A stretch of 64,000 nucleotides of DNA from Massilia rubra. GTDB taxonomy: Bacteria > Pseudomonadota > Gammaproteobacteria > Burkholderiales > Burkholderiaceae_D. How positions within the stretch are numbered: position 1 is the stretch's first letter; every line of letters begins with the position of its first letter. Both the position numbers and the translations under genes were made by a program. The stretch lies in contig NZ_VUYU01000010.1 of NCBI RefSeq assembly GCF_011682065.1, forward strand, positions 1 through 64,000, read 5' to 3'. The notes under the pieces are model-generated. The model searched no databases. It had not been told where the DNA came from and saw only the letters and a program-made list of their open reading frames with translations. Of this stretch, positions 1 to 64,000 are shown piece after piece.

Positions 1-124
1 CCGGCCCCCCCCAAAAATTCGGCCCACGCGGGCATCTACGGGCCGCCCGCGGGGGGCCCCCCCCCGCGCGGGGGCCCCCCCCGCCGGGGGGGGGGGGGCC
101 CCGTCCGGCCCCCCCCCACGTTTC
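1..124. other. Low-complexity C/G runs, probable contig end
   Basis: This stretch consists mostly of homopolymer runs of C and G broken by a short AT-containing segment near position 10-20. It has no codon structure or recognisable motif, and it stops abruptly where the first real gene ends at 125. It reads as unreliable sequence at the end of an assembled contig rather than as biology. Nothing else is seen in it. Confidence 0.7.
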
Positions 125-898
125 TTACTTGGCCTCGACTTGCGTGGGCAGCAGGGACGGGTCGCCGAAGATCTGGCGGTAGGCGGCAAAGATCGCGCAT
201 TGCAGCAGCAGCATGAACTGCAGCATCAGCCAGAGGATGGCAATCTGCCCGCCCTTGCTGTTGCCCAGCACCATCCCCACCAGCAGCGAGGCGCCGAAGA
301 ACATGGCGACCCACGCCATGAGCATCAGCACGAACGGGCGGATCGCCCCGAACAGACCGAACACGCTGTAAAAGGTCGCCTTGCCCGGTTTCATGTGCTG
401 CCAGTAAGCCAGCGGCGGCGCAAAACACATCAGCAGCAGCGCCAGCCCTTGCAGCAGGCCGGCCAGCAACACCACCTGCATGTCGGCCGGGCTGATCTTG
501 ATGGCGCCGCGTTCGGCCAGCGGCACGCTCATCTGCTTGATGAAGTCGGGCGAGATCATGAAGGCCGGAATCAAGCCGAGCACGATCGAGATCAACAGGT
601 AAATCAGGCCCAGCTTGCACAGGCGGGTCAGGGCCGGCTGGCGAAAACCGGTCAGCAGCACGCCGGGCGTGACCGACTGGTCTTGCCCGATCAGGTTACA
701 GGCCTGCATGATCGCCATGCCGAACGAGGGAAGCAGCACCATCGTCAGGATTTGCCCCAGCACCGGAATGGTGGCCAGGGTCAGGCTCATCAGGAGAATC
801 GCGAACAGCAGCATCGTGAGGATGGCTGGCTGCTTGCGGAACAGGGCAAAGCCCTGCTTGATCCAGTGCCATCCGGTGATGGCGGGAAGGCGGCTCAT
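125..898 (-). CDS. BPSS1780 family integral membrane protein
   Basis: A 257-residue hydrophobic protein with about six predicted membrane segments, beginning at residues 20-45 (around the stretch [15 protein letters not shown]) and ending near residue 250. It resembles the BPSS1780 family of betaproteobacterial inner-membrane proteins, whose function is unknown. The start at 898 was chosen because the ATG overlaps the stop of the upstream homoserine kinase gene by four bases (ATGA), and because the reading frame further upstream is only the shadow of thrB. The overlap implies translational coupling and co-transcription with thrB. Family assignment is by recognition only. Confidence 0.75.
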
Positions 899-1854
899 GC
901 GAACAATCCTGGAGCGGGGGTGGCGATGCGTTCGCGCAGGATACGCTCGAAATGGGTCGGGTCGTGCGGCGTGAGCATTTCGGCTTCGCGCGGCAGGTAC
1001 AGGTCGTACAGGCGCGAGAGCCAGAAGCGCAGTGCGGCGGCGCGCAGCATCGGCTGCCAGGCGGCTTGCTCGTCGGCCGTGAACGGGCGCACCGCGTGGT
1101 AGGCATCGAGCAGGGCGCGCACGCGGGCCGCGTCGAGCACGCCGGTGTCGACGTCGATGCACCAGTCGTTGACGGTGACGGCCACGTCGAACAGCCAGGT
1201 GTCGCAGCCGGCGAAATAGAAATCGAAGAAACCGGTCAGGCGCTCGCCAATGAACATCACGTTATTGCGGAACAAGTCGGCATGGACCGGGCCGCGCCCG
1301 AGGCGATGGTAATGGTCGCAGGCCGCGAACGCGCTCTGGAAATGCATCTCGGCGCGCAGCAGATGGGCGTTATGCTCGTCGAGGAAGGGCAGCACCAGCG
1401 GCGTGGTCTCGTTCCACCAGTCCAGCCCGCGCAGGTTCGGCTGCTGCAGCGCAAAGTCGCGTCCGGCCAGGTGCATCTTCGCCAGCATGGTCCCGACGGC
1501 GGCGCAGTGGACCGGTTGCGGCGCCATTTGCGAGCTGCCTTCGAGTTTGCTGACGATGGCGGCCGGCTTGCCGTGCAGCGGCACCACCAGCTCGCCCGCC
1601 TGGTCCGGCACCGGAGCGGGGACCAGCACGCCGCGCTCGGCCAGATGGCGCATCAGCTGAAGATAAAACGGCAGCTGCGCGAATGTCAGGTTCTCGAAAA
1701 TCGTCAGCACGTACTCGCCGCGCTCCGTATCGATGAAAAAATTACTGTTTTCGATGCCGGAACTGATCCCTTTGATGGCGATAGCGTTTCCCAGAGGAAA
1801 CTTCTTCAACAACAAAGTCAGGTCATCCAGGGTGACCGCGGTAAAAACTGCCAT
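895..1854 (-). CDS. thrB: Homoserine kinase (APH-fold type)
   Basis: A 319-residue cytosolic kinase that phosphorylates L-homoserine to O-phosphohomoserine in threonine synthesis. It belongs to the aminoglycoside-phosphotransferase-fold ThrB family, not the GHMP kinase family. The N-terminal lobe contains [12 protein letters not shown], and the catalytic loop reads [12 protein letters not shown] at about residues 190-201, followed by the metal-binding GFFDFYFAG motif. Length matches the family. The start at 1854 gives the usual N-terminus [12 protein letters not shown]. It overlaps the downstream membrane protein gene by four bases, and a DUF2782 gene lies upstream on the same strand; the same order next to polA is familiar in Oxalobacteraceae. 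Confidence 0.93.
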
Positions 1855-1931
1855 GTGAAAGCGAAGGGTAAGGTAAGTCGATCGATATCGTTACCCGCGC
1901 GCCGGGGAAGGGCGCGGGCCGATGGGGGGGA

Positions 1932-2348
1932 TTACTTGATTGGCGCCGGTGGTGGCGCCGGTGCGGCTTCGGTCGCGGCGGCGGCTTCGCTGGCGGCCTT
2001 TTTCTTCTTGTTCAGGTCGAATTCACCGACTTGCCATTGGGGGCCGCGCAGGGCTGAGCCGTTGGCATCCATGCCCGAACTGCCGGCGGCCGGATTGGTG
2101 CCCTTCATCGTATAGCTGCTCTTGCCGGATTTAACTTTCACTTCCGTGGTGCGGCCGTTTTCGCGTTTCTCGCTGATTTTCGGCTCGTTGGCGCGCGGCG
2201 CCACGATCGCGGGCGCCATGTTGCCATCGTCGAGGCGTTCGAGCTTGGGCGGGGCGTCGCTCGGCTTCGATTGCTGGGCGCCGGCCAGGCTTGCCGAAGC
2301 GAGCAGGCACAGGGCCAGGAGATTGCGGAAAGTGGAAGTGCGCAGCAT
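1932..2348 (-). CDS. DUF2782 domain secreted protein
   Basis: A 138-residue protein with an N-terminal signal peptide (MLRTSTFRNLLALCLLASAS, cleavage after AGA near residue 25). A DUF2782-type core follows with the pattern ISEKRENGRTTEVKVKSGK and a tail rich in Lys, Ala and Pro. It is presumably periplasmic; its function is unknown. The start at 2348 has a ribosome site (AAGGCGA) about eight bases upstream, and upstream in-frame codons run into a repeat-rich region and were discarded. It shares the strand with thrB and probably its transcript (77-base gap). DUF2782 proteins are commonly found between thrB and polA in this family. Confidence 0.8.
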   Translation of the reverse strand: MLRTSTFRNLLALCLLASASLAGAQQSKPSDAPPKLERLDDGNMAPAIVAPRANEPKISEKRENGRTTEVKVKSGKSSYTMKGTNPAAGSSGMDANGSALRGPQWQVGEFDLNKKKKAASEAAAATEAAPAPPPAPIK

Positions 2349-2460
2349 GATAGGGTCGCCTTTTGATCGTGTAGTCCATTGTAACAAACCCCCGCCCCGC
2401 CTGTGGAAACACATCGCACAAGCTCCCCGCACTCCTGCACGCGCCATCCTCCCCCTCCAA

Positions 2461-2713
2461 CCGGGGTCTGACCTCTGATTAGCAACAAAACCGCCGAACC
2501 GATCACCGGGGTCAGAGCTTTAATTAGCAACACCACGGCTGTAAGCAGTAATGTCGGTTCAAAACTGCGTACAAGCTGCACTTAAGCAAGCAATTGCCGC
2601 CCAAAGGTGCCGGACATGGGACAAATCCAGTTCATGCCACGCCATATGTTGCAAGTTAAAGCTCTGACCCCGGTTCCGGGGGGAAACGTTGCTAGTCAGA
2701 GGTCAGACCCCGG
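2461..2713. repeat. Nested inverted-repeat element upstream of polA
   Basis: Four related 26-base units lie here. Units at 2461-2486 and 2506-2531 point right; units at 2648-2673 and 2688-2713 point left. The outermost pair differ at one position and the inner pair at two, so the whole 253-bp element is a nested palindrome. Each unit begins CCGGGGTC and ends with GCAAC. The 116-base centre (2532-2647) shows no gene. Such units resemble the REP/BIME class of palindromes spread by RAYT transposases; no transposase is present here. It fills the otherwise gene-free stretch 2349-2804 together with the probable polA promoter. Confidence 0.8.
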
Positions 2714-2804
2714 TTCGGGCTTCGGGGCGGGCGCGCTTTCTGCGATAATGACCGGTACGCTGCCGCGCCCTTTTTTGTCCCGGCTCAACCTCATTTTTGG
2801 CACT

Positions 2805-5549
2805 ATGCAAAATACCCTGCTGTTAGTCGACGGTTCCAGTTATCTGTACCGTGCTTTTCATGCCCTGCCCGATCTGCGCAGCCCGGATGGCCATCCCACC
2901 GGCGCCATGCATGGCATGGTCAATATGTTGCGCCGCCTGCGCCAGGATTATCCGGCCGCGTTTATCGCTTGCGTGTTCGATGCCAAGGGCAAGACCTTCC
3001 GCGATGATATGTATCCGGAATATAAGGCCACGCGCGCGTCCATGCCGGATGACCTGCGCCTTCAAATCGAGCCGATCCACGAAGTGGTGCGCCACATGGG
3101 CTGGCCGATCCTGATGGTCGACGGCGTCGAGGCCGACGATGTGATCGGCACCTTGTCGGTCCAGGCTTCCAGGCTGGGCATGAATACCGTGGTCTCCACC
3201 GGCGACAAGGACCTGGCGCAGCTGGTCAACGACAAGGTCATGCTGATCAACACGATGAGCAACGAGAAGCTCGACGAGGCCGGCGTGCTGGCCAAGTTCG
3301 GCGTGCCGCCCAACCGCATCATCGATTACCTGACCCTGATCGGCGATACCGTCGACAATATCCCCGGCGTGGCCAAGTGCGGCCCGAAGACCGCCCTCAA
3401 GTGGCTGGCGCTGCACGACAGCCTCGATGGGGTGATCGCCAACGCGGCCTCCATCGGCGGCGCGGTCGGCGAGAACCTGCGCCAGGCGCTCCCGTGGCTG
3501 CCACAGGGCCGCGCCCTGATCACCGTCAAGACCGATTGCGACCTGGCCGGACACATGGTCTCGATCGCCGACACCCTGGTGGCGCAGCCGGAAAACAAGG
3601 AGGGCCTGAAGGCCTTCTTCGAGCGCTATGGCTTCAAGACCCTGCTGCGCGAAGTGGTCCAGCGCGACGACGAGGGCGCCCCGCGCGCGCTGCTCAATTC
3701 CCCGGAGGGCGACTTGTTCCCGGGCGCGCTGGTGCCGGTCATGCGCGGCGAGTACGAAACGGTGGTCACCGAGGCCGACCTGGAACGCTGGCTGGCCCTG
3801 GTCGATGCCGCCGAGCTGACTTCGGTCGATACCGAAACCACCTCGCTCGACCCGCTGACGGCGCAGATGGTCGGCATTTCGCTGTCGGTCGAAGCGGGCA
3901 AGGGCGCCTACATCCCGCTGGCGCACCGCTACGCCGGCGTGCCCGAACAACTCGATCGCGAGGCGGTCCTGGCGCGCATGAAGGCATGGCTGGAAGACCC
4001 GTCCAAGCCCAAGGTCGGCCAGAACCTCAAGTACGACAGCCATATTTTCGCCAACCATGGCGTGACCCTGCGCGGCATCGTGCACGACACCTTGCTCGAG
4101 TCGTATGTGTTCGAGTCGCACAAGCCGCACGACATGGACAGCATGGCCCTGCGCCACCTGGGCTACACCACGATTCCGTTTGTCGATGTATGCGGCAAGG
4201 GCGCCGGCCAGATCTGCTTCGACCAGGTGGAACTGGGCCGCGCGACCGAATACGCGGCCGAGGATTCCGACATCACCCTGCGCCTGCACCAGGCCATGAA
4301 GGGCCATGTCGAGAGCGACGAAAAGCTCAATTTCATTTATCGCCAGATCGAGCTGCCTACCTCCGTGGTGCTGCACAAGATCGAGCGCAACGGGGTGCTG
4401 ATCGACGCCGAGCTACTCAATGTGCAGTCGGGTGAACTCGGTGCGCGCATCATGGAGCTCGAACAAAAGGCGTACGAACTGGCCGGCGGCCCGTTCAACC
4501 TCGGTTCGCCCAAGCAGATCGGCGAGATCTTCTTCGGTAAACTCCAGCTGCCGGTGATCAAAAAGACCCCGAGCGGGGCGCCGTCGACCGACGAGGAGGT
4601 GCTGCAAAAGCTGGCCGAGGATTTCCCGCTGCCGAAAATCCTGCTCGAATACCGCGGCATGTCGAAACTCAAGTCGACCTACACCGACAAGCTGCCCAAG
4701 ATGGTCAACCGCGAGACCGGCCGCGTGCACACCAACTACGCGCAGGCCGTCGCCGTGACCGGGCGCCTGTCGTCGAACGAGCCGAATCTGCAGAACATCC
4801 CGATCCGCACGGCCGAAGGGCGCCGCATCCGCGAAGCCTTTATCGCCGGTCCCGGCAACGTGATCGTCTCGGCCGACTATTCGCAGATCGAACTGCGCAT
4901 CATGGCCCATATTTCGGAAGACGCGGCCATGCTGCGCGCCTTTGCCGAGGGCGAGGATATCCACCGCGCCACCGCCGCCGAGATCTTCGGCGTGGCGCCG
5001 GCCGAGGTGCAGGGCGAGCAGCGCCGCTACGCCAAGGTGATCAACTTCGGCCTGATCTACGGCATGAGCGCCTTCGGGCTGGCCGCCAACCTGGGCATCG
5101 AACGCTCGGCGGCGCAAAACTATATCGACAAGTACTTCGCGCGCTTTTCGGGCGTGCGCCAGTACATGGAAGACACGCGCATGCAGGCCAAGGCGCGCGG
5201 GTATGTCGAAACCGTGTTCGGCCGGCGCCTGTGGCTGCCCGAGATTAATTCCCCGAACGGCCCGCGCCGCCAGGGCGCGGAACGGGCCGCGATCAACGCG
5301 CCGATGCAGGGCACCGCGGCCGACCTGATCAAGCTGGCCATGATCGCGGTGCAGGACTGGCTCGAGGCCGACGCTCTGGGCACGCGCATGATCATGCAGG
5401 TGCACGATGAACTCGTGCTCGAAGTGCCGCAGGCGGAACTGGCATTGGTCAAGTCCAGGCTGCCGCAGTTGATGGCGGGCGTGGCGGCCCTGAAAGTGCC
5501 CCTGTTGGCTGAGGTGGGTATCGGTAAAAACTGGGATGAAGCGCACTAA
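2805..5549 (+). CDS. polA: DNA polymerase I
   Basis: A 914-residue repair and Okazaki-fragment-processing polymerase. The 5'-3' exonuclease domain occupies residues 1-290 (VDGSSYLYRAFHALP; the acidic motif DGVEADDVIG). A 3'-5' proofreading domain covers about 320-500 and keeps its acidic residues (VDTETTSLD near residue 340; AAEDSDITLRLH). The polymerase domain follows, with motif A SADYSQIELR near 688, the O-helix around INFGLIYGMSAFG, and motif C QVHDELVLEV near 865. The proofreading domain therefore looks active. The start at 2805 gives the canonical N-terminus; an in-frame extension upstream would run through the repeat at 2461-2713. A possible -10 element (GATAAT) lies at 2744-2749. Confidence 0.97.
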   Translation: MQNTLLLVDGSSYLYRAFHALPDLRSPDGHPTGAMHGMVNMLRRLRQDYPAAFIACVFDAKGKTFRDDMYPEYKATRASMPDDLRLQIEPIHEVVRHMGWPILMVDGVEADDVIGTLSVQASRLGMNTVVSTGDKDLAQLVNDKVMLINTMSNEKLDEAGVLAKFGVPPNRIIDYLTLIGDTVDNIPGVAKCGPKTALKWLALHDSLDGVIANAASIGGAVGENLRQALPWLPQGRALITVKTDCDLAGHMVSIADTLVAQPENKEGLKAFFERYGFKTLLREVVQRDDEGAPRALLNSPEGDLFPGALVPVMRGEYETVVTEADLERWLALVDAAELTSVDTETTSLDPLTAQMVGISLSVEAGKGAYIPLAHRYAGVPEQLDREAVLARMKAWLEDPSKPKVGQNLKYDSHIFANHGVTLRGIVHDTLLESYVFESHKPHDMDSMALRHLGYTTIPFVDVCGKGAGQICFDQVELGRATEYAAEDSDITLRLHQAMKGHVESDEKLNFIYRQIELPTSVVLHKIERNGVLIDAELLNVQSGELGARIMELEQKAYELAGGPFNLGSPKQIGEIFFGKLQLPVIKKTPSGAPSTDEEVLQKLAEDFPLPKILLEYRGMSKLKSTYTDKLPKMVNRETGRVHTNYAQAVAVTGRLSSNEPNLQNIPIRTAEGRRIREAFIAGPGNVIVSADYSQIELRIMAHISEDAAMLRAFAEGEDIHRATAAEIFGVAPAEVQGEQRRYAKVINFGLIYGMSAFGLAANLGIERSAAQNYIDKYFARFSGVRQYMEDTRMQAKARGYVETVFGRRLWLPEINSPNGPRRQGAERAAINAPMQGTAADLIKLAMIAVQDWLEADALGTRMIMQVHDELVLEVPQAELALVKSRLPQLMAGVAALKVPLLAEVGIGKNWDEAH

Positions 5550-5586
5550 CTATTAAATAATGACCTACCTACTGAAAGAGGGAACG

Positions 5587-6834
5587 ATGAAGAGCACATT
5601 TATCCGCCTTGGCACGGCAAGCACCGTAGTGGCCGCCATGGCCCTGACAGCCTGCGGCGGCGGCGGCGGCAACCCCGGCGCCAACGGCTCCACCACCCCC
5701 GGCACCACTCCGCCGACGCTCGGCGGCACCGCCGGCACGCTCAACATTGCGCTGACCGATGCCCCGGCCTGCGGCTTCGACGCCGTCAACGTCACCGTCA
5801 AGAAGGTGCGCGTCCACCAGAGCGCGACCGCGGCCGATGCCGATCCCGGCTGGTCCGAGGTGGTGCTGGCGCCGGCGCGCAAGATCAATCTGCTCAACCT
5901 GGTCAATGGCGTGCTCGATCCGCTCGGTTCGGTCAGCGTGCCCGCCGGGCGTTACACCCAGGTGCGCCTGATGCTCGATCCGAATACCGGCAACGGCTTC
6001 GCCAACAGCGTCACGCCGACCGCGACCAAGGTTGAAACAACCCTGGAAACCCCGGCGGCGGTGCAGGCCGGCGTCAAGATCGCCAGCGACTTCGAAGTCG
6101 TGGCGGGCCAGCCGTACAACCTGGTGCTCGATTTCGACGCCTGCCGTTCGGTCGTCAACAAGGCGGGCGGCGGTTATCTGCTGACGCCGTCCGTGAGCGC
6201 CATGGCGGCCGCGGGCAGCGGCGTCAGTGGTTACGTCAGCACCTTGTTCTCGGCCAGCGGCGTGGTGGTGAGCGCCCAGCAAAACGGCAGGGTGGTCGGC
6301 AGCACCTCGGTCAATCCATCCACCGGCGCGTTCGCGATCAGCCGCCTGAATCCGGGCGCCTATGATGTCGTGGTCGTCGCTTCCGGCCGCGCCGCAGCCG
6401 TGATCGGCAATGTGAGCGTGCCCGGCGGCGCCAGCAATATCGTCCTCGGCACGGTGGCCTCGCCGATCACCATGCCGGCCAGCCTGACACGCTCGATCAG
6501 CGGCACGGTCAGCATGCTGCCGCTCGCGCCGACCGTCAGGCCGTATGTGAGCGCCTTGCAGACGGTGATCAGCGGCAAGACCGTGGCGATCCAGGCGGTG
6601 GATGCGGCCGCCGGCACCGGCGCGTACGCGATCGGATCGTTGCCGGTCGGCGCGCCGCAGTACGCCACCTACAGCGCTACCGCGCCGCTGGTGTTCAGCA
6701 GCGCTGTGCCGACTCAGGGCGTGGGCAACTATCGCGTCGATGCGGTCGCCGCCGGCTACAGCGTCAAATCGGTGGCGTCGGTGAATGTCTTGACCGGCGA
6801 CCAGGCCAATATCAATCTGCAACTGACGCCGTAA
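5587..6834 (+). CDS. DUF4382 domain lipoprotein
   Basis: A 415-residue predicted lipoprotein. The signal peptide ends in the lipobox LTAC, followed by a Gly/Thr/Pro-rich linker to about residue 45. A DUF4382-like domain spans about 47-205 (LNIALTDAPACGFDAVNVTV, with the hallmark LTDAP). The C-terminal half contains two carboxypeptidase-regulatory-like beta-sandwich repeats (SGYVSTLFS..., SISGTVSMLP...). It is likely anchored in the outer membrane; function is unknown. The start at 5587 follows a good ribosome site (AAAGAGGGAAC) and leaves a normal lipoprotein signal. It is 37 bases downstream of polA but has no obvious functional link to it. Confidence 0.85.
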   Translation: MKSTFIRLGTASTVVAAMALTACGGGGGNPGANGSTTPGTTPPTLGGTAGTLNIALTDAPACGFDAVNVTVKKVRVHQSATAADADPGWSEVVLAPARKINLLNLVNGVLDPLGSVSVPAGRYTQVRLMLDPNTGNGFANSVTPTATKVETTLETPAAVQAGVKIASDFEVVAGQPYNLVLDFDACRSVVNKAGGGYLLTPSVSAMAAAGSGVSGYVSTLFSASGVVVSAQQNGRVVGSTSVNPSTGAFAISRLNPGAYDVVVVASGRAAAVIGNVSVPGGASNIVLGTVASPITMPASLTRSISGTVSMLPLAPTVRPYVSALQTVISGKTVAIQAVDAAAGTGAYAIGSLPVGAPQYATYSATAPLVFSSAVPTQGVGNYRVDAVAAGYSVKSVASVNVLTGDQANINLQLTP

Positions 6835-6852
6835 CATTCCCGTAAGGTAAGG

Positions 6853-6883
6853 CCTTGCGCCGGGTTTGCCGCCCGGCGCAAGG
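6853..6883 (+). terminator. Hairpin terminator after the DUF4382 gene
   Basis: A perfect 12-bp stem (6853-6864 with 6872-6883) with a seven-base loop begins 18 bases after the DUF4382 stop codon. There is no long T tail. A second short palindrome (GGCGCCATTGGCGCC) follows. It probably ends transcription of the DUF4382 gene before the ZIP gene. Confidence 0.55.
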
Positions 6884-6977
6884 CGGCGCCATTGGCGCCG
6901 AACTGGGCGGCAGACGCTGCGGAGCGGTACAATGCCCGGCTTGCGATCGTCGCAAGTGTCGTTCAAGAGGCTTCCAA

Positions 6978-7751
6978 ATCGATTCGACCCTCATTTCCAT
7001 CCTGCTGGCAACGACCATCGGGGGTGTGCTCAGCATTTCCGCCGCCGCGGTGTTTTCGTTCGCCTTGCTCTCGAAGATGGTCGAGCGCATGGTCAGCCTG
7101 TCGGTCGGGATCATGCTGTCGACCTCGCTCCTGCATGCCTTGCCGGAAGCGTTCGAGTCGGGCGCCGATCCGCGCCGCCTGTTCGCCACCTTGCTGGCCG
7201 GCTTGCTGGCATTTTTCATGCTGGAAAAGTTCGCCATCCTGCGCCATTCGCACCATCACGAAGGCGATGGTCACCACCATGCCCACGGGCACGACAAGCG
7301 CGAGGCGGGCAAGGCCGGCTGGATGATCCTGCTGGGCGATGGCATGCACAATTTTACCGACGGCATCCTGATCGCCGCCGCCTTCCTGGCCAATCCGGAA
7401 CTGGGCATCGTGACCGGGCTGGCCATCATCGCCCATGAAATCCCGCAGGAAATCGGCGATTTCATCGTCTTGCTCAATGCCGGCTTTTCGCGCACCCGCG
7501 CCTATCTGTTCAACTTGCTGTGCAGTCTCATGGCCGTGGCCGGCGGCTTGCTCGGCTATTTCACCCTGGACCGCGCCAGCGGACTGATTCCTTACGTGCT
7601 GGTGTTCGCCTCCTCGGGCTTCCTGTACATTGCCGTGAGCGATTTAATGCCGCAGATGCAAAGACGAGCCACCGTGCGCGAATCCATTCCGCAAGTGTTG
7701 TTGATCGGCGTGGGCGTGCTGATCGTCTTGTTTCTCACCAACGGACGATAA
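6978..7751 (+). CDS. ZIP family metal transporter
   Basis: A 257-residue inner-membrane divalent-metal (probably zinc) transporter of the ZIP/GufA type. About seven to eight membrane segments are visible. The cytoplasmic His-rich loop HSHHHEGDGHHHAHGH lies near residues 90-105. The metal-site motifs HNFTDG (TM4) and HEIPQE (TM5) are intact. No ATG, GTG or TTG occurs at the expected start. The strong ribosome site AAGAGG at 6965-6970 sits seven bases before an ATC codon at 6978, which is the start given here; a TTG at 6855 lies inside the preceding terminator and is improbable. A -10-like TACAAT at 6928-6933 supports a start downstream of about 6940. Function is confident; the start codon is not. 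Confidence 0.85.
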   Translation: MDSTLISILLATTIGGVLSISAAAVFSFALLSKMVERMVSLSVGIMLSTSLLHALPEAFESGADPRRLFATLLAGLLAFFMLEKFAILRHSHHHEGDGHHHAHGHDKREAGKAGWMILLGDGMHNFTDGILIAAAFLANPELGIVTGLAIIAHEIPQEIGDFIVLLNAGFSRTRAYLFNLLCSLMAVAGGLLGYFTLDRASGLIPYVLVFASSGFLYIAVSDLMPQMQRRATVRESIPQVLLIGVGVLIVLFLTNGR

Positions 7752-7877
7752 ACTTCGCAGCGGCATTTTCTTGCCGCTGGCAATGGAGTTTATTCCGCTC
7801 CGGATATCAAATTTCTTCCTGTTATTCACTTCGGGCGGCAATGCGCAGCGCATTTAGTCCCTGTCAATCCGGCGCTA

Positions 7878-7905
7878 TTGTTTAGCTCGCCAGTCTCCTT
7901 ATACT
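7878..7905 (+). promoter_or_regulatory. Probable sigma-70 promoter for crystallin genes
   Basis: TTGTTT (-35, 7878-7883) and TATACT (-10, 7900-7905) are separated by 16 bases. Transcription would start near 7912, giving a leader of about 60 bases before the first crystallin-like gene. This is the best promoter match in the 7752-7972 gap. Confidence 0.55.
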
Positions 7906-7972
7906 AAGCCCTGAAGCAGTAATCCGGTGAAGCGAGACCACCTTTTGCCTCGTAGCTAGTTTAGGAGGATAT

Positions 7973-8239
7973 ATGGCTGAAATCGTCCTGTTTGAACATG
8001 CCAATTATCACGGTGCTCATAAACATTTGTTCACTTCAGAAACCAATCTGAATGCACCCGATGATAACTTTTTCAACGACAAGACTTCATCGTTTGTCAT
8101 CTTGTCGGGCCGCTGGCAGTTCTATCGCGACGCCAATTTCCAGGGGCCGGCGTCGCAGGTATTCGGACCGGGCCTGTATAACTGGACCGAAGCGGTGAAT
8201 ATTCCGAACGATTCCATTTCGTCGGTCCGGCTGGTGTAA
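7973..8239 (+). CDS. Beta/gamma-crystallin fold protein, first copy
   Basis: An 88-residue single-domain beta/gamma-crystallin-like protein. Both Greek-key calcium motifs of the form N/D-N/D-x-x-S/T-S are present: NDKTSS near residue 40 and NDSISS near residue 82. The aromatic corner residues in VLFEHANYHG and GRWQFYRDANFQG also fit the family. No signal peptide is visible, so it is probably cytosolic. A very strong ribosome site (AGGAGG) precedes the ATG, implying high expression. It is one of two tandem paralogues; family proteins bind calcium and are often linked to stress or dormancy, but the role here is not known. Confidence 0.85.
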   Translation: MAEIVLFEHANYHGAHKHLFTSETNLNAPDDNFFNDKTSSFVILSGRWQFYRDANFQGPASQVFGPGLYNWTEAVNIPNDSISSVRLV

Positions 8240-8316
8240 GCCTGACATTCGTTGGCGACGAGCGCAGTGGCGCGTATCGGCTGCGCTTGCCGCCTGTTAT
8301 CTAGTAAGGAGGATAT

Positions 8317-8589
8317 ATGGCTGAAGTCGTGTTATATCAACATATTGATTTTCGCGGTCGCGAAAAACATTTGTACGGGTCGGAGTCGAATCTGAATGCG
8401 CCGAATGACAATTTCTTTAACGATAAAGTGTCGTCCTTCGTCGTGGTATCCGGCCGCTGGAAATTTTATCGCGACAGCAATTATCGCGGGCCGGCATCGC
8501 GCATATTCGGACCGGGCCGCTATTCTTGGGTTGAAGCGGTGGATATTCCCAACGATTCCATCTCGTCGGTGCGACTGATGTCGGCCTGA
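8317..8589 (+). CDS. Beta/gamma-crystallin fold protein, second copy
   Basis: A 90-residue paralogue of the gene 77 bases upstream, with the same length, the same paired calcium-binding motifs (NDKVSS and NDSISS) and the same AGGAGGATAT leader before its ATG. The two proteins are clearly alike throughout (for example both contain LNAPxDNFFNDK and IPNDSISSVRL), so this is a tandem duplication that included the ribosome site. Differences are concentrated in the first strand and around the middle Greek key. The two genes are probably transcribed together from the promoter near 7900. No secretion signal is seen. Confidence 0.85.
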   Translation: MAEVVLYQHIDFRGREKHLYGSESNLNAPNDNFFNDKVSSFVVVSGRWKFYRDSNYRGPASRIFGPGRYSWVEAVDIPNDSISSVRLMSA

Positions 8590-8640
8590 TTCACGGCCGT
8601 CGTCAAAACGACAAGCGCAGTACTGAATAATTCCAAGCGC

Positions 8641-8687
8641 TTGTCATCAAGCTGTCATACAGGTATGCCAGGCTGTGCTCATACAAT
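8641..8687 (+). promoter_or_regulatory. Candidate Pho box and -10 element
   Basis: TTGTCAT (8641-8647) and CTGTCAT (8652-8658) are separated by exactly four bases, the arrangement of PhoB-binding direct repeats. A -10-like TACAAT lies at 8682-8687 and the downstream start codon is at 8710. The box would replace a -35 element. The spacing to the -10 is longer than usual unless a weak third repeat takes part. This is a candidate by pattern only. Confidence 0.4.
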
Positions 8688-8709
8688 AACAACAAAGGAG
8701 AACGAGAAC

Positions 8710-9465
8710 ATGCTCAGTACCGTCACCAGCCACATCAACACTTTCCGCGCCGCGCGGGTCGCGCACCAGTCGCCGTACCGGGCCCAGATGGCCGACCTTC
8801 CGGCCACGCTCTACCCCTTCTGGAAGCGCACGGCGCAACACGAATTCACAGGCATCCCACAGGATGCCTTTTTTTTCGCCCGCGCCGCCGAAGGCTTGAT
8901 GGCGTTTTTCGACTGCGTGCGCGACGCCAGCCTGCCGTGCGGCTTGCCCTCGATGGCGGCCGACTCGGTGTGGCACGCCTGGATGCGCCTCTCGCCGACC
9001 GGTTTGAACGCGTTCTGCCGCAAGCACTTTGGGCGCGTCATCCCGCACGTGGAAGCGCCCGAAATGAGCGGCGGCATGGGGCGCGCGCTGGCGGCCTGCC
9101 TGGTGCGGGCGCGCCGCATCGAGCGCATGCCGGTGGCCGGCCCCAACCTGCCGCGCCTGTTCGCGCTGGACCGCGTGCTGGCCATGCCGGGCGGCTGCGG
9201 CTACCTGCTGTTCAACGGCGAGGTGGCCTCGGTCGCCCTCGACGCGCGCGGGCGCGCGGCGGCCGTGCCGGCATATGCGGAGAGCTTGCGGCCGGCGCAG
9301 TTGCTGGCGGCCGGCCTGGTGAGCGAGGATGAATACCGGCGCCACGCGCGCCAGCGCAGCGCGCTTGGGGACAATGGCCCCGGCAACAGCGATGCGGACT
9401 GCGGCGCAGCAGCGTGCGACGGCGCGGGCGACGCCGGTTGCGGCGGTGGCTGCGGCGGCGACTGA
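8710..9465 (+). CDS. Hypothetical protein with WH motif and Cys/Gly-rich tail
   Basis: A 251-residue protein of unknown function. The central segment ADSVWHAWMRLSP followed by FCRKHFGRVIPH (about residues 82-115) resembles the helical core of glycine-rich-domain-containing (GRDP-like) proteins. The last 25 residues are a Cys/Gly-rich tail (CGAAACDGAG, then CGGGCGGD), a feature shared with several uncharacterised bacterial families. There is no signal peptide. The start at 8710 follows an AAAGGAG ribosome site ten bases upstream; an in-frame TTG at 8641 lies in the promoter. The preceding Pho-box-like repeat hints at phosphate control. It is unlinked in function to its neighbours as far as can be seen. 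Confidence 0.65.
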   Translation: MLSTVTSHINTFRAARVAHQSPYRAQMADLPATLYPFWKRTAQHEFTGIPQDAFFFARAAEGLMAFFDCVRDASLPCGLPSMAADSVWHAWMRLSPTGLNAFCRKHFGRVIPHVEAPEMSGGMGRALAACLVRARRIERMPVAGPNLPRLFALDRVLAMPGGCGYLLFNGEVASVALDARGRAAAVPAYAESLRPAQLLAAGLVSEDEYRRHARQRSALGDNGPGNSDADCGAAACDGAGDAGCGGGCGGD

Positions 9466-9492
9466 GGCTGGGTCAGGCGCGCCGGACTGGAT

Positions 9493-10344
9493 TTACGTTC
9501 CGGTGGCAATCGGCCGTGCCGGATCGGCGCACCACTCGCTCCACGATCCCGGATACAGCGCGGCGCCGGGCAAGCCCGCCACTTCCAGCGCCAGCAGGTT
9601 GTGGCAGGCCGTCACGCCCGAGCCGCACTGCATGATGGCGTTGTGCGGATCGCCCACCAGCGGCGCCAGTTCGGCCTTCAGTTGGGCCGCATCCTTGAAG
9701 CGTCCGTCCGGCCCCAGGTTATCCTTGAAGAAGTGATTCTTCGCTCCCGGAATATGCCCGCCCACCGGATCGATGGTTTCGTTCTCGCCGCGGAAGCGGT
9801 CGGCCGCGCGCGCATCGAGCACCACGCGTTGGCCGGTCTTGACATTATCGAGCACGTCGGCCGCCGATACGGTGGCGACCAGCGGCGCGCCTTCGGTGAG
9901 GCTGCCGGTTTTCGGCGCCGGGGCCTCGGTCGACAGCGCCAGGCCCGCCGCCTGCCAGGCCGCCATGCCGCCGTCGAGCACCGCCACCGCCGGATGGCCG
10001 ATCCAGCGCAGCATCCACCACAGGCGCGCGGCGAACATGCCGCCGTGCGCGTCGTAGGCGATGACCTGGGTGTCGTCGTCGATGCCCCAGCTGCGCAGGG
10101 TGGCGACCAAGTCGGCCCGCACCGGCAGCGGGTGGCGCCCGCGAAACACGCCGTCCGCGCCGCGCCTGGCGCCCGACAGCTCGGTTTCGATATCGGCGAA
10201 CAGCGCGTGCGGCAGGTGGCCGGCAGCGTAGGCTTCACGGCCGGCGGACAGGTTCATCAGGTCATGGCGGCAGTCGACCATGACCCACGCCGGGTTGTCG
10301 ATATGGCCGGCCAGGTCGGCTGCGGAAATGAGTGTCGTGTACAT
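9493..10344 (-). CDS. sseA: 3-mercaptopyruvate/thiosulfate sulfurtransferase
   Basis: A 283-residue two-domain rhodanese. The N-terminal domain (about 1-145) is the inactive one; the C-terminal domain carries the active-site loop CGSGVTAC with the persulfide cysteine at residue 240. The CGSG(V/A)-type loop favours mercaptopyruvate over thiosulfate (whose enzymes usually have CRxGxT). Other family motifs are YDxHGGMFAARLWWMLR and DGGMAAWQ. It transfers sulfur to thiol acceptors or cyanide in the cytosol. The start at 10344 gives the usual short N-terminus. It is eight bases from the EamA gene upstream on the same strand and may be co-transcribed with it. Confidence 0.88.
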   Translation of the reverse strand: MYTTLISAADLAGHIDNPAWVMVDCRHDLMNLSAGREAYAAGHLPHALFADIETELSGARRGADGVFRGRHPLPVRADLVATLRSWGIDDDTQVIAYDAHGGMFAARLWWMLRWIGHPAVAVLDGGMAAWQAAGLALSTEAPAPKTGSLTEGAPLVATVSAADVLDNVKTGQRVVLDARAADRFRGENETIDPVGGHIPGAKNHFFKDNLGPDGRFKDAAQLKAELAPLVGDPHNAIMQCGSGVTACHNLLALEVAGLPGAALYPGSWSEWCADPARPIATGT

Positions 10345-10352
10345 GGGCGTCC

Positions 10353-11279
10353 TTAGAGTTCGCTTGCGATGGGATCGGTCTTGCTGACGGCGGCGCCGCG
10401 CGGCGTGCTTCGGGTATTGTAAAACGTCGCGGCGATGCCCGACACAAGAATTACCGCCATCCCCAGCCACACGGTCCAGGTAAATTTATCGCCCCACAGC
10501 AACATGCCCCACAGGCTGGAAAACACGATGCCGGTGTACTGCAGGTTGGCCACCACCAGCACCTTGCCGATGCGGTAGGCGCGCGTCATGGCGATCTGCG
10601 CGAACAGGGCCGACACGCCGATGGCCAGCAGCAGGGCGGCGCTGTGCAGGCTATGCGCGGTAAATAGCGGCACGGCGGCGCCGCGCCCTTCCAGCAGGGT
10701 GCCGGCCAGGCCGGCGGAAGCCGTCATCGCGGAAAAATAGAACACCACGCGAAACTCCGGCTCGCCCAGCTGGCCCAGGCGCCGCACCTGCATGTAGGCC
10801 ATCGCCGACATCACGCTCGAGAGCAGGCCGACCACGCCGCCGAGCCACTGGTTGCTGGCGATCGCCGGTTGCAGCACCAGGGTCACGCCCACGAAGCTCA
10901 TGATCACGGCCAGGACCAGCGGCCACTCCACATGGTCCTTGGCACGCCACCAGCCGGCGCAGAACAGGAATGCGGCGATCCAGATCGGCGCCATGTAGTT
11001 GAGGGTGACGGCGGTGGCCAGCGGCAGTTTGCCGATCGCGAAAAACCACATCCACAGCGACACCACGCCGACAAAGCTGCGCCACAGATGGTCCTTGATG
11101 AACACCGTGCGCAGGCTCAAGCCCTGGTGTTTGACCATGATCAGCAACATGACGGTGCCGATCAGGCCACGGTACATGACGATTTCGGAGGTCGAATACG
11201 TGCTTGACGCCAGTTTCACGGCCGCGCCCATGGCGGCGAAGGCGAAGCTGGCAAATAACATCCACAGCGCTGCTGCCAT
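10353..11279 (-). CDS. EamA/DMT family transporter, copy 1
   Basis: A 308-residue inner-membrane protein with ten predicted helices in two EamA repeats (about residues 5-138 and 150-290). It contains the DMT-superfamily signatures around GAAVKLAS, MYRGLIGT, VTLNYMAPIW and NLQYTGIVFSSLWG. It probably exports or imports a small metabolite; the substrate cannot be read from sequence. It is a close paralogue of the gene ten bases upstream, sharing for example LATAVTLNYM and GKVLVVANLQYTGIVFSS. The two arose by tandem duplication and sit in a same-strand series with the Rieske oxygenase and sulfurtransferase genes. Confidence 0.85.
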   Translation of the reverse strand: MAAALWMLFASFAFAAMGAAVKLASSTYSTSEIVMYRGLIGTVMLLIMVKHQGLSLRTVFIKDHLWRSFVGVVSLWMWFFAIGKLPLATAVTLNYMAPIWIAAFLFCAGWWRAKDHVEWPLVLAVIMSFVGVTLVLQPAIASNQWLGGVVGLLSSVMSAMAYMQVRRLGQLGEPEFRVVFYFSAMTASAGLAGTLLEGRGAAVPLFTAHSLHSAALLLAIGVSALFAQIAMTRAYRIGKVLVVANLQYTGIVFSSLWGMLLWGDKFTWTVWLGMAVILVSGIAATFYNTRSTPRGAAVSKTDPIASEL

Positions 11280-11289
11280 CGGTTCTTTC

Positions 11290-12195
11290 TTACGTATCGG
11301 CGCGGGCCGCGGCGGCGCGCTTTTCGGTGACGGTATTATAAAAAGTGGCGGCCAGGCTGGAGGCGAGGATCAGCACCATGCCAAGCCAGACATGCCAGTC
11401 GAAGACGTCGTGCCAGATCAGGATGCCCCAGACGCTGGAAAACACGATGCCGGTGTACTGCAGGTTGGCCACCACCAGCACCTTGCCGGTGCGCCAGGCG
11501 CGCGTGAGCGCCATCTGGGCGAATACGCCCGAGGCGCCGATGAACAGCAGCAGGGCCGCCCCGCGCGGCGAATGCGCATGCCAGGGTGCGCCGTCGGGCG
11601 AGCCGCCCGGCAGCAGGCTGCCCGCCACGCCGGCGGCGATATTCACGGCCAAGAAGTAGAAGACGACCCGGTATTCCGGTTCGCCGGCGCGGCTCAGGCG
11701 CCGCACCATGGTGTAGGCGATGGCGGCCAGCATGCCGGAGACAAGCGCCATCAGCGCGCCGAACCACTGCTGCGCTTCGAAGGCCGGGCGCAGGGCCAGC
11801 ATCACGCCGCCGAAACTGACCGCGATGGCCGCCAGCAGGGGCAGGGCGATGCGCTCCTTGCCCTGCCACCAGGCCAAGCCGATCATGGCCACGGCGGTCC
11901 AGATGGGCGACATGTAATTGAGGGTGACGGCGGTGGCCAGCGGCAGCTTGGTGGCGGCGTAAAACCACATCCACAGCGACACCACCCCGATCGCGCCGCG
12001 CCACAGATGGCCGCCTAAGTGCTCGGTGCGCAGCTTGCCGCCCTGGTGGCGGATGAAAAAATACAGGAGGATGATGCCGACCAGGCCGCGGTAGAACACG
12101 ATTTCGGCCACCGAATACTCGTTCGAAGCGAGTTTGACGGCCGCGCCCATGAGCGAGAACAAAAAGCTCGCAAGCAGGATCCAGAGCGCGGCCAC
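11290..12195 (-). CDS. EamA/DMT family transporter, copy 2
   Basis: A 301-residue ten-helix transporter of the drug/metabolite superfamily with two EamA domains, paralogous to the neighbouring copy. Conserved segments include GAAVKLASNEYS, FYRGLVGI, TLNYMSPIWT and ANLQYTGIVFSSVWG. It starts at a GTG at 12195, twelve bases after the stop of the Rieske oxygenase gene, so the oxygenase and both transporters are probably one transcript. Substrate unknown. The duplication with the first copy is direct and complete, with divergence mainly in the fifth and sixth helices and at the C-terminus. Confidence 0.85.
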   Translation of the reverse strand: MAALWILLASFLFSLMGAAVKLASNEYSVAEIVFYRGLVGIILLYFFIRHQGGKLRTEHLGGHLWRGAIGVVSLWMWFYAATKLPLATAVTLNYMSPIWTAVAMIGLAWWQGKERIALPLLAAIAVSFGGVMLALRPAFEAQQWFGALMALVSGMLAAIAYTMVRRLSRAGEPEYRVVFYFLAVNIAAGVAGSLLPGGSPDGAPWHAHSPRGAALLLFIGASGVFAQMALTRAWRTGKVLVVANLQYTGIVFSSVWGILIWHDVFDWHVWLGMVLILASSLAATFYNTVTEKRAAAARADT

Positions 12196-12207
12196 GAAGT
12201 CGGCGCC

Positions 12208-13308
12208 CTACAGCGCCAGGTTACTGCGGTACCACTCGTGGAAGTGCTGCATGCCGTCTTCCATCGGTGACTGGTAGGGGCCGACTTCGTTGACGCCGCG
12301 CGCGAGCAGGATGCGGCGCCCGGCATCCATGCGCATGGCGATTTCGTCGTCCTCGATGCAGGTCTCGAAGTAGGCGGCGCGTTCGGCCTCGATGAAGTCG
12401 CGCTCGAACAGCACGATCTCTTCGGGGTAGTAGAACTCGACCACGTTGCGCGTCTTTTGCGGGCCGTCCGGCCACAGGGTCGAGACGATCAGCACGTGCG
12501 GATACCACTCGACCATGATGTTCGGGTACAGCGTGAACCAGATCGCGCCTTTATCGGGCGGCACGCCGCCACGAAACTTGAGCACCTGTTCCTGCCAGCG
12601 CTGGTAGATGGGCGAGCCGGCCTTGCCCAGGCCACGGTTCACGCCCACCGTCTGCACGCTGTAATCGCGCCCGAACTCCCAGCGCAGGTCGTCGCAGCTG
12701 ACAAAGCCGCCCAGGCCCGCGTGAAACGGCTCGACGTGGTAATCCTCCAGGTAGACTTCGATGAACGTCTTCCAGTTGTAATTACAGGTCTGCACCTCGA
12801 CATGGTCGAACATATAGCCCGAAAAATCGAAATCACCGGCCACCGACAAGCCCTTGAGCTGGTCCATGACGTTGTAGCCGTTCTGCTCGAACAGCAGCCC
12901 GTTCCACTCCTGCAGAGCGGTCTTGGACAGGTTCAGGCACGGCGTTTCCGGAAAGTGCGGCGCACCGATCAGCTCACCCTTGAGATCGTAAGTCCAGCGA
13001 TGCAGCGGGCAGACGATATTGTTCGCGTTGCCGCGTCCGTTGAACATCAGCGCCTGGCGATGGCGGCACACGTTCGACAGGACCTCGATCCCGTTTCCGT
13101 TGCGCACCAGCATGCGGCCCTCATTCTCGGAAGCGAGCGTGGCAAAGTCGCCCGTTTCGGGCACCATCAGCGTATGGCCGACATAGCGCGGGCCATGCTG
13201 GAACAATTGCTGCATTTCGCGCTGTAACAGCGCTTCATCAAAGTAAGCATCTACCGGAAGCTGCGCGCATGAGCGCGCCAGCTTGGCGTGGGTAGCCAGA
13301 TCGGACAT
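12208..13308 (-). CDS. Rieske ring-hydroxylating oxygenase, alpha subunit
   Basis: A 366-residue oxygenase. The N-terminal Rieske [2Fe-2S] domain binds through C81-x-H83 and C100-x-x-H103 (CRHRQALMF and CPLHRW). The catalytic domain carries the mononuclear-iron motif EDYHVEPFH with His191 and His196, and a C-terminal acidic residue near DDEIAMRMD is the probable third ligand. The substrate is not deducible: members act on aromatic acids, quaternary amines or steroids. No ferredoxin reductase or beta subunit lies nearby, so it would use a reductase from elsewhere. A clear ribosome site (AGGGGGG) precedes the ATG at 13308. The two EamA exporters follow in the same direction. Confidence 0.88.
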   Translation of the reverse strand: MSDLATHAKLARSCAQLPVDAYFDEALLQREMQQLFQHGPRYVGHTLMVPETGDFATLASENEGRMLVRNGNGIEVLSNVCRHRQALMFNGRGNANNIVCPLHRWTYDLKGELIGAPHFPETPCLNLSKTALQEWNGLLFEQNGYNVMDQLKGLSVAGDFDFSGYMFDHVEVQTCNYNWKTFIEVYLEDYHVEPFHAGLGGFVSCDDLRWEFGRDYSVQTVGVNRGLGKAGSPIYQRWQEQVLKFRGGVPPDKGAIWFTLYPNIMVEWYPHVLIVSTLWPDGPQKTRNVVEFYYPEEIVLFERDFIEAERAAYFETCIEDDEIAMRMDAGRRILLARGVNEVGPYQSPMEDGMQHFHEWYRSNLAL

Positions 13309-13622
13309 CCCAACCCCCCTTTTATATGTGCATCAGCTAAAGAAGAGAAAGAATCCAAAGACCAGTATTTTTAGCGACGGAATACGGTATTTCGGACAGA
13401 ACCGGCGATTATAGCGCGGAACAAGCTCTGCCGTCTCGGTCCGGCGCGCGAATGTGGTGTGGAGGGAAGTAAATGTTGAGGGAAAAACATGGTTTTCATC
13501 GATACAGCCTCAATACGATAAAATGCCATATCGCCACCCGTTAGGATGGATTGTTCTAGAATAAGCGATTAGACTGGCGCGCCGCGCACAAGTTGCATGC
13601 CGCGGACTCACATAAAGTAACT
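13309..13622. other. Gene-free divergent promoter region
   Basis: This stretch separates the minus-strand Rieske oxygenase gene from the plus-strand xseB-ispA-dxs operon, so it must hold promoters for both. It is more AT-rich than the surrounding genes. AT-rich -10-like segments occur around 13517-13525 (GATAAAAT) and near 13570 (TAGACT), neither with a convincing -35 partner. No RNA gene or repeat is visible. Confidence 0.5.
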
Positions 13623-13883
13623 ATGGCAAAGAAATTATCAGTGGAACCCGCAGCGGCGCCGGAATCGTTCGAACAGGCCATGGCCGAACTGGCCCAGCTG
13701 GTGAGCCAGATGGAAGCCGGCCAGTTGCCGCTGGAGGCCTCGGTGGCGGCGTACGCGCGCGGCTCGGAGCTGGTGCGCTACTGCGCCGCCCAGCTCGAAA
13801 AAGTCGAGTCCCAGGTCAAGGTGCTCGAGGGCGACATGCTCAAGCCTTTCGCGGCCGATGGCGCCGGCGAGGGCATGCAATGA
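13623..13883 (+). CDS. xseB: Exodeoxyribonuclease VII small subunit
   Basis: An 86-residue small subunit of exonuclease VII, which together with XseA degrades single-stranded DNA. The family pattern SFEQAMAELAQLVSQMEAG, then LPLEASVAAYARGSEL, spans residues 14-52. Length is typical. The start at 13623 gives the standard N-terminus; the in-frame upstream codons were discarded. The stop overlaps the ispA start by four bases (ATGA), the usual proteobacterial xseB-ispA-dxs arrangement. The large subunit gene is not in this window. Confidence 0.93.
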   Translation: MAKKLSVEPAAAPESFEQAMAELAQLVSQMEAGQLPLEASVAAYARGSELVRYCAAQLEKVESQVKVLEGDMLKPFAADGAGEGMQ

Positions 13884-14770
13884 GCGGCCCTTTCGACGAC
13901 TGGATGAAAACCGTGCAGGCCAGGGCCGAAGAGGCGCTGGACGCCTTGCTGCCGCCGGCCGACCTGGTTCCGCACAAGCTGCATGAAGCGATGCGCTACA
14001 CGGTGCTCGGCGGCGGCAAGCGGGTGCGCCCGCTGCTGGTGTTTGCCAGCGGCGCGCTGTTCGGAGCCGATGCGCAGGCACTGGCGCGCGCCGCCGCGGC
14101 GGTCGAAATGATCCACGCTTACTCGCTGGTGCACGACGACATGCCGTGCATGGACGACGACGACCTGCGCCGGGGCAAACCGACCGTGCACGTGGCCTAC
14201 GACGAAGCGACCGCGCTGCTGGTCGGCGACGCCTTGCAGTCGCAAGCGTTCCTGGTGCTGGCCGAAGGCATGGACATTCCGGCCGCGCGCCAGGTCGCGA
14301 TGCTGCGCCTGCTCGCGCACGCGGCCGGGTCGGGCGGCATGTGCGGCGGCCAGGCGATTGACCTCGACAGCGTCGGCATCAGCCTCACCCTGGAACAGCT
14401 CGAACAGATGCACCAGCTCAAAACCGGCGCCTTGCTGCGCGCCTCGGTGGTGCTGGGCGCGCTGGCCGGCGCCGATGTCGGTCCCGACCAGATGCGCGCG
14501 CTCGACGCCTACGCCAGGGCGATCGGGCTGGCCTTCCAGGTGGTCGACGACGTGCTCGATGCGACCGCCGATTCGGCCACCCTCGGCAAGACCGCGGGCA
14601 AGGACGCGGCGGCCAACAAGCCGACCTATGTATCGATTTTGGGCCTGGAACCATCCAGGGTCTTGGCAGAAAAATTGCGGAACGATGCGCATGACGCGCT
14701 CGCGACGTTTGGTGATAAAGCAGATCGGCTGCGCCAGTTGGCGGACCTGATCGTGCAGCGGAAAGCGTAA
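13880..14770 (+). CDS. ispA: Farnesyl diphosphate synthase
   Basis: A 296-residue cytosolic prenyltransferase that condenses dimethylallyl and geranyl diphosphate with isopentenyl diphosphate to give farnesyl diphosphate for quinones, undecaprenol and hopanoids. The first aspartate-rich motif is DDMPCMDDDDLRRGKPT near residues 90-106. The second is DDVLD near residue 224. GGGKRVRPLL near residue 41 is the substrate-binding motif. The gene overlaps xseB by four bases, and its stop codon directly abuts the ATG of dxs. The three genes are an operon linking isoprenoid precursor synthesis and its first branch point. Confidence 0.95.
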   Translation: MSGPFDDWMKTVQARAEEALDALLPPADLVPHKLHEAMRYTVLGGGKRVRPLLVFASGALFGADAQALARAAAAVEMIHAYSLVHDDMPCMDDDDLRRGKPTVHVAYDEATALLVGDALQSQAFLVLAEGMDIPAARQVAMLRLLAHAAGSGGMCGGQAIDLDSVGISLTLEQLEQMHQLKTGALLRASVVLGALAGADVGPDQMRALDAYARAIGLAFQVVDDVLDATADSATLGKTAGKDAAANKPTYVSILGLEPSRVLAEKLRNDAHDALATFGDKADRLRQLADLIVQRKA

Positions 14771-16639
14771 ATGAACTTGCTAGAGACAATCAACGAACCG
14801 GCCGAACTGCGCAAGCTGGCGCGCGCCCAACTGACGCCGCTGGCGCACGAACTGCGTCACTTCCTGCTCGATTCGGTGTCCAAGACCGGCGGCCACCTCT
14901 CGTCCAACCTGGGCACGGTGGAGCTGACGATTGCGCTGCACTACGTGTTCAACACGCCGCACGACCGCATCGTGTGGGACGTGGGCCACCAGACTTACTC
15001 GCACAAGATCCTCACCGGCCGGCGCGAGCAGATGCACAGCCTGCGCCAGTTGAACGGCATTTCCGGCTTCCCGCGCCGCGACGAAAGCGAATACGACACC
15101 TTCGGCACGGCCCACTCGTCGACCTCGATTTCGGCCGCGCTGGGCATGGCGCAGGCGGCCAAGATCAAGGGCGAACACCGGCACGCGATCGCCGTCATCG
15201 GCGACGGCTCCATGACCGCCGGGATGGCCTTCGAGGCGCTCAATAACGCCGGCGTGCAGGAAGACATCAACCTGCTGGTGGTCCTGAACGATAACGACAT
15301 GTCGATCTCGCCGCCGGTGGGCGCACTGAATCGCTACCTGGCGCGCCTGATGTCGGGCCAGTTCTACGCGGCCGCCAAGAACGTCGGCAAGTCGGTGCTG
15401 CCCGGTCCCGTGCTGGAACTGGCCAAGCGCTTCGAAGAACACGCCAAGGGCATGGTGGTTCCGGCCACGATGTTCGAGGAATTCGGGTTTAACTACATCG
15501 GCCCGATTGACGGCCACGACCTCGATTCGCTGATTCCGACCCTGGAAAACATCAAGAAGCTCAAGGGTCCGCAGTTCCTGCACGTGGTTACGCGCAAAGG
15601 GCAGGGCTACAAGCTGGCCGAAGCCGACCCGGTGCTGTACCACGGGCCGGGCAAGTTCAATCCGACCGAAGGCATTTTGCCCGCCAAGGCCGGCAAGACC
15701 ACTTACACCGAAGTGTTCGGCAACTGGCTGTGCGACATGGCCGCTGCGGATAAGCGCCTGGTCGGCATCACGCCGGCCATGCGCGAAGGCTCGGGCATGG
15801 TGCGCTTCGAAGAGCTGTTCCCGGACCGCTACTTCGACGTCGGCATCGCCGAACAGCACTCGGTGACCTTTGCCGGCGGCCTGGCGACCGAAGGCCTCAA
15901 GCCGGTGGTGGCGATCTACTCGACCTTCTTGCAGCGCGCCTACGATCAGCTGATCCACGACGTGGCGCTGCAAAACCTGGACGTGCTGTTCGCGCTCGAC
16001 CGCGCTGGCCTGGTGGGCGCCGATGGCGCCACCCACGCCGGCAACTACGACGTGTCCTACCTGCGCTGCATTCCGAACATGGTGGTCATGGCCGCCTCGG
16101 ACGAAAACGAATGCCGCCAGATGCTCAGCACCGGCTACCAGTACAAGGGCCCGGCGGCGGTGCGTTATCCGCGTGGCGCCGGCATCGGCGCGGTGATCGA
16201 AAAAGAGCTGACCACGCTCCCGATCGGCAAGGGCGAAATCAAACGCAGCGGCAGCAGCGTGGCGATCCTGGCGTTCGGCTCGATGGTGGCGCGCAGCGTG
16301 GTGGCCGGCGAAGAGTTGAATGCGACGGTGGCCAATATGCGCTTCATCAAGCCGCTCGACGTGGAACTGGTCAAGCAGCTGGCGCAGGATCACGACTATC
16401 TGGTGACGGTGGAAGAGGGCGCGATCATGGGCGGCGCCGGTTCAGCCGTGGCCGAAGCGCTGGCGGAGCTTGGCATCCAAAAGCCGCTGCTGATCCTCGG
16501 TTTGCCCGATAAATTCATCGACCATGGCGACCCGGCGGCCTTGCTGGCCAGCGTGGGACTCGACGCCAAGGGCATCGCCGCGTCGATCCGCCAGCGCTTC
16601 GGCGCCGCCGAGCCTCGCCTGGTGGTCAATAACACCTGA
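14771..16639 (+). CDS. dxs: 1-deoxy-D-xylulose-5-phosphate synthase
   Basis: A 622-residue thiamine-diphosphate enzyme that joins pyruvate and glyceraldehyde 3-phosphate in the first step of the MEP isoprenoid pathway. The N-terminal TPP domain contains [16 protein letters not shown] and the GDG...N motif ([18 protein letters not shown]). The central transketolase-like domain has [15 protein letters not shown] with the catalytic glutamate, and [15 protein letters not shown]. The C-terminal domain is complete. The ATG at 14771 immediately follows the ispA stop, and the cognate hairpin terminator lies just after the stop codon. Confidence 0.97.
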
Positions 16640-16644
16640 GTGTT

Positions 16645-16671
16645 GTCCTTTCCGCCAGTGGCGGAAAGGAC
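16645..16671 (+). terminator. Hairpin terminator of the xseB-ispA-dxs operon
   Basis: A perfect 12-bp stem (16645-16656 with 16660-16671) around a three-base loop AGT begins five bases after the dxs stop. The T tract that follows is short. It lies immediately before a MITE-like element. Confidence 0.7.
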
Positions 16672-16689
16672 TTCGCGTACTTCAAGTTA

Positions 16690-16878
16690 GAGCCTATCTC
16701 AGTAGATCGGGGGAAGCTGATGGCGACATGCGCGTAGGCGATGCATGGAAAGAGAGGGCAAGGCGCGAGGAGGCCGCATGGCTAGCCATGCAACGACGAG
16801 GGTATTCCGAAGGAATACCGAGGCGGCACTCGCTTGCCAGGCGCGCCAGCAGCGACTCCGATCTACTGAGATAGGCTC
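16690..16878. mobile_element. MITE-like element with perfect 21-bp terminal inverted repeats
   Basis: The 189-bp element is bounded by identical 21-base inverted repeats (16690-16710 and 16858-16878, beginning GAGCCTATCTCAG). It is flanked on both sides by the trinucleotide TTA (16687-16689 and 16879-16881), consistent with a target-site duplication of the IS5/IS427 type. It encodes no protein. Two internal palindromes occur: GCATGGCTAGCCATGC (16776-16791) and GGTATTCCGAAGGAATACC (16801-16819). The perfect ends suggest recent mobilisation by a transposase encoded elsewhere. Confidence 0.8.
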
Positions 16879-16916
16879 TTAATGCGTTTGCCTCCTGTTT
16901 ATGGCATAGTAGGCCC

Positions 16917-17117
16917 ATGAAAGCGCTTAAAAGCCCCCTTGCCAACGAGCTTCTTGCCGATCCCAAAGCGCGCGACGAGTTGCGTCGCTTCCTGGTGACC
17001 AAGCGCTCCAGCGCTGTTTCGACAGATCAGCCAGTTACCGGACAGTTCCAGATTCGTCGCGGCACGTCAGCGGCCACGGTGAAGGCCGTGTTCGTACCGA
17101 AGGCAAAAGCCGCCTAG
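16917..17117 (+). CDS. Small hypothetical protein
   Basis: A 66-residue protein rich in Lys, Arg and Ala, with no membrane segment or signal peptide. I do not recognise it. The N-terminal half (SPLANELLADPKARDELRRF) is probably helical; the C-terminal half (GQFQIRRGTSAATVKAVFVP) looks like a short beta hairpin. One base separates its stop from the ATG of the next gene, so the two are very likely translated together. It begins 38 bases after the MITE, which may supply or disrupt its promoter. Confidence 0.6.
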   Translation: MKALKSPLANELLADPKARDELRRFLVTKRSSAVSTDQPVTGQFQIRRGTSAATVKAVFVPKAKAA

Positions 17118-17118
17118 G

Positions 17119-17901
17119 ATGAATATTGCTCTTCCTGCACTGATCGCTTTCCTCCTTCTTCTCCCCGGCTTTATCTTCCGCACGCGCCTGAAACGGGCCG
17201 AGCGCACCTCCCTGGATTTTTCCCCGTTCGGCCAAATCGTCGCCGAAGCCGTGCTGTGGTCGTTTGTTGCCCACCTCCTCTGGCTGGCCTTGTCCGACAT
17301 CGTTTTCAGCCAACGGTTCCAACCCCTGGTGCTGATGAAGCTGCTCTCTGCCTCGCCGTTCAGCCAAGCGGACGCCACCGTAGCGGTCGCGGCGAATTTT
17401 GCATGGGTGGCGAGCTACTTCGGCAGCCTGTTTGTGGCGTCGTTTCTTGTCCCGACCTTGGTGCGCGCCACCATTTCCAGGTTTCGGCTGGACCGCTCAT
17501 CGGCGCCGTGGGGGGCCGTGTTCAGGTTCCACGACGCCCCGTGGTACTACCTGCTGACCGGCGCCGATTTTACCGAGGAAGAGGCGCCCGACTTCATCGT
17601 CATTTCCGCCATCGTCGAGATTGCAAAGGAAGCGGTGCTGTATGTGGGCGTGTTAAGCGAATTTTTCGTCGACGCCGACGGCCAGCTCGATCGCCTGGTG
17701 CTGCAAGGCGTCTCGCGCCGTCCCATCGCCGCCGACAAAAACGGCGCCGATGCCGATGATGGATCCGAATCCGGCCGTTTTTACGAGGTCGATGGCGACT
17801 CGTTCGTGCTGCGCTACAGCGAAACCGTTACGCTCAACGTGCAGTACGTCAAGCTGACCGCCGAGGAGACTGCCGACCCCGCGATACATTCATCGCGGTG
17901 A
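17119..17901 (+). CDS. DUF6338-like membrane protein
   Basis: A 260-residue protein with an N-terminal membrane segment (ALPALIAFLLLLPGFIF) and two further hydrophobic stretches near residues 40-65 and 90-120. A soluble C-terminal half follows (RFHDAPWYYLLTG, then VEIAKEAVLYVGVLSEFFVDADGQLDRLVL). This order, with LLLPGFIF at the start, resembles DUF6338 proteins, which occur scattered in bacteria and are of unknown function. It is coupled to the 66-residue gene in front of it. No operator or terminator is obvious. Family assignment is tentative. Confidence 0.65.
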   Translation: MNIALPALIAFLLLLPGFIFRTRLKRAERTSLDFSPFGQIVAEAVLWSFVAHLLWLALSDIVFSQRFQPLVLMKLLSASPFSQADATVAVAANFAWVASYFGSLFVASFLVPTLVRATISRFRLDRSSAPWGAVFRFHDAPWYYLLTGADFTEEEAPDFIVISAIVEIAKEAVLYVGVLSEFFVDADGQLDRLVLQGVSRRPIAADKNGADADDGSESGRFYEVDGDSFVLRYSETVTLNVQYVKLTAEETADPAIHSSR

Positions 17902-17956
17902 ACGATCTGTTCTTCCTGACAGCGCTTGCAGTCGATCGCAACACCGGTCCGACAGC

Positions 17957-18556
17957 CTAATCGGCCAGCGCTTCGTCCAGCGCCCGCATCGCCGGGGCAA
18001 TCATGGCCAGCAGCCGCGCGCTGCCGATGCCATCACGGGCCTGCACCGAGATGCCGTGCAGCAGGACGGCGTAACAATCGCCCAGCGCGGCGACGTCGGC
18101 GTCCGCCTTCAGTTCCCCATCCTGCGAGGCACGGCGCAGCCGCTCGATGATCGAATCGGTGCGCGCGCGTCGATGTCCGGCCAGCCAGGCGTTGATGGCG
18201 TCGTTCCCGCTGCTGTAATTGGTCGCCGCCGACACCACCATGCAACCTTGCGGCGCCCCCGGCCGGGTGTACGCCAGCACCGCGTCGCGCAGCATGGCCT
18301 CGATGGCAGCGCGTGCCGGTGCTCGCTGCGCCAGGGCGCGCTCTGCAAACCCGCCTTCATCGGCCTCGTACAGCGCAATCGCTTCGCGAAACAGGTTTTC
18401 CTTGGACCCGAAGGCGGCATAAATCCTGGCTGACGCAATGCCCATCACCTGGACCAGGTCGGACATCGACACACCTTCATAACCACGCTCCCAAAACGCA
18501 TCCCTGGCTTTGACCAGCGCCAGATCGCGGTCGAATTCCCTCGGCCTTCCCGCCAT
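17957..18556 (-). CDS. TetR/AcrR family transcriptional regulator
   Basis: A 199-residue regulator. The N-terminal helix-turn-helix domain (residues 1-55) contains ARDAFWERGYEGVSMSDLVQVMGIASARIYAAFGSKENLF in pieces typical of TetR proteins. The C-terminal ligand-binding domain has the CMVVSAATN segment found in the AcrR/YxaF-like subgroup. It is divergent from the isomerase-hydrolase-esterase operon, from which it is separated by 130 bases holding a 13-bp-arm palindrome. The simplest inference is a ligand-relieved repressor of that operon. The ligand is unknown. Confidence 0.88.
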   Translation of the reverse strand: MAGRPREFDRDLALVKARDAFWERGYEGVSMSDLVQVMGIASARIYAAFGSKENLFREAIALYEADEGGFAERALAQRAPARAAIEAMLRDAVLAYTRPGAPQGCMVVSAATNYSSGNDAINAWLAGHRRARTDSIIERLRRASQDGELKADADVAALGDCYAVLLHGISVQARDGIGSARLLAMIAPAMRALDEALAD

Positions 18557-18648
18557 TTACTGCTCCCGCCTGATTCGTCAGCCGGCCAGTATACCGCCTC
18601 GCCGTGCGGGCCTGACGTAAAAATCCTCTTGACCGAAACGCCGCCATG

Positions 18649-18680
18649 TCCTATTCTTTGTCAATCAACAAAGAATAGGA
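18649..18680. promoter_or_regulatory. Palindromic operator between tetR and isomerase operon
   Basis: Two 13-base arms (18649-18661 TCCTATTCTTTGT and 18668-18680) form a perfect inverted repeat around CAATCA. The right arm ends six bases before the isomerase ATG and includes its ribosome site (AATAGGA). Binding by the divergent TetR protein would block the operon; as RNA it would also hide the ribosome site. Confidence 0.6.
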
Positions 18681-18686
18681 AAACCG

Positions 18687-19742
18687 ATGAAAACCATTCA
18701 AGGCCCAAGTATCCACCTGGCCCAGTTCAGCGACGTGGCCGCGCCTTTCAACGACTTGCCTTCGATTGCCGCCTGGGCGGCGCAACTGGGCTACAAGGCG
18801 GTACAACTGCCCGCGTGGGACGAACGCTTGTTCGATGTGAAACTGGCGGCCGAAAGCCAGGCCTACTGCGACCAGGTGCGCGGCGTACTGGCCGAGCACG
18901 GCCTCGTGATCAGCGAACTGACCACGCACATCTTCGGCCAACTGCTGGCGGTGCATCCGGCCTACGACGTACTGTGCGACGGTTTTGCACCGCCGCAGGT
19001 GCGCGGCAATCCGGCGGCGCGCACCGCATGGGCGCGCGAACGGCTGCTGCTGGCCGCACGTGCCTCGCGCCGTCTCGGCCTCACCGAGATGGGCACCTTT
19101 TCCGGTGCCCTGGCCTGGCCATATCTGTTCCCCTTTCCTCAACGTCCGCCCGGGCTGATCGAGACCGCGTTCGACGAACTGGCACGCCGCTGGCTGCCGA
19201 TTCTCGACGCCTGCGACGAGAACGGCGTGAACCTGTGCTACGAAATCCATCCGAGCGAAGACCTGCACGACGGCGTCACCTTCGAGATGTTCCACGAGCG
19301 CGTCGGTGGCCACCAGCGTTGCGCGATCCTGTTCGACCCCAGTCACTTCGTGCTGCAGCAGTTGAACTACCTGGACTATCTGGACATCTACAAAGACCAC
19401 ATTCGCATGTTTCACGTCAAGGATGCCGAGTTCAATCCGAGCGGGCGCCAGGGCATCTACGGCGGCTATCAATCCTGGGAAAACCGCGCCGGCCGATTCC
19501 GTTCGCTGGGCGACGGCCAGGTCGACTTCAAGGCGATCTTCTCAAAGCTGACGCAATACGATTACGCCGGCTGGGCCACCGTGGAATGGGAATGCTGCCT
19601 GAAGCACCCCGACCAGGGAGCGCGCGAAGGCGTCGACTTTGTCAATCGCCACATCATTGAAGTCACCGACAAGGTGTTCGACGACTTCGCCGGCGTGCCG
19701 ATCGACGCGGCGCAACTGAAACAACTGCTTGGCATCGCTTAG
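18687..19742 (+). CDS. Sugar phosphate isomerase/epimerase (xylose-isomerase-like TIM barrel)
   Basis: A 351-residue protein of the AP-endonuclease-2/xylose-isomerase-like TIM-barrel family. Metal-site segments include CYEIHPSEDLHDG (Glu and His), LFDPSHFVLQQLN (Asp and His), FHVKDAEFNPSG and WATVEWECCLKHP. Members isomerise or epimerise sugars and polyols or dehydrate inositol derivatives; the substrate here is unknown. It is the first gene of the operon controlled by the upstream palindrome, followed 44 bases later by two alpha/beta hydrolases. The sets of residues needed for metal binding appear complete. Confidence 0.82.
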   Translation: MKTIQGPSIHLAQFSDVAAPFNDLPSIAAWAAQLGYKAVQLPAWDERLFDVKLAAESQAYCDQVRGVLAEHGLVISELTTHIFGQLLAVHPAYDVLCDGFAPPQVRGNPAARTAWARERLLLAARASRRLGLTEMGTFSGALAWPYLFPFPQRPPGLIETAFDELARRWLPILDACDENGVNLCYEIHPSEDLHDGVTFEMFHERVGGHQRCAILFDPSHFVLQQLNYLDYLDIYKDHIRMFHVKDAEFNPSGRQGIYGGYQSWENRAGRFRSLGDGQVDFKAIFSKLTQYDYAGWATVEWECCLKHPDQGAREGVDFVNRHIIEVTDKVFDDFAGVPIDAAQLKQLLGIA

Positions 19743-19786
19743 AGCCGGCCGAGACAAGTTCTTAATACACACAGCAAGGAAAACCA

Positions 19787-20671
19787 ATGACGACTCCCAC
19801 CCACCACGACAGCGCTGTTGCTATGGACCACGCTTACCTCCAGGTAGACGGGCAGCGCCTGCACCTGGTCACCGCCGGCGCCGGCAAGCCGGTGCTGCTG
19901 ATTCCCGGCTGGCCACAGACCTGGTACGCATGGCGTCATGTGATGACGGCATTGGCGGAAGCAGGTTTCCAGGCGATTGCTGTCGATCCCCCCGGGACCG
20001 GCCTGTCCGACCGTGCTGCGGATGGCTACGACACCGGTTCGGTGGCGCGCATCCTGCACCAATGCATGCAGCAACTGGGTCACGCGCGCTACGACGTGGT
20101 CGGCCACGACATCGGCATGTGGGTTGCGTATGCGCTGGCGAGCGACTATCCGGCCGCAGTGACGAAGCTGGCGGTGACCGAAGCGGTGATCCCGGGCCTG
20201 GCGGCGGCGCCGCCGATCTTCGTGGCGCCGGCCGACAACCGGTTCCTGTGGCACTTCATGTTCAACCAGGTACTCGACTTGCCGGAGTTTCTGATCGCCG
20301 GCAAGGAACGCGAGTACATACGCTTCATGTTCGACAAATGGTCGTACCGGCGCGAGCGGGTCGCGGTCGAGGTCTACGCCGATGCCTACTCCAGCCCGGG
20401 CGCCATGCGCGCCGGCTTCGCCTATTACCGCGCGATTCCCGAGACGATTCGCCAGAATACGCTGCGCGCCACAAAAAAGCTGGCCATGCCTGTGCTGGCA
20501 ATCGGCGCCGAACACGCCACCAAAAACGCGCCGCAAGATACGATGCGCGATCATGCTCCCGATCTGCGCGGCGCAGTGCTTGCCGACTGCGGCCACTTTG
20601 TGATGGAAGAAAATCCCGAGCAGTTCTTGCTCCATCTGCTGCCGTTCCTTGCGCAGGGGGCGCCGCGATGA
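19787..20671 (+). CDS. Alpha/beta hydrolase, epoxide-hydrolase/haloalkane-dehalogenase type
   Basis: A 294-residue alpha/beta hydrolase. The oxyanion segment is IPGWPQTWYAW. The nucleophile elbow is VGHDIGMWVAYA, with Asp rather than Ser, which is diagnostic of epoxide hydrolases and haloalkane or haloacetate dehalogenases. The catalytic His lies in DCGHFVMEENPEQF near the C-terminus. The cap domain (about residues 140-220) contains paired aromatic residues typical of epoxide hydrolases. The stop overlaps the next start by four bases (ATGA), so it is translationally coupled to the esterase. Substrate unknown. Confidence 0.85.
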   Translation: MTTPTHHDSAVAMDHAYLQVDGQRLHLVTAGAGKPVLLIPGWPQTWYAWRHVMTALAEAGFQAIAVDPPGTGLSDRAADGYDTGSVARILHQCMQQLGHARYDVVGHDIGMWVAYALASDYPAAVTKLAVTEAVIPGLAAAPPIFVAPADNRFLWHFMFNQVLDLPEFLIAGKEREYIRFMFDKWSYRRERVAVEVYADAYSSPGAMRAGFAYYRAIPETIRQNTLRATKKLAMPVLAIGAEHATKNAPQDTMRDHAPDLRGAVLADCGHFVMEENPEQFLLHLLPFLAQGAPR

Positions 20672-21597
20672 GCCTCGATCCCAAGATCGCCGCCTACCTG
20701 GCGCAGGGCGACACCGGCGCCGCATCCGATTCGCTGGCCGGCATCCGCGCCGCGACCGAGGTTGGCCTGCGCCGCTTGCACGGGGCGCCGGAGCCGGTAG
20801 CGTCGGTGACCGACTACGAGATTGCTGGCGCCGCAGGCAGCCCGATCATGCTGCGGGTCTACCTGCCAGTCAATGCGCCTGCAAGCGGCGCGCGCCCGGC
20901 CATCGTGTTCGCCCATGGAGGCGGCTGGTGCCTGTGTTCCGTGGACCTGTACGACAATCCGTGCCGCGCCCTGGCCAATGCGACCGGCTGCATGGTGCTG
21001 TCGGTGGACTACCGCCTGGCGCCCGAACATCCGTTCCCGACGCCGCTGGAAGACGTTTATGCGGCGCTCGTGTGGACCACGGAGCATGCGGTCATACTCG
21101 GGATCGATCCCGCGCGCATTGCTGTGGGCGGCGACAGCGCGGGAGCGAACCTGGCCGCTGGGACAGCGCTTCTGGCGCGCGACCGTGACGGTCCGGCGAT
21201 TACGCACCAGTTGCTCATGTATCCGGCGCTGGACGACCGGTTGTCCAGCGCGTCCTGCGGCGAATTCGCCGAGGGCTATTCGCTGACGCTCGAGACAATG
21301 CGCTTTTGCTGGTCCGCCTATCTGGGCGACGCAAACGGTGCGGACCCGGACTACGCCGCGCCGTTACGCGCGCAATCGCTGCATGGGCTGCCCCCGGCCA
21401 CGATCATGGTGTGCGAATTCGATCCCTTGCGCGACGAGGGAGTGGCGTACGCGCAGCGATTGCGGGGCGCGTCGGTCGATGCCTCGTGTATCACGCTGGA
21501 AGGCATGATCCATGGTTGCATACACATGCTCGGGTTGACGCCGGCGGCGCGCCAGTTGTTCGATGCGGCGGCCGCCGGTTTGCGCCGGACGGCATGA
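20668..21597 (+). CDS. Alpha/beta hydrolase, hormone-sensitive-lipase family esterase
   Basis: A 309-residue esterase of family IV (HSL). The oxyanion-hole motif HGGGW occurs near residue 89. The nucleophile elbow is GGDSAGANLAAG near residue 155. The Asp is in CEFDPLRDEG near residue 250, and the His lies in EGMIHGCIHM near residue 280. It probably hydrolyses short-chain esters or lactones. The start was set at 20668 by the ATGA overlap with the preceding hydrolase and by the usual N-terminus. It is the last gene of the TetR-controlled operon; together the three enzymes suggest degradation of a modified sugar or plant ester. Confidence 0.85.
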   Translation: MSLDPKIAAYLAQGDTGAASDSLAGIRAATEVGLRRLHGAPEPVASVTDYEIAGAAGSPIMLRVYLPVNAPASGARPAIVFAHGGGWCLCSVDLYDNPCRALANATGCMVLSVDYRLAPEHPFPTPLEDVYAALVWTTEHAVILGIDPARIAVGGDSAGANLAAGTALLARDRDGPAITHQLLMYPALDDRLSSASCGEFAEGYSLTLETMRFCWSAYLGDANGADPDYAAPLRAQSLHGLPPATIMVCEFDPLRDEGVAYAQRLRGASVDASCITLEGMIHGCIHMLGLTPAARQLFDAAAAGLRRTA

Positions 21598-21606
21598 GGC
21601 GCAAAG

Positions 21607-21765
21607 CTATCGTTTTCTGAAGATGGCATTGATCCGCGCGCGCAGTAGCTGGACCAGGTCATGCTGAAACCACGGATTGCGTTCAAGCCAGGGCGTATTG
21701 CGCGTCGAGGGATCCGGCAGAGGGAAATACGTTGGCCTGAACTCGCGCCATGCCTGGTCAGTCAT
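21607..21765 (-). CDS. Short hypothetical protein coupled to upstream gene
   Basis: A 52-residue polypeptide rich in aromatic residues and Arg (MTDQAWREFRPTYFPLPD at the start, ending RINAIFRKR). I do not recognise it. Its start overlaps the end of the 148-residue gene upstream by eight bases (ATGACTGA), an arrangement that usually means translational coupling, which is the main support for it being real. No signal peptide or membrane segment. A longer start at 21831 lies within the upstream gene and is less likely. It converges with the esterase gene, nine bases away. Confidence 0.45.
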   Translation of the reverse strand: MTDQAWREFRPTYFPLPDPSTRNTPWLERNPWFQHDLVQLLRARINAIFRKR

Positions 21766-22204
21766 CCGAGCCAAGCTGTCTGCTCTGTCGTGGTTTGGGC
21801 AACTCTTGAACCCATTCGTCGACAGCGTCATTGCCAGTAGGGTCGACCGAATCGACGAGCGCCACGAGAAAATCGTGCATCTGTTCCGATGGTCCCTCTT
21901 CCATCCACAAACAGCGGATGGTCCACCATTTGTCGAAAACTTCTACCGAAATCCGGTCGGAGCCGAGAATCCGGATTGCGCTTTCGCTCTCTGAAACGCC
22001 GTCGTACTCGCGCATCCGCGCCAGGTGCAGAAGCTTGACGGCGAGTGCGCACTCCTTTTCGCCCCACAGATAACTGTTATAGTGAGCGCGGCTAGTCAGG
22101 AGATAGTCCAACAATTTCGTTGCGACGTCCGGATTGGCGCGCAGGGGAAAATCTCGCCGCGCCGTCTCTGTCGGCTCGATGAGAAAATACAGTTCATGAC
22201 GCAT
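21758..22204 (-). CDS. Hypothetical cytosolic protein, immunity-protein-like
   Basis: A 148-residue acidic, probably all-helical protein without signal peptide or membrane segment. It carries the pattern VFDKWWTIRCLWMEEGPSEQ and an Asp/Glu-rich C-terminus (DSVDPTGNDAVDEW). Small acidic orphan proteins like this are common among contact-dependent or type VI immunity proteins, but no toxin gene is adjacent, so this is only a suggestion. A ribosome site (AAGGACGC) precedes the ATG at 22204. Its base composition is lower in GC than the flanking genes, consistent with acquisition. The 52-residue gene follows in overlap. Confidence 0.6.
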   Translation of the reverse strand: MRHELYFLIEPTETARRDFPLRANPDVATKLLDYLLTSRAHYNSYLWGEKECALAVKLLHLARMREYDGVSESESAIRILGSDRISVEVFDKWWTIRCLWMEEGPSEQMHDFLVALVDSVDPTGNDAVDEWVQELPKPRQSRQLGSDD

Positions 22205-22255
22205 GTGCGTCCTTATTCGGCTATGTGGAATTGAGCTGTGGGCTGCGGCTTGTGC

Positions 22256-22618
22256 TCATTTGCGCTGGCGCGCCAGTTCGGCTTTGAGCCAGGCGGCGCT
22301 GGTCACCGCCGGCGTGCCGGGGCAGCGGATCTGGTACGGGTCGCCGCTCATGCTGCTGGTCGAGGCGCCGCGTTCGATGAAGCTTTCGGTGCTGGTCACC
22401 AGCTTCTTCTTCTCCAGATAGTCGTACTTCTTTTGCAGGTGGGCGCGCGCCTCTTTGGCGTCATGCCAGCTGCCGTTGCGGTTGAACTGGCACTGCGATT
22501 TTTCGACCGCGTCGAGCAGGCGCGTGACTTCGGTGCGGGTGACGTCGGGCGCTGCGGCGAACGCGCTGCCGGTGCCTAAAAGTGCCGCTGCCAGCGTGGC
22601 AATCAGTGTTCTTCTCAT
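22256..22618 (-). CDS. DUF5329 family periplasmic protein
   Basis: A 120-residue protein with a cleavable signal peptide (MRRTLIATLAAALLGTGSAFA). The mature part has the DUF5329-type core EVTRLLDAVEKSQCQFNRNG, SWHDAKEARAHLQKKYDYL and ESFIERGASTSSMSG, ending with a Cys-containing YQIRCPG. Two cysteines (in SQCQF and IRCPG) may form a disulfide. Function unknown; periplasmic by signal peptide. Its ATG is five bases after the stop of the cobalamin adenosyltransferase gene, so they are co-transcribed although no functional link is evident. Confidence 0.78.
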   Translation of the reverse strand: MRRTLIATLAAALLGTGSAFAAAPDVTRTEVTRLLDAVEKSQCQFNRNGSWHDAKEARAHLQKKYDYLEKKKLVTSTESFIERGASTSSMSGDPYQIRCPGTPAVTSAAWLKAELARQRK

Positions 22619-22623
22619 GGCGA

Positions 22624-23178
22624 TTATCCGCGCTTGCGCTCATGCTGCCACAGCACGTCGCTGCCGCCGGCAAAGCGGTTCAACACGCGCGAGAGCACGA
22701 ACATCAGGTCCGACAGCCGGTTCACGTACTGGCGCGGGTGCTCGTTGATGGTCTCGGTTTTGCCGAGCGTGACGATGCTGCGCTCCGCGCGCCGGCACAC
22801 CGTGCGGCACACGTGCGCAATCGAGGCCGCGCGCGAGCCGGCCGGCAGGATGAAGTCTTTCAGCGGCGGCAGGTCGGCATTGTATTTTTCGAGCAGGTCG
22901 TCCAGCCGCGCCACATGCTCGTCGGTGATCAGGGTGTAGCCTGGGATGCAGATCTCGCCGCCCAGGTCGAACAGGTCGTGCTGGATCGAGACCAGCTCTT
23001 CGCGCAGCTCGGCCGGCATGTCTTCGCACAGCAGCAGGCCGACGAAGGAATTGAGTTCGTCGACTTCGCCCAGGGTGTGCACGCGCACGCTGTCTTTTTC
23101 GGTGCGGCTGCCGTCACCGAGGCCGGTGGTGCCGTTGTCGCCGGTGCGGGTGGCGATTTTGGAAAGTCGGTTGCCCAT
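22624..23178 (-). CDS. Cob(I)alamin adenosyltransferase, PduO type
   Basis: A 184-residue ATP:cob(I)alamin adenosyltransferase of the PduO/MMAB type, making adenosylcobalamin from cob(I)alamin and ATP. The ATP-binding N-terminus reads KIATRTGDNGTTGLGDG. The family motif ARxxCRxAER appears as AHVCRTVCRRAERSIV near residues 125-140, followed by NRLSDLMFVLSRVLN. Length matches trimeric PduO enzymes. It is the first gene of a two-gene minus-strand unit with the DUF5329 gene and is divergent from glcDEF. No cobalamin riboswitch is seen in the 73-base gap. Confidence 0.93.
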   Translation of the reverse strand: MGNRLSKIATRTGDNGTTGLGDGSRTEKDSVRVHTLGEVDELNSFVGLLLCEDMPAELREELVSIQHDLFDLGGEICIPGYTLITDEHVARLDDLLEKYNADLPPLKDFILPAGSRAASIAHVCRTVCRRAERSIVTLGKTETINEHPRQYVNRLSDLMFVLSRVLNRFAGGSDVLWQHERKRG

Positions 23179-23216
23179 GATTGTTTTCCCGTAGCTGAAT
23201 CATAATGAGCCAGCAT

Positions 23217-23245
23217 ACGACAAAAGCGGCGTTTACGCATACAAT
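23217..23245 (+). promoter_or_regulatory. Probable glcDEF promoter
   Basis: ACGACA (-35-like, 23217-23222) and TACAAT (-10, 23240-23245) are separated by 17 bases. The predicted transcription start is at about 23252, which is the glcD start codon itself, so the message may be leaderless or nearly so. The region upstream of the ATG has no good ribosome site, in agreement. Confidence 0.45.
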
Positions 23246-23251
23246 CAAGAC

Positions 23252-24733
23252 ATGTCCGCATCCCTTCCCATCGATCCCCAACGCCGCCAGCAGGTAGCCC
23301 AGGCGCTATTGGCGGTGCTGCCGGAACGCTGCGTGTTGTCCGACCCCGAAGACACGCGTCCCTACGAGTGCGATGGCCTGGCCGCCTACCGCCAGTTGCC
23401 GATGATCGTTACCTTGCCCGACGACGAGGAACAGGTGCTGGCGATTTTGAACGTGTGCCGCGAGCTGAACGTGCCGATCGTGCCGCGCGGCGCCGGCACC
23501 GGCTTGTCGGGCGGGGCGTTGCCGATGGCCGACGGCGTGGTGCTCTCGACCGCGCGCATGAACCGCATCGTGCGCATGGAGCCATACGCGCGCCTGGCGG
23601 TGGTGCAGCCGGGCGTGCGCAACCTGGCCATTTCGGATGCGGCCGCGCCGCACGGCTTGTACTACGCGCCCGATCCATCCTCGCAGATCGCCTGCACCAT
23701 CGCCGGCAACGTGGCCGAAAATTCCGGCGGCGTGCATTGCCTCAAATACGGACTCACTGTGCATAACGTGCTGCGCGTGCGCGTGGCCACCATCGATGGC
23801 GACATCATCGAACTTGGCGGCGAAGCGCTCGACGCACCGGGCCTGGACCTGCTGGCCGTGTTCATCGGCTCCGAGGGCATGCTGGGCATCGTCACCGAAG
23901 TGACGGTCCGGCTCATTCCCAAGCCGGCCACCGCGCGCGTGATCATGGCCTCGTTCGACAACGTCGTCACGGGCGGTAACGCGGTGGCCAGCGTGATCGC
24001 CGCCGGCATCATCCCGGCGGGGCTGGAGATGATGGACCAGACTTCCTCGCGCATGGTCGAACCGTTCGTGCGCGCCGGCTACGACACCGACGCCGCCGCG
24101 ATCCTGCTGTGCGAAGCCGATGGCACCCAGCTGGAAGTGGACGAGGAAATCGAACGCATGACGGCGGTGCTGCAAGCGGCGGGCGCCGGTGCGATAGCCG
24201 TCTCGCAGAGCGAGGCCGAACGCCTGCGCTTCTGGTCGGGCCGCAAGAACGCCTTTCCGGCGGCCGGCCGCATTTCGCCCGACTACTACTGCATGGACGG
24301 CACCATCCCGCGCAAGAACCTGGCGCAGGTGCTGACCGGGATCGCGCAGATGGAGGCCACTTACGGCCTGCGCTGCGCCAACGTGTTCCACGCCGGCGAC
24401 GGCAACCTGCATCCCCTCATCCTGTTCGACGCCAACCAGCCCGGCGAATTCGACCGCGCCGAAGCCTTTGGGGCCGATATCCTGGCGCTGTGCGTGGAAG
24501 TGGGCGGCACCATCACCGGCGAGCATGGCGTGGGCAAGGAAAAGATCAATTCGATGTGCATCCAGTTCACGCGCGCCGAACTCGATGCCTTCTTCGCCGT
24601 CAAGCGCGCCTTCGACGCCCAACACCTGCTCAATCCCGACAAGGCCATTCCCACCCTGAACCGCTGCGCCGAATTCGGCAAGATGCGCGTGTCGGGCGGC
24701 GTGCTGCCGTTCGCCGGCCTGCCGCGTTTTTGA
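23252..24733 (+). CDS. glcD: Glycolate oxidase FAD-binding subunit GlcD
   Basis: A 493-residue flavoprotein of the GlcD/D-lactate dehydrogenase family, the catalytic subunit oxidising glycolate to glyoxylate. The FAD-binding domain contains PRGAGTGLSGGALP and NVAENSGGVHCLKYG. The C-terminal domain has the substrate and metal segment FHAGDGNLHP and GEHGVGKEK, followed by LNPDKAIP. Length is normal. It is followed two bases later by glcE, then glcF in overlap. A regulator gene (glcC) is not adjacent. Confidence 0.95.
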   Translation: MSASLPIDPQRRQQVAQALLAVLPERCVLSDPEDTRPYECDGLAAYRQLPMIVTLPDDEEQVLAILNVCRELNVPIVPRGAGTGLSGGALPMADGVVLSTARMNRIVRMEPYARLAVVQPGVRNLAISDAAAPHGLYYAPDPSSQIACTIAGNVAENSGGVHCLKYGLTVHNVLRVRVATIDGDIIELGGEALDAPGLDLLAVFIGSEGMLGIVTEVTVRLIPKPATARVIMASFDNVVTGGNAVASVIAAGIIPAGLEMMDQTSSRMVEPFVRAGYDTDAAAILLCEADGTQLEVDEEIERMTAVLQAAGAGAIAVSQSEAERLRFWSGRKNAFPAAGRISPDYYCMDGTIPRKNLAQVLTGIAQMEATYGLRCANVFHAGDGNLHPLILFDANQPGEFDRAEAFGADILALCVEVGGTITGEHGVGKEKINSMCIQFTRAELDAFFAVKRAFDAQHLLNPDKAIPTLNRCAEFGKMRVSGGVLPFAGLPRF

Positions 24734-24735
24734 CG

Positions 24736-25803
24736 ATGGAAGACAACGTGCCGCAAATCGAACGATTCAGGGAGCAGGTGCTGGCGGCGGCAAGCGATGG
24801 GCGCGCGCTGCGCATTCGCGGCGGCGGCAGCAAGGACTGGTACGGGCAAAATACGGAAGGCGAGATCCTCGATACGCGCGGTCACAGCGGCATCGTCGAC
24901 TACGAACCGACGGAACTGGTCATCACCGCGCGTTGCGGCACGCCGCTGGCCGAGATCGAGGCGGCGCTGGCCGAACGCAATCAGATGCTGGCCTTCGAGC
25001 CGCCGCACTTCGGCACAAGCGCCACCATCGGCGGCGTGGTGGCCAGCGGCCTGTCCGGCCCACGCCGCGCCAGCAGCGGCGCATTGCGCGACTTCGTGCT
25101 GGGCGCGGTCCTCATGGACGGCAAGGGCGAGGTGCTCACCTTCGGCGGCCAGGTCATGAAAAACGTGGCCGGCTACGACGTATCGCGCTTGCTGGCCGGT
25201 TCCATGGGCACGCTGGGGCTGATGCTGCAGCATTCCATCAAGGTGCTGCCGCGCGCGCTGTGCGACACCAGCCTGCGCTTTGCGATGGACGAAATCGAGG
25301 CCCTGCGGCGCCTGAACGAATGGGCCGGCCTGCCGCTGCCCATCTCGGCCAGTTGCTGGCACGCCGGGGTGCTGAGCTTGCGCCTGTCGGGCGCGCAGGC
25401 GGCGGTGATTGCTGCCGCGCGCACGCTCGGTGGCGAGCCGGTAGACGACGACCGCGCCTTCTGGGCCGCGCTGCGCGAGCAGCGGCACGCCTACTTCGAC
25501 GGACCGGGGAGCCTGTGGCGCCTGTCGGTGCCGTCAACCACCGGCGCCATCATCCTGCGCGGCGCACAGCTGATCGAGTGGGGCGGCGCGCAGCGCTGGC
25601 TCAAGGTCGATGCCGATGCGGCGAATGCGCAAAATATCCGGCGCGCGGTGACGGCGGTGGGCGGCCACGCCACCCTGTTCCGTGGCGGCGACAAGGGCGT
25701 GGGTGTGTTCCAGCCGCTGGCGCCCGGCGTGGCCAGGATTCATCAACGCCTGAAGGCGGCCTTCGATCCGTCGCAGGTTTTCAATCGCGGACGGATGTAC
25801 TGA
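24736..25803 (+). CDS. glcE: Glycolate oxidase subunit GlcE
   Basis: A 355-residue second FAD-binding subunit of glycolate oxidase. It has an N-terminal FAD-binding domain (IRGGGSKDWYGQ, then GTSATIGGVVASGLSGPRR) and a shorter C-terminal domain ending in FDPSQVFNRGRMY. The start at 24736 is two bases after the glcD stop. Its last base is the first base of the glcF ATG (TGATG overlap), so the three subunits are translated as a unit. GlcE lacks the full substrate domain of GlcD and is needed for complex activity in other bacteria. Confidence 0.93.
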   Translation: MEDNVPQIERFREQVLAAASDGRALRIRGGGSKDWYGQNTEGEILDTRGHSGIVDYEPTELVITARCGTPLAEIEAALAERNQMLAFEPPHFGTSATIGGVVASGLSGPRRASSGALRDFVLGAVLMDGKGEVLTFGGQVMKNVAGYDVSRLLAGSMGTLGLMLQHSIKVLPRALCDTSLRFAMDEIEALRRLNEWAGLPLPISASCWHAGVLSLRLSGAQAAVIAAARTLGGEPVDDDRAFWAALREQRHAYFDGPGSLWRLSVPSTTGAIILRGAQLIEWGGAQRWLKVDADAANAQNIRRAVTAVGGHATLFRGGDKGVGVFQPLAPGVARIHQRLKAAFDPSQVFNRGRMY

Positions 25804-27029
25804 TGCAAACCAATCTCGCCGATTTCATCAAGGGCACGCCGGACGGCGACGAAGCCGAAGCGATCCTGCGCGCCTGCGTGCATTGCGGCTTTTGCACCGC
25901 CACCTGTCCCACCTACCAGTTGCTGGGCGACGAACTCGATGGCCCGCGCGGACGCATCTACCTGATCAAGCAGGTGCTCGAAGGCGCGCCGGTCACCGCC
26001 AAGACCCAGACCCACCTGGACCGCTGCCTGACCTGCCGCAATTGTGAGACAACCTGTCCCTCGGGCGTGCGTTACGGACGGCTGGCCGACATCGGCCGCC
26101 GCGTGGTCGAAGAGCGTGTCCGGCGTCCGCTCGCCGAACGCATCAAGCGCGCGGTGCTGAAAGAAGCGCTGCCGCGCACATGGATTTTCAGGCCGGCGTT
26201 CAAGGCGGGCCAGTTGTTCCGGCCACTGCTCTCGCCGGCCTTGCAGGACAAGCTGCCCAGCACGCGCGCCGCCGGTCGCTGGCCGACGCGCGAACATGAG
26301 CGCAAGATGCTGGTGCTGCAAGGCTGCGTGCAAAGCACCATGGCGCCCGATATCAACGCGGCCACGGCGCGCGTGCTCGATGCGTTTGGGGTGCAGTTGC
26401 TGGCCGCGCCCAAGGCCGGCTGCTGCGGCGCGCTGCGCTACCACCTGAACGACCAGGATGGCGGCCTCGATGACATGCGCCGCAACATCGACGCCTGGTG
26501 GCCGCTGGTCGAGCGCGGACAGATCGAGGCGATCGTGATGACGGCGTCCGGCTGCGGGGTCACGGTGAAGGAATACGGGCACCTGCTGGCGCACGACAGC
26601 GCGTATGCCGCCAAGGCGGCGCGCATCGCCATGCTCACGCGCGACCTGAGCGAAATCATGCCGCAGTTCGAGGTCGAACTGGGAGCGAAACTGAAAGGGA
26701 AAGTGGCGAAGCGGGTGGCGTTTCATCCGCCTTGCACCCTGCAGCACGGGCAGCAGATACGGGGCAAGGTGGAAGGGGTGTTGCGTGCCGCCGGCGTCGA
26801 CGTCACGCTGTGCGCGGACAGTCATCTGTGCTGCGGTTCGGCCGGCACCTATTCGGTGCTGCAGCCTGCGCTGGCGACGCAACTACGGGACCGCAAGCTG
26901 GCCGATTTGCTGGCCACCGATCCGGAAGTCATTGTGTCGGCCAATGTCGGCTGCCAGACACATCTCCAGTCGGGTACTGCGACGCCTGTCGCGCACTGGA
27001 TCGAGTTGATCGACCAGGCGCTGGCCTGA
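25803..27029 (+). CDS. glcF: Glycolate oxidase iron-sulfur subunit GlcF
   Basis: A 408-residue electron-transfer subunit passing electrons from the flavin subunits to the quinone pool at the inner membrane. Two [4Fe-4S] ferredoxin motifs occupy the N-terminus: CVHCGFCTATCP near residue 22 and CLTCRNCETTCP near residue 75. Two CCG-type cysteine-rich domains follow, with AGCCGAL and LCCGSAGTY. The start at 25803 overlaps the glcE stop by one base. The set glcDEF is complete, so the cell can probably use glycolate or detoxify 2-phosphoglycolate products. Confidence 0.95.
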   Translation: MQTNLADFIKGTPDGDEAEAILRACVHCGFCTATCPTYQLLGDELDGPRGRIYLIKQVLEGAPVTAKTQTHLDRCLTCRNCETTCPSGVRYGRLADIGRRVVEERVRRPLAERIKRAVLKEALPRTWIFRPAFKAGQLFRPLLSPALQDKLPSTRAAGRWPTREHERKMLVLQGCVQSTMAPDINAATARVLDAFGVQLLAAPKAGCCGALRYHLNDQDGGLDDMRRNIDAWWPLVERGQIEAIVMTASGCGVTVKEYGHLLAHDSAYAAKAARIAMLTRDLSEIMPQFEVELGAKLKGKVAKRVAFHPPCTLQHGQQIRGKVEGVLRAAGVDVTLCADSHLCCGSAGTYSVLQPALATQLRDRKLADLLATDPEVIVSANVGCQTHLQSGTATPVAHWIELIDQALA

Positions 27030-27043
27030 TGTTTACTTGATTC

Positions 27044-27253
27044 TTACGCGGCCAGGTCGGCTTTTTGTGCAGCGGTGAGGCGCTTGCCGGTGACGACGAT
27101 GGTGGTCATCTCGCTGTCGGCTTTGATGGCGGCTGCCGGTACGGTTTGTGCTGCGCTGCGGGCGCGCGGTGCTTCTGCCGAGGCCATGGCGGTGACAAAG
27201 GTCAGTGCAACTGCGGCGATGACGACGGCTTCCATGTTCTTCACGATGTTCAT
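27044..27253 (-). CDS. Small secreted hypothetical protein
   Basis: A 69-residue protein with a signal peptide (IAAVALTFVTAMASA, cleavage near residue 25). A short mature region includes IVVTGKRLTAAQKADLA. The VVTGKRL stretch resembles the start of TonB-dependent-receptor plug regions, but here it stands alone. The ATG at 27253 has an AAGGA ribosome site; upstream in-frame codons were discarded. It converges with glcF, 14 bases away. Function unknown. Confidence 0.6.
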   Translation of the reverse strand: MNIVKNMEAVVIAAVALTFVTAMASAEAPRARSAAQTVPAAAIKADSEMTTIVVTGKRLTAAQKADLAA

Positions 27254-27344
27254 ATCGATCCTTTTTCGTTGTGTTTTGATTTGGTATGCGGGCATTATGC
27301 GGCATCGCAACATATAACTCCAATTTCAAATTCGAATGGATATC

Positions 27345-27359
27345 ATTCACAACGTGAAT
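27345..27359. promoter_or_regulatory. Short palindrome upstream of small secreted-protein gene
   Basis: ATTCAC-AAC-GTGAAT is a perfect six-base-arm inverted repeat in the AT-rich gap 27254-27441, which separates the LysR gene from the small secreted-protein gene. It could be a regulator site. Nothing else in the gap is recognisable. Confidence 0.25.
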
Positions 27360-27441
27360 CACGTAAGCACATTATTTGATGATCGATATCTGATTTCTGA
27401 ATGTCGACCGGGATGGGTGTGAAGTAACAGGAGCCATTCAA

Positions 27442-28392
27442 TCAAGACGGTGTCGTTTGATTGGCGGTGCGCATGAAATCGACGAACGCCCGCAGCTTTC
27501 CGGGCATGTGCTCGCGATGCGGATAGTAGAGATGAAAAGCGTCGTCCAGTGCCCAGTGCTGCTTCAGTATGTGCCTCAGCACGCCGTCCGACAGCTCTTG
27601 TTTCGCAAAATCTTCGAGGATGAAAGCGATGCCGTGGCCGCGTATTGCAGCCTCCATCACGGAGCGCATTTCGTCAAAAATGAAGCGTCCTTGCACATCG
27701 ATCTGAACCTTCTGGCCGCGATCTTCGAACGTCCAGTCATACATTCTGCCCCCAACACAAAAGCGCTGGCGTATGCAGTTGTGCTTGAGCAGTTCAGCCA
27801 TCGTTTGTGGTTCGCTGCGCTCGCGGAAGTAATCCGGTGCTGCCACCACGATTCTTTTTTGTACTGCTCCCAGCTGTACGGAAATCATGTCATTTTGCAG
27901 TTTCCTCCCCATGCGTATGCCGATATCGAAACCGGAGCCGACGATATCGCTCAGTTGATTGTCGAGCGATATCTCGACATTAATCAGCGGGAATTGTTCC
28001 AGGAACGACGCGATGTGCGGCTCGATCAAGATATGGTAGGCAACGTAGGATGAACTGACGCGTAACATGCCCGACGGTTGATCAGTCGCGAGCAACGCTT
28101 GCGACAAGGAGTTTCTGATCAAGGCAAGCGCGGGCCCCAATGCCGCGTTCAATGAGGCGCCAGCCTCGGTCAGGCTGACACTGCGTGTGGTGCGGTTGAA
28201 CAGCCGCACATTCAGTTGTGCTTCCACGTTTTTGATCGTGCGCGATACCGCGGTCGGCGTGACGCCCATTTCCGCGGCGGCGCGAGCGAAGTTCAAATGC
28301 CTGGCGGCAGCCTCAAAGGTCAGCAGACCTGGAAGATGCAGCGGCGGTGCAGGGAGTGCGCCCGAAGGCTCGATTATGACCTTTTTGTTCAT
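27442..28392 (-). CDS. LysR family transcriptional regulator
   Basis: A 316-residue LysR regulator. The winged helix-turn-helix domain is at residues 20-80 (LTFEAAARHLNFARAAAEMGV, then TPTAVSRTIKNVEAQL, RLFNRTTRSVSLTEAG). The substrate-binding domain spans about 105-310 and includes SGFDIGIRMGR and HGIAFILEDFA, typical of the GcvA/DsdC-like branch. It is divergent from the Old Yellow Enzyme gene with a 106-base shared promoter region, the classic layout for a LysR activator of that gene. GC content is lower than in neighbours. Confidence 0.9.
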   Translation of the reverse strand: MNKKVIIEPSGALPAPPLHLPGLLTFEAAARHLNFARAAAEMGVTPTAVSRTIKNVEAQLNVRLFNRTTRSVSLTEAGASLNAALGPALALIRNSLSQALLATDQPSGMLRVSSSYVAYHILIEPHIASFLEQFPLINVEISLDNQLSDIVGSGFDIGIRMGRKLQNDMISVQLGAVQKRIVVAAPDYFRERSEPQTMAELLKHNCIRQRFCVGGRMYDWTFEDRGQKVQIDVQGRFIFDEMRSVMEAAIRGHGIAFILEDFAKQELSDGVLRHILKQHWALDDAFHLYYPHREHMPGKLRAFVDFMRTANQTTPS

Positions 28393-28498
28393 ACTGTATC
28401 TCTATCTATGACTATTCACGTCATTATCGCCGATCCGCATACTGCTCACATCAAGCAAATCAATCCGGCTAGGCAAGCCATCTTTCGAGAAAAGAACC

Positions 28499-29668
28499 AT
28501 GAGCAAAATCTTTGAACCCCTGACATTGCGCGGTGTCACCCTGCGCAACCGCTATGCCCTCAGCCCGATGTGCCAGTACACGGCGAAAGATGGTTACGTC
28601 AGCGATTACCACACCATCCACTACGGACGTTTCGCTCTTGGCGGCTTCGGCCTGCTGATGGTCGAAGCGACCGCCGTGTCGCCCGAAGGACGGATCAGCC
28701 ATGGCGACCTGGGCCTGTGGGACGACGCCCATATCCCGGGCCTCGCACGCATCGCCGCGTTTGCCAGGGCCTATGGCGCGACACCTGGTATCCAGATTGG
28801 CCATGCAGGGCCTAAAGCGAGCATCCAGAGAGCGTTTGAAGGTAACGGCCCACTGAACGAGGTTGACGCGGCACGCGGTGAACACGCCTGGCCAGTCGTG
28901 TCGCCGAGCGCGCGCCCGGTCACCGACGGTTGGCTGGTGCCCACCGCCCTCGATGCCAACGGCATCGCCAAGGTACGTGCGGACTTTGTCGCTTCGGCAC
29001 GCCGCGCCTTGCAGGCCGGCTTCGATGTGCTCGAGCTGCACTACGCGCACGGCTTCCTGCTCAACGCGTTCCTGTCACCGCTGACCAACGACCGCAGCGA
29101 TGAATATGGCGGCAGCTTCGAGAACCGCATCCGCCTGCCACTGCAGATCGCTCGCGAAGTGCGTGAGGTCTGGCCGCAGGACAAGCCACTGTTCGTGCGC
29201 TTGTCGGCAGTCGATGGCAGCGGCAGCGGCTGGAGCATCGCCGACAGCGTCGCTTTCGCCGAGGCCTTGAAGGCGGTTGGCGTGGACGTCATCGATTGCT
29301 CGTCCGGTGGCTTCGGCGTCTACGACTACCCCGACGGCTATGGCTTCCAGGTGCCGTTTGCTGCGCAGATTCGGCGCGAAGCAAACATCGGCACCATGGC
29401 TGTGGGCATCATCGTCGATCCGTGGCAGGCCGAATCTGTCATCGCCTCCGGCCAGGCCGACCTGGTCGCGCTTGGGCATGCGGCGCTGCGCGATCCACAC
29501 TTTCCCTTGCATGCACAGCAGACGCTGGGGGCGGTCAGCCCGGACGCGGCCTATGCCAACTGGAATGTGCAGGCCGGCTGGTGGCTCGACCACCGCGCAA
29601 GCAAGCTGGTCCAGTTGGGACCATGGGCGCCGATGGAGGACGCGGCTGCGAATGGCCACAACGATTGA
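28499..29668 (+). CDS. NADH:flavin oxidoreductase (Old Yellow Enzyme, YqjM/XenA class)
   Basis: A 389-residue FMN-dependent ene-reductase. It has the thermophilic-like (YqjM/XenA) OYE signature: RNRYALSPMCQYTA with the conserved Cys near residue 25, IQIGHAGPKAS with the substrate-binding His, and HYAHGFLLNAFLSPLTNDRSDEYGGSFENR. It reduces activated C=C bonds of enones, maleimides or nitro compounds using NAD(P)H; the physiological substrate is unknown. It is divergent from a LysR regulator and is followed 72 bases later by a small NTF2-like gene. Confidence 0.92.
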   Translation: MSKIFEPLTLRGVTLRNRYALSPMCQYTAKDGYVSDYHTIHYGRFALGGFGLLMVEATAVSPEGRISHGDLGLWDDAHIPGLARIAAFARAYGATPGIQIGHAGPKASIQRAFEGNGPLNEVDAARGEHAWPVVSPSARPVTDGWLVPTALDANGIAKVRADFVASARRALQAGFDVLELHYAHGFLLNAFLSPLTNDRSDEYGGSFENRIRLPLQIAREVREVWPQDKPLFVRLSAVDGSGSGWSIADSVAFAEALKAVGVDVIDCSSGGFGVYDYPDGYGFQVPFAAQIRREANIGTMAVGIIVDPWQAESVIASGQADLVALGHAALRDPHFPLHAQQTLGAVSPDAAYANWNVQAGWWLDHRASKLVQLGPWAPMEDAAANGHND

Positions 29669-29740
29669 ACACGATGCCGGCCAAGGCGGCCGGTTTTTAC
29701 CATGACTCGCATGATTGCATTAACAACCCGGAGTGAAAAC

Positions 29741-30124
29741 ATGAACAAACCTACCTACGTGCAAGATTATCAAGCCATCGTCGACGTACTGAACAAGTAC
29801 AACGAAGGCTGCAAACAGGCAAAGAGCGGCATCATGAAGCCCGCTTTCAGCGAGCAGGCAACGATGTTTAGCGTCGATGGCGACGGCAAGCTGACCGGCG
29901 GCCCGATCCAGGGCCTGTTCGACGGCATCGACAACGCGTTCCGCCCGTCTCCGCAAGCCCAAGGGGGGATCGTCAACGTCGACATCGTGGGCACCGCCGC
30001 CAGTGCGCGCATCGACACCAACGATGTCTCGGGCTTCTGCTTCACCGACTTCTTCAACCTGCTGAAGGTCGAGGGCAAGTGGACGGTCGTGAGCAAGATC
30101 TTCCACACCCACGTTGCGCCCTGA
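29741..30124 (+). CDS. NTF2-like (putative lumazine-binding) protein
   Basis: A 127-residue cytosolic protein with an NTF2-like cone fold pattern: YQAIVDVLNKYNEGCKQAKS at the start, FSEQATMFSVDGDGKLTGG, then NVDIVGTAASARIDTNDVSGFCFTDFF and VEGKWTVVSKIFH. It resembles the putative lumazine-binding family (PF12893). Members are often small accessory or isomerase-like proteins in oxidoreductase operons, which fits its position after the Old Yellow Enzyme gene. The start at 29741 follows the ribosome site GGAGTG. No catalytic role can be assigned. Confidence 0.75.
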   Translation: MNKPTYVQDYQAIVDVLNKYNEGCKQAKSGIMKPAFSEQATMFSVDGDGKLTGGPIQGLFDGIDNAFRPSPQAQGGIVNVDIVGTAASARIDTNDVSGFCFTDFFNLLKVEGKWTVVSKIFHTHVAP

Positions 30125-30219
30125 ACCTCCCGTCCGTATGGAACACGCTCGGCAGATCCGGCTTCCCGCCAGGCCTGCCGCCGCCATCGGCAATTGCATG
30201 CCCTATCAAAGGCGACTAA

Positions 30220-30336
30220 ATGAAAATGACCTTCTTCAAAACCGTGTTGTTCGCGGCAGTTATTTCTGGCTTGGGCACGGCGGCTCAAGCGGCAGACGTG
30301 CAGGGCGGTCAACAGGCCGCTGAGCTCGACGTGTAA
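30220..30336 (+). CDS. Very short secreted peptide or truncated gene
   Basis: A 38-codon frame whose first 25 residues form a good signal peptide (MKMTFFKTVLFAAVISGLG, then AAQA). It ends after only about 13 mature residues (ADVQGGQQAAELDV). The ATG has an AAAGGCGA ribosome site. It may be a real small peptide, but a stop this soon after the cleavage site, next to a duplicated gene fragment at 30393, suggests the remnant of a longer exported protein. Confidence 0.35.
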   Translation: MKMTFFKTVLFAAVISGLGTAAQAADVQGGQQAAELDV

Positions 30337-30392
30337 GCAGTTGATAAGGACATGCGTTTCGCGTTCTTGCCAACACGGCATGGCAAGCCTGC

Positions 30393-30473
30393 CTATGTCG
30401 CCAGCAGCTTCTCTATATCGCCCACCAGCTCTTCGGGTTTGGTCGCCGGAGCGTAGCGCTTGACCTTACCTTA
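30393..30473 (-). pseudogene. Fragment duplicating the 3' end of the glutathione peroxidase gene
   Basis: Read on the minus strand this piece encodes KRYAPATKPEELVGDIEKLL followed by Ala, Thr and a stop. That is nearly the C-terminus of the complete glutathione peroxidase at 30657-31142 (KRYAPATKPEELVADIEKLL). The DNA match covers about 75 bases with scattered differences and ends abruptly on the upstream side. No start codon or remaining part of the gene is present. It is a decayed partial duplication within the 320-base gap 30337-30656, which otherwise holds only hairpins. Confidence 0.75.
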
Positions 30474-30478
30474 GCGGT

Positions 30479-30514
30479 GAGCTACGATTAGCAGCAACAA
30501 CTAATCCGTAGCTC
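30479..30514. other. Imperfect hairpin with 13-base arms
   Basis: GAGCTACGATTAG (30479-30491) pairs with 30501-30514, which has one extra C, around a nine-base loop. It lies between the glutathione peroxidase fragment and a terminator. It could be a terminator remnant, an attenuator or part of the duplication junction. Confidence 0.4.
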
Positions 30515-30545
30515 CGGTGTGGCTTGACCATCTGGAGCGCGGGGG

Positions 30546-30571
30546 AAAAAGCCGGCGCAAGCCGGTTTTTT
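30546..30571. terminator. Rho-independent terminator
   Basis: A GCCGGC/GCCGGT stem around GCAA is preceded by five A and followed by six T, so it can work in both directions. It lies 86 bases beyond the stop of the glutathione peroxidase gene and probably ends the pilT-pilU-peroxidase transcript. Confidence 0.75.
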
Positions 30572-30656
30572 CGTTTCCAGGGGGCGCAAATGAATGGGGC
30601 GTCGGCACTCCGAACACGTGTGTATGCCCGTTCACGCGCTTGGTCCAGAAGTTGGG

Positions 30657-31142
30657 CTACTTTGCCAGCAGCTTTTCGATATCCGCCACCAGCTCTTCCG
30701 GCTTGGTCGCCGGCGCGTAGCGCTTGACGACGCTGCCGTCTTTCCCGATCAGGAACTTGGTGAAGTTCCACTTGATCCGCTCGGTGCCCAGCAAACCGGG
30801 CGCCGCTTTCTTCAGGTGCTGGAACAACGGATGCGCATTCTCGCCATTCACGTCGACCTTGGCAAACAGCGGAAACGTGACGCCGAAGTTCTTTTCGCAG
30901 AAGGCGCCGATCTCGCTTTCGCTGCCCGGTTCCTGTCCGCCGAACTGATTGCACGGGAAACCCAGCACCGTCACGCCCTTGTCGCGGAACTGCTGGTACA
31001 CGGCCTCCAGGCCCTTGTACTGCTTGGTGAAGCCGCATTCGCTGGCCGTGTTCACGACCAGCACCACCTGGCCCTTGTACATGGCCAGGTCCAGCGGCGT
31101 GCCCGACAGGTCGGCGGCCTTGAAGTCGAGCGCCCCCGTCAC
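30657..31142 (-). CDS. Glutathione peroxidase family thiol peroxidase
   Basis: A 161-residue thioredoxin-fold peroxidase. The active-site motif NTASECGFTKQYKGL carries the peroxidatic Cys near residue 36 (cysteine, not selenocysteine). The second motif is LGFPCNQFGGQEPG with Gln, and WNFTKFLI supplies the Trp/Asn of the tetrad. It reduces hydroperoxides, probably with thioredoxin as donor. There is no signal peptide. The GTG start at 31142 overlaps the pilU stop by four bases (GTGA), so it is translated from the pilT-pilU message. Part of its 3' end is duplicated at 30393-30473. Confidence 0.9.
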   Translation of the reverse strand: MTGALDFKAADLSGTPLDLAMYKGQVVLVVNTASECGFTKQYKGLEAVYQQFRDKGVTVLGFPCNQFGGQEPGSESEIGAFCEKNFGVTFPLFAKVDVNGENAHPLFQHLKKAAPGLLGTERIKWNFTKFLIGKDGSVVKRYAPATKPEELVADIEKLLAK

Positions 31143-32275
31143 ACGATGCCCAGGTGCTCGGTACCGGCCGACAGGTCGCGGTTCTTCGCTTCCTTGCCGT
31201 TCAACTTGATGTTCAGGCGCAGGTCATTGACCGAGTCGGCGTTGCGCAGCGCGTCTTCGTAGGTGATCTTGTCCGCTTCGTGCAGGTCGAACAGCGCCTG
31301 GTCGAAGGTCTGCATGCCCAGTTCGCGCGACTTCTTCATGATCTCTTTGATCTCGTGCACATCGCCCTTGAAAATCAGGTCCGAAATGAGCGGGGAGTTG
31401 AGCATGATCTCGATCGCCACGCAACGGCCCTTGGCTTCCTTCATCGGAATCAGGCGCTGCGATACCATGCCCTTCAAGTTCAGCGACAAGTCCATCAGCA
31501 ACTGCTGGCGGCGCTCTTCGGGGAAGAAGTTGATGATCCGGTCGAGCGCCTGGTTGGCGCTGTTGGCGTGCAGGGTGGCCATGCACAGGTGACCGGTTTC
31601 AGCGAAGGCGATTGCGTGTTCCATCGTTTCGCGGTCGCGGATCTCGCCGATCTGGATCACGTCCGGCGCCTGGCGCAGCGAGTTTTTCAGCGCGATTTCG
31701 AAGGAATCGGTGTCCACGCCCACTTCGCGCTGCGTGATCACGCAGTTCTTGTGCGGGTGGACGTATTCGACCGGGTCTTCGATCGTGATGATATGCCCGT
31801 AGCTGTTTTCGTTGCGGTGCCCGACCATCGCGGCCATGGTCGTCGATTTACCCGAACCGGTCGCGCCGACCATGATCACCAGGCCACGCTTGGTCATCAC
31901 GATGTCTTTCAGGACTTCGGGCAGGCCCAGGTCTTCCAGGCGCGGAATGGCGGTGGTGATGGTCCGCAGAACCATGCCGACGGAACTCATCTGGATGAAG
32001 GTCGACACCCGGAACCGTCCCAGGTCGCCCGGGCTGATCGCGAAGTTCGCTTCCTTGGTCAGTTCGAAGCCGGCGGTCTGCTTGTCGCTCATGATCGAGC
32101 GCGCCAGGTCGGCGGTGTGGGCCGGCGTGAGCGGCTGGGACGACACCGGGGTGATCTTGCCGTCGATCTTGATCGCCGGCGGAAAGCCGGCGGTGATGAA
32201 CAAGTCCGAGCCGTTCTTGCTGGTCATCAGACGCAGCAGATCGAACATGAATTTTGAGGCCTGGTCGCGTTCCAT
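31139..32275 (-). CDS. pilU: Type IV pilus retraction ATPase PilU
   Basis: A 378-residue hexameric secretion-family ATPase that assists PilT in retracting type IV pili. It acts at the cytoplasmic face of the pilus machine. Walker A is GATGSGKSTT near residue 135. The Asp box is IITIEDPVEY, Walker B is PDVIQIGEIRD, and the His box is TGHLCMATLHAN. The PilU-type N-terminus (SKNGSDLFITAGFPPAIKIDG) and the longer C-terminus than PilT support the assignment. It lies 15 bases after pilT and overlaps the peroxidase start by four bases. Confidence 0.95.
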   Translation of the reverse strand: MERDQASKFMFDLLRLMTSKNGSDLFITAGFPPAIKIDGKITPVSSQPLTPAHTADLARSIMSDKQTAGFELTKEANFAISPGDLGRFRVSTFIQMSSVGMVLRTITTAIPRLEDLGLPEVLKDIVMTKRGLVIMVGATGSGKSTTMAAMVGHRNENSYGHIITIEDPVEYVHPHKNCVITQREVGVDTDSFEIALKNSLRQAPDVIQIGEIRDRETMEHAIAFAETGHLCMATLHANSANQALDRIINFFPEERRQQLLMDLSLNLKGMVSQRLIPMKEAKGRCVAIEIMLNSPLISDLIFKGDVHEIKEIMKKSRELGMQTFDQALFDLHEADKITYEDALRNADSVNDLRLNIKLNGKEAKNRDLSAGTEHLGIV

Positions 32276-32290
32276 TAAATATCCTAAAAA

Positions 32291-33334
32291 TTAGCCGGGG
32301 AAGTTTTCCGGCGTTTTGGCGGCCGAACGCGCAGCAGCGCCGGAAATGACGTTGCGGCGAACCAGGTCGGTCAGGTTCTGGTCCAGCGTTTGCATGCCGA
32401 CCGAACTGCCGGTCTGGATCGCGGAGTACATCTGCGCGATCTTCGCTTCGCGAATCAGGTTGCGGATAGCCGGCGTGCCAATCATGATTTCGTGCGCGGC
32501 CACGCGGCCCGAGCCATCTTTGGTCTTGAGCAGGGTTTGCGAGACGACCGCCTGCAGCGATTCGGACAGCATCGCGCGGACCATCTCTTTTTCTTCGGAC
32601 GGGAACACGTCGACAATACGGTCGATGGTCTTGGCGGCCGAGGAGGTGTGCAAGGTGCCGAACACAAGGTGGCCCGTTTCGGCGGCCGACAGGGCCAGGC
32701 GAATGGTTTCCAGGTCGCGCAACTCGCCCACCAGGATGCAGTCCGGATCTTCGCGCAGCGCCGAGCGCAGCGCGTTGTTGAACGAGAGCGTGTGCGGGCC
32801 GACTTCGCGCTGGTTGATCAGGCACTTCTTCGAGTCGTGCACGAATTCGATCGGGTCTTCAATGGTCAGGATGTGGCCATATTCGTTTTCGTTGAGGTGG
32901 TTAACCATCGCCGCCAGGGTGGTCGACTTGCCCGAACCGGTCGGGCCGGTGACCAGCACCAGGCCGCGCGGACGCATCGCCAGGTCGGCGAAAATGCGCG
33001 GGGCGTTCAGGTCTTCCAGGCTCAGGATTTTCGATGGAATGGTCCGCAGTACCGCCGACGCGCCGCGCTCCTGATTGAAGGCGTTGACGCGAAAGCGCGC
33101 CAGGCCCGGAATCGCAAACGAGAAATCGCACTCGAGCATTTCTTCGTACTGCTTGCGCTGGCCGTCATTCATGATGTCATAGATCATGCCGTGCACATCC
33201 TTGTGCTCCAGCGGCGGCAAGTTGATGCGGCGAACGTCGCCGTGCACGCGGATCATCGGCGGCAGGCCGGATGAGAGGTGCAAGTCGGATGCCTTGTTCT
33301 TGACGGAGAATGCGAGTAATTCGGAGATGTCCAT
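32291..33334 (-). CDS. pilT: Type IV pilus twitching motility ATPase PilT
   Basis: A 347-residue retraction ATPase driving pilus disassembly and twitching. It has the PilT N-terminus MDISELLAFSVKNKASDLHL and LSSGLPPMIRVHGDVRRI. Walker A is GPTGSGKSTT near residue 133. The Asp box is ILTIEDPIEFVH, Walker B is DCILVGELRD, and the His box is TGHLVFGTLHTSSA. The AIRNLIRE C-terminal motif, important for retraction, is present near residue 285. It is first in pilT-pilU-peroxidase and divergent from yggS, the common layout in proteobacteria. Confidence 0.96.
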   Translation of the reverse strand: MDISELLAFSVKNKASDLHLSSGLPPMIRVHGDVRRINLPPLEHKDVHGMIYDIMNDGQRKQYEEMLECDFSFAIPGLARFRVNAFNQERGASAVLRTIPSKILSLEDLNAPRIFADLAMRPRGLVLVTGPTGSGKSTTLAAMVNHLNENEYGHILTIEDPIEFVHDSKKCLINQREVGPHTLSFNNALRSALREDPDCILVGELRDLETIRLALSAAETGHLVFGTLHTSSAAKTIDRIVDVFPSEEKEMVRAMLSESLQAVVSQTLLKTKDGSGRVAAHEIMIGTPAIRNLIREAKIAQMYSAIQTGSSVGMQTLDQNLTDLVRRNVISGAAARSAAKTPENFPG

Positions 33335-33425
33335 TTATAATCCCTGTGCCGTGAATGGGCGCATGCCGATAGTGTGCGCATTTCGCAACGACCGACCTGC
33401 ATTGAATTGCCCGCCGAAAATGATT

Positions 33426-34127
33426 ATGTCCACAATCGTCCAGAACTTGCAAGCTGTCGATGCGAGTATTGTTGCTGCGGCCGACGCCGCAGGCCGCCCC
33501 CGGAACGCCGTGCAATTGCTCGCCGTTTCTAAGACTTTTCCTGCCGAGGCCGTACTTGAAGCCGCCGCCGCCGGGCAGTATGCGTTCGGAGAGAATTACT
33601 TGCAAGAAGCATTAGATAAAATTGCCGCCGTTTCGCACGCCTTGCCGGCCGCGCCGATGGAGTGGCACTTCATCGGCCCCATACAGAGCAACAAGACGCG
33701 CCCGATCGCGGCGTCCTTCGCGTGGGTGCATACCGTCGAACGGCTCAAGATAGCGCAGCGTTTATCGGAACAACGCCCGCCGGAACTGGCGCCCTTGAAT
33801 ATTTGTCTGCAAGTTAACATCAGTGGTGAGGCTAGCAAGAGTGGTGTCACGCCGGAAGCATTGCCTGAATTGGCGCGCGCAGTGGCGCAACTGCCACACT
33901 TGCGCCTGCGCGGACTGATGGCGATCCCGGAAGCGGAAGCCCAGGTCGACAAGCAGCGCGCCGCGTTTCGCAAGTTGCGCGTGCTGTACGACCGGCTGCG
34001 CGCGGACGGGATGGCGCTCGATACCCTGTCGATGGGGATGTCGGCCGATCTTGGCGCGGCGGTGGCGGAAGGGGCGACCATCGTGCGCGTGGGCAGTGCG
34101 ATTTTCGGGTCGCGCAAATACGAATAA
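33426..34127 (+). CDS. YggS family pyridoxal-phosphate homeostasis protein
   Basis: A 233-residue PLP-binding alanine-racemase-fold protein (YggS/PLPBP) involved in vitamin B6 and amino-acid homeostasis. The PLP lysine lies in LLAVSKTFP near residue 35. Other family motifs are FGENYLQEALDK, WHFIGPIQSNK and LSMGMSADLGAAVAEGATIVRVGSAIFG. The start at 33426 gives the usual MSTIVQNL terminus; an ATG two codons upstream (33420) is equally placed. Position between pilT and proC is standard. It is 29 bases ahead of proC on the same strand. Confidence 0.94.
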   Translation: MSTIVQNLQAVDASIVAAADAAGRPRNAVQLLAVSKTFPAEAVLEAAAAGQYAFGENYLQEALDKIAAVSHALPAAPMEWHFIGPIQSNKTRPIAASFAWVHTVERLKIAQRLSEQRPPELAPLNICLQVNISGEASKSGVTPEALPELARAVAQLPHLRLRGLMAIPEAEAQVDKQRAAFRKLRVLYDRLRADGMALDTLSMGMSADLGAAVAEGATIVRVGSAIFGSRKYE

Positions 34128-34156
34128 CCGCAGTACGGATAACAATGAGGGTGACT

Positions 34157-34972
34157 ATGAAGATTGGCTTTATCGGTGGTGGGAACATGGCGTCGGCGCT
34201 GATCGCCGGCCTGGCGGGCAAGCTCGCCGCGGGGACCGATATTCACGTGGTCGATCCGAATGCCGATGCGCTGGCGCGCCTGAACGCGCAGCACGGCGTG
34301 AGCACCAGCGGCGCGATCGATGGCGCGCTGGCCGCGTGCGATGCGATCGTGCTGGCGGTCAAACCGCAGCAGATGCGCGAGGTGGCGGCGGCGCTGCTGC
34401 CGCAGTTGACGGGCGCGCCCTTGATCCTGTCGATCGCGGCCGGGATTCGCGCGGCCGATCTGTCGCGCTGGCTCGGTGGTTACGGCGCGATCGTGCGCAC
34501 CATGCCGAATACCCCGGCCTTGATCGGCCTGGGCATCACCGGCATGGTGGCCATGGCCGGCGTGAGCGCGGCGCAGAAGACGGCGGCCGACGACATCATG
34601 AAGGCCGTGGGCCAGACCGTGTGGCTCGATGGCGAAGACATGATCGATCCGGTGACGGCGGTGTCGGGCAGCGGGCCGGCGTATGTGTTTTACTTTATCG
34701 AAGCGATGCAGCAGGCAGCCGAGGAGATGGGTTTGTCGGCCGAGCAGGGCAAGCAACTGGCGCTGGCCACCTTCACCGGCGCGGCGCAACTGGCGGCGCA
34801 GTCGGATGAGGCGGTGTCGCTGCTGCGCGAACGCGTGACGTCGAAGGGCGGCACGACCTATGCGGCGTTGAGCAGCATGGAAGCGAGCGGCGTGAAAGAG
34901 AAGGTGGTTGCCGCGATCAAGGCGGCTGCGGCGCGGGGCCGGGAGTTGGGGGATGAGTTGGGGGCGGGGTGA
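34157..34972 (+). CDS. proC: Pyrroline-5-carboxylate reductase
   Basis: A 271-residue enzyme reducing 1-pyrroline-5-carboxylate to proline with NAD(P)H. The Rossmann motif GFIGGGNMASALIAG is at the N-terminus. The central CDAIVLAVKPQQM and the C-terminal signature (VSGSGPAYVFYFIEAMQQAA, then RERVTSKGGTTYAAL) are complete. The start at 34157 was preferred over an ATG at 34145 because a GAGGG ribosome site lies between the two. It is downstream of yggS, as in many proteobacteria, and is followed by a palindromic intergenic repeat. Confidence 0.95.
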   Translation: MKIGFIGGGNMASALIAGLAGKLAAGTDIHVVDPNADALARLNAQHGVSTSGAIDGALAACDAIVLAVKPQQMREVAAALLPQLTGAPLILSIAAGIRAADLSRWLGGYGAIVRTMPNTPALIGLGITGMVAMAGVSAAQKTAADDIMKAVGQTVWLDGEDMIDPVTAVSGSGPAYVFYFIEAMQQAAEEMGLSAEQGKQLALATFTGAAQLAAQSDEAVSLLRERVTSKGGTTYAALSSMEASGVKEKVVAAIKAAAARGRELGDELGAG

Positions 34973-35014
34973 ACATCATCGTTTGCGATGCCATGCCATC
35001 ACTCTAGCCACTAC

Positions 35015-35118
35015 CCGTCGTTCCCGGCCTTGGCGGCCCCCTTGGCGGGAACCCAAGTTCGTAATCTAGCCGGCGGCTGCGGCACAAACTTGGGTTCCCG
35101 CCTTCGCGGGAACGACGG
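35015..35118. repeat. Paired palindromic repeats of the TTCCCGC type
   Basis: The right-pointing unit 35015-35059 and the left-pointing unit 35086-35118 share the ends CGTCGTTCCCG and AACCCAAGTT and are separated by 26 bases. Each can form its own hairpin and the pair can form a longer one. The same unit type recurs at 42952-43030. It lies at the 3' ends of the convergent proC and 35145 genes and may terminate or stabilise their messages. Confidence 0.8.
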
Positions 35119-35144
35119 TTTTGGTGATAGCGGAAGAACAGGCG

Positions 35145-35468
35145 CTAGCTGCGCTTTTTACGCACCAGCCCCATCACGCTGCGCGCAGCCTTGATCAGCG
35201 ACAGGCCCACGGTCAGCATCGGCAGTATCTTGCCCGACTTGGCCATGACCAGTCCGGCCACCGTACCGACGATCCCCAGCGGCAGTTTCATCCCGCCGCC
35301 ACCGCCACTGAGCATCTTGCCGATCCCGCTGACCGGATGCGTCAATGGCGAGATCAGCGCGCCGAACTCGCGCGCGGCATCCCTGCGCTGCATCGAACAC
35401 TGCACAATCAACGCCTCGCGCCGTTCGGCCAGCGACCGCTTGTCGTTACTTGTCGGCGCGTTACTCAT
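35145..35468 (-). CDS. Hypothetical protein, YqjK-like, of membrane-stress cluster
   Basis: A 107-residue basic protein with one or two hydrophobic stretches (LPLGIVGTVAGLVMA and ILPMLTVGLSLIKAA) and a glycine run in the middle. It is third in a DUF883 / holin-like / this-gene series, the position that YqjK holds in the enterobacterial yqjD-yqjE-yqjK cluster. Similarity to YqjK is positional and by size rather than obvious in sequence. The start at 35468 overlaps the stop of the preceding gene by eight bases (ATGAGTAA), implying translational coupling. Function unknown. Confidence 0.7.
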   Translation of the reverse strand: MSNAPTSNDKRSLAERREALIVQCSMQRRDAAREFGALISPLTHPVSGIGKMLSGGGGGMKLPLGIVGTVAGLVMAKSGKILPMLTVGLSLIKAARSVMGLVRKKRS

Positions 35469-35838
35469 CGGCGTGCCCCGCATTCCTGACGAAATTGACG
35501 TCCTTGTTCAGTTCAGCCACGGTCGCTCCCAGCAGGCGCGGACGGGCGTCGAAACTGCGCTTGACCTGCAGCCCGATCGCGCCGCCGGCAACGCCGAACA
35601 GCAGCGCCAGGGCGCCGATGGCTTCCAGGCGGTAGCTATCCCAAAAGATCACCACCACCAGCAACACCAACAGTAACAGGGCGACGCCGAACAGGATCAG
35701 CGACGCCAGTGCCAGCACGACATACCCAAGGAAGCGCTGGAGCTCCTCCTGCACCTCGACCGCGGCCAGTTCCAGCCGCGTTTGCACCATGGCGATCAGG
35801 GTCGCCCCGATCCGCCCCACCGATTCGACGATCGCCAT
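35461..35838 (-). CDS. Phage holin family (YqjE-like) membrane protein
   Basis: A 125-residue protein with two adjacent membrane segments (about residues 38-62 and 68-90: YVVLALASLILFGVALLLLV, then AIGALALLFGVAGGAIG). An amphipathic N-terminal helix precedes them. It belongs to the Phage_holin_3_6/YqjE group, which is chromosomal and not phage-derived here. It lies between the DUF883 gene (five-base gap) and the overlapping 107-residue gene. The group is thought to act in membrane stress or ribosome hibernation at the membrane, but its function is not established. Confidence 0.82.
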   Translation of the reverse strand: MAIVESVGRIGATLIAMVQTRLELAAVEVQEELQRFLGYVVLALASLILFGVALLLLVLLVVVIFWDSYRLEAIGALALLFGVAGGAIGLQVKRSFDARPRLLGATVAELNKDVNFVRNAGHADE

Positions 35839-35843
35839 GCGCC

Positions 35844-36164
35844 TTACCTGCGCGAAATCAGCATGCCGATGATGACGCCTGCCGCAGCGCCGATCCCGAC
35901 CGCTTTCCATGGGTTTTCCTGCACGTACTCGTCGGTCGCCTTGGCCGCGATCTTGGTTTTCTCGACCACCGCTTCTTCCAGGCGAATCAGGTCCGCCTTG
36001 GCGGTCGTGATGGTGCGCTCGAACTTGGCCTTGGCCGCTTGCAGCTCGTCGCCGGTCAGCTGGCTGCCGTGGCGCAGCCACTGTTCGGCATCCTGGATCA
36101 CGGATTTCAGGTCGTTCATCAACTGGTCGCGTGCGCCTGGCTTGGTTGGGATGGATTCGATCAT
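35844..36164 (-). CDS. DUF883 family (YqjD/ElaB-like) membrane-anchored protein
   Basis: A 106-residue protein with a long amphipathic helical region (residues 10-78, coiled-coil-like: LMNDLKSVIQDAEQWLRHG, TTAKADLIRLEEAVVEK). A C-terminal membrane anchor follows (PWKAVGIGAAAGVIIGMLIS) and ends in RR. This is the DUF883 architecture of E. coli YqjD, ElaB and YgaM, which bind ribosomes in stationary phase. It is the first gene of the three-gene minus-strand cluster. The promoter would lie in 36165-36250. Confidence 0.88.
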   Translation of the reverse strand: MIESIPTKPGARDQLMNDLKSVIQDAEQWLRHGSQLTGDELQAAKAKFERTITTAKADLIRLEEAVVEKTKIAAKATDEYVQENPWKAVGIGAAAGVIIGMLISRR

Positions 36165-36270
36165 TTTTGTTACCTCGTAAGTGAATTTATAGGAAAGCCC
36201 GGTCTGCCCGGCGCGCCGGAGTGAATCTTACACGCTGGCAACGTTGACTTTCCGTGTTATCGGAACAACA

Positions 36271-37125
36271 TCAGCTGAAAGCGTAGTCTAACGCCACACC
36301 GGCAAAAAGGGCCGCACCCAACCAATTGTTGTGCCGAAAAGCGGCAAAACAAGCCATGCGTTCGCGTCCACGGATCAAAGTGTAGTGATAAAGCGCCACT
36401 GCGGCGGCCACGGCAACGCCGCCGACGAACCATGCGCGCAAGCCTTCGAGCCAGCCGCACACCAGGATGATGGCCAGCGCGGCGCCGTAGCACAGCATGA
36501 CGGCGGCCACGTCGAAGCGGCCGAAGGTGATGGCTGCGGTGCGGATGCCGATTTTCAGGTCGTCGTCGCGGTCGACCATGGCGTATTCGGTGTCGTAGGC
36601 CACGGCCCAGAACACGTTCGCCAGCAGCAGCCACCAGGCCACCGCCGGCACCTGGTTCAGCACGGCGGCAAAGCCCATCGGAATGCCGAAGCCGAAGGCG
36701 ATGCCCAGGTAGGCCTGGGGAATGGCGAAGAAGCGTTTGAAGTACGGATAGCTGCCGGCGACGATCAGCGCCGCCAGCGAGAGCTGCTTGGTGAGGGTGT
36801 TGAGCGGCAGGACCAGCAGGAAGGAGACGATCGACAGGACGGCGGCCACGGCCAGCGCTTCCCAGCTTTTGATGCGTCCGCTGGTGAGGGGGCGTTCGGC
36901 GGTGCGCTTGACGTGCTTGTCGAAATCGCGGTCGGCGTAGTCGTTGATGGCGCAGCCGGCCGAGCGCATCAGGACGGTGCCGAGGCAAAAAATGAGCACG
37001 ACGGCCGGGTCGGGCTTGCCGCGCGCGGCGATCCACAGGGCAATCAGGGTAGGCCAGAGTAGCAGCAGGATGCCGATCGGCTTGTCCAGGCGGATCAGGC
37101 GGAAGTACAGCGACAGCTTGTTCAT
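36271..37125 (-). CDS. ubiA: 4-hydroxybenzoate octaprenyltransferase
   Basis: A 284-residue inner-membrane prenyltransferase that attaches the polyprenyl tail to 4-hydroxybenzoate in ubiquinone synthesis. About nine membrane helices are visible. The first aspartate motif, [20 protein letters not shown], is near residue 75; the second, [20 protein letters not shown], near residue 190. Both are intact. Length is typical. No chorismate lyase gene (ubiC) is adjacent. The 128 bases upstream of it hold no gene. Confidence 0.95.
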
Positions 37126-37253
37126 GGTCGGGTCGCGGGCGCGACTGTCGTGGGCGAGGCTGGGATTTTACTGTGTTTGGACGGCGGGGCGTGCGGCCGC
37201 GCCATTTTTGACGAGGAGATCGGTTGCGGTTGCCGTCGCGCTTGTACGCGAGC

Positions 37254-39269
37254 TCAGCGAACCGCCCCGTCGCACTTACTTAGCATGGCCACCAGGGTGG
37301 ACACCAGTTCGGCCACGATATACGGCTTGGCCACATGCGCCTGGAAACCGGCGTCGAAGGCGCGCTGGCGGTCCTCCGCGCCGGCGAAAGCGGTAAGGGC
37401 CACGGCCGGCAGGGCGGTGCTTGAATAGCCGCGCCGCCGGATCTCGCCGATCAGCTGATAGCCATCCATTTCCGGCATCCCGATATCGCTGACAATCAGC
37501 TCCGGGGCCTCGCTGTCGAGCAACTCAAGCGCGACCAGCGCCGAGGGGGCGGCCAGCACATAGGCGCCGTGCGCGCCGAGCACGTCCGTGATCAGGGCGC
37601 GCGTATCGGCCACGTCTTCCACCAACAGAATGCGGCGCTGCGCAAGCATGCCCGATTGCGCCGCCGGCATCACCGCACGCTGGCGGCCAGGCCCCATGCC
37701 CTCGCCCACGGAATCGATGGGAAAAGTGAGCGTAAAACGGGTGCCCAGCCCACGCCCTGGGCTGCTTACCTCGATAGTTCCCGAATGCAATTCGGTAAGC
37801 TGCTTGGCGATCGACAGGCCGATTCCCAAGCCGCCATGGCGGCGCGTGAGCGAGGCATCTTCCTGTCCGAATTTGTCGAATACATGCGGCAGGAATTCGG
37901 CGCCGATGCCGCAGCCGGTATCTTCGATGACGATTTGCGCGCGCTGCGCCGAAACGACCGAGGCGCGCACGAATACCGAGCCGCCTTCGGGGGTGAACTT
38001 GATGGCATTACTGAGGATGTTGTAGAGAATCTGTTGCAGGCGGTACACGTCGGCGCGGATCGTCACCCCGGCCAGCGCGCATTGCGTTACCAGCTTGAGC
38101 TGCCTGGCGTCGGTCATGGCCCGCACCGAATCGGTCGCCGCCCGCAGCAGGTCGCCCATCAGGATCGCGTGCAAGTCCAGGGTAAGCTTGCCGGCGACGA
38201 TCGCGGACACGTCCAGTAGGTCCTCGATCAGCTTGGCCTGCAGCCTGGCGTTGCGTTCGATGACTTCCAGCGAAAATTGCAGGTCGGGTGAATTGCTGTG
38301 CTGTATGCGCAGGAGCTGGGTACGACCGATGACGACGCTGAGCGGCGTGCGCAATTCATGCGACAGCAGCGCCAGGAACTCGTCCTTGAGGCGACTGAGG
38401 CGTTCTGCATCGAGCCGCGCCGCGCGTTCCGTTTCGATGGCGCGCACCGTGTCGGACACGTCGCGCGCGCAAATCGATGTACCGAGAAAATGACGGTTTT
38501 CATCCTCCACCCGTGCCATCGACACTTCCAGGTGCAAGCTCTGTCCATCGATGACGGCGCTCAGTGCGGCTTTCAATGGCGCTGCGCCGGCATGGATACG
38601 ATCGAGCAGCGCAGCGAGCATGGCTGACCAAAAAGGCAGTTCGGCAGCCGCCTGGTTGTGCCGTGGGTAACACCGGAACAGCTGTTCCGCCCCCGTACTC
38701 CAATACAGCACATGGTCGCGTGGCCCCAGCGAGAAAATCGCATCCGACGAGTGCTGCAGCAAGCTGGCCAGGTAGCGCTCCGAGATAAGCGACTGGCGAT
38801 AGGCCACGTTATCGACCGGTTTCGGCGCCGCCAGCCGGACATTGGCCCGGTCCAGGGTTGTGCGCAGCCGCGCCCGCTGGCGGCTTGCCTGCGCCGCGCG
38901 CAGCAATTTTTCGCCCAGGCGGGGATCGTCCAGCGCCACCAGGGACCAGTTCGGCCCCAGCGTGGGAACATAGCGCAATTCCTGTTGGGTCGCCTCGAAC
39001 CGCTCCCTGGCAGGCATAAAGAGAATCTGCCCGATCGGCCAGACGGCGCGAATCCGGCGCGCAATCGCGGCCGGATTGGCGATGCCCGGCCCGACCAGGA
39101 CGACCGCTGGTTCCTGGTCCTGGCCGATCAATTTCCCGATGCGTTCGAGCGCATCGGCGGGCGTTGCCTGCACAGCGTCGAGTTGCTGTTCCTTGAGCGC
39201 CTGCGCGAGCGCCTCAGGGACCTGCGCGTGCAGGTCCGGAACAATGAGAAAGATGAGTTTGTAGTTCAC
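37254..39269 (-). CDS. Hybrid sensor histidine kinase/response regulator
   Basis: A 671-residue soluble hybrid kinase without membrane segments. Residues 1-130 form a receiver-like domain that lacks a clear phospho-acceptor (LIFLIVPDLHAQ, then VVLVGPG). A PAS domain follows at about 170-285 (LLQHSSDAIFSLGPRDHVLYW). The HisKA domain carries LLSHELRTPLS with the phosphorylated His near residue 307, and the HATPase domain has NAIKFTPEGG, DTGCGIG and GGLGIGLSI. The C-terminal receiver (550-665) has the acceptor Asp in VSDIGMPEMDG. The GTG start at 39269 is seven bases after the acyl-CoA dehydrogenase stop. The signal and output are unknown. Confidence 0.88.
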   Translation of the reverse strand: MNYKLIFLIVPDLHAQVPEALAQALKEQQLDAVQATPADALERIGKLIGQDQEPAVVLVGPGIANPAAIARRIRAVWPIGQILFMPARERFEATQQELRYVPTLGPNWSLVALDDPRLGEKLLRAAQASRQRARLRTTLDRANVRLAAPKPVDNVAYRQSLISERYLASLLQHSSDAIFSLGPRDHVLYWSTGAEQLFRCYPRHNQAAAELPFWSAMLAALLDRIHAGAAPLKAALSAVIDGQSLHLEVSMARVEDENRHFLGTSICARDVSDTVRAIETERAARLDAERLSRLKDEFLALLSHELRTPLSVVIGRTQLLRIQHSNSPDLQFSLEVIERNARLQAKLIEDLLDVSAIVAGKLTLDLHAILMGDLLRAATDSVRAMTDARQLKLVTQCALAGVTIRADVYRLQQILYNILSNAIKFTPEGGSVFVRASVVSAQRAQIVIEDTGCGIGAEFLPHVFDKFGQEDASLTRRHGGLGIGLSIAKQLTELHSGTIEVSSPGRGLGTRFTLTFPIDSVGEGMGPGRQRAVMPAAQSGMLAQRRILLVEDVADTRALITDVLGAHGAYVLAAPSALVALELLDSEAPELIVSDIGMPEMDGYQLIGEIRRRGYSSTALPAVALTAFAGAEDRQRAFDAGFQAHVAKPYIVAELVSTLVAMLSKCDGAVR

Positions 39270-39276
39270 CGCGTCG

Positions 39277-40425
39277 TTACAGTAAAGGCAAGCCGAGCAA
39301 GGATCGCCCGGCCCAGATTTTCAGCATATCGGTGGTGGGCGCCATCACATGCCCGGCGCGCGCATCGCGCAGCATCTGGCCCACGCGGCTGTTCTCGCGA
39401 TAGGCGATGCCGCCGCACATCGTCATCGCTTCATTGCTGACCGCCACGGCGGTCTCGGCGGCATCGGCCTTGCAGGATAAAATGAACGGCAGTGCCTCGG
39501 GATCGCCGCGGTCGCCGCGCTCGCCGGCCGCGTACAGCAGTTGCCGCGTCTTTTCCACCGACCTCCACATGTCGGCATACTTCATCTGCAAATGGTCGAG
39601 GTGGCGCAACGATTCGCCGGTATGGTCGTAACGCCGCGTGCGCATATGCTCGCCGACGGCCTCCAGCGCCGATTGCGCAATGCCGAGATAACTGCCCGCC
39701 ATCGCCATGAGGAAGTAGGGCGCGATGACTTCAAACACGTACCAGATCTGGTCGCCGGGGTCGCCCAACAGATTGGCGAGCGGGACCTGTGCATCGTGCA
39801 GCCGCATGCCGCGTGACGAGTTACCGCGCATGCCGAAGCCGTGCCAGGGTTCGAGCCATTCCATCCCGGCCGTGTCGCGCTCGACGATCAGGCAGCTCAC
39901 GTCGCCAATTTCGTCCGAATCCGGATTCAGCGCCGAAATCACGTAGGAATCGGCGTGGCCGCCGTTGGTGACGAATTGCTTGGTCCCGTTGACAAGAAAC
40001 TGGCCCGCGCCCAGGGTGATGCGCGTATCGGACAGATAGAAATTGGCGCCGGTCCCGCTTTCGGACAGGGCCAGGGTGGTGATATGCTCGCCGCGCGCGA
40101 TCTTGCTCAGGTAATGCTCGGATTGGTAGGAGGTGGCCTTGGCGGCGATCACCGCCGTCCCCACGCAATGCATGCCGAAGCACAGCGCCGACGAGGGGCA
40201 GGCCTTGCCCAGCGTTTCCGTCAGTACCGCCAGCGCCAGAAGACCCTGGCCATGGCCGCCGAGCTGTTCCGGCACTTGCAGGCCCATCAACCCGGCCTTC
40301 GACAGGGCTGCCATTGAATGCGCCGGCCAGGCCGCTTCGCTGTCGACTTGCGTGGCGAAAGGCGCGATCTCGCCGGCCACCCTGAGCGCAGTCTCTTTCA
40401 GGCCAAGTAATTTTGTCGAAAACAT
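39277..40425 (-). CDS. Acyl-CoA dehydrogenase family protein
   Basis: A 382-residue FAD-dependent acyl-CoA dehydrogenase. It shows the N-terminal helical domain (GLMGLQVPEQLGGHG), the FAD-contacting LSESGTGANF and TNGGHADSYVISAL, and the C-terminal helices (MCGGIAYRENSRVGQMLRDARAGHVMAPTTDML). The last segment normally holds the catalytic Glu region and the FAD dimer loop; the exact base is not obvious, so the substrate class is unclear. The start at 40425 has an ACAGGA ribosome site eight bases upstream; an ATG at 40434 is the alternative. A -10-like element on this strand lies at 40514-40519. The histidine kinase gene follows. Confidence 0.85.
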   Translation of the reverse strand: MFSTKLLGLKETALRVAGEIAPFATQVDSEAAWPAHSMAALSKAGLMGLQVPEQLGGHGQGLLALAVLTETLGKACPSSALCFGMHCVGTAVIAAKATSYQSEHYLSKIARGEHITTLALSESGTGANFYLSDTRITLGAGQFLVNGTKQFVTNGGHADSYVISALNPDSDEIGDVSCLIVERDTAGMEWLEPWHGFGMRGNSSRGMRLHDAQVPLANLLGDPGDQIWYVFEVIAPYFLMAMAGSYLGIAQSALEAVGEHMRTRRYDHTGESLRHLDHLQMKYADMWRSVEKTRQLLYAAGERGDRGDPEALPFILSCKADAAETAVAVSNEAMTMCGGIAYRENSRVGQMLRDARAGHVMAPTTDMLKIWAGRSLLGLPLL

Positions 40426-40680
40426 ATCAGGCATCCTGTCATGTCGAAAAAACGCCATCGGCGGCAAACAAGGGGACGGTGGCGCCAGGCGGCGCACGAC
40501 CGTGATCGATGAGATTGTAACGTTATTGTCATTGAAGCTTACTTCCAATAGCGCAATTGAACAGCGTCGCTGTGGCGCGCGCTTTTGCGCACAGGCGACG
40601 CCAGTCGCGCCGGCGGGCGGGGGGCGCGTTGCGCAATGCGAAGGGGCTTGGCCGCCGCCGGCCTGGGGACGGGAAGTGCC

Positions 40681-41619
40681 TCAGGCGGGGTCCGGCGCCA
40701 CCATCTCAACGCCCGGCAAGTCGCAGGCGGCGACCGCTTCGCACACCGCCTCGATGGCGGCGCGGCGGGTAAAACTCTTGCGCCACACAATAACCACGCG
40801 GCGCGACGGCACCGGCTCCTCGAAGGGCACGAAGGCCAGCATATTGCTGCGCGACTGCATGTCCGGCACCGATGCGCGCGGCAGCACGGTCAGGCCGATG
40901 CCGCTGGCGACCATGTGGCGGATCGTTTCCAGCGACGAGCCCTCGAAGGTGCGCTGCATGCCGTTGCCGGGCGACGAAAAACGCGCCATTTCCGGGCACA
41001 CTTCCAGCACCTGGTCGCGGAAGCAGTGACCGTTGCCTAATAACAACATCGTTTCGGATTTCAGATCCTGGGCCGAGACGACTTTGCGCTTGGCCCACGG
41101 GTGGTTTTGCGGCACGGCCACCACGAACGGTTCGTCGTACAAGGTTTGCATCGACATGCCATGTTCCGGCAGCGGCAGCGCCATGATGGCCGCGTCCAGT
41201 TCGCCCTGGCGCAGCAGTTCGAGCAGGCGCACGGTAAAATTTTCCTGCAAGATCAAGGGCATCTGCGGCACCCGCTCGATGATGTTCTTCACCAGCGGCG
41301 GCAGCAGGTAAGGGCCGATGGTATAGATCACGCCCAGGCGCAGCGGCCCGGCCAGCGGGTCCTTGTTCTGCTTGGCCAGCTCCTTGATGGCGGCGGTCTG
41401 TTCCAGCACGCGTTCGGCCTGGGCGATGATCTGCGCCCCCAGCGGCGTGACCGAAATTTCGGCCCCGCCGCGTTCGAACAACACCACGCCCAACTCGTCT
41501 TCGAGCTTCTTGATGGCGACCGACAAGGTGGGTTGGGCGACGTAACACGCCTCGGCGGCGTGTCCGAAATGTCTCGCACGCGCGACGGCAACGATATATT
41601 TCAGTTCAGTGAGGGTCAT
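40681..41619 (-). CDS. oxyR: Hydrogen-peroxide-sensing regulator OxyR
   Basis: A 312-residue LysR-family regulator. The DNA-binding domain is at 1-60 (TELKYIVAVARARHFGHAA, then VAQPTLSVAIKKLEDELG). The redox switch is diagnostic: GNGHCFRDQVLEVCPE contains the two cysteines spaced as in OxyR C199 and C208. It activates peroxide-defence genes when the disulfide forms. The start at 41619 gives the canonical MTLTELKYI terminus. It is divergent from a PilU-like ATPase gene, with a 153-base intergenic region likely to include its own binding site. Confidence 0.94.
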   Translation of the reverse strand: MTLTELKYIVAVARARHFGHAAEACYVAQPTLSVAIKKLEDELGVVLFERGGAEISVTPLGAQIIAQAERVLEQTAAIKELAKQNKDPLAGPLRLGVIYTIGPYLLPPLVKNIIERVPQMPLILQENFTVRLLELLRQGELDAAIMALPLPEHGMSMQTLYDEPFVVAVPQNHPWAKRKVVSAQDLKSETMLLLGNGHCFRDQVLEVCPEMARFSSPGNGMQRTFEGSSLETIRHMVASGIGLTVLPRASVPDMQSRSNMLAFVPFEEPVPSRRVVIVWRKSFTRRAAIEAVCEAVAACDLPGVEMVAPDPA

Positions 41620-41772
41620 AAAGGTGAGGGCAGGAAGAGGACAGGCGCGGCGCGACTGTCGTGACACGATATTGCTTATAGCTCAGCAAAGAAATTATAT
41701 TCTACCGGAATGCAGTCGATATAATTGGGCCGCGGGCGGATTTTCGACCCGCCGACCACTTGAAAGGCGAGC

Positions 41773-42945
41773 ATGTCCACCACTTTTGGCCCGATTGAAG
41801 CACAGGCCTACATCCATAAATTGCTGACCGTAATGCATCATCAGGGCGGCTCCGACTTGTTCATCTCGGCCGACTTCCCTCCGAGCATGAAATACCAGGG
41901 TTCGATGAAGCCGATGAGTCAGCAAAAGCTGACCGGCGAAGTCACCCGCGCGCTGGCCTTGTCGTTAATGAACGACAAGCAACGCAACGAGTTCGAGAAG
42001 GAAATGGAATGCAATTTCGCCATTGCGTTGCCGAATGTATGTCGTTTCCGCGTCAATGTGTACGTACAGCAACAATGCGTTGCGATGGTGGTGCGCACGA
42101 TCGCGTCCGAAATCCCGAATTTTGAAAAACTCGACCTGCCGGAAGTATTGAAAGAGGTCGTGATGACCAAGCGTGGGCTGGTGCTGGTGGTGGGCGGCAC
42201 GGGATCGGGCAAGTCGACCACGCTGGCGGCGATGATCGATTACCGCAACGCCAATTCGGCGGGGCACATCATCACGGTGGAAGACCCGGTCGAATACGTC
42301 CACAAGAACAAGAACTGCCTGATCACGCACCGCGAAGTGGGGGTCGATACGCACTCCTGGCATGCGGCGCTGAAAAACACGCTGCGCCAGGCGCCGGACG
42401 TGATCCTGATCGGCGAGATCCGCGATACCGAGACCATGGAGCACGCGATCGCATTCGCCGAAACGGGCCACCTGTGCCTGGGCACCCTGCACGCGAACAA
42501 TTCGAACCAGACCATGGACCGGATCATCAACTTCTTCCCGGAAGAGCGGCGCAACCAGCTGCTGATGGACTTGTCGTCGAACCTGCGCGCGATTGTCTCG
42601 CAGCGGCTGGTGCGCACCGAGGATGGCAAGGGGCGCAAGGCGGCCATCGAGATCTTGCTCAATACGGCGACCATCAGCGAGATGATCCTGAAGGGGAATT
42701 TTCAGTCGATTAAAGAGATCATGCACAAGTCGCGCGAGCTGGGCATGTGCACGTTCGACCAGGCGCTGTACGAGTTGTACAACCGAGGGCAGATTGGCTA
42801 CGACGAAGCGATCCGCAACGCCGACTCGGCCAACGGCCTGCGTTTGCAGATCAAGCTGCGCGGCGACCGCAAGGAACCGGGTGGCGCTGTGGGATCGAAA
42901 TCGAATGATTTGTCGATGGCGATGGATGAGGAAGAGGAAGAGTAA
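41773..42945 (+). CDS. PilT/PilU family ATPase, second PilU-like copy
   Basis: A 390-residue secretion ATPase close to PilU: SDLFISADFPPSMKYQG N-terminus, Walker A GGTGSGKSTT near residue 143, Asp box IITVEDPVEYVH, Walker B PDVILIGEIRD and His box TGHLCLGTLHANNSNQ. The C-terminus is extended and acidic (SMAMDEEEEE). It is a paralogue of pilU at 31139 and makes a third PilT-type ATPase in the window, without other pilus genes beside it. A -10-like TATAAT lies at 41720-41725. It may modulate retraction or serve another pilus system; being divergent from oxyR, peroxide control is conceivable but unproven. Confidence 0.9.
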   Translation: MSTTFGPIEAQAYIHKLLTVMHHQGGSDLFISADFPPSMKYQGSMKPMSQQKLTGEVTRALALSLMNDKQRNEFEKEMECNFAIALPNVCRFRVNVYVQQQCVAMVVRTIASEIPNFEKLDLPEVLKEVVMTKRGLVLVVGGTGSGKSTTLAAMIDYRNANSAGHIITVEDPVEYVHKNKNCLITHREVGVDTHSWHAALKNTLRQAPDVILIGEIRDTETMEHAIAFAETGHLCLGTLHANNSNQTMDRIINFFPEERRNQLLMDLSSNLRAIVSQRLVRTEDGKGRKAAIEILLNTATISEMILKGNFQSIKEIMHKSRELGMCTFDQALYELYNRGQIGYDEAIRNADSANGLRLQIKLRGDRKEPGGAVGSKSNDLSMAMDEEEEE

Positions 42946-42951
42946 GCCCCC

Positions 42952-43030
42952 CCGTCGTTCCCGCGCAGGCGGGAACCCAAGTTTATCCGCTTAGCGACGG
43001 ACTTGGGTTCCCGCCTGCGCGGGAACGACG
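42952..43030. repeat. Palindromic TTCCCGC repeat pair
   Basis: A near-perfect palindrome with two arms beginning CCGTCGTTCCCGCGCAGG and its complement, separated by about 15 bases. It has the same ends as the pair at 35015-35118. It starts seven bases after the PilU-like stop codon, so it may act as a terminator or RNA-stabilising hairpin for that gene. Confidence 0.8.
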
Positions 43031-43067
43031 TGATAGCGAAATCGACTAATACAGTACCTTGATCCCC

Positions 43068-43541
43068 ATGCCCGACTTCGAAAACAAGATCTGCCCCCGC
43101 CCTGACCTCGCCGCCCGCGTCGCCGCCCTGCCCAAACCGGTGGTGCTGACCAACGGCGTGTTCGACATCCTGCACCGCGGCCACGTGACCTACCTGGCCC
43201 AGGCGCGCGCCCTGGGCGCCTCGCTGGTGGTGGCCGCCAACACCGACGCCTCGGTCAAGCGCCTCGGCAAGGGCGACGACCGTCCCCTCAACAACGCCGC
43301 CGACCGCATGGCCGTGCTGGCGGCCCTCGAATCGGTCAGCCTGGTGGTCGATTTCGACGAAGACACCGCCCTCGAAGTGGTCCTCGAAGCGCGCCCCGAC
43401 ATCTACGCCAAGGGCGGCGACTACGACATGCACGCCATTCCCGAAGGCCAGGCCGTATTGGCCTACGGCGGCCAGGCGGTCGCCATCGATTTCGAACACG
43501 ACCGTTCGACCACCAAGCTGCTGTCGAAAATCCGCACGTAA
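43068..43541 (+). CDS. rfaE2: D-glycero-beta-D-manno-heptose 1-phosphate adenylyltransferase
   Basis: A 157-residue cytidylyltransferase-fold enzyme corresponding to the C-terminal half of HldE. It activates heptose 1-phosphate to ADP-heptose for the lipopolysaccharide inner core. The nucleotide-binding motif is LTNGVFDILHRGHVTYL with the HxGH signature. RPLNNAADRMAVLAALESV and ISSK-like RSTTKLLSKI at the C-terminus complete the family pattern. As in other betaproteobacteria the kinase half (rfaE1) is separate and not in the window. The ribosome site before the ATG at 43068 is weak. It is 14 bases ahead of the next gene. Confidence 0.92.
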   Translation: MPDFENKICPRPDLAARVAALPKPVVLTNGVFDILHRGHVTYLAQARALGASLVVAANTDASVKRLGKGDDRPLNNAADRMAVLAALESVSLVVDFDEDTALEVVLEARPDIYAKGGDYDMHAIPEGQAVLAYGGQAVAIDFEHDRSTTKLLSKIRT

Positions 43542-43555
43542 CCAAGGAAACCGCC

Positions 43556-44602
43556 ATGGGTGGAAACGCCATGAAACACGTCGGCGTCACCCGTCAGTCG
43601 GCGGCCGATTACACGGCCATCACCACCGCCACGATCGACAAGCTGCGCGCGCTCTTTCCCGGCATCGGTTGCCAGCCGATCCTCGCCTACGGCAGCAAGG
43701 AAAGCTTCGGCGACAGCGACATCCTGATCGAATCGACCCACCTGCCGCCCGACTGGATCGAGCAGGTCAAGGCCGCTTTTGCGCCGCAGGACCTGGTCGT
43801 CAACGGCGACGTGGTCTCGTTCGACTTCCGCTCGATGCAGATCGACCTGATCACCACCCCGGCTGAAGAAATGGCCTTCGCCGCGTCCTACTACGCCTTC
43901 AACGACCTGGGCAACCTGATGGGCCGCATCGCCCACAAGATGGGCCTCAAATACGGCCATGACGGCCTGTGGAAGCTCCTGCGCGACAACGACCAGGTGT
44001 TCGCCGACATCCTCATCTCGCGCGACGTCGCCAAGACCTTCGCCCTGCTCGGCTACGACCATGCGCGTTACCTGCAAGGTTTCGACACCCTGGAGGACGT
44101 GTTTGAATTTGCCGCTTCGACCCCGTATTTTCACCGCCAGATCTACCTGCTCGACAACCGCAACGCCGCCAGCCGCGTGCGCGACGCCAAGCGGCCGTCG
44201 TACACCGCGTTCCTGGCCTGGATCGCGGACAAACCGGAACTGGACCGCTACAGCTGGTCGGCTTGGGACGGCGGTAAAAAATCAGTGGAGCGCGATGCCG
44301 AACGGGCCGACTGGGAACAGCGCATCTTCAGCGGCATCTTCCCTGAAGCGCGCCCGCAGTACCTGGCGGCGATCGACGAACACGAAACGCACAAGCGCGC
44401 GAAAGTGGTCTGGAACGGCGCCATCGTCGGCGCGCAGACCGGCTACCAGGGACGAGAACTGGGCGAGTTCATGGCCGCGTGCCGCGCCAGCTTCCTGGAC
44501 GCGCCGCACGACGCGGCGCTGTCGTTCGAGCAGTGGGTGCTGACCCTCGCAGCGGGCGACATCAGCGCCCACATCGGCGCATATCAACACAGCTGGCGCT
44601 AG
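43556..44602 (+). CDS. Putative nucleotidyltransferase-fold protein of unknown substrate
   Basis: A 348-residue cytosolic protein. Near residue 42 it contains LAYGSKESFGDSDILIE, a match to the GS-x-DxD core of the polymerase-beta/MNT nucleotidyltransferase superfamily, and QIDLIT near residue 100 supplies the third acidic residue. A helical C-terminal region (about 130-340) is rich in Trp and Tyr. I do not know its substrate; candidates are RNA, nucleotides or a protein. The start at 43556 follows AAGGAAA; an ATG at 43571 is possible. It is coupled in direction with rfaE2 and converges with the 634-residue gene two bases beyond its stop. Confidence 0.65.
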   Translation: MGGNAMKHVGVTRQSAADYTAITTATIDKLRALFPGIGCQPILAYGSKESFGDSDILIESTHLPPDWIEQVKAAFAPQDLVVNGDVVSFDFRSMQIDLITTPAEEMAFAASYYAFNDLGNLMGRIAHKMGLKYGHDGLWKLLRDNDQVFADILISRDVAKTFALLGYDHARYLQGFDTLEDVFEFAASTPYFHRQIYLLDNRNAASRVRDAKRPSYTAFLAWIADKPELDRYSWSAWDGGKKSVERDAERADWEQRIFSGIFPEARPQYLAAIDEHETHKRAKVVWNGAIVGAQTGYQGRELGEFMAACRASFLDAPHDAALSFEQWVLTLAAGDISAHIGAYQHSWR

Positions 44603-44604
44603 CG

Positions 44605-46509
44605 CTACTCATCTTCTTCACGCGCCGCCAGCTTGCGGCGCAGTTCCTCGCGTTCCGCATCGAACAGGAACGGCAGTTCCAGCCACTGCTCGTACAAGAG
44701 CGTGACCCAGTCCCAATGGCCGACCTCGGGAATATGCCGCTCCATCCGCGCGAACAAGCGCATGATGTCGGTGGCGCAGGCCGGTTCCGTGGTGGCGATG
44801 CGGGCCAGTACCCGGATCGCCGCGCAGGTGGTCCAGTCCATCGGCCCGAACAGGACCGAGACCAGCGCGCGGCGCCGCTCCGACCCCTCCCAGCCGCTGT
44901 CGATCTGGCCCAGCACATACGCCGCCGCCAGCTGCACGCGCGGCAGCCATTCGAGCGCGCGCACGTCCTGCGGCAGCGGCGGCGGGTACACCATCGCCGC
45001 CAATATGTCGCGCACATGGCGCGTGCCGAAGCGCGCCGCCACGTGGCTGGCCGCGGCCCAGTTCTCGTTCGGGTTGTAGGGCGCCAGCGCCAACGCCGCG
45101 ATGGCGTCCCGCACCGCCGCGTCGGGCGCCGGCAAGGCCGGATGCGGCACGGTGCCCTCGTACGCCCACAGCGGATAATCGACCGGCGCCAGCGCCAGGC
45201 GCGGGTCGACGGCCGGAAGCGGGCCGAAAGTAATCTCCAGCTTCACCGGGGGATTGCGTCCCGCCAGTTCGAGCGCGAATGCAAGCCGGTTGCTCGGCGC
45301 TTCCATGACAGTGGCGGAGATCGCCATCGCGCCCCCGCTGTCGTCGGTGTTGCCGTTTTCCCGCCAGCGTTCGAGCAGGGTGCGCAGCAGGTTGGCGCCG
45401 GCGTCGTGCGATTGCGCCAGCCGTCCACGCTCGCGGAACACCAGCAGGTGCGCGCGGTTATCGCCCTTGCGCATCGCCTCCCACAAGCGCTCCATCCAGG
45501 CTTCGTCGCCATCGAGCTTGTAACGGCAGTACCAGGACGAGGGCAGCGCCCACGCCTGCTCGCTCTCGGACGCCAGCACGGCCTCGTACCAGAACAGCGC
45601 CTTGTGCCAGTTGCCCGCCTCGAAGCAGGTGTCGCCCGCTTCCAGCTTGGGCGTGATGTCGGCCGGATCGAAGCTGCCGGCGTGGATGAAGGCTTGTTCG
45701 GATTCGTCGAAGCGCCGCATGCAGCGCAGCAGCAGGCCGATGGCGTTGGCCTGCTCGGCGGAGGCGGCCTGCCCGATCGGGCCGGTGATCGCCAGCGCCG
45801 CATCGACATTGCCGGCTTTGCGTTGCAGGCCGGCGCGCACCAGCAGCAGGGTGGGCGACGGCGCATAGCCGGCGCTGGCGCGTTCGGCCAGGCTTGCCCA
45901 GCGCCCCATGTCGCGCACGGTGCCGGCCGAAGATTGGTGGGCCTCTTCGACGCTATTGAGCGCCGTCGCCAGCAACTGCATCATGCTCGTTTCGCCGATA
46001 CGGGCGAGCGCGCCGTCCTGCTCGAGCCAGTCGAGCGCCCATGCATGCAGATAGGTCGCGTGCCCGGCGGCACGCGAGATCTGCAGCAGCAGGTCGAGCG
46101 CCTCTGGCGTCTTGCCCTGGCGCTGCCAGAACCAGGCGCGCAAGGCTTCGCTGTTGACAAAGCGCTCGTCGCCGACCGGCAGCAGGGCATCCACATCATC
46201 GCCGGCCGCGTCCAGGTAGCGCGCGGCCAGCGCCTGCCAGTCGGCGCGGCCTGGATCGACTTCCAGCAGGACGGCCAGGTGCGATGCGCCGTGGGCCAGG
46301 TTGGCGCCGGTTTCGAGTTCGGTGCTGGCGACGATCAGGTTGAATTCGGGCGTGCCCTCGCGCAGGGTGAGCTCCGGGCCGGCGTCGGCCGGCGGGTGCG
46401 CATCGTTTGGCGCGCTCACATCGCTTGGCGTCGCGGACCCTACTCCGGCGTTGTTGATTTTTTCTTTTTTGCCTGTTATCTGGCCGGTGAGTTTCTTAAG
46501 CCAATTCAT
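44605..46509 (-). CDS. Large hypothetical helical-repeat protein
   Basis: A 634-residue protein I do not recognise. After a basic N-terminus (MNWLKKLTGQITGKKEK) and a Pro/Ala linker, residues 70-410 read as irregular TPR-like helical pairs (AALAITGPIGQAASAEQANAIG, then GNWHKALFWYEAVLAS). The C-terminal third (about 480-625) resembles HEAT-type repeats (VRDAIAALALAPYNPNENWAAA; CAAIRVLARIATTEPACATDIM). No signal peptide or enzyme motif is visible, so it is probably a cytosolic scaffold. The start at 46509 was chosen because upstream codons belong to the divergent gene's region. It converges with the nucleotidyltransferase gene. Confidence 0.7.
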   Translation of the reverse strand: MNWLKKLTGQITGKKEKINNAGVGSATPSDVSAPNDAHPPADAGPELTLREGTPEFNLIVASTELETGANLAHGASHLAVLLEVDPGRADWQALAARYLDAAGDDVDALLPVGDERFVNSEALRAWFWQRQGKTPEALDLLLQISRAAGHATYLHAWALDWLEQDGALARIGETSMMQLLATALNSVEEAHQSSAGTVRDMGRWASLAERASAGYAPSPTLLLVRAGLQRKAGNVDAALAITGPIGQAASAEQANAIGLLLRCMRRFDESEQAFIHAGSFDPADITPKLEAGDTCFEAGNWHKALFWYEAVLASESEQAWALPSSWYCRYKLDGDEAWMERLWEAMRKGDNRAHLLVFRERGRLAQSHDAGANLLRTLLERWRENGNTDDSGGAMAISATVMEAPSNRLAFALELAGRNPPVKLEITFGPLPAVDPRLALAPVDYPLWAYEGTVPHPALPAPDAAVRDAIAALALAPYNPNENWAAASHVAARFGTRHVRDILAAMVYPPPLPQDVRALEWLPRVQLAAAYVLGQIDSGWEGSERRRALVSVLFGPMDWTTCAAIRVLARIATTEPACATDIMRLFARMERHIPEVGHWDWVTLLYEQWLELPFLFDAEREELRRKLAAREEDE

Positions 46510-46639
46510 GTAGCTGTCCCGATAGTGATTGAATAAGTAAATCGCGGATGATATTGTCGCACGCGGGCAATACCGCCACTGATGCGTGCATAATCGGTCA
46601 TCGACCGCATGACCAATGCAAAAAACGAATTGGAAAACG

Positions 46640-47059
46640 ATGAAAGCGCAGCGCACTTTTTTGTATGGCATCACCCTTGCGGCAGGGCTGTGCACGTCCT
46701 TGCCAGCAATGGCCGTCATCATGGATGGGAAAGCGGTCGAGGACGCGGCCAGGTTGATTGGGGTGGGCATTCCTTTCCTTGTATGCTTGTTCGGCCTCGG
46801 TTTTTACCTGTATTTTTCGCGCCGGCCCATGCACGAAAAGATGACCATGCTGGCGATATATAATCTGCTGGCACTGATACTCGCACTGATCATTTTGCCA
46901 GGCGAGCTCGGCTGGTCCTGGCTCGCGGTCTGGATCGCGCCGGTGGTGGCGGTGATGGCGTATACGTTTGCTTTTCCGATTGTTCCGGCAAGCGATACCG
47001 CGCCGGAACCAGCGCCGCTCGATCATATGTCACACCAACGCTTTTCCGACCGATCATGA
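46640..47059 (+). CDS. Hypothetical inner-membrane protein
   Basis: A 139-residue protein with a signal-like N-terminal hydrophobic segment (FLYGITLAAGLCTSLPAMA) and three more membrane segments (IGVGIPFLVCLFGLGFYLYF; LLALILALIILPG; WLAVWIAPVVAVMAYTFAF). A short polar tail follows. Function unknown. The ATG at 46640 is preferred, because an earlier one at 46616 would lengthen the cytosolic end ahead of the signal. It overlaps the next gene by four bases, so the two are translated together. GC content is lower than in the flanking regions. Confidence 0.65.
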   Translation: MKAQRTFLYGITLAAGLCTSLPAMAVIMDGKAVEDAARLIGVGIPFLVCLFGLGFYLYFSRRPMHEKMTMLAIYNLLALILALIILPGELGWSWLAVWIAPVVAVMAYTFAFPIVPASDTAPEPAPLDHMSHQRFSDRS

Positions 47060-47574
47060 GCATGCACCATGCAGCTTTACTCGGCCTTTTCGCTGGCGCG
47101 CTGTGCGGCGGCGTGGCCGCTGCCGGCAATCCCGATCTCGAAGTGAATTTGATGAAAGCCATGAAATTTGACAAGGCATCGGAAAAACGCATCGGCAGCT
47201 CCGGAAAAGCCATCCAGGCCTATATGAAAGCCGGCTATGTCAATCAACGTCCGAACGGGCGCGCCGATTACACCGATTATTACCTTCTCAATAAGCCGGC
47301 GACCTTGTTGGGACACCCGCTGGTGCTGATTGAAGAGGAATACATGACGCGTTACGCCGGCTGCTGCGTCAGCAAGGGGATTGGCGTCACGGTCGGCGTG
47401 GCGGGCAGCCTCGGGGCGCTGAAAAAATTCGCGGCGCAGAATCGCTGCACGCTGGAAGAAAATGTCGATCCCGGCAAACAATTGCGCTCGTTCGGCATCA
47501 AGAATGCTCTTCCGAAGGGCACATATGCGTCCCTGAGTTGCCGCGTGCGCGATGCTGAACAACATGCTCGATAG
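47056..47574 (+). CDS. Hypothetical secreted protein
   Basis: A 172-residue protein with an N-terminal signal peptide (ALLGLFAGALCGGVAAAG, cleaved near residue 24). Its mature part contains GRADYTDYYLLNKPATLLG, YAGCCVSKGIGVTVG and a Cys-containing tail (NRCTLEENVDPGK; LSCRVRDAEQ). The four cysteines suggest disulfides in the periplasm. I do not recognise a family. Its start overlaps the membrane protein gene by four bases, and its end overlaps the HD-domain gene by 23 bases, so the three form one tightly packed transcript. Confidence 0.65.
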   Translation: MSMHHAALLGLFAGALCGGVAAAGNPDLEVNLMKAMKFDKASEKRIGSSGKAIQAYMKAGYVNQRPNGRADYTDYYLLNKPATLLGHPLVLIEEEYMTRYAGCCVSKGIGVTVGVAGSLGALKKFAAQNRCTLEENVDPGKQLRSFGIKNALPKGTYASLSCRVRDAEQHAR

Positions 47575-48085
47575 CCGTGCCGACGCGTATGCCTTGCTGC
47601 GCGCGCTTGGCGCCAGCGCGCGCCTGCTGCGTCACCTGCAACTGGTGGGCGAAGCCACCGATGCGCTGATCGATACCTACAACAGCCTGCAACTGCGCTT
47701 CGACGCGCGCCTGATCGAGCTTGGCGCGGCGGTGCACGATGCCGGCAAGATCACCTTCCCCGAAGAACTCGACGGCCCCGGTTCGCGCCACGAACCGGCC
47801 GGCCAGGCCCTGATGCTGGCCAACGGCGTGCCGCCGGCGGTGGCGCGCTGCTGCGTGTCGCACGCGGCGTGGCAGGAACCGGGCAACTCGTTCGAGGAAT
47901 TGTCGGTCGCGCTGGCCGACAAACTCTGGAAGGGCAAGCGCGAAGAAGAACTCGAGCTGCGCGTCATCGATATGATCGCCGCACAACGCGGCCAATTGCG
48001 CTGGGATGTGTTCACCACGCTCGACTCGGCGTTCGAAGACATCGCCGCCGGTGGCGGCGAACGCCTGCGGCGCAGCATCGTTTAA
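47552..48085 (+). CDS. HD domain-containing phosphohydrolase-like protein
   Basis: A 177-residue protein with the metal-binding HD pattern: His in LLRHLQLVGEA, the HD pair in GAAVHDAGKITFPEEL, a further His in SRHEPAGQA and SHAAW, and the distal Asp in ALADKLWKGKR. HD proteins hydrolyse phosphate esters, typically of nucleotides; the substrate is unknown. The ATG at 47552 lies inside the preceding gene (23-base overlap), with 47564 as alternative. It converges with the LacI regulator gene, overlapping its stop by four bases. Confidence 0.8.
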   Translation: MLNNMLDSRADAYALLRALGASARLLRHLQLVGEATDALIDTYNSLQLRFDARLIELGAAVHDAGKITFPEELDGPGSRHEPAGQALMLANGVPPAVARCCVSHAAWQEPGNSFEELSVALADKLWKGKREEELELRVIDMIAAQRGQLRWDVFTTLDSAFEDIAAGGGERLRRSIV

Positions 48086-49095
48086 GTCAGTCGCCGCACC
48101 GATTCGCGCACCACCAGGCTCAGTGCCGGCAGCGCCACCTTCACCTCGTCATGCCCGATCATCCCCAGCATCATGGTGCCGATGCACGAACCGACGTCGT
48201 ACAAGGGCTGGCGCACCGTGGTCAGGGGCGGGGTGGTGTACATCGAACTATGCAGGTCGTCAAAACCGATGATCGACACGTCTTCCGGCACGCGGATGCT
48301 GCGCCGGTACAGCGCCAGGCGCGCGCCGTAGGCGGAGAGATCGTTGGCCGCGAAGATGGCCGAAAAACGCGCCCCCGAAGTAAGCAGCTGGTTGACCGCC
48401 TGCAGCCCGCCCGACTCCTGGAAGTCGCCCGCCACGATCAAGTCCGGATCGGGTTCGATGCGGTGTTTCGCCAGCGTGTCGCGGTAGCCGGCCAGGCGCG
48501 CATGCGCATCTTCCTGGTCGTCCGAACCGCGAATGAAGGCGATGCGCCGGTGCCCCTGTTCGATCAGCAGTTCCATCGCCTCGCAGGCGGCGCCGTAATT
48601 GTCGAGGAAAAAACCGAAAACCCGCTCGCCTTCGAGCTTGCGCCCGAACGCCACGATCGGCACGCGCTGCGAAAAGTCGAGGATCTGGGTGTCGCTCATG
48701 TTCCCGGTCAGGATCACCACGCCGTCCACGCGCCGCCCGATCAGCAGTTCGACCCGTTCGGCTTCCTCGGCCGCGTGCCAGTGCCCGCTCATGATCAGCA
48801 GCGCGTAGCCGGCCGCCTTGACCGCATCCTCGATGCCGACCATGGCGTCGTTGAAGTAGCCCGACACCAGCGACTGCGTCAATACGCCGATGGTGCGCGT
48901 GCTGCCCATCTTCAGGCCCTGCGCCACCAGGTTCGGCTTGTAGTTCAGGCGTTCGATGGCGTCTTCGATGCTGCGCCGCTTGGCGTCCGACACGCGCGCG
49001 GTGCCGTTCATGAAGCGCGACGCGGTGGCCGGGGACACACCGGCGGCATGCGCCACCTGGTGCAATGTAACGGGGCCGCTGTGAATAGTCCTCAT
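48082..49095 (-). CDS. LacI family transcriptional regulator
   Basis: A 337-residue regulator. The N-terminal helix-turn-helix (VTLHQVAHAAGVSPATASRF, residues 9-28) is followed by the hinge helix (NYKPNLVAQGLKMGSTRTIG) and a periplasmic-binding-protein-like sugar-sensing domain to residue 330. It lies ten bases after the halogenase-like gene on the same strand and faces the sugar-utilisation operon. By position it is the local repressor acting on the two palindromes at 50750-50782. The inducer is probably a glucoside or its breakdown product. Confidence 0.9.
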   Translation of the reverse strand: MRTIHSGPVTLHQVAHAAGVSPATASRFMNGTARVSDAKRRSIEDAIERLNYKPNLVAQGLKMGSTRTIGVLTQSLVSGYFNDAMVGIEDAVKAAGYALLIMSGHWHAAEEAERVELLIGRRVDGVVILTGNMSDTQILDFSQRVPIVAFGRKLEGERVFGFFLDNYGAACEAMELLIEQGHRRIAFIRGSDDQEDAHARLAGYRDTLAKHRIEPDPDLIVAGDFQESGGLQAVNQLLTSGARFSAIFAANDLSAYGARLALYRRSIRVPEDVSIIGFDDLHSSMYTTPPLTTVRQPLYDVGSCIGTMMLGMIGHDEVKVALPALSLVVRESVRRLT

Positions 49096-49105
49096 TGTCT
49101 GGTTC

Positions 49106-50653
49106 TCATCGTCGTTGGCACAAGTGTTCCACCAGCGCGCGGTGCGGCGGCAGGTCGGCCAGCGCATGGCCGGCCAGTTTGGCGATCATCGCAAATTCGC
49201 CAGCCGCTTCGTCGCGCCGCGCCGGATGGCAGGCGCTTGGATGCAGGCTGGTGGCGAACTCCATCCCGTACAGCACGTACTGCCAGCTCGACGTCGGATA
49301 CATCTCCACGTCGGCCACGAAGTCGAGCCGGTGCGGCGCACGGCAGCGCCACATGGCCAGCTTGTCGCGCAAGGATTCGGGAATCGAGCGCGGGTCGGTG
49401 TTGTCGGTCCAGAAGGCCGAATCGGTGCGCTGCGACAGGCAGTAGTGCAGCTTGATGAAGTCGACCACGCGCTCGTAGCGCTCGCGCATCAGGCGGTTGT
49501 ACTGGGCCGCCACCGGGGCGGTGTCGCCGTTGAACGGGAACAGGTGGCCGATCAGGTAAGCCGCCGTTTCGATCAGGCCGATGCCGGACGATTCGAGCGG
49601 CTCCAGGAAGCCGCCCGAGAGGCCGACCGCCACGCAGTTTTTGATCCACTGCACGTCGCGGTAGCCGATGTTGAGTTTCAGCTGGCGCGGCGTGAGGCCG
49701 TCGGCCGCCGCCCCGATGTACTGGCGCAGCACCTGTTCGGCGCGTTGGTCGGTGGTGTGGCGGCTCGAATACACGTAGCCGATGCCGCGCCGCTGCTGCA
49801 GGCCGATGTCCCAGGTCCATCCGGCTTCGTGCGCGGTGGAGATGGTGTACGACGGGATCGGGGTGTCCGGCGCGGGGTAGGGCACCTGCATCGCCAGCGC
49901 GCGGTCGACGAACAGCACGTCATCCATCTTGCGAAACGGTGAACCCAGTGCTTCGCCGATCAGCGCGGCCCGAAAACCCGTGCAGTCCACGTACAGGTCC
50001 GCGCCCAGCGCGCCATGTTCGCGCGTGTGCACGCAGGCGATCGCGCCGTCGGCCTCCAGCTCGACCCGTTCCACCGTGGCCTGCACATGGCGCACGCCGA
50101 GCGAGCGGCCATGCTCGGCCAGCAGGGCGGCGAAGCGCCCGGCGTCGAAGTGGTAGGCGTAGTTCATCGGCCCGGTGTAGTCGGCGTCGGCCAGGCGTTT
50201 CGGCCCGTGCGCGGCGTCGGCCACGCGTTTTTGCATGGTCGCCGCCTGCGCGAACGGCACGCCGGCGCCGGCCGTGCCCTGCAGCCAGTGCGGCAGCAGT
50301 TCCGGCCCGCCCTGGCGCTGGCTGGGCTGGCTGAACGGATGGAAGTAGTGGTCGGCGCCGGGCGCGCCGGCCGGGCGTACCCAGTTGTTGAAGCGTACGC
50401 CCTGCTTGAAGGTGGCCTGGCATTCGCGCACGAAGCGCGCTTCGTCGATGCCGATCGCCGCCAGGGTCGCGCGGATCGAGGGAAAGGTGCCTTCGCCCAC
50501 GCCGATGATGCCGATCTCGGGCGACTCGACCAGGGTGATGGCTACGCCGGCCGCGCCGGCGTGCGCCGCACCCAGGGTGCGCGCCAGGTAGCAGGCGGTC
50601 AGCCAGCCGGCAGTGCCGCCGCCGACGATCAATACGTTATGAAACGCTTTCAT
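49106..50653 (-). CDS. Tryptophan halogenase-like flavoprotein
   Basis: A 515-residue FAD-dependent protein of the tryptophan 7-halogenase family. The FAD motif is LIVGGGTAGWLTACYLAR. The catalytic-lysine region reads ECQATFKQGVRFNNW, with Lys near residue 79 as in true halogenases. The second family motif, WxWxIP, appears as WTWDIG near residues 278-283, so its proline is replaced. Halogenase-like genes recur next to TonB-dependent receptors in carbohydrate loci of Xanthomonas and Caulobacter, where halogenation has not been shown. The ATG at 50653 follows AAGGGG. Function in the locus is unknown. Confidence 0.85.
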   Translation of the reverse strand: MKAFHNVLIVGGGTAGWLTACYLARTLGAAHAGAAGVAITLVESPEIGIIGVGEGTFPSIRATLAAIGIDEARFVRECQATFKQGVRFNNWVRPAGAPGADHYFHPFSQPSQRQGGPELLPHWLQGTAGAGVPFAQAATMQKRVADAAHGPKRLADADYTGPMNYAYHFDAGRFAALLAEHGRSLGVRHVQATVERVELEADGAIACVHTREHGALGADLYVDCTGFRAALIGEALGSPFRKMDDVLFVDRALAMQVPYPAPDTPIPSYTISTAHEAGWTWDIGLQQRRGIGYVYSSRHTTDQRAEQVLRQYIGAAADGLTPRQLKLNIGYRDVQWIKNCVAVGLSGGFLEPLESSGIGLIETAAYLIGHLFPFNGDTAPVAAQYNRLMRERYERVVDFIKLHYCLSQRTDSAFWTDNTDPRSIPESLRDKLAMWRCRAPHRLDFVADVEMYPTSSWQYVLYGMEFATSLHPSACHPARRDEAAGEFAMIAKLAGHALADLPPHRALVEHLCQRR

Positions 50654-50749
50654 GAATTGCCCCTTTTTGTGGCGATGTGTGGCAGATATGACAAATCGGC
50701 TCGCACCATAATATTTCGTTTGACTTTGGAATGCACCGAAATGTACCAT

Positions 50750-50782
50750 GAAATCGTTTTCACGCAATCTGAAAACGTTTTC
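50750..50782. promoter_or_regulatory. Two LacI-type operators
   Basis: GAAATCGTTTTC (50750-50761) and the perfect palindrome GAAAACGTTTTC (50771-50782) have a central CG typical of LacI-family operators. Their centres are 21 bp apart, two helical turns, so two dimers would bind the same DNA face. They lie between the divergent halogenase and receptor genes, so one regulator could control both. Confidence 0.7.
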
Positions 50783-50836
50783 TCGCCCAGCCAAGTTTTG
50801 AACAACAAAAATCGGACAATTCCGAATGGAGACTGC

Positions 50837-53254
50837 ATGAAATCTACCGCCACCCAGGCGTTTCGCCGCGCTCGCGCCCCAATTCAACTCGCCATCCTGA
50901 CATTGCTCGCAGGCATTAGCGCGGCCCATGCCCAGGATGTGGCGCAAGCCCAAGCAGCGCCCGCGGTCAGCAAGAGCATCGGCAGCGCCGACTCGAACGT
51001 GATTCCCGAAGTCGTCGTCACCGCGACCAAGCGTTCGACCCCGCTGCAAAAAACCCCGATCGCCATCACCGCGATCAACGCCGCCGCGCTGCAGGACAAC
51101 CACGTACAAACCATCCAGGACGTCGTCAACCTGGTGCCGGGCTTCCAGGCCACCGGCCAGGGCGACCATGGCGTGATCACCATGACCCTGCGCGGCATCG
51201 GCAACGACAGCGCCAAGACCGAATACGCCGATCCCGAAGTGGCCAGCTTTGTCGACGGCATCTACTCGCCACGTCCGGAAGGCGCCACCTCGCTGCTGTT
51301 CGACCTGGAAGCGATCGAAGTGCTGCGCGGCCCGCAAGGCACGCTGTGGGGCCGCAACTCCACCGTCGGCGCGGTCAACATGCAGACCGCCAAGCCGGTG
51401 ATCGGCGAGCGTTCGGGCAGCGTCGAAGCGGGCATGGGCGACTACAAGCGCCTCGGCACGCGTGGCGCCGTGAATATTCCGCTCGGCGAAACCGCTGCCC
51501 TGCGCATCGCCGCCGTGCACGAACAGCACGACGGCTACATCGATTACCAGAAGCTGCCGTCGATTTCGCTGGCCGACCAGCGCGCCGCCTTCAAGGCCGG
51601 CGGCGGCAAGGATGCCGACTTCCGTCCGATCAATCCGAACCTGTTCGTCGCCGGCGGCCCCAAATACGGCGCCCAGGACCAGACCGCGGTGCGCCTGTCG
51701 CTGCTGTGGAACATCGCGCGCGACGTGAAGTGGAACGTGTCGTACGAAAAATTCGCCGACCGCGGCACCCCGAGCATGAATTTGCTGCAAAACCCGCGCG
51801 CCGGCACCGACCTGTGGTCGACCCTGGCCGACGTGGCGCCGACCCTCAAGCGCGATACCGACGCGATCCGCTCGCGCCTCGAATACACCATCAACGACTC
51901 GCTGGCGCTGCACTACATCGCCGGGGTGTCGCGCTTCTCCGGTTCGTCGACCTTCGACCAGGATGGCGGCGCCGCCGTGCCGACCAGCTTCGCCACGGGC
52001 GCGACCTACCAGGCCAACAACACGGTCTCGTCGAACTACAAGAACCACAGCCACGAACTGGAACTCCAATCGCTCGGCAAGCAGAATATCGACTGGCAGC
52101 TCGGCCTGTACTACGCGGCTGAAAAGAACGACATCCGCTTCGACATCCCGATCTTCAGCGGCACCCAGGAAGGCACCGTCAACTGGCAGGGTTCCTTCAT
52201 CCAGCCGAAAGAAACGGTGGCCTCGAGCGCCGCCTTCGGCCAGGCGACCTGGAATGCGACCGAGAAGCTGCACCTGACCGGCGGCCTGCGCTACACCAAG
52301 GACAAGCGCACCAACGAAGGCGGCAACGGCTACACCTGGAACGGCGACAAGAACGTGGCCCAGGTGCCGCTGTCGCCATCGATCGATCCGCGCATTCCCG
52401 GCCAGGGCTACAGCCCCGGCTCGCCATCGAACGATGGCGTCTACCACGGCAGCAAGGTCACCGGCCTGGTACGCGTGAACTATGAACTCGACCGCAGCAA
52501 CATGGTCTACGCCAGCGTCGCCACCGGCTACAAGTCGGGCGGCCTGCAGGATGGCGGCCGTCCGTACGGCGCCGAAACGCTGACCAACTATGAAATCGGC
52601 AGCAAGAGCACCCTGATGGGCGGCATGGTCAAGGTGAACAATGCGGCCTACTACTCGGACTTCAAGGACTTCCAGTTCAGCGCCCCGGTCACCAATCCGG
52701 ACGGCACCCGCGGCCTGGCCACCAACAACGCCGAAGGCGCCACGGTGTGGGGCCTGGAGTCGGAAATCGCGGCCAAGCTCACCCGCGACGACAAGCTGCA
52801 ACTGACCTTGGCCTATACCCGCGCCAAGCTGGGCAAACTGATTGGCGGCACCAACGACTACACCCTGCCGGTGTGCACCGTGCCGGGCATCAGCACCTGC
52901 CTGGACGTGAGCGGCAACGCCATGCCGCACGCACCGAAGTTCTCAATGCAGCTGCAGTACCAGCACACCTTCGAACTGGCCGGTGGCGCCACGGTGGTGC
53001 CGCGCATCTCGACCCACTACGAAACCGCCTCCTGGCTGAGCGTCTTCAACCTGGGCGAGGGCGACCGCCAGAAAGCCTACACCCGCACCGACCTGGGCCT
53101 GCGCTACACCAACAACAAGTGGTGGGTCGATGCCTTCGTGCGTAACGTGGCCGACAAAAACATCAAGACCAGCGCCGGCAATTCCTTCGGCCCGTACATG
53201 GCGCAGTACCTGCCGCCGCGTACCATCGGCTTTAATACCGGCGTCGACTTCTAA
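50837..53254 (+). CDS. TonB-dependent outer-membrane receptor
   Basis: An 805-residue outer-membrane transporter. The signal peptide ends at AAHAQ near residue 33. The plug domain spans about 55-175, with EVVVTATKRSTPLQKTPIAI and DLEAIEVLRGPQGTLWGRN. The 22-strand barrel fills the rest and ends in the aromatic GVDF. Two cysteines in PVCTVPGISTCLDV lie in a late extracellular loop. Location next to GH1, GH9, glucokinase and an MFS transporter suggests import of a beta-linked oligosaccharide rather than a siderophore. A GGAG ribosome site precedes the ATG at 50837, and control by the two upstream operators is likely. Confidence 0.92.
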   Translation: MKSTATQAFRRARAPIQLAILTLLAGISAAHAQDVAQAQAAPAVSKSIGSADSNVIPEVVVTATKRSTPLQKTPIAITAINAAALQDNHVQTIQDVVNLVPGFQATGQGDHGVITMTLRGIGNDSAKTEYADPEVASFVDGIYSPRPEGATSLLFDLEAIEVLRGPQGTLWGRNSTVGAVNMQTAKPVIGERSGSVEAGMGDYKRLGTRGAVNIPLGETAALRIAAVHEQHDGYIDYQKLPSISLADQRAAFKAGGGKDADFRPINPNLFVAGGPKYGAQDQTAVRLSLLWNIARDVKWNVSYEKFADRGTPSMNLLQNPRAGTDLWSTLADVAPTLKRDTDAIRSRLEYTINDSLALHYIAGVSRFSGSSTFDQDGGAAVPTSFATGATYQANNTVSSNYKNHSHELELQSLGKQNIDWQLGLYYAAEKNDIRFDIPIFSGTQEGTVNWQGSFIQPKETVASSAAFGQATWNATEKLHLTGGLRYTKDKRTNEGGNGYTWNGDKNVAQVPLSPSIDPRIPGQGYSPGSPSNDGVYHGSKVTGLVRVNYELDRSNMVYASVATGYKSGGLQDGGRPYGAETLTNYEIGSKSTLMGGMVKVNNAAYYSDFKDFQFSAPVTNPDGTRGLATNNAEGATVWGLESEIAAKLTRDDKLQLTLAYTRAKLGKLIGGTNDYTLPVCTVPGISTCLDVSGNAMPHAPKFSMQLQYQHTFELAGGATVVPRISTHYETASWLSVFNLGEGDRQKAYTRTDLGLRYTNNKWWVDAFVRNVADKNIKTSAGNSFGPYMAQYLPPRTIGFNTGVDF

Positions 53255-53269
53255 GTCGCGTCAAGCTGT

Positions 53270-53289
53270 CCGCTTCCCCCGGGAGGCGG
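53270..53289 (+). terminator. Hairpin after the receptor gene
   Basis: A nine-base stem with one G-U pair (53270-53278 with 53281-53289) around CC begins 15 bases after the receptor stop. There is no T tract, so it may reduce read-through into the GH1 gene rather than abolish it. Confidence 0.45.
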
Positions 53290-53358
53290 AACACGGCGCG
53301 GCGTGCCCGGATGGGCGCCGCGCGTCCCGTCATCGCCCCACCGATATCGAGCTCTACC

Positions 53359-54681
53359 ATGAACCAATCCAACCAATTTCCCGCCGACTTTACGTGGGGA
53401 GTCGCGACCAGCGCTTTCCAGATCGAAGGCGGCGCCAACGCTGACGGCAAGGGGCCATCGATCTGGGATACTTTTTGCCTGAACCCGAACAACATCAAGG
53501 ACCAGAGCGACGGCACCGTCGCTTGCGACCATTACCACCGCTATCGCGAAGACGTGAGCCTGATCTCGTCGCTGAACGTGGACGCCTACCGCTTCTCGAT
53601 GGCCTGGGCGCGCGTCCAGCCGAGCGGCAAGGGCGCCTGGAACGAAGCCGGCTTCGATTTCTACGACCGCCTGCTCGACGAACTGGCCGCGAAAGACGTC
53701 AAGGCCCACCTGACCCTGTACCACTGGGACCTGCCGCAAGGCTTGCAGGACGACGGCGGCTGGATGAATCGCGACACCGCCTACCGCTTCGCCGACTACG
53801 CCCAGGAAGTGGCGCGTCGTTTCGGCAACCGGATCGAGGCCATCGCCACCCATAACGAGCCGTGGTGCAGCGCCAATCTGGGCTACGGCAATGCGCAGTT
53901 CGCGCCCGGCGTGACCGACGCCAGGCAGGCGATTCAAGTGTCGCACCACCTGCTGCTCTCGCACGGCCTGGCCATGAGCGCCATGCGCACCGCCGCCACC
54001 TCGGCGCGCCTCGGCATTGTGCTGAACCAGTGGACGGCCGATCCGGCCACCGATTCCGAGGCTGATCGCGCCATGGCCGAACTGGAATACGCGCGTTCGG
54101 TGCAGTGGTTCATGGACCCGATCTTCAAGGGACATTACCCGGAACTGGCGCTGCGCGCGCACGGCGAGAACGCCCCCGTGGTGCACGAGGGCGACATGGC
54201 CGCCATCGCCCAGCCGATCGACTTCCTCGGCGTGAATTACTACTTTCGTTCCTTCTGCAGTGCGGAGACCCCGCCGCGCACGCCGCCCGGCAAGCTCGGT
54301 TTCACCGACATGGGCTGGGAAATCTATCCGCAGGGCCTGACCGAACTGCTGGTCAAGCTCAATGCCGAATACATGCTGCCGCCGATTTACATCACCGAAA
54401 ACGGCATGGCCAATCCGGATGCGGTCAGCGACGGCAAGGTGGCCGACCCGGAGCGCATCGCCTACGTGCAGATGCACCTGGATGCGCTCAAGGCGGCCAT
54501 GGAGCAGGGCGTCGACGTGCGCGGCTACTTCCTCTGGAGTTTACTCGACAACTTCGAATGGAACTCCGGCTACGCCAAGCGCTTCGGCATCGTGCATGTC
54601 GATTACGCGACCCAGGAGCGCACCCTCAAGGACAGCGCCATCTGGTACCGCGATTTCCTGACCGCCCAGCGCCAGCGCTGA
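53359..54681 (+). CDS. GH1 beta-glucosidase
   Basis: A 440-residue family 1 glycoside hydrolase that removes terminal glucose from beta-glucosides and cello-oligosaccharides. The N-terminal signature is [15 protein letters not shown]. The acid/base Glu is in ATHNEPW near residue 167 and the nucleophile Glu in YITENGM near residue 347. The sugar-binding [15 protein letters not shown] is intact. No signal peptide, so it is cytosolic. The start at 53359 gives the usual terminus. It follows the receptor gene by about 100 bases and precedes glucokinase, which would phosphorylate the released glucose. Confidence 0.94.
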
Positions 54682-54707
54682 TCGACCGTTCTTCCATTGG
54701 AGGCAAC

Positions 54708-55772
54708 ATGGTTCCTGATTCCTATGCCGATGGTCCGCGCCTGCTGGCCGACATCGGCGGCACCAACGCGCGCTTTGCGCTCGAACAGGGCGCCGGGCGG
54801 GTGGGCGACGCGCACACCCTGGCCTGCGCCGATTACGAGCACTTCGACGACGCCGTCCGCGCCTATTTAAACCGCTTGCCGGCGCGGCGCGTGCGCCACG
54901 CGGTGATCGCGATCGCCAATCCGGTCGACGGCGACGCCGTCCAGATGACCAATCACCACTGGGCGTTTTCGATCAGCGCCTCGCGCGCCGCGCTGGGCCT
55001 GGACACCCTGCTGGTGGTGAACGACTTCGCCGCGCTGGCGATGGCGCTGCCGGCCCTGGGCCCGGCCGACCTGCAACAGATCGGCGGCGGGCAAGCCCTT
55101 GCCGCCGGCGTGATCGGCCTGGTGGGCGCCGGCACCGGCCTGGGCGTGGCCGGCCTGGTGCCGGTCGACGGACGCTGGGTGGCGCTCCAGAGCGAAGGCG
55201 GCCACGTCGCCTTTTCGCCGTTCGACGAGCGCGAAGTAGCGGTGCTCCAGCATTGCTGGCAGCGTTACGAGCACGTCTCGGCCGAGCGTATCGTCTCCGG
55301 TCCGGGGATCGTGTTGATCCGCGAAGCGCTGGCCGCGCACCGTGGCCTGCGGGTCGACGCCAGCCTGTCCACCGCCGACATCGTCGAGCGCGCGCTGGCC
55401 GGCAGCGACCCGCTGTGCCGCGAAACGCTGGACTGCTTTTGCGGTATGCTCGGCACTGTCGCGGCGAACCTGGCGGTTACCCTGTGCGCGCGCGGCGGCC
55501 TGTATATCGGCGGCGGCGTGGTGCCGCGCCTGGGCGCGTACTTTGCCGGCTCGCCGTTTCGGGCGCGCTTCGAGAGCAAGGGCCGCTTTTCCGCCTTTGC
55601 CTCGCAGATCCCGACCCTGGTCATCACCGCTCCCTATCCGGCCATGCTGGGCGCGGCGGCGATTTTATCGGAGCACCTGGCCGACCTGGCGCCGCCGCGC
55701 GCCATGCCGCGCGCCGTAGCGCCATTGCCGCTGCCTATTCTTGAAACGGAAAACGACCATGCACGCTTCTAA
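54708..55772 (+). CDS. Glucokinase
   Basis: A 354-residue ROK-unrelated, Glk-type (PF02685) glucokinase phosphorylating glucose to glucose 6-phosphate with ATP. The phosphate-binding motif is [14 protein letters not shown] at the N-terminus. The catalytic region is [17 protein letters not shown] with Asp near residue 105, followed by [14 protein letters not shown] and a segment containing [19 protein letters not shown]. The start at 54708 follows a GGAGG ribosome site. The last 14 bases overlap the MFS transporter gene. The C-terminal 25 residues are a Pro/Ala-rich extension beyond the usual end. Confidence 0.92.
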
Positions 55773-57093
55773 ACCGACCGTCTGGCCCTTGTTGTGGGTG
55801 CCGACCGGTTACTTCACGATGGCGCTCGGGTACGTCATGCTGACCTCCGTCACCGCCATCATGTTCAAGAATCTCGGCATGGACAACGGCAAGGCGGCCG
55901 AGTATTCGAGCTTGCTGATCCTGGCCTACACGATCAAGCCGCTGTTCGCGCCGTTCGTCGAAATGTACCGCACCAAGAAGTTCTTCGTGCTGTGCGCGCA
56001 GACCATGCTCGGACTCGGTTTCATCGGCATCGCGCTGGTGATGGCGCTGCCGAACTACATGACGATCCTGATGGCGCTGTTCTGGGCCATGTCCTTCGTC
56101 GGGGCGACCCAGGACATCGCCAGCGACGGCGTCTACGTCACCTCGCTCGACTCGCGCGCACAGTCGCTGTACTGCGGAATCCAGAGCCTGAGCTGGAACG
56201 TCGGCCCGATCGTGGCCGCCGGCGGCATGGTGTACCTGAGCGGCTGGCTGCACGTGAACATGTTCCACCACGACGCCGCCGTGTTCGGCCCGGACTGGAT
56301 CGAATCGTGGCGCATTATCTTCTTTCTGGTGGGCGGACTGACCGTGCTGATGGCGCTCTGGCATGCGCGCTTCATGCCCGACGGCGCGCGCGCCGAAAAC
56401 ACGCCGGCCAGCGTCCGCGCGGTCGGCCATTTTCTGGCCGACTCCTTCGTCACCCTGTTCCAGAAGCGCGGCGTGTGGCGCATGATCGCGTTTGCATTCC
56501 TGTTCCGCCTCAGTATCGGCTTCCTCGAAAAAATCGGACCATTTTTCATGGTCGATCCGGCCGCCAAGGGCGGCCTGGGGCTGAGCAACGAAAAGCTGGG
56601 CGTCATCTACGGCACCTACGGCCTGGCCGCGGTGCTGCTCGGGTCTCTGCTGGGCGGCTGGTACGTGGCCAAAAAAGGCTTGAAGCCGACCTTGTTCGTG
56701 CTGTGCTGCGCGGTTAACATCCCGAACGTGACATTCCTGATCATGGCGATCTACCTGCCGACGAACCTGTACCTGATCACGGCCGGTGTCATGATCGAGA
56801 AGTTCTTCTACGGCTTCGGTGCGGTCGGCTTCATGATCTACCTGATGCAGCAGCTCGCGCCGGGCAAGTACACCACCACGCACTACGCTTTCGGCACCGG
56901 CATCATGGGCCTGTGCGGGCTGGTGACGGGCGCGGTCAGCGGCCACCTTCAGGTCTCGATGGGCTACGTCAGCTACTTCATCTTCGTGATGGTCGCCACC
57001 ATCCCCTCGTTCATCGCCACCTGGTGCGCGCCGTTCTATATCGATGAAGCGGCAAGCGACGACCCAAAGGGCGTGCAGGCGGTGCCGGCATGA
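55759..57093 (+). CDS. MFS transporter of AmpG-like type
   Basis: A 444-residue inner-membrane transporter with twelve predicted helices. It begins [19 protein letters not shown] and contains [20 protein letters not shown] and [15 protein letters not shown], the latter being typical of the AmpG/PAT and related sugar MFS families. In carbohydrate loci such proteins import mono- or disaccharides from the periplasm. The ATG at 55759 overlaps the glucokinase gene by 14 bases and its end overlaps the GH9 gene by four. The substrate is inferred from context to be a GH9 product. Confidence 0.87.
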
Positions 57094-58811
57094 GGCGCGC
57101 GCCGGCCGGCCTGCTCTGTGTTTTGCTGGCGGCCGGCGTGTGCGCCAGCGCGGCGCCCGACGCGATCCGCGTCAACCAGGTCGGCTTCGCTCCGCTGGCG
57201 CACAAGGTGGCCGTGCTGCCGGCCGGCGCCAGCGGCGAGGTGGAAGTGATCGACGCCGCCAGCGGCGCGGTTGCCTGGCGCGGCCGGGCCGGCCCCGCCG
57301 GCGCCTGGCGCGAGTCCGGCGAGTCGGTCAGGCTGGCCGATTTTTCGGCCCTGGCGCGGCCCGGCGAGTACCGCATCCGCGCCGCCGGCGTGGCGCCGTC
57401 GGAGCGCTTTGCGGTGCGCGCCGGCGTGTATGCGGAACTGAACCGCGCCGCGCTCAAGGCGTATTACTTCAACCGCTCCGGCACGGCGCTCGACGCTTCC
57501 CACGCCGGCGTATATGCGCGCGCCGCCGGGCATCCCGATACGCGGGTGCTGGTGCACGCCTCGGCGGCGTCGACCGCGCGGCCGGAAGGCACCGTCATCG
57601 CCAGCGCCAAGGGCTGGTACGACGCCGGCGACTATAACAAGTACATCGTCAATTCGGGTATCTCGACCTGCACTTTGCTGGCCGCGTTCGAGCACTATCC
57701 CGGCTATTTCGCGCGCCAGCGCAGCGCCATTCCCGAGAGCGGCAACGCGCTGCCCGACATCCTCGACGAGGCGCTGTGGAACCTGGAGTGGATGCTGACC
57801 ATGCAGGACCCGCATGACGGCGGCGTCTACAACAAGTTGACCAACCTGCGCTTCGACGGCATCGTCATGCCGGCCCAGGCCGGGGCGGAGCGCTACGTGG
57901 TGCAAAAGGGAACCGCTGCCACGCTCGATTTCGCCGCCACCATGGCCACCGCCAGCCGCGTGCTCAAACCCTACGAGAAGCAGTTGCCCGGCCTGTCGGC
58001 GAAGATGCTGCGCGCGGCCGAAGCGGCGTGGGCATGGGCGCGCGCCAATCCGGCCGTGGTGTTCCGCAATCCGGCCGGCGTGCTCACCGGCGAATACGGC
58101 GACGCCACCTTCGACGACGAATTCGCCTGGGCCGCGGCCGAACTGTATATCAGCAGCGGCAAGGACAGCTACTACGCGGCCATGCGGCCGGCCGGGGTGA
58201 CCGCCAGCGTGCCGCAATGGGCCGATGTGCGTGCGCTGGCCTGGATCTCGCTCGCGCATCACCGCAACAGCTTGAGCGCGGTGGCCGACCGCACGCTGAT
58301 CGCCGCGCGCATCGACACCCTGGCGGCGGCGCTGGCGGCCAGGTGGCGCGCGTCCGCCTACGGGGTGCCGATGCAGGGCGACGATTTCGTCTGGGGCAGC
58401 AATGCGGTGGCCTTGAACCAGTCGATGATGCTGCTGCAAGCGTACCGCCTGAACGGCAAGCGCGATTACCTCGACGCCGCGCAGGCCGGCCTCGATTATG
58501 TTTTGGGGCGCAACGCCACCGGGTATTCGTTCGTGACCGGTTTCGGCGCGCGCCAGGTCATGCATCCGCATCACCGCCCGTCGATGGCCGACCAGGTGGC
58601 CGCGCCGGTGCCGGGTTTCCTGGCGGGCGGGCCGCATGCGGGGCAGCAGGACAAGGGCGACTGCAAGGGGCAATATCCGTCGGCGTTGCCGGCGCTGTCG
58701 TACATCGACGACGATTGCAGCTACGCCAGCAATGAAGTGGCGATCAACTGGAATGCGCCGCTGGTATACGTGTCGGCGGCGCTCGATGTGCTGGGCGGGA
58801 CGGCGCCGTGA
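57090..58811 (+). CDS. GH9 family glycoside hydrolase
   Basis: A 573-residue exported family 9 hydrolase (endoglucanase or exo-glucosaminidase class). A signal peptide (LLCVLLAAGVCASA) precedes an N-terminal Ig-like domain (about 24-110, IRVNQVGFAPLAHKVAV). The catalytic alpha/alpha barrel follows, with KGWYDAGDYNKYIVNSG supplying the catalytic Asp pair near residue 175. The C-terminal conserved motifs are RQVMHPHHRPS and YASNEVAINWNAPL with the acid Glu. It would cleave beta-1,4-glucan oligomers in the periplasm. It overlaps the transporter gene by four bases and the UPF0303 gene by four. Confidence 0.9.
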   Translation: MRRAPAGLLCVLLAAGVCASAAPDAIRVNQVGFAPLAHKVAVLPAGASGEVEVIDAASGAVAWRGRAGPAGAWRESGESVRLADFSALARPGEYRIRAAGVAPSERFAVRAGVYAELNRAALKAYYFNRSGTALDASHAGVYARAAGHPDTRVLVHASAASTARPEGTVIASAKGWYDAGDYNKYIVNSGISTCTLLAAFEHYPGYFARQRSAIPESGNALPDILDEALWNLEWMLTMQDPHDGGVYNKLTNLRFDGIVMPAQAGAERYVVQKGTAATLDFAATMATASRVLKPYEKQLPGLSAKMLRAAEAAWAWARANPAVVFRNPAGVLTGEYGDATFDDEFAWAAAELYISSGKDSYYAAMRPAGVTASVPQWADVRALAWISLAHHRNSLSAVADRTLIAARIDTLAAALAARWRASAYGVPMQGDDFVWGSNAVALNQSMMLLQAYRLNGKRDYLDAAQAGLDYVLGRNATGYSFVTGFGARQVMHPHHRPSMADQVAAPVPGFLAGGPHAGQQDKGDCKGQYPSALPALSYIDDDCSYASNEVAINWNAPLVYVSAALDVLGGTAP

Positions 58812-59296
58812 AGCGGGATGACCCGTATGTGATGCTGGCGATGCTGGTGCGGCAGGAGCGGTTGTTGCAGTTCGATGTATTCAACAGCGATATCGCGCTG
58901 GAAATCGGCCTGCGGCTGGTGCGGGCGGCGCGCGCGCGGAACCAGGCGATCACGGTGGACATTACGCGGCACGGGCAGCGCCTGTTTTATCACGCCATGA
59001 ACGGCACGCCGGCCGATCACGCGCACTGGATCTGGCGCAAGAGTAACCTGGTCAAGCGCACCGGCCACAGTTCTTATCATGTGCATACCCAGGTAACCGT
59101 GGGCGGCGGTTCGATCCACGCCATTCCCACGCTCGATCCGCGCCAGTTCGCGGCGCTGGGCGGGGCGTTTCCGCTGACGATACGGGGCAGCGGCGTGGCC
59201 GGGACGATCACCGTGGCCGGCTTGCCGGGGGCCGAGGACCATGCGCTGGTGGTCGGGGTGCTGCGTGAATACCTGAAGGTCGATGAAATGCTGTAG
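58808..59296 (+). CDS. UPF0303 (HbpS/GlcG-like) protein
   Basis: A 162-residue protein of the UPF0303 family, in the wider GlcG/HbpS fold. Recognisable segments are FDVFNSDIALEIGLRLVR, AITVDITRHGQRLFYHAMNG, WIWRKSNLVKRTGHSS and a LVVGVLREYL end. Relatives bind heme or a small ligand; the function of this branch is unknown. The GTG start at 58808 overlaps the GH9 stop by four bases (GTGA), making it the last gene of the sugar operon. Why it is there is not evident. A palindromic repeat follows 44 bases after its stop. Confidence 0.85.
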   Translation: MKRDDPYVMLAMLVRQERLLQFDVFNSDIALEIGLRLVRAARARNQAITVDITRHGQRLFYHAMNGTPADHAHWIWRKSNLVKRTGHSSYHVHTQVTVGGGSIHAIPTLDPRQFAALGGAFPLTIRGSGVAGTITVAGLPGAEDHALVVGVLREYLKVDEML

Positions 59297-59339
59297 CGTT
59301 GATAAGAGTACCCCAAACCCGAAACCGCAAACCGTCGAG

Positions 59340-59431
59340 CCGTCTTCCCCGCGCCAAGGCGGCCCTCGGCGGGGATCCATAGCCCCTATGATCTACGGTG
59401 CTATGGATCCCCGCCTGCGCGGGGAAGACGG
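59340..59431. repeat. Palindromic repeat, GGATCCATAG variant
   Basis: Arms starting CCGTCTTCCCCGCG (59340) and its complement ending at 59431 frame inner GGATCCATAG / CTATGGATCC segments around a short loop. It is the same design as the TTCCCGC repeats at 35.0 and 43.0 kb but with a different inner word. It separates the convergent UPF0303 and oxidoreductase genes. Confidence 0.75.
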
Positions 59432-59486
59432 TTCCAAAGTTGTTGGTCAAAAGGTCGGCCAACTTCGCGCTAAGGCCACGCCGTTC

Positions 59487-60548
59487 CTATTCGAACGTCA
59501 CAGTGCGCTGCTGCGCGTGACTTTGCAGCGCCAGGTGGATGATCTTGATCACCGCCAGCGCTTCGCGCGCCGTCACCGGCGGGTTTTTGCCGTTGACGAT
59601 GGCGTCGAACAGGCCCTTGTAGTAGTCCTGGTAGCGGCCGGGCAGGGAGGCTGCCTTGCCGCTCACCGTCAAACCACCTTTTACAAAACCGATGCGCGCA
59701 TGCTGCGCTTCGGCTTCCACGCCCCAGCTGGGCGCGCCGGGACGCTCGCCGCGGATCAGCGCCGCCTCCTGCGGGTCCATCCCATGCTTGATAAAACTGC
59801 CGGTTTCGCCATGCACCGTGAAGCGCGGGCCGGCCTGCAATACCAGCGACGCCGCGTGCAGGATCACGCGCCGCGCACCGTAGCGCATGGTCAGGTGGAA
59901 GTAGTCGTCGGAGGCGCTGCCGCCCGCGGCGCCGCGCTGCACGCCCATGTCGCAGTTGACGCAATCGGGATTGCCGAACAAGACCAGCGCCTGGTCGATC
60001 AGGTGTGCGCCCAGGTCGTACAGCAGGCCGGAACCGGGCAAGTCCTGTTCGCGCCAGCGCCCGCGAACGTCCGGCCGATAGCGGTCGAAATGCGCTTCAT
60101 AGGTGTTGACAGGCCCCAGCAGGCCCGATTCGATGGCTTGGCGCAGGGTCAGGAAATCGCTGTCCCAGCGCCGGTTGTGGAACACGCTGAGCACCAGTTG
60201 CCGCTCCTCGGCCAGTGCAATGAGCTCGGCGCCTTCGTCCAGGGTGATGGTGAACGGCTTTTCCACCACCACGTGCTTGCCGGCCAACAGCGCCTGCCTG
60301 GCCAGCGGCGCGTGGCTGGCGTTGGCCGTGGCGACCACCACCAGGTCGACCTCGCCCGACTCGATCAGCTCGGCCGGCGCGGCCACCACCGCCACGCCCG
60401 GAAAGTCGCGCAGCACGCGCTCGCCCTGGCTGGAGCACACGCGCGTGAGGCGCAGGCCGGGTGTCGTGGCGATCAGCGGCGCCTGGAAGGTGGCGCCGGA
60501 AAAGCCGTAGCCGATCAGGCCGACGCGCACTTCACGCGGTGCGTCCAT
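59487..60548 (-). CDS. Gfo/Idh/MocA family oxidoreductase
   Basis: A 353-residue NAD(P)-dependent oxidoreductase of the glucose-fructose oxidoreductase family. The Rossmann motif VGLIGYGFSGATFQAP opens the protein. The family signature EKPFT (KHVVVEKPFT near residue 98) contains the conserved Lys, and the catalytic His lies in LYDLGAHLIDQAL near residue 180. It acts on a sugar, inositol or related polyol. The ATG at 60548 has a GCAGG ribosome site seven bases upstream; a GTG at 60554 overlapping the protease stop is possible. It is adjacent to the carbohydrate island but on the opposite strand. Confidence 0.88.
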   Translation of the reverse strand: MDAPREVRVGLIGYGFSGATFQAPLIATTPGLRLTRVCSSQGERVLRDFPGVAVVAAPAELIESGEVDLVVVATANASHAPLARQALLAGKHVVVEKPFTITLDEGAELIALAEERQLVLSVFHNRRWDSDFLTLRQAIESGLLGPVNTYEAHFDRYRPDVRGRWREQDLPGSGLLYDLGAHLIDQALVLFGNPDCVNCDMGVQRGAAGGSASDDYFHLTMRYGARRVILHAASLVLQAGPRFTVHGETGSFIKHGMDPQEAALIRGERPGAPSWGVEAEAQHARIGFVKGGLTVSGKAASLPGRYQDYYKGLFDAIVNGKNPPVTAREALAVIKIIHLALQSHAQQRTVTFE

Positions 60549-60550
60549 GC

Positions 60551-62035
60551 TCACGCCTGCAGCCAGGCGGCGTGGGCGTCGACCAGGCCGGCCCCGGTGG
60601 CGCCGTCGACGCCCGGCCCGGCCTTCACGCCCAGCCCTTCCGGATCGCTGGACGGGCTGGCCGAGCCGTCATGCACGTCGATCGCGGTGCGCGTCAGCAG
60701 GCCCTTGATTTCGGCCGGCGTGAGCTTGGGATTTTTCTGCAGCAGCAGGGCGCACACGGCGGCGATCTGCGGCGCCGAGGCCGAGGTGCCGCTGAACACG
60801 GCCCAACCGTCGCCGGGACGGGTGCCGTCATGCGCGGCGTTGCCGGTATCGATATCGGCGCCGGGCGGCACCGGCAGCATGATGTAATCGGCGTTCGGCA
60901 GCATGCCGACCAGGCCGCATACATCGGGCACGTGGCGGCCTGAATAGATGCCGCTGGTAAAGGCGGAGGCGTAATCCGACGCTGTCATCGCGCCGTTTTC
61001 GGCCACGAAGGTGCCGCCGACGCTGAGCACTTCCGGCATCGAGGCCGGGAAAGCGTAGTGGCCGTTGCCTGCGGAGAAAACCACCACGATGCCGCTGGCA
61101 ATCGCCGCCTGGATTTCGGCTTCCAGCGGTTTCAGGCCGTTCGGCAAGTCCCCCAGTTCGGAGACGCCATCGTCATCGCGCAAGTCGTAGCACATGCTCA
61201 CCGTGATCACGTGCGGCTTGTGCTTGAGCGCTTCCTGGAAGCCTTCGAGGATGCTGGCGCCGCCGTTCGGGTCGGCGTCGTCGCCCAGCTTGACGCCGAT
61301 GAAGGTCACTTTCGGCGCCACCGCGAACACATTGGCCGATTCGCCCGTGCCGTGGCTGCCGGGATCGGTCTGGCGGTTGGTGGCCGAGGGCGCCAGCACC
61401 ACCGAGGAGGTAAAACCGTTGCGCGTGAAAAATGGGTGCGAATGGTCGAAGCCGGTGTCGATCATGGCCACGCGGATGCCTTCGCCATGGTGGCGTTCCT
61501 TGTGGATATTGGTGACGTTCAGCTTGGCCGGCACATCCTTGAGTACGTCGAGATGGTAGTAACCGACCGACGGCGGGCGCGCGCTGGCGCCGGGGTCGGC
61601 CAGGTAGATGTGCGGCCACTGGATATAGGCGTCGTCGATCAGCGCCTTGATCGCCGGATCGGGATTCCAGGGGGCGCCCTTGGCCGGGTAGAACACGCGG
61701 TCGCTCGAATAGCTTTGCTTCTGGCTCAGGTTGAACGGGGTCAGGCGCGTGCCGAACACTTGTTCGAACTGGGCCACGCTGCCGCGCACCGACACCGTCA
61801 TGCGGCCGCGCCCGGAGACGATAAAGCCGCGCTGGCGCAGCGCCTCGATGGCCGTTTCCATTTCCCCCGGCGCTGGCTCGAAGCTGAGGATGCTGCGCGA
61901 GGACAGGCGCGCCGCCAGCTTGGTCGGGCCGGCGTTGGCGCGGCCCTTGAAGGTAATGGCGATGCGCAACTGCGCTTCCGGCGGAGCCGGTTCGCCCACG
62001 GCGGGACGCGGCTGGCTGGGTTTGAAAGGCTGCAT
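60551..62035 (-). CDS. S8 subtilisin-type protease with sedolisin-like propeptide
   Basis: A 494-residue serine protease. The catalytic triad is of subtilisin type: Asp193 in VAMIDTGFDHSH, His228 in GSHGTGESANV and Ser418 in FSGTSASAPQIA, with the oxyanion Asn324 in SAGNG. The N-terminal region (about 20-115), with FIVSGRGRMTVSVRGSVAQFEQVFG, resembles the pro-kumamolisin domain of S53 sedolisins rather than the usual inhibitor-I9 propeptide. No Sec signal is visible, so its site of action is unclear. A 99-residue gene with a similar propeptide-like sequence lies nine bases upstream. It precedes the oxidoreductase gene by two bases. Confidence 0.85.
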   Translation of the reverse strand: MQPFKPSQPRPAVGEPAPPEAQLRIAITFKGRANAGPTKLAARLSSRSILSFEPAPGEMETAIEALRQRGFIVSGRGRMTVSVRGSVAQFEQVFGTRLTPFNLSQKQSYSSDRVFYPAKGAPWNPDPAIKALIDDAYIQWPHIYLADPGASARPPSVGYYHLDVLKDVPAKLNVTNIHKERHHGEGIRVAMIDTGFDHSHPFFTRNGFTSSVVLAPSATNRQTDPGSHGTGESANVFAVAPKVTFIGVKLGDDADPNGGASILEGFQEALKHKPHVITVSMCYDLRDDDGVSELGDLPNGLKPLEAEIQAAIASGIVVVFSAGNGHYAFPASMPEVLSVGGTFVAENGAMTASDYASAFTSGIYSGRHVPDVCGLVGMLPNADYIMLPVPPGADIDTGNAAHDGTRPGDGWAVFSGTSASAPQIAAVCALLLQKNPKLTPAEIKGLLTRTAIDVHDGSASPSSDPEGLGVKAGPGVDGATGAGLVDAHAAWLQA

Positions 62036-62044
62036 GGAATCCCC

Positions 62045-62344
62045 CTAGGTAGGTTGGCCCGGCGTCGCGTGGCGCGGAGCGATGGTAATCAGGCTGACGG
62101 CGTGTTGCAGATCCGCCGGAATCGCGAGCTCTGGTGTAGATGGTATATCGGATGCGAACCCGGATCTTACATTTGGAATTGGTCCGAATAAATTTTCTGC
62201 CTGGGCCAGGGAGGTTTCGGCCGAGATGGTGGCCATGCCGCAGGCGGTCACATGCATGCCGTGCGCCTCGAGCAAGGCGCACAGGGCGGGGTCATCGCTG
62301 CGATCGCGGGCGCGATCGCGCAGCAGGAGCTGGAGCTTGATCAT
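62045..62344 (-). CDS. Free-standing propeptide-like protein
   Basis: A 99-residue protein without signal peptide. Residues 23-54 (ALLEAHGMHVTACGMATISA, then ETSLAQAENLFG) align with the propeptide of the protease encoded nine bases downstream (residues 65-95, ending SVAQFEQVFG). They share the S-x-AQ-x-E-x-x-FG core. Its PELAIPADLQHAV near residue 71 also matches the end of pro-kumamolisin domains. It looks like a propeptide encoded as its own gene, possibly a folding helper or inhibitor of the protease. The ATG at 62344 or a GTG at 62356 could be the start; neither has a strong ribosome site. Confidence 0.65.
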   Translation of the reverse strand: MIKLQLLLRDRARDRSDDPALCALLEAHGMHVTACGMATISAETSLAQAENLFGPIPNVRSGFASDIPSTPELAIPADLQHAVSLITIAPRHATPGQPT

Positions 62345-62455
62345 GACGGTGCGCACAAGGGGACGCTGATGTCATCATAGTAAGGCTTTGGGGAAATCTT
62401 TGCCCGGCAGATGCAATCGTGCGCGAGAGGCCGCTTGCCTGCGCCCTGCCCACCG

Positions 62456-62611
62456 CCGGTGTCAGGTCTGACATTCGGACACAGACTGAACAGGTCCCCG
62501 GTGTCTGTCATCCCCGGTGTCAGGTCTGACATTCGGACACAGACTGAACATTGGGTAAAGATTGTTGCCTGATACAGCCGTGCTCGTGTCCGAATGTCAG
62601 ACCTGACACCG
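62456..62611. repeat. REP-like repeat cluster: two direct copies and one inverted
   Basis: A 37-base unit occurs twice identically (62456-62492 and 62514-62550, beginning CCGGTGTCAGGTCTGACATT). Its first 25 bases recur inverted at 62587-62611. Each unit contains the small palindrome TGTCAGGTCTGACA. The cluster lies in the 62345-62633 gap between the trmL 3' end and the propeptide-like gene's start. The CCGGxGTC beginning recalls the repeat near polA, but the unit is different. No transposase is present. Confidence 0.8.
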
Positions 62612-62633
62612 CCTGTGACACTGCCTGGGAGGA

Positions 62634-63104
62634 TCAGGCGCCGCCGGCGTAGCCGTTCTGGCGCCAGGCTTCGAACACCACCACCGCGACCGTGTTGGAG
62701 AGATTCAGGCTGCGGTTGTCCGGACGCATCGGCAGGCGGATGCGTTGTTGCGCCGGGAACGATTCGCGCAGGGCCGGCGCCAGGCCGCGCGTTTCGGCGC
62801 CGAACACGAACACGTCGCCCGGCAGGAAGCTGGCCCCGGCGAACGGCGCCGAGCCGTGCGTGGTCAGCGCGAACATGCGCGCCGGGTCGGGCTGGCATGC
62901 GCTGATATAGGCGTCCCAGTTCTTGTGGACCCGCATGCTGGCGTAATCGTGATAGTCGAGCCCGGCGCGCTTCATCTTGGCGTCGTCCAGCGGAAAACCT
63001 AGCGGTTCGATCAGGTGCAGTTGCGCGCCCGTGTTGGCGCACAGGCGGATGATGTTGCCGGTGTTCGGCGGGATTTCGGGTTCGACCAGTACGACGTGAA
63101 ACAA
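62634..63104 (-). CDS. trmL: tRNA (cytidine(34)-2'-O)-methyltransferase
   Basis: A 156-residue SPOUT-fold methyltransferase that 2'-O-methylates the wobble base of tRNA-Leu isoacceptors. Family motifs are FHVVLVEPEIPPNTGNIIRL at the N-terminus, FVFGAETRGLA, and IRLPMRPDNRSLNLSNTVAV forming the knot. The start is a TTG at 63104, decided by the ribosome site AAGGAG six bases upstream and by the family terminus; an ATG at 63125 would add seven residues and lies ahead of that site. It is 28 bases after comF on the same strand. Confidence 0.93.
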   Translation of the reverse strand: MFHVVLVEPEIPPNTGNIIRLCANTGAQLHLIEPLGFPLDDAKMKRAGLDYHDYASMRVHKNWDAYISACQPDPARMFALTTHGSAPFAGASFLPGDVFVFGAETRGLAPALRESFPAQQRIRLPMRPDNRSLNLSNTVAVVVFEAWRQNGYAGGA

Positions 63105-63132
63105 TGTATTCTCCTTGGGTGGCATGTAGTCA

Positions 63133-63876
63133 TTAGTGCGGCGGCGTGCGCGCAAACACCATATTGCTCACGCGCGCGGCGCCGAAGCGCTTGAGGGTGG
63201 CCGCCAGCGCATCGAGGGTGTGGCCGCTGGTCATCACATCGTCGACCACGCCGATGTGCCGTCCGCGCACCACCGCCAGCATGTCGGGCGCGACCAGGAA
63301 TGCATGGCGCATATTGTGCTTGCGCTGGCCCGGCGCCACGCGCGATTGCGCCGGCGTGTCCAGCTGGCGCACGGCCAGCCGCGGGTACAGCGCAATGCCC
63401 AGCAACTTTGATAGCGGCCGGGCGATTTCGAGCGCCTGGTTAAACCCGCGCTCGGCCAGGCGCGCCGGTCCCAGCGGCACCGGACACAGCAATTCCGGCG
63501 GCGCGAAGCCGGGCGCGGCCAGCACGGCCCGGGCCAGCGCCCCGGCGCACCACGGCGCCAGCGCGAGCGCGCCGCCGAACTTGAGCCGCAGCACTAACTG
63601 GTCGAGCGGAACGGCATAGTCGCTCGCGGCCACGGTGGCGTCGTAGGCGGGCGCGTCGGCCAGGCAGGCGCCGCACAGGAGCCCACGGTCGGCGCTGCCG
63701 AGCGGATTGGCGCAGCAGCGGCAACGCGCGCCGCCGCCGCCGACGAAGCGGCGCGCGCACGGGGCGCAGACCGGCGCGTCGGCATCGCCTCCGCACAAGG
63801 CGCAGGCCGACGGTAGCCATGCGGCGGCGCATGCCCGCATCCGGGGCCGCAGCCAGCGGCGCAGAAATTCGCTCAT
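63133..63876 (-). CDS. ComF family phosphoribosyltransferase-like protein
   Basis: A 247-residue protein of the ComF/GntX family. The N-terminal zinc-ribbon-like region has paired cysteines (CALCGG, CAPC, CRCC, CGAC; residues 20-75). The C-terminal PRTase fold has the PRPP-binding motif VVDDVMTSGHTLDALAATL near residue 205 and the family signature RLAERGFNQALEIARPL. ComF is needed for DNA uptake in competent bacteria, although many bearers are not known to be competent; type IV pilus ATPases in this window would be compatible. The start at 63876 follows GGAAGGG. Confidence 0.9.
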   Translation of the reverse strand: MSEFLRRWLRPRMRACAAAWLPSACALCGGDADAPVCAPCARRFVGGGGARCRCCANPLGSADRGLLCGACLADAPAYDATVAASDYAVPLDQLVLRLKFGGALALAPWCAGALARAVLAAPGFAPPELLCPVPLGPARLAERGFNQALEIARPLSKLLGIALYPRLAVRQLDTPAQSRVAPGQRKHNMRHAFLVAPDMLAVVRGRHIGVVDDVMTSGHTLDALAATLKRFGAARVSNMVFARTPPH

Positions 63877-63961
63877 CGGACAGCCCTTCCAAAATCGCAT
63901 CGCTGCAAACGGCAAGACGGCAAACGGGTACACTGCCGGCATTATCTCATCTCACAGTCCT

Positions 63962-64000
63962 ATGAACACGCCCGATACCTTGAGCGCGCCGATCGACCTG
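63962..64000 (+). CDS. 5' end of a gene, possibly a BioC-like methyltransferase
   Basis: The first 13 codons (MNTPDTLSAPIDL) of a gene cut by the window end. It is divergent from comF, and a -10-like TACACT lies about 30 bases upstream. In related betaproteobacteria the gene beside comF is a BioC-type methyltransferase; that is the only basis for the guess. Confidence 0.4.
   Translation, partial: MNTPDTLSAPIDL

Follow-up and report, generated by a model that had tools for sequence, protein, structure and literature searches.

The window, by which we mean the whole 64,000-nucleotide stretch of DNA from the soil bacterium Massilia rubra that was analyzed, encodes a protease in which a subtilisin-type catalytic domain bears a sedolisin-type prodomain, and a second, free-standing copy of this prodomain is encoded directly upstream (Table 1). 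Judging from the alignments described below, the small upstream protein is a homologue of the N-terminal prodomain of its neighbor. We consider it fairly probable that the two genes constitute a compact protease-antidote module, in which the small protein would be a dedicated trans-acting inhibitor with predicted binding, inhibition, coupled production and release. It is possible, at a much more tentative level, that S8 proteases with a sedolisin-type prodomain, silenced in the cell by a dedicated free-standing prodomain, form a widespread, sparsely distributed and PopD-PopC-like system that was assembled at least twice.

Table 1. Coordinates of the gene pair and of its component features in the window.
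Feature	Positions	Strand	Description or basis
Small protein gene	62045..62344	-	Free-standing propeptide-like protein of 99 aa without an evident signal peptide
S8 (subtilisin-family) serine protease gene	60551..62035	-	494 aa, 51.7 kDa, PF00082
Junction of the two genes	62036..62047	-	TAG of the small gene overlaps AGGGGG; protease ATG 9 nt after the stop
C-terminal strand and tail of the small protein (...SLITIAPRHATPGQPT)	62045..62104	-	hhalign to the C-terminus of the prodomain
Sedolisin-type prodomain of the protease (residues 18-147)	61595..61984	-	AF2 and Foldseek
S8 catalytic domain	60641..61486	-	Pfam PF00082, alignment of 14 sequences

The two genes lie on the same strand with the small gene first. 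The list of open reading frames places its start at a GTG at 62356, which gives 103 aa, while the ATG at 62344 gives 99 aa, and a comparison of starts revealed that the MIKLQL... sequence at this ATG is common to all 12 genus members. The AGGGGG at the junction resembles a ribosome-binding site and may function as one. By a crude measure of hydropathy, neither protein has a signal-peptide-like N-terminus (the N-terminal peak of the protease was 0.56). No Rfam match was obtained at gathering scores for positions 60000-63000, and no sigma-70-like promoter was found in positions 60400-62700, although a sigma-70 scan says little for this organism. At its 3′ end, the protease gene shares 4 nt (60551-60554) with the start of a GFO/IDH/MocA oxidoreductase gene. 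The possibility that the small gene is a spurious open reading frame was ruled out by its dN/dS ratio, its conservation and its codon-position pattern, with 21, 12 and 32 variable sites at codon positions 1, 2 and 3, respectively.

The initial annotation had claimed that the small protein shares a domain with the propeptide of the adjacent protease, and this was borne out by hhalign and its controls. The alignment of 21 small proteins to 22 prodomains extended over 95 columns (Prob 98.0, E 2.8e-13), and in a re-run the true score was 73.5, compared to at most 18.0 for 100 column shuffles, 18.8 for the reversed alignment and at most 10.8 for four windows of the catalytic domain; the non-genus sequences alone scored 69.3 and the genus sequences alone 52.3. 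The alignment reaches both C-termini, placing ...LQHAVSLITIAPRH of the small protein on ...IKALIDDAYIQWPH of the protease, so that the tail ...SLITIAPRHATPGQPT pairs with the prodomain C-terminus ...DDAYIQWPHIYL. A direct BLASTP comparison of the small protein with the protease gave 12 identical residues out of 30 (40%, E 2e-4). In a blind test, a profile made from the prodomains only was run against the 4046 unique stop-to-stop frames (≥50 aa) of the fetched loci; 20 frames of at most 200 aa matched at E ≤ 1, and all 20 were upstream neighbors of the protease, with E-values that ranged from 4.8e-9 (Calothrix) to 0.16 and a value of 0.014 for the window copy. The blind profile led to the Nonomuraea partner, which was concealed in a long frame, and it missed the Desulfosarcinaceae copy, which was found only by the small-protein profile, itself built with that copy. 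Taken together, the shuffle, reversal and catalytic-window controls and the blind profile test rule out chance similarity.

The shared S-x-AQ-x-E-x-x-FG core that had been described for the two proteins stood in part: the strand-helix pattern around it is conserved, whereas the residue identity is partly peculiar to the window copy, and close relatives read SPAEAENLFG or SLADAENLFG at this site. The Phe of the ...LFG is invariant in 21/21 small proteins, and in the LITxAPxH stretch near the C-terminus the L, I, T, A, P and H are invariant across the 12 genus members.

Structural models were obtained for both regions. The AF2 model of the prodomain (20 sequences) had a pLDDT of 85.6 and a pTM of 0.78, and that of the small protein (21 sequences) a pLDDT of 75.8 and a pTM of 0.65. 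The elements of the small protein, E2-8, H19-27, E31-35, E39-44, H46-53 and E83-88, give the order beta-alpha-beta-beta-alpha-(loop)-beta, and the prodomain has this order plus extra short helices and a hairpin; the structural similarity that had been put forward as a check is therefore present in the models as an equal order of the fold. When the prodomain model was searched with Foldseek, pro-kumamolisin (1t1e) ranked first (E 1.4e-3, probability 1.00, TMq 0.55), the second match had an E-value of 0.27 and none reached E ≤ 0.001, which assigns the prodomain to the pro-kumamolisin fold. In addition, the small-protein family profile matched a propeptide in a related genome, that of an S53-like protease (G067, E 9.1e-5; this ORF was identified by eye), and these two results agree with the sedolisin type that had been proposed from the sequence. 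The small-protein model had no significant match in the PDB (best E 0.18); POIA1, a known propeptide-like inhibitor, appeared at rank 5 (E 0.29) amid unrelated folds, and Foldseek alone is thus insufficient to settle the fold of the small protein, which rests on sequence homology together with a medium-confidence model.

The pro-kumamolisin activation domain PF09286 remained below its gathering cut-off of 23.5 bits both in the prodomain of the protease (17.9 bits, E 0.0039) and in the window small protein (12 bits, E 0.26), and at E ≤ 1 it matched 7 of 14 protease sequences (best 4.1e-4) and 5 of 21 small proteins, that of the window included (best 0.0012). The Pfam family Inhibitor_I9 gave no match at E ≤ 1 in the window small protein or its 20 relatives, in a search where the HMMER filters remove most matches above ~0.1. 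For the small protein, NCBIfam contained nothing at E ≤ 1, the defence library contained nothing, and a sequence search of solved structures with the small family returned nothing credible (best E 0.47). The same search with the prodomain family returned an enolpyruvyl transferase at E 0.006, which we judged to be a chance match.

The protease belongs to the S8 family, as PF00082 matched it with 103.3 bits (cut-off 21.8, E 1.9e-29), and a model named subtilase in the defence library matched it as well. D193, H228, S418 and N324 are invariant in 14/14 aligned protease sequences, and the subtilisin-type motifs at D193 (DTG/DSG), H228 (HGT) and S418 (GTSA) are kept in all of them; we take the first three residues to be the catalytic triad and N324 to be the oxyanion residue. 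This invariance suggests that the protease should be active. No S53 model was present among its Pfam matches at E ≤ 1, and S53 enzymes use Glu-Asp-Ser as catalytic residues, without the subtilisin His. The window protease resembles the S53 sedolisins (pro-kumamolisin, 1t1e, PF09286) in the fold of its prodomain, for which they provide the best PDB match, and differs from them in a catalytic domain that has S8 motifs with the conserved His. To our knowledge, the propeptides of S53 proteases are cis domains. The alignments of 14 proteases (A4) and 22 prodomains (A6) take in subsets of the genus; the G013 protease, whose frame is broken, was omitted from alignments A1 and A4, and the G006 protease was omitted from A1 as well.

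We investigated the distribution of the pair in the genus at thresholds of E ≤ 0.01 for the small protein and E ≤ 1e-60 for the protease. Both genes were present in 12 of 17 genomes, the relatives including Massilia aquatica, M. mucilaginosa, M. atriviolacea and M. frigida, and neither was present in the other five. In every one of the 12 genomes with the protease the small gene is directly upstream on the same strand, at a distance of 9 nt in seven (window included) and 36 nt in one, and with a 14-nt overlap in three; the common strand and this tight spacing or overlap support the arrangement noted at the outset. In Massilia sp. H-1 (L026 5856-7985), the small protein and the protease lie in a single open frame with no stop, which could reflect either a sequencing error or a natural fusion; since this assembly is listed as 48% complete, the fused frame was given no weight, and a stop separates the genes in the other 10 of the 11 fetched genus loci and in the window. 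The protease frame of L023, from the MAG G013, is broken, in that it matches residues 1-415 of the window protease and then diverges from the family, and a full-length tblastn match to the protease is present in the same contig (L047).

The initial annotation had suggested looking for the pair in other Oxalobacteraceae, a scope that proved too narrow. Of the 392 genomes in the family sample, 12 contained the protease (E ≤ 1e-50), every one in this genus, yet the pair recurs in other phyla. Among 398 genomes of a phylum sample the protease (E ≤ 1e-40) was found in the genome of the window only, which indicates that the module is rare and patchy. Scanning a genome collection with the protease alignment yielded 18 loci, of which 10 were beyond the genus: three from Bradyrhizobium, five from alpha- and gammaproteobacterial MAGs, one from a Desulfosarcinaceae MAG and one from a SAR324 MAG; plasmid records added relatives in Calothrix and Nonomuraea. 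A propeptide-like ORF lies upstream on the same strand in 11 of these 12 non-genus relatives, the exception being SAR324, so that the predicted conservation of the pairing holds both in the genus and beyond it. As the same pair is present in very different bacteria, the small protein probably serves the protease specifically, either as an inhibitor or as an aid to folding. The small ORF of Calothrix, which is annotated only as a hypothetical protein, is 245 nt from the protease, and the genes are closer in the other non-genus pairs. Upstream of the SAR324 protease (L057) there are instead a 182-aa ORF and a 600-aa ORF, Hint-like/metalloprotease-like by eye. Two of the Bradyrhizobium small ORFs (L052 3550-3942 and L058 3456-3860) lack any ATG, GTG or TTG start codon ahead of the domain, pointing to either a rare start codon or a damaged gene, and the third (L049) has such a start.

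More distant S8 proteases were found on plasmids of Rhizobium (eight) and of Mesorhizobium, Aminobacter and Paenibacillus (one each), and no partner was seen beside the four of these 11 that were examined. Two of them, on Rhizobium leguminosarum plasmids (L061 3860-5317 and L064 3818-5275), are partnerless and lie near folE, adenylosuccinate synthetase and purB genes, a type of cluster that suggests a biosynthetic role for this distant Rhizobium branch. Phage records contained no relative of the protease at E ≤ 1e-30, and the viral contigs gave one weak S8 match with 25% identity.

Homologues of the small protein without a protease as neighbor, which the initial annotation had named as evidence against its proposal, were sought in the own genome, 60 relatives, 17 genus, 398 phylum and 399 order genomes (these sets overlap), and the genomes sampled yielded none that was convincing. 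Four other places in the own genome matched with E 0.25 to 0.98, and one (L004) matched with E 0.2 when the family profile was used; these values are not significant. At E ≤ 0.001 and beyond the pair, the family profile detected the S53-like propeptide of G067 and two further matches (E 3.1e-4 and 6.9e-4), which overlap the frames of other ORFs, one of them resembling a chemotaxis locus by eye. About 0.3 chance matches of such strength are expected in 399 genomes, so that the two, while not convincing, could conceivably be true stand-alone homologues away from the protease.

Among seven close genus members (21 pairs each), the ratio of mean dN to mean dS was lowest in the catalytic domain (0.10), followed by the prodomain (0.16) and the small gene (0.28). 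The small gene is under purifying selection, yet it changes faster than the other two. In the five genus members that are more distant, identity to the window copy is 42-52% in the small protein, compared to 79-81% in the protease. In a tree built from 23 small proteins together with 22 prodomains and a single S53-like propeptide, the small proteins of Calothrix and Nonomuraea grouped with the prodomains of their own proteases (95/87), apart from the proteobacterial ones. Of 200 bootstrap trees, 1% separated the small proteins from all other sequences by a single branch; a common origin of the small proteins is nevertheless not rejected (p-AU 0.113) in this analysis, in which some branches are long.

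In the reading that we favor, the free-standing prodomain would fold like the protease's own N-terminal prodomain and dock on the catalytic domain. Its C-terminal strand and tail (...ITIAPRH..., equivalent to ...YIQWPHIYL in the protease) are, by analogy with known propeptides, the candidate active-site segment and would enter the substrate cleft as a product-like inhibitor. The small gene would be translated first, probably coupled to the protease, and a cytoplasmic subtilase without a signal peptide would meet its inhibitor without delay; the protease would become active only after the inhibitor had been titrated away, degraded or left behind on export. The nearest model for such a release step would be the degradation of PopD on starvation in Myxococcus, as it is described in the available parts of two reports (PMC6434023, PMC4320627). 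Inhibition is favored because of the precedent of the CspB prodomain, which, according to the accessible text on this protein, restores folding when supplied in trans and blocks the active site via its C-terminal residues (PMC3567191), and because in several other lineages the small protein stops straight after the corresponding conserved strand (PPRRL, SHSYY, PPARHF). Several points count against this reading: the SAR324 protease and the four distant plasmid proteases examined are without a partner, the model of the small protein is of medium confidence and has no significant PDB match, two Bradyrhizobium copies are without a start, and in the genus a tail of 4 to 14 residues, variable while the core is kept, extends past APxH, so that there is no neat end at the P1 residue. 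Furthermore, since the protease has its own prodomain, a second one is unneeded for ordinary autoinhibition.

The main rival to an inhibitor, to which we assign a minor though appreciable chance, is a trans-acting foldase, whereby the small protein would chiefly help the catalytic domain to fold and inhibition would be secondary. The order of the genes and their tight spacing suit a helper that is made just before its client, and this reading has to be taken seriously because the CspB prodomain in trans also restored the folding of the subtilase domain (PMC3567191). On the other hand, the protease keeps its own prodomain, and as this is both better modelled (with the higher pLDDT of 85.6) and more constrained (dN/dS of 0.16 versus 0.28), the protease should fold in cis; the absence of a nearby partner in SAR324 likewise weighs against a required folding helper. 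Less probable again, in our estimation, is an export regulator like PopD: the leaderless protease would be held in a complex until a signal, for example starvation, destroys the small protein, and would then be secreted and cut a surface or intercellular signal protein. The available text has PopD in a complex with PopC and blocking its secretion (PMC6434023), and the window protease, at 51.7 kDa and leaderless by crude hydropathy, has a small neighbor too, but popC is upstream of popD in the corresponding section of the second report (PMC4320627), an order that is reversed here.

Two further explanations carry little weight. We think it quite unlikely that the protease cuts the small protein as its substrate or as a precursor peptide, for instance to release the tail of the latter, with the prodomain fold as a recognition module. 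A short gene coupled to the protease, and a tail past APxH that varies while the core is kept, would be expected of a precursor; however, several lineages end after the conserved strand (PPRRL, SHSYY, ARHF), which leaves little peptide, and no export or modification gene was common to the lineages in the flanks compared (14 loci, ~4-6 kb per side where the sequence extended). The least probable reading, already disfavored, is that of a decaying, functionless duplicate of the prodomain. The faster evolution of the small protein (42-52% versus 79-81% identity) would fit decay, whereas a dN/dS of 0.28 and the retention of the small gene beside the protease in 12/12 protease-bearing genus genomes and in 11/12 other relatives argue against it.

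Our favored reading, a dedicated free-standing inhibitor, has parallels among known systems. The stand-alone propeptide-like inhibitors named in the literature that we found are eukaryotic, as far as the available text extends (PMC6993865). SUB1-ProM of Plasmodium is a stand-alone propeptide-like protein that is encoded beside subtilase genes and is a potent and selective inhibitor; like the small protein, it has a propeptide-type fold, with two helices and four strands, and is closest to the prodomain of its target. It differs in being eukaryotic, in its predicted secretory signal and in that its inhibition was measured, whereas here inhibition is predicted; moreover, in the sections available its fold is an S8 propeptide fold, compared with the SUB1 prodomain and not of the sedolisin type (PMC6993865). 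Subtilases are also inhibited by the stand-alone proteins POIA1 of Pleurotus, SPI-1 (AtSPI-1) of Arabidopsis and the peptidase B inhibitor of yeast, and these MEROPS I9 inhibitors, together with TgMIC5, resemble the window protein in being small propeptide-fold products that are not cut from a protease precursor. The same sections do not describe adjacency of the I9 inhibitor genes to the gene of the target protease (PMC6993865), whereas the genes are adjacent here, and the window protein differs from these inhibitors in having no Inhibitor_I9 signature and only a non-significant structural match to POIA1 (E 0.29). Regarding the C-terminus, the potency of POIA1 and of the yeast inhibitor went up when their last six residues were swapped for those of the BPN' propeptide, while the C-terminus was reported to be non-essential in the cucumisin and PfSUB propeptides, according to the part of the source that was accessible (PMC10580911).

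Two bacterial systems are also comparable. CspB of Clostridium is a subtilase with a prodomain that stays bound and occludes the active site; it differs in that this prodomain comes from the protease's own gene, and its supply in trans was an experiment, as far as the available excerpt relates (PMC3567191). PopC of Myxococcus xanthus is described in the accessible parts of two reports as a leaderless subtilisin-family protease of ~51 kDa with an undefined N-terminal part (PMC6434023, PMC4320627), to which the window protease is alike, and as having an operon partner that binds PopC and holds it back, and a small neighbor is present here in 12/12 genus genomes with the protease. The systems differ in that popC precedes popD (PMC4320627), whereas the small gene is first here, and PopD is not described as propeptide-like in those parts (PMC6434023, PMC4320627).

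Since inhibitors of the SUB1-ProM type beside a subtilase have been described in Plasmodium, the principle is not new. The combination of a bacterial, sedolisin-type free-standing propeptide with an adjacent S8 protease looks new, as no bacterial stand-alone sedolisin-type propeptide paired with an S8 protease was found in the literature searched, a search for which most subscription journals were outside the scope. A pair in which the cis prodomain has a homologous free-standing counterpart offers a natural test of the prodomain as folding catalyst versus regulator, and the family links S8 catalytic domains to S53-type prodomains. It also suggests how the cytoplasm could tolerate a subtilase that has no signal peptide, and if the parallel with PopC-PopD is true, there would be uncharacterized pathways of regulated proteolysis in several phyla.

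Finally, we analyzed the surroundings of the pair. All 11 fetched genus loci retain the upstream SpoU-type methylase and ComF-like genes, and the GFO/IDH/MocA gene is near the pair in 7 of these 11 plus the window; none of the three had a match in the 10 non-genus loci searched. When 623 frames from 14 loci were compared all against all, between-lineage matches lay over the protease and small-gene stretches, many of them in shadow frames, and the sole other between-lineage match noticed was one of 63 aa upstream of the pair in the alphaproteobacterial MAGs L054 and L055. Because the neighbors otherwise differ between lineages, the pair behaves as a unit. In two genus loci (L027 2495-5599 and L026 ~4306-5922) and in a Geminicoccaceae MAG (L055 1873-3168), a gene for a patatin-like phospholipase is found upstream of the two genes; it was identified by Pfam (L027 and L055) or tblastn (L026), and the remaining 9 fetched genus loci gave no match. 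Three copies of a palindromic repeat (GTGTCAGGTCTGACATTCGGACAC) are present in positions 62451-62620 of the window, in the gap that separates the small gene from the SpoU-type methylase gene. When up to one mismatch is allowed, this repeat has 55 sites in the genome, of which 42 are exact, compared to 0 for a reversed control pattern. Its copies are often inverted pairs ~51 or 69-70 bases apart, and we take it to resemble a dispersed element of the REP/BIME type.
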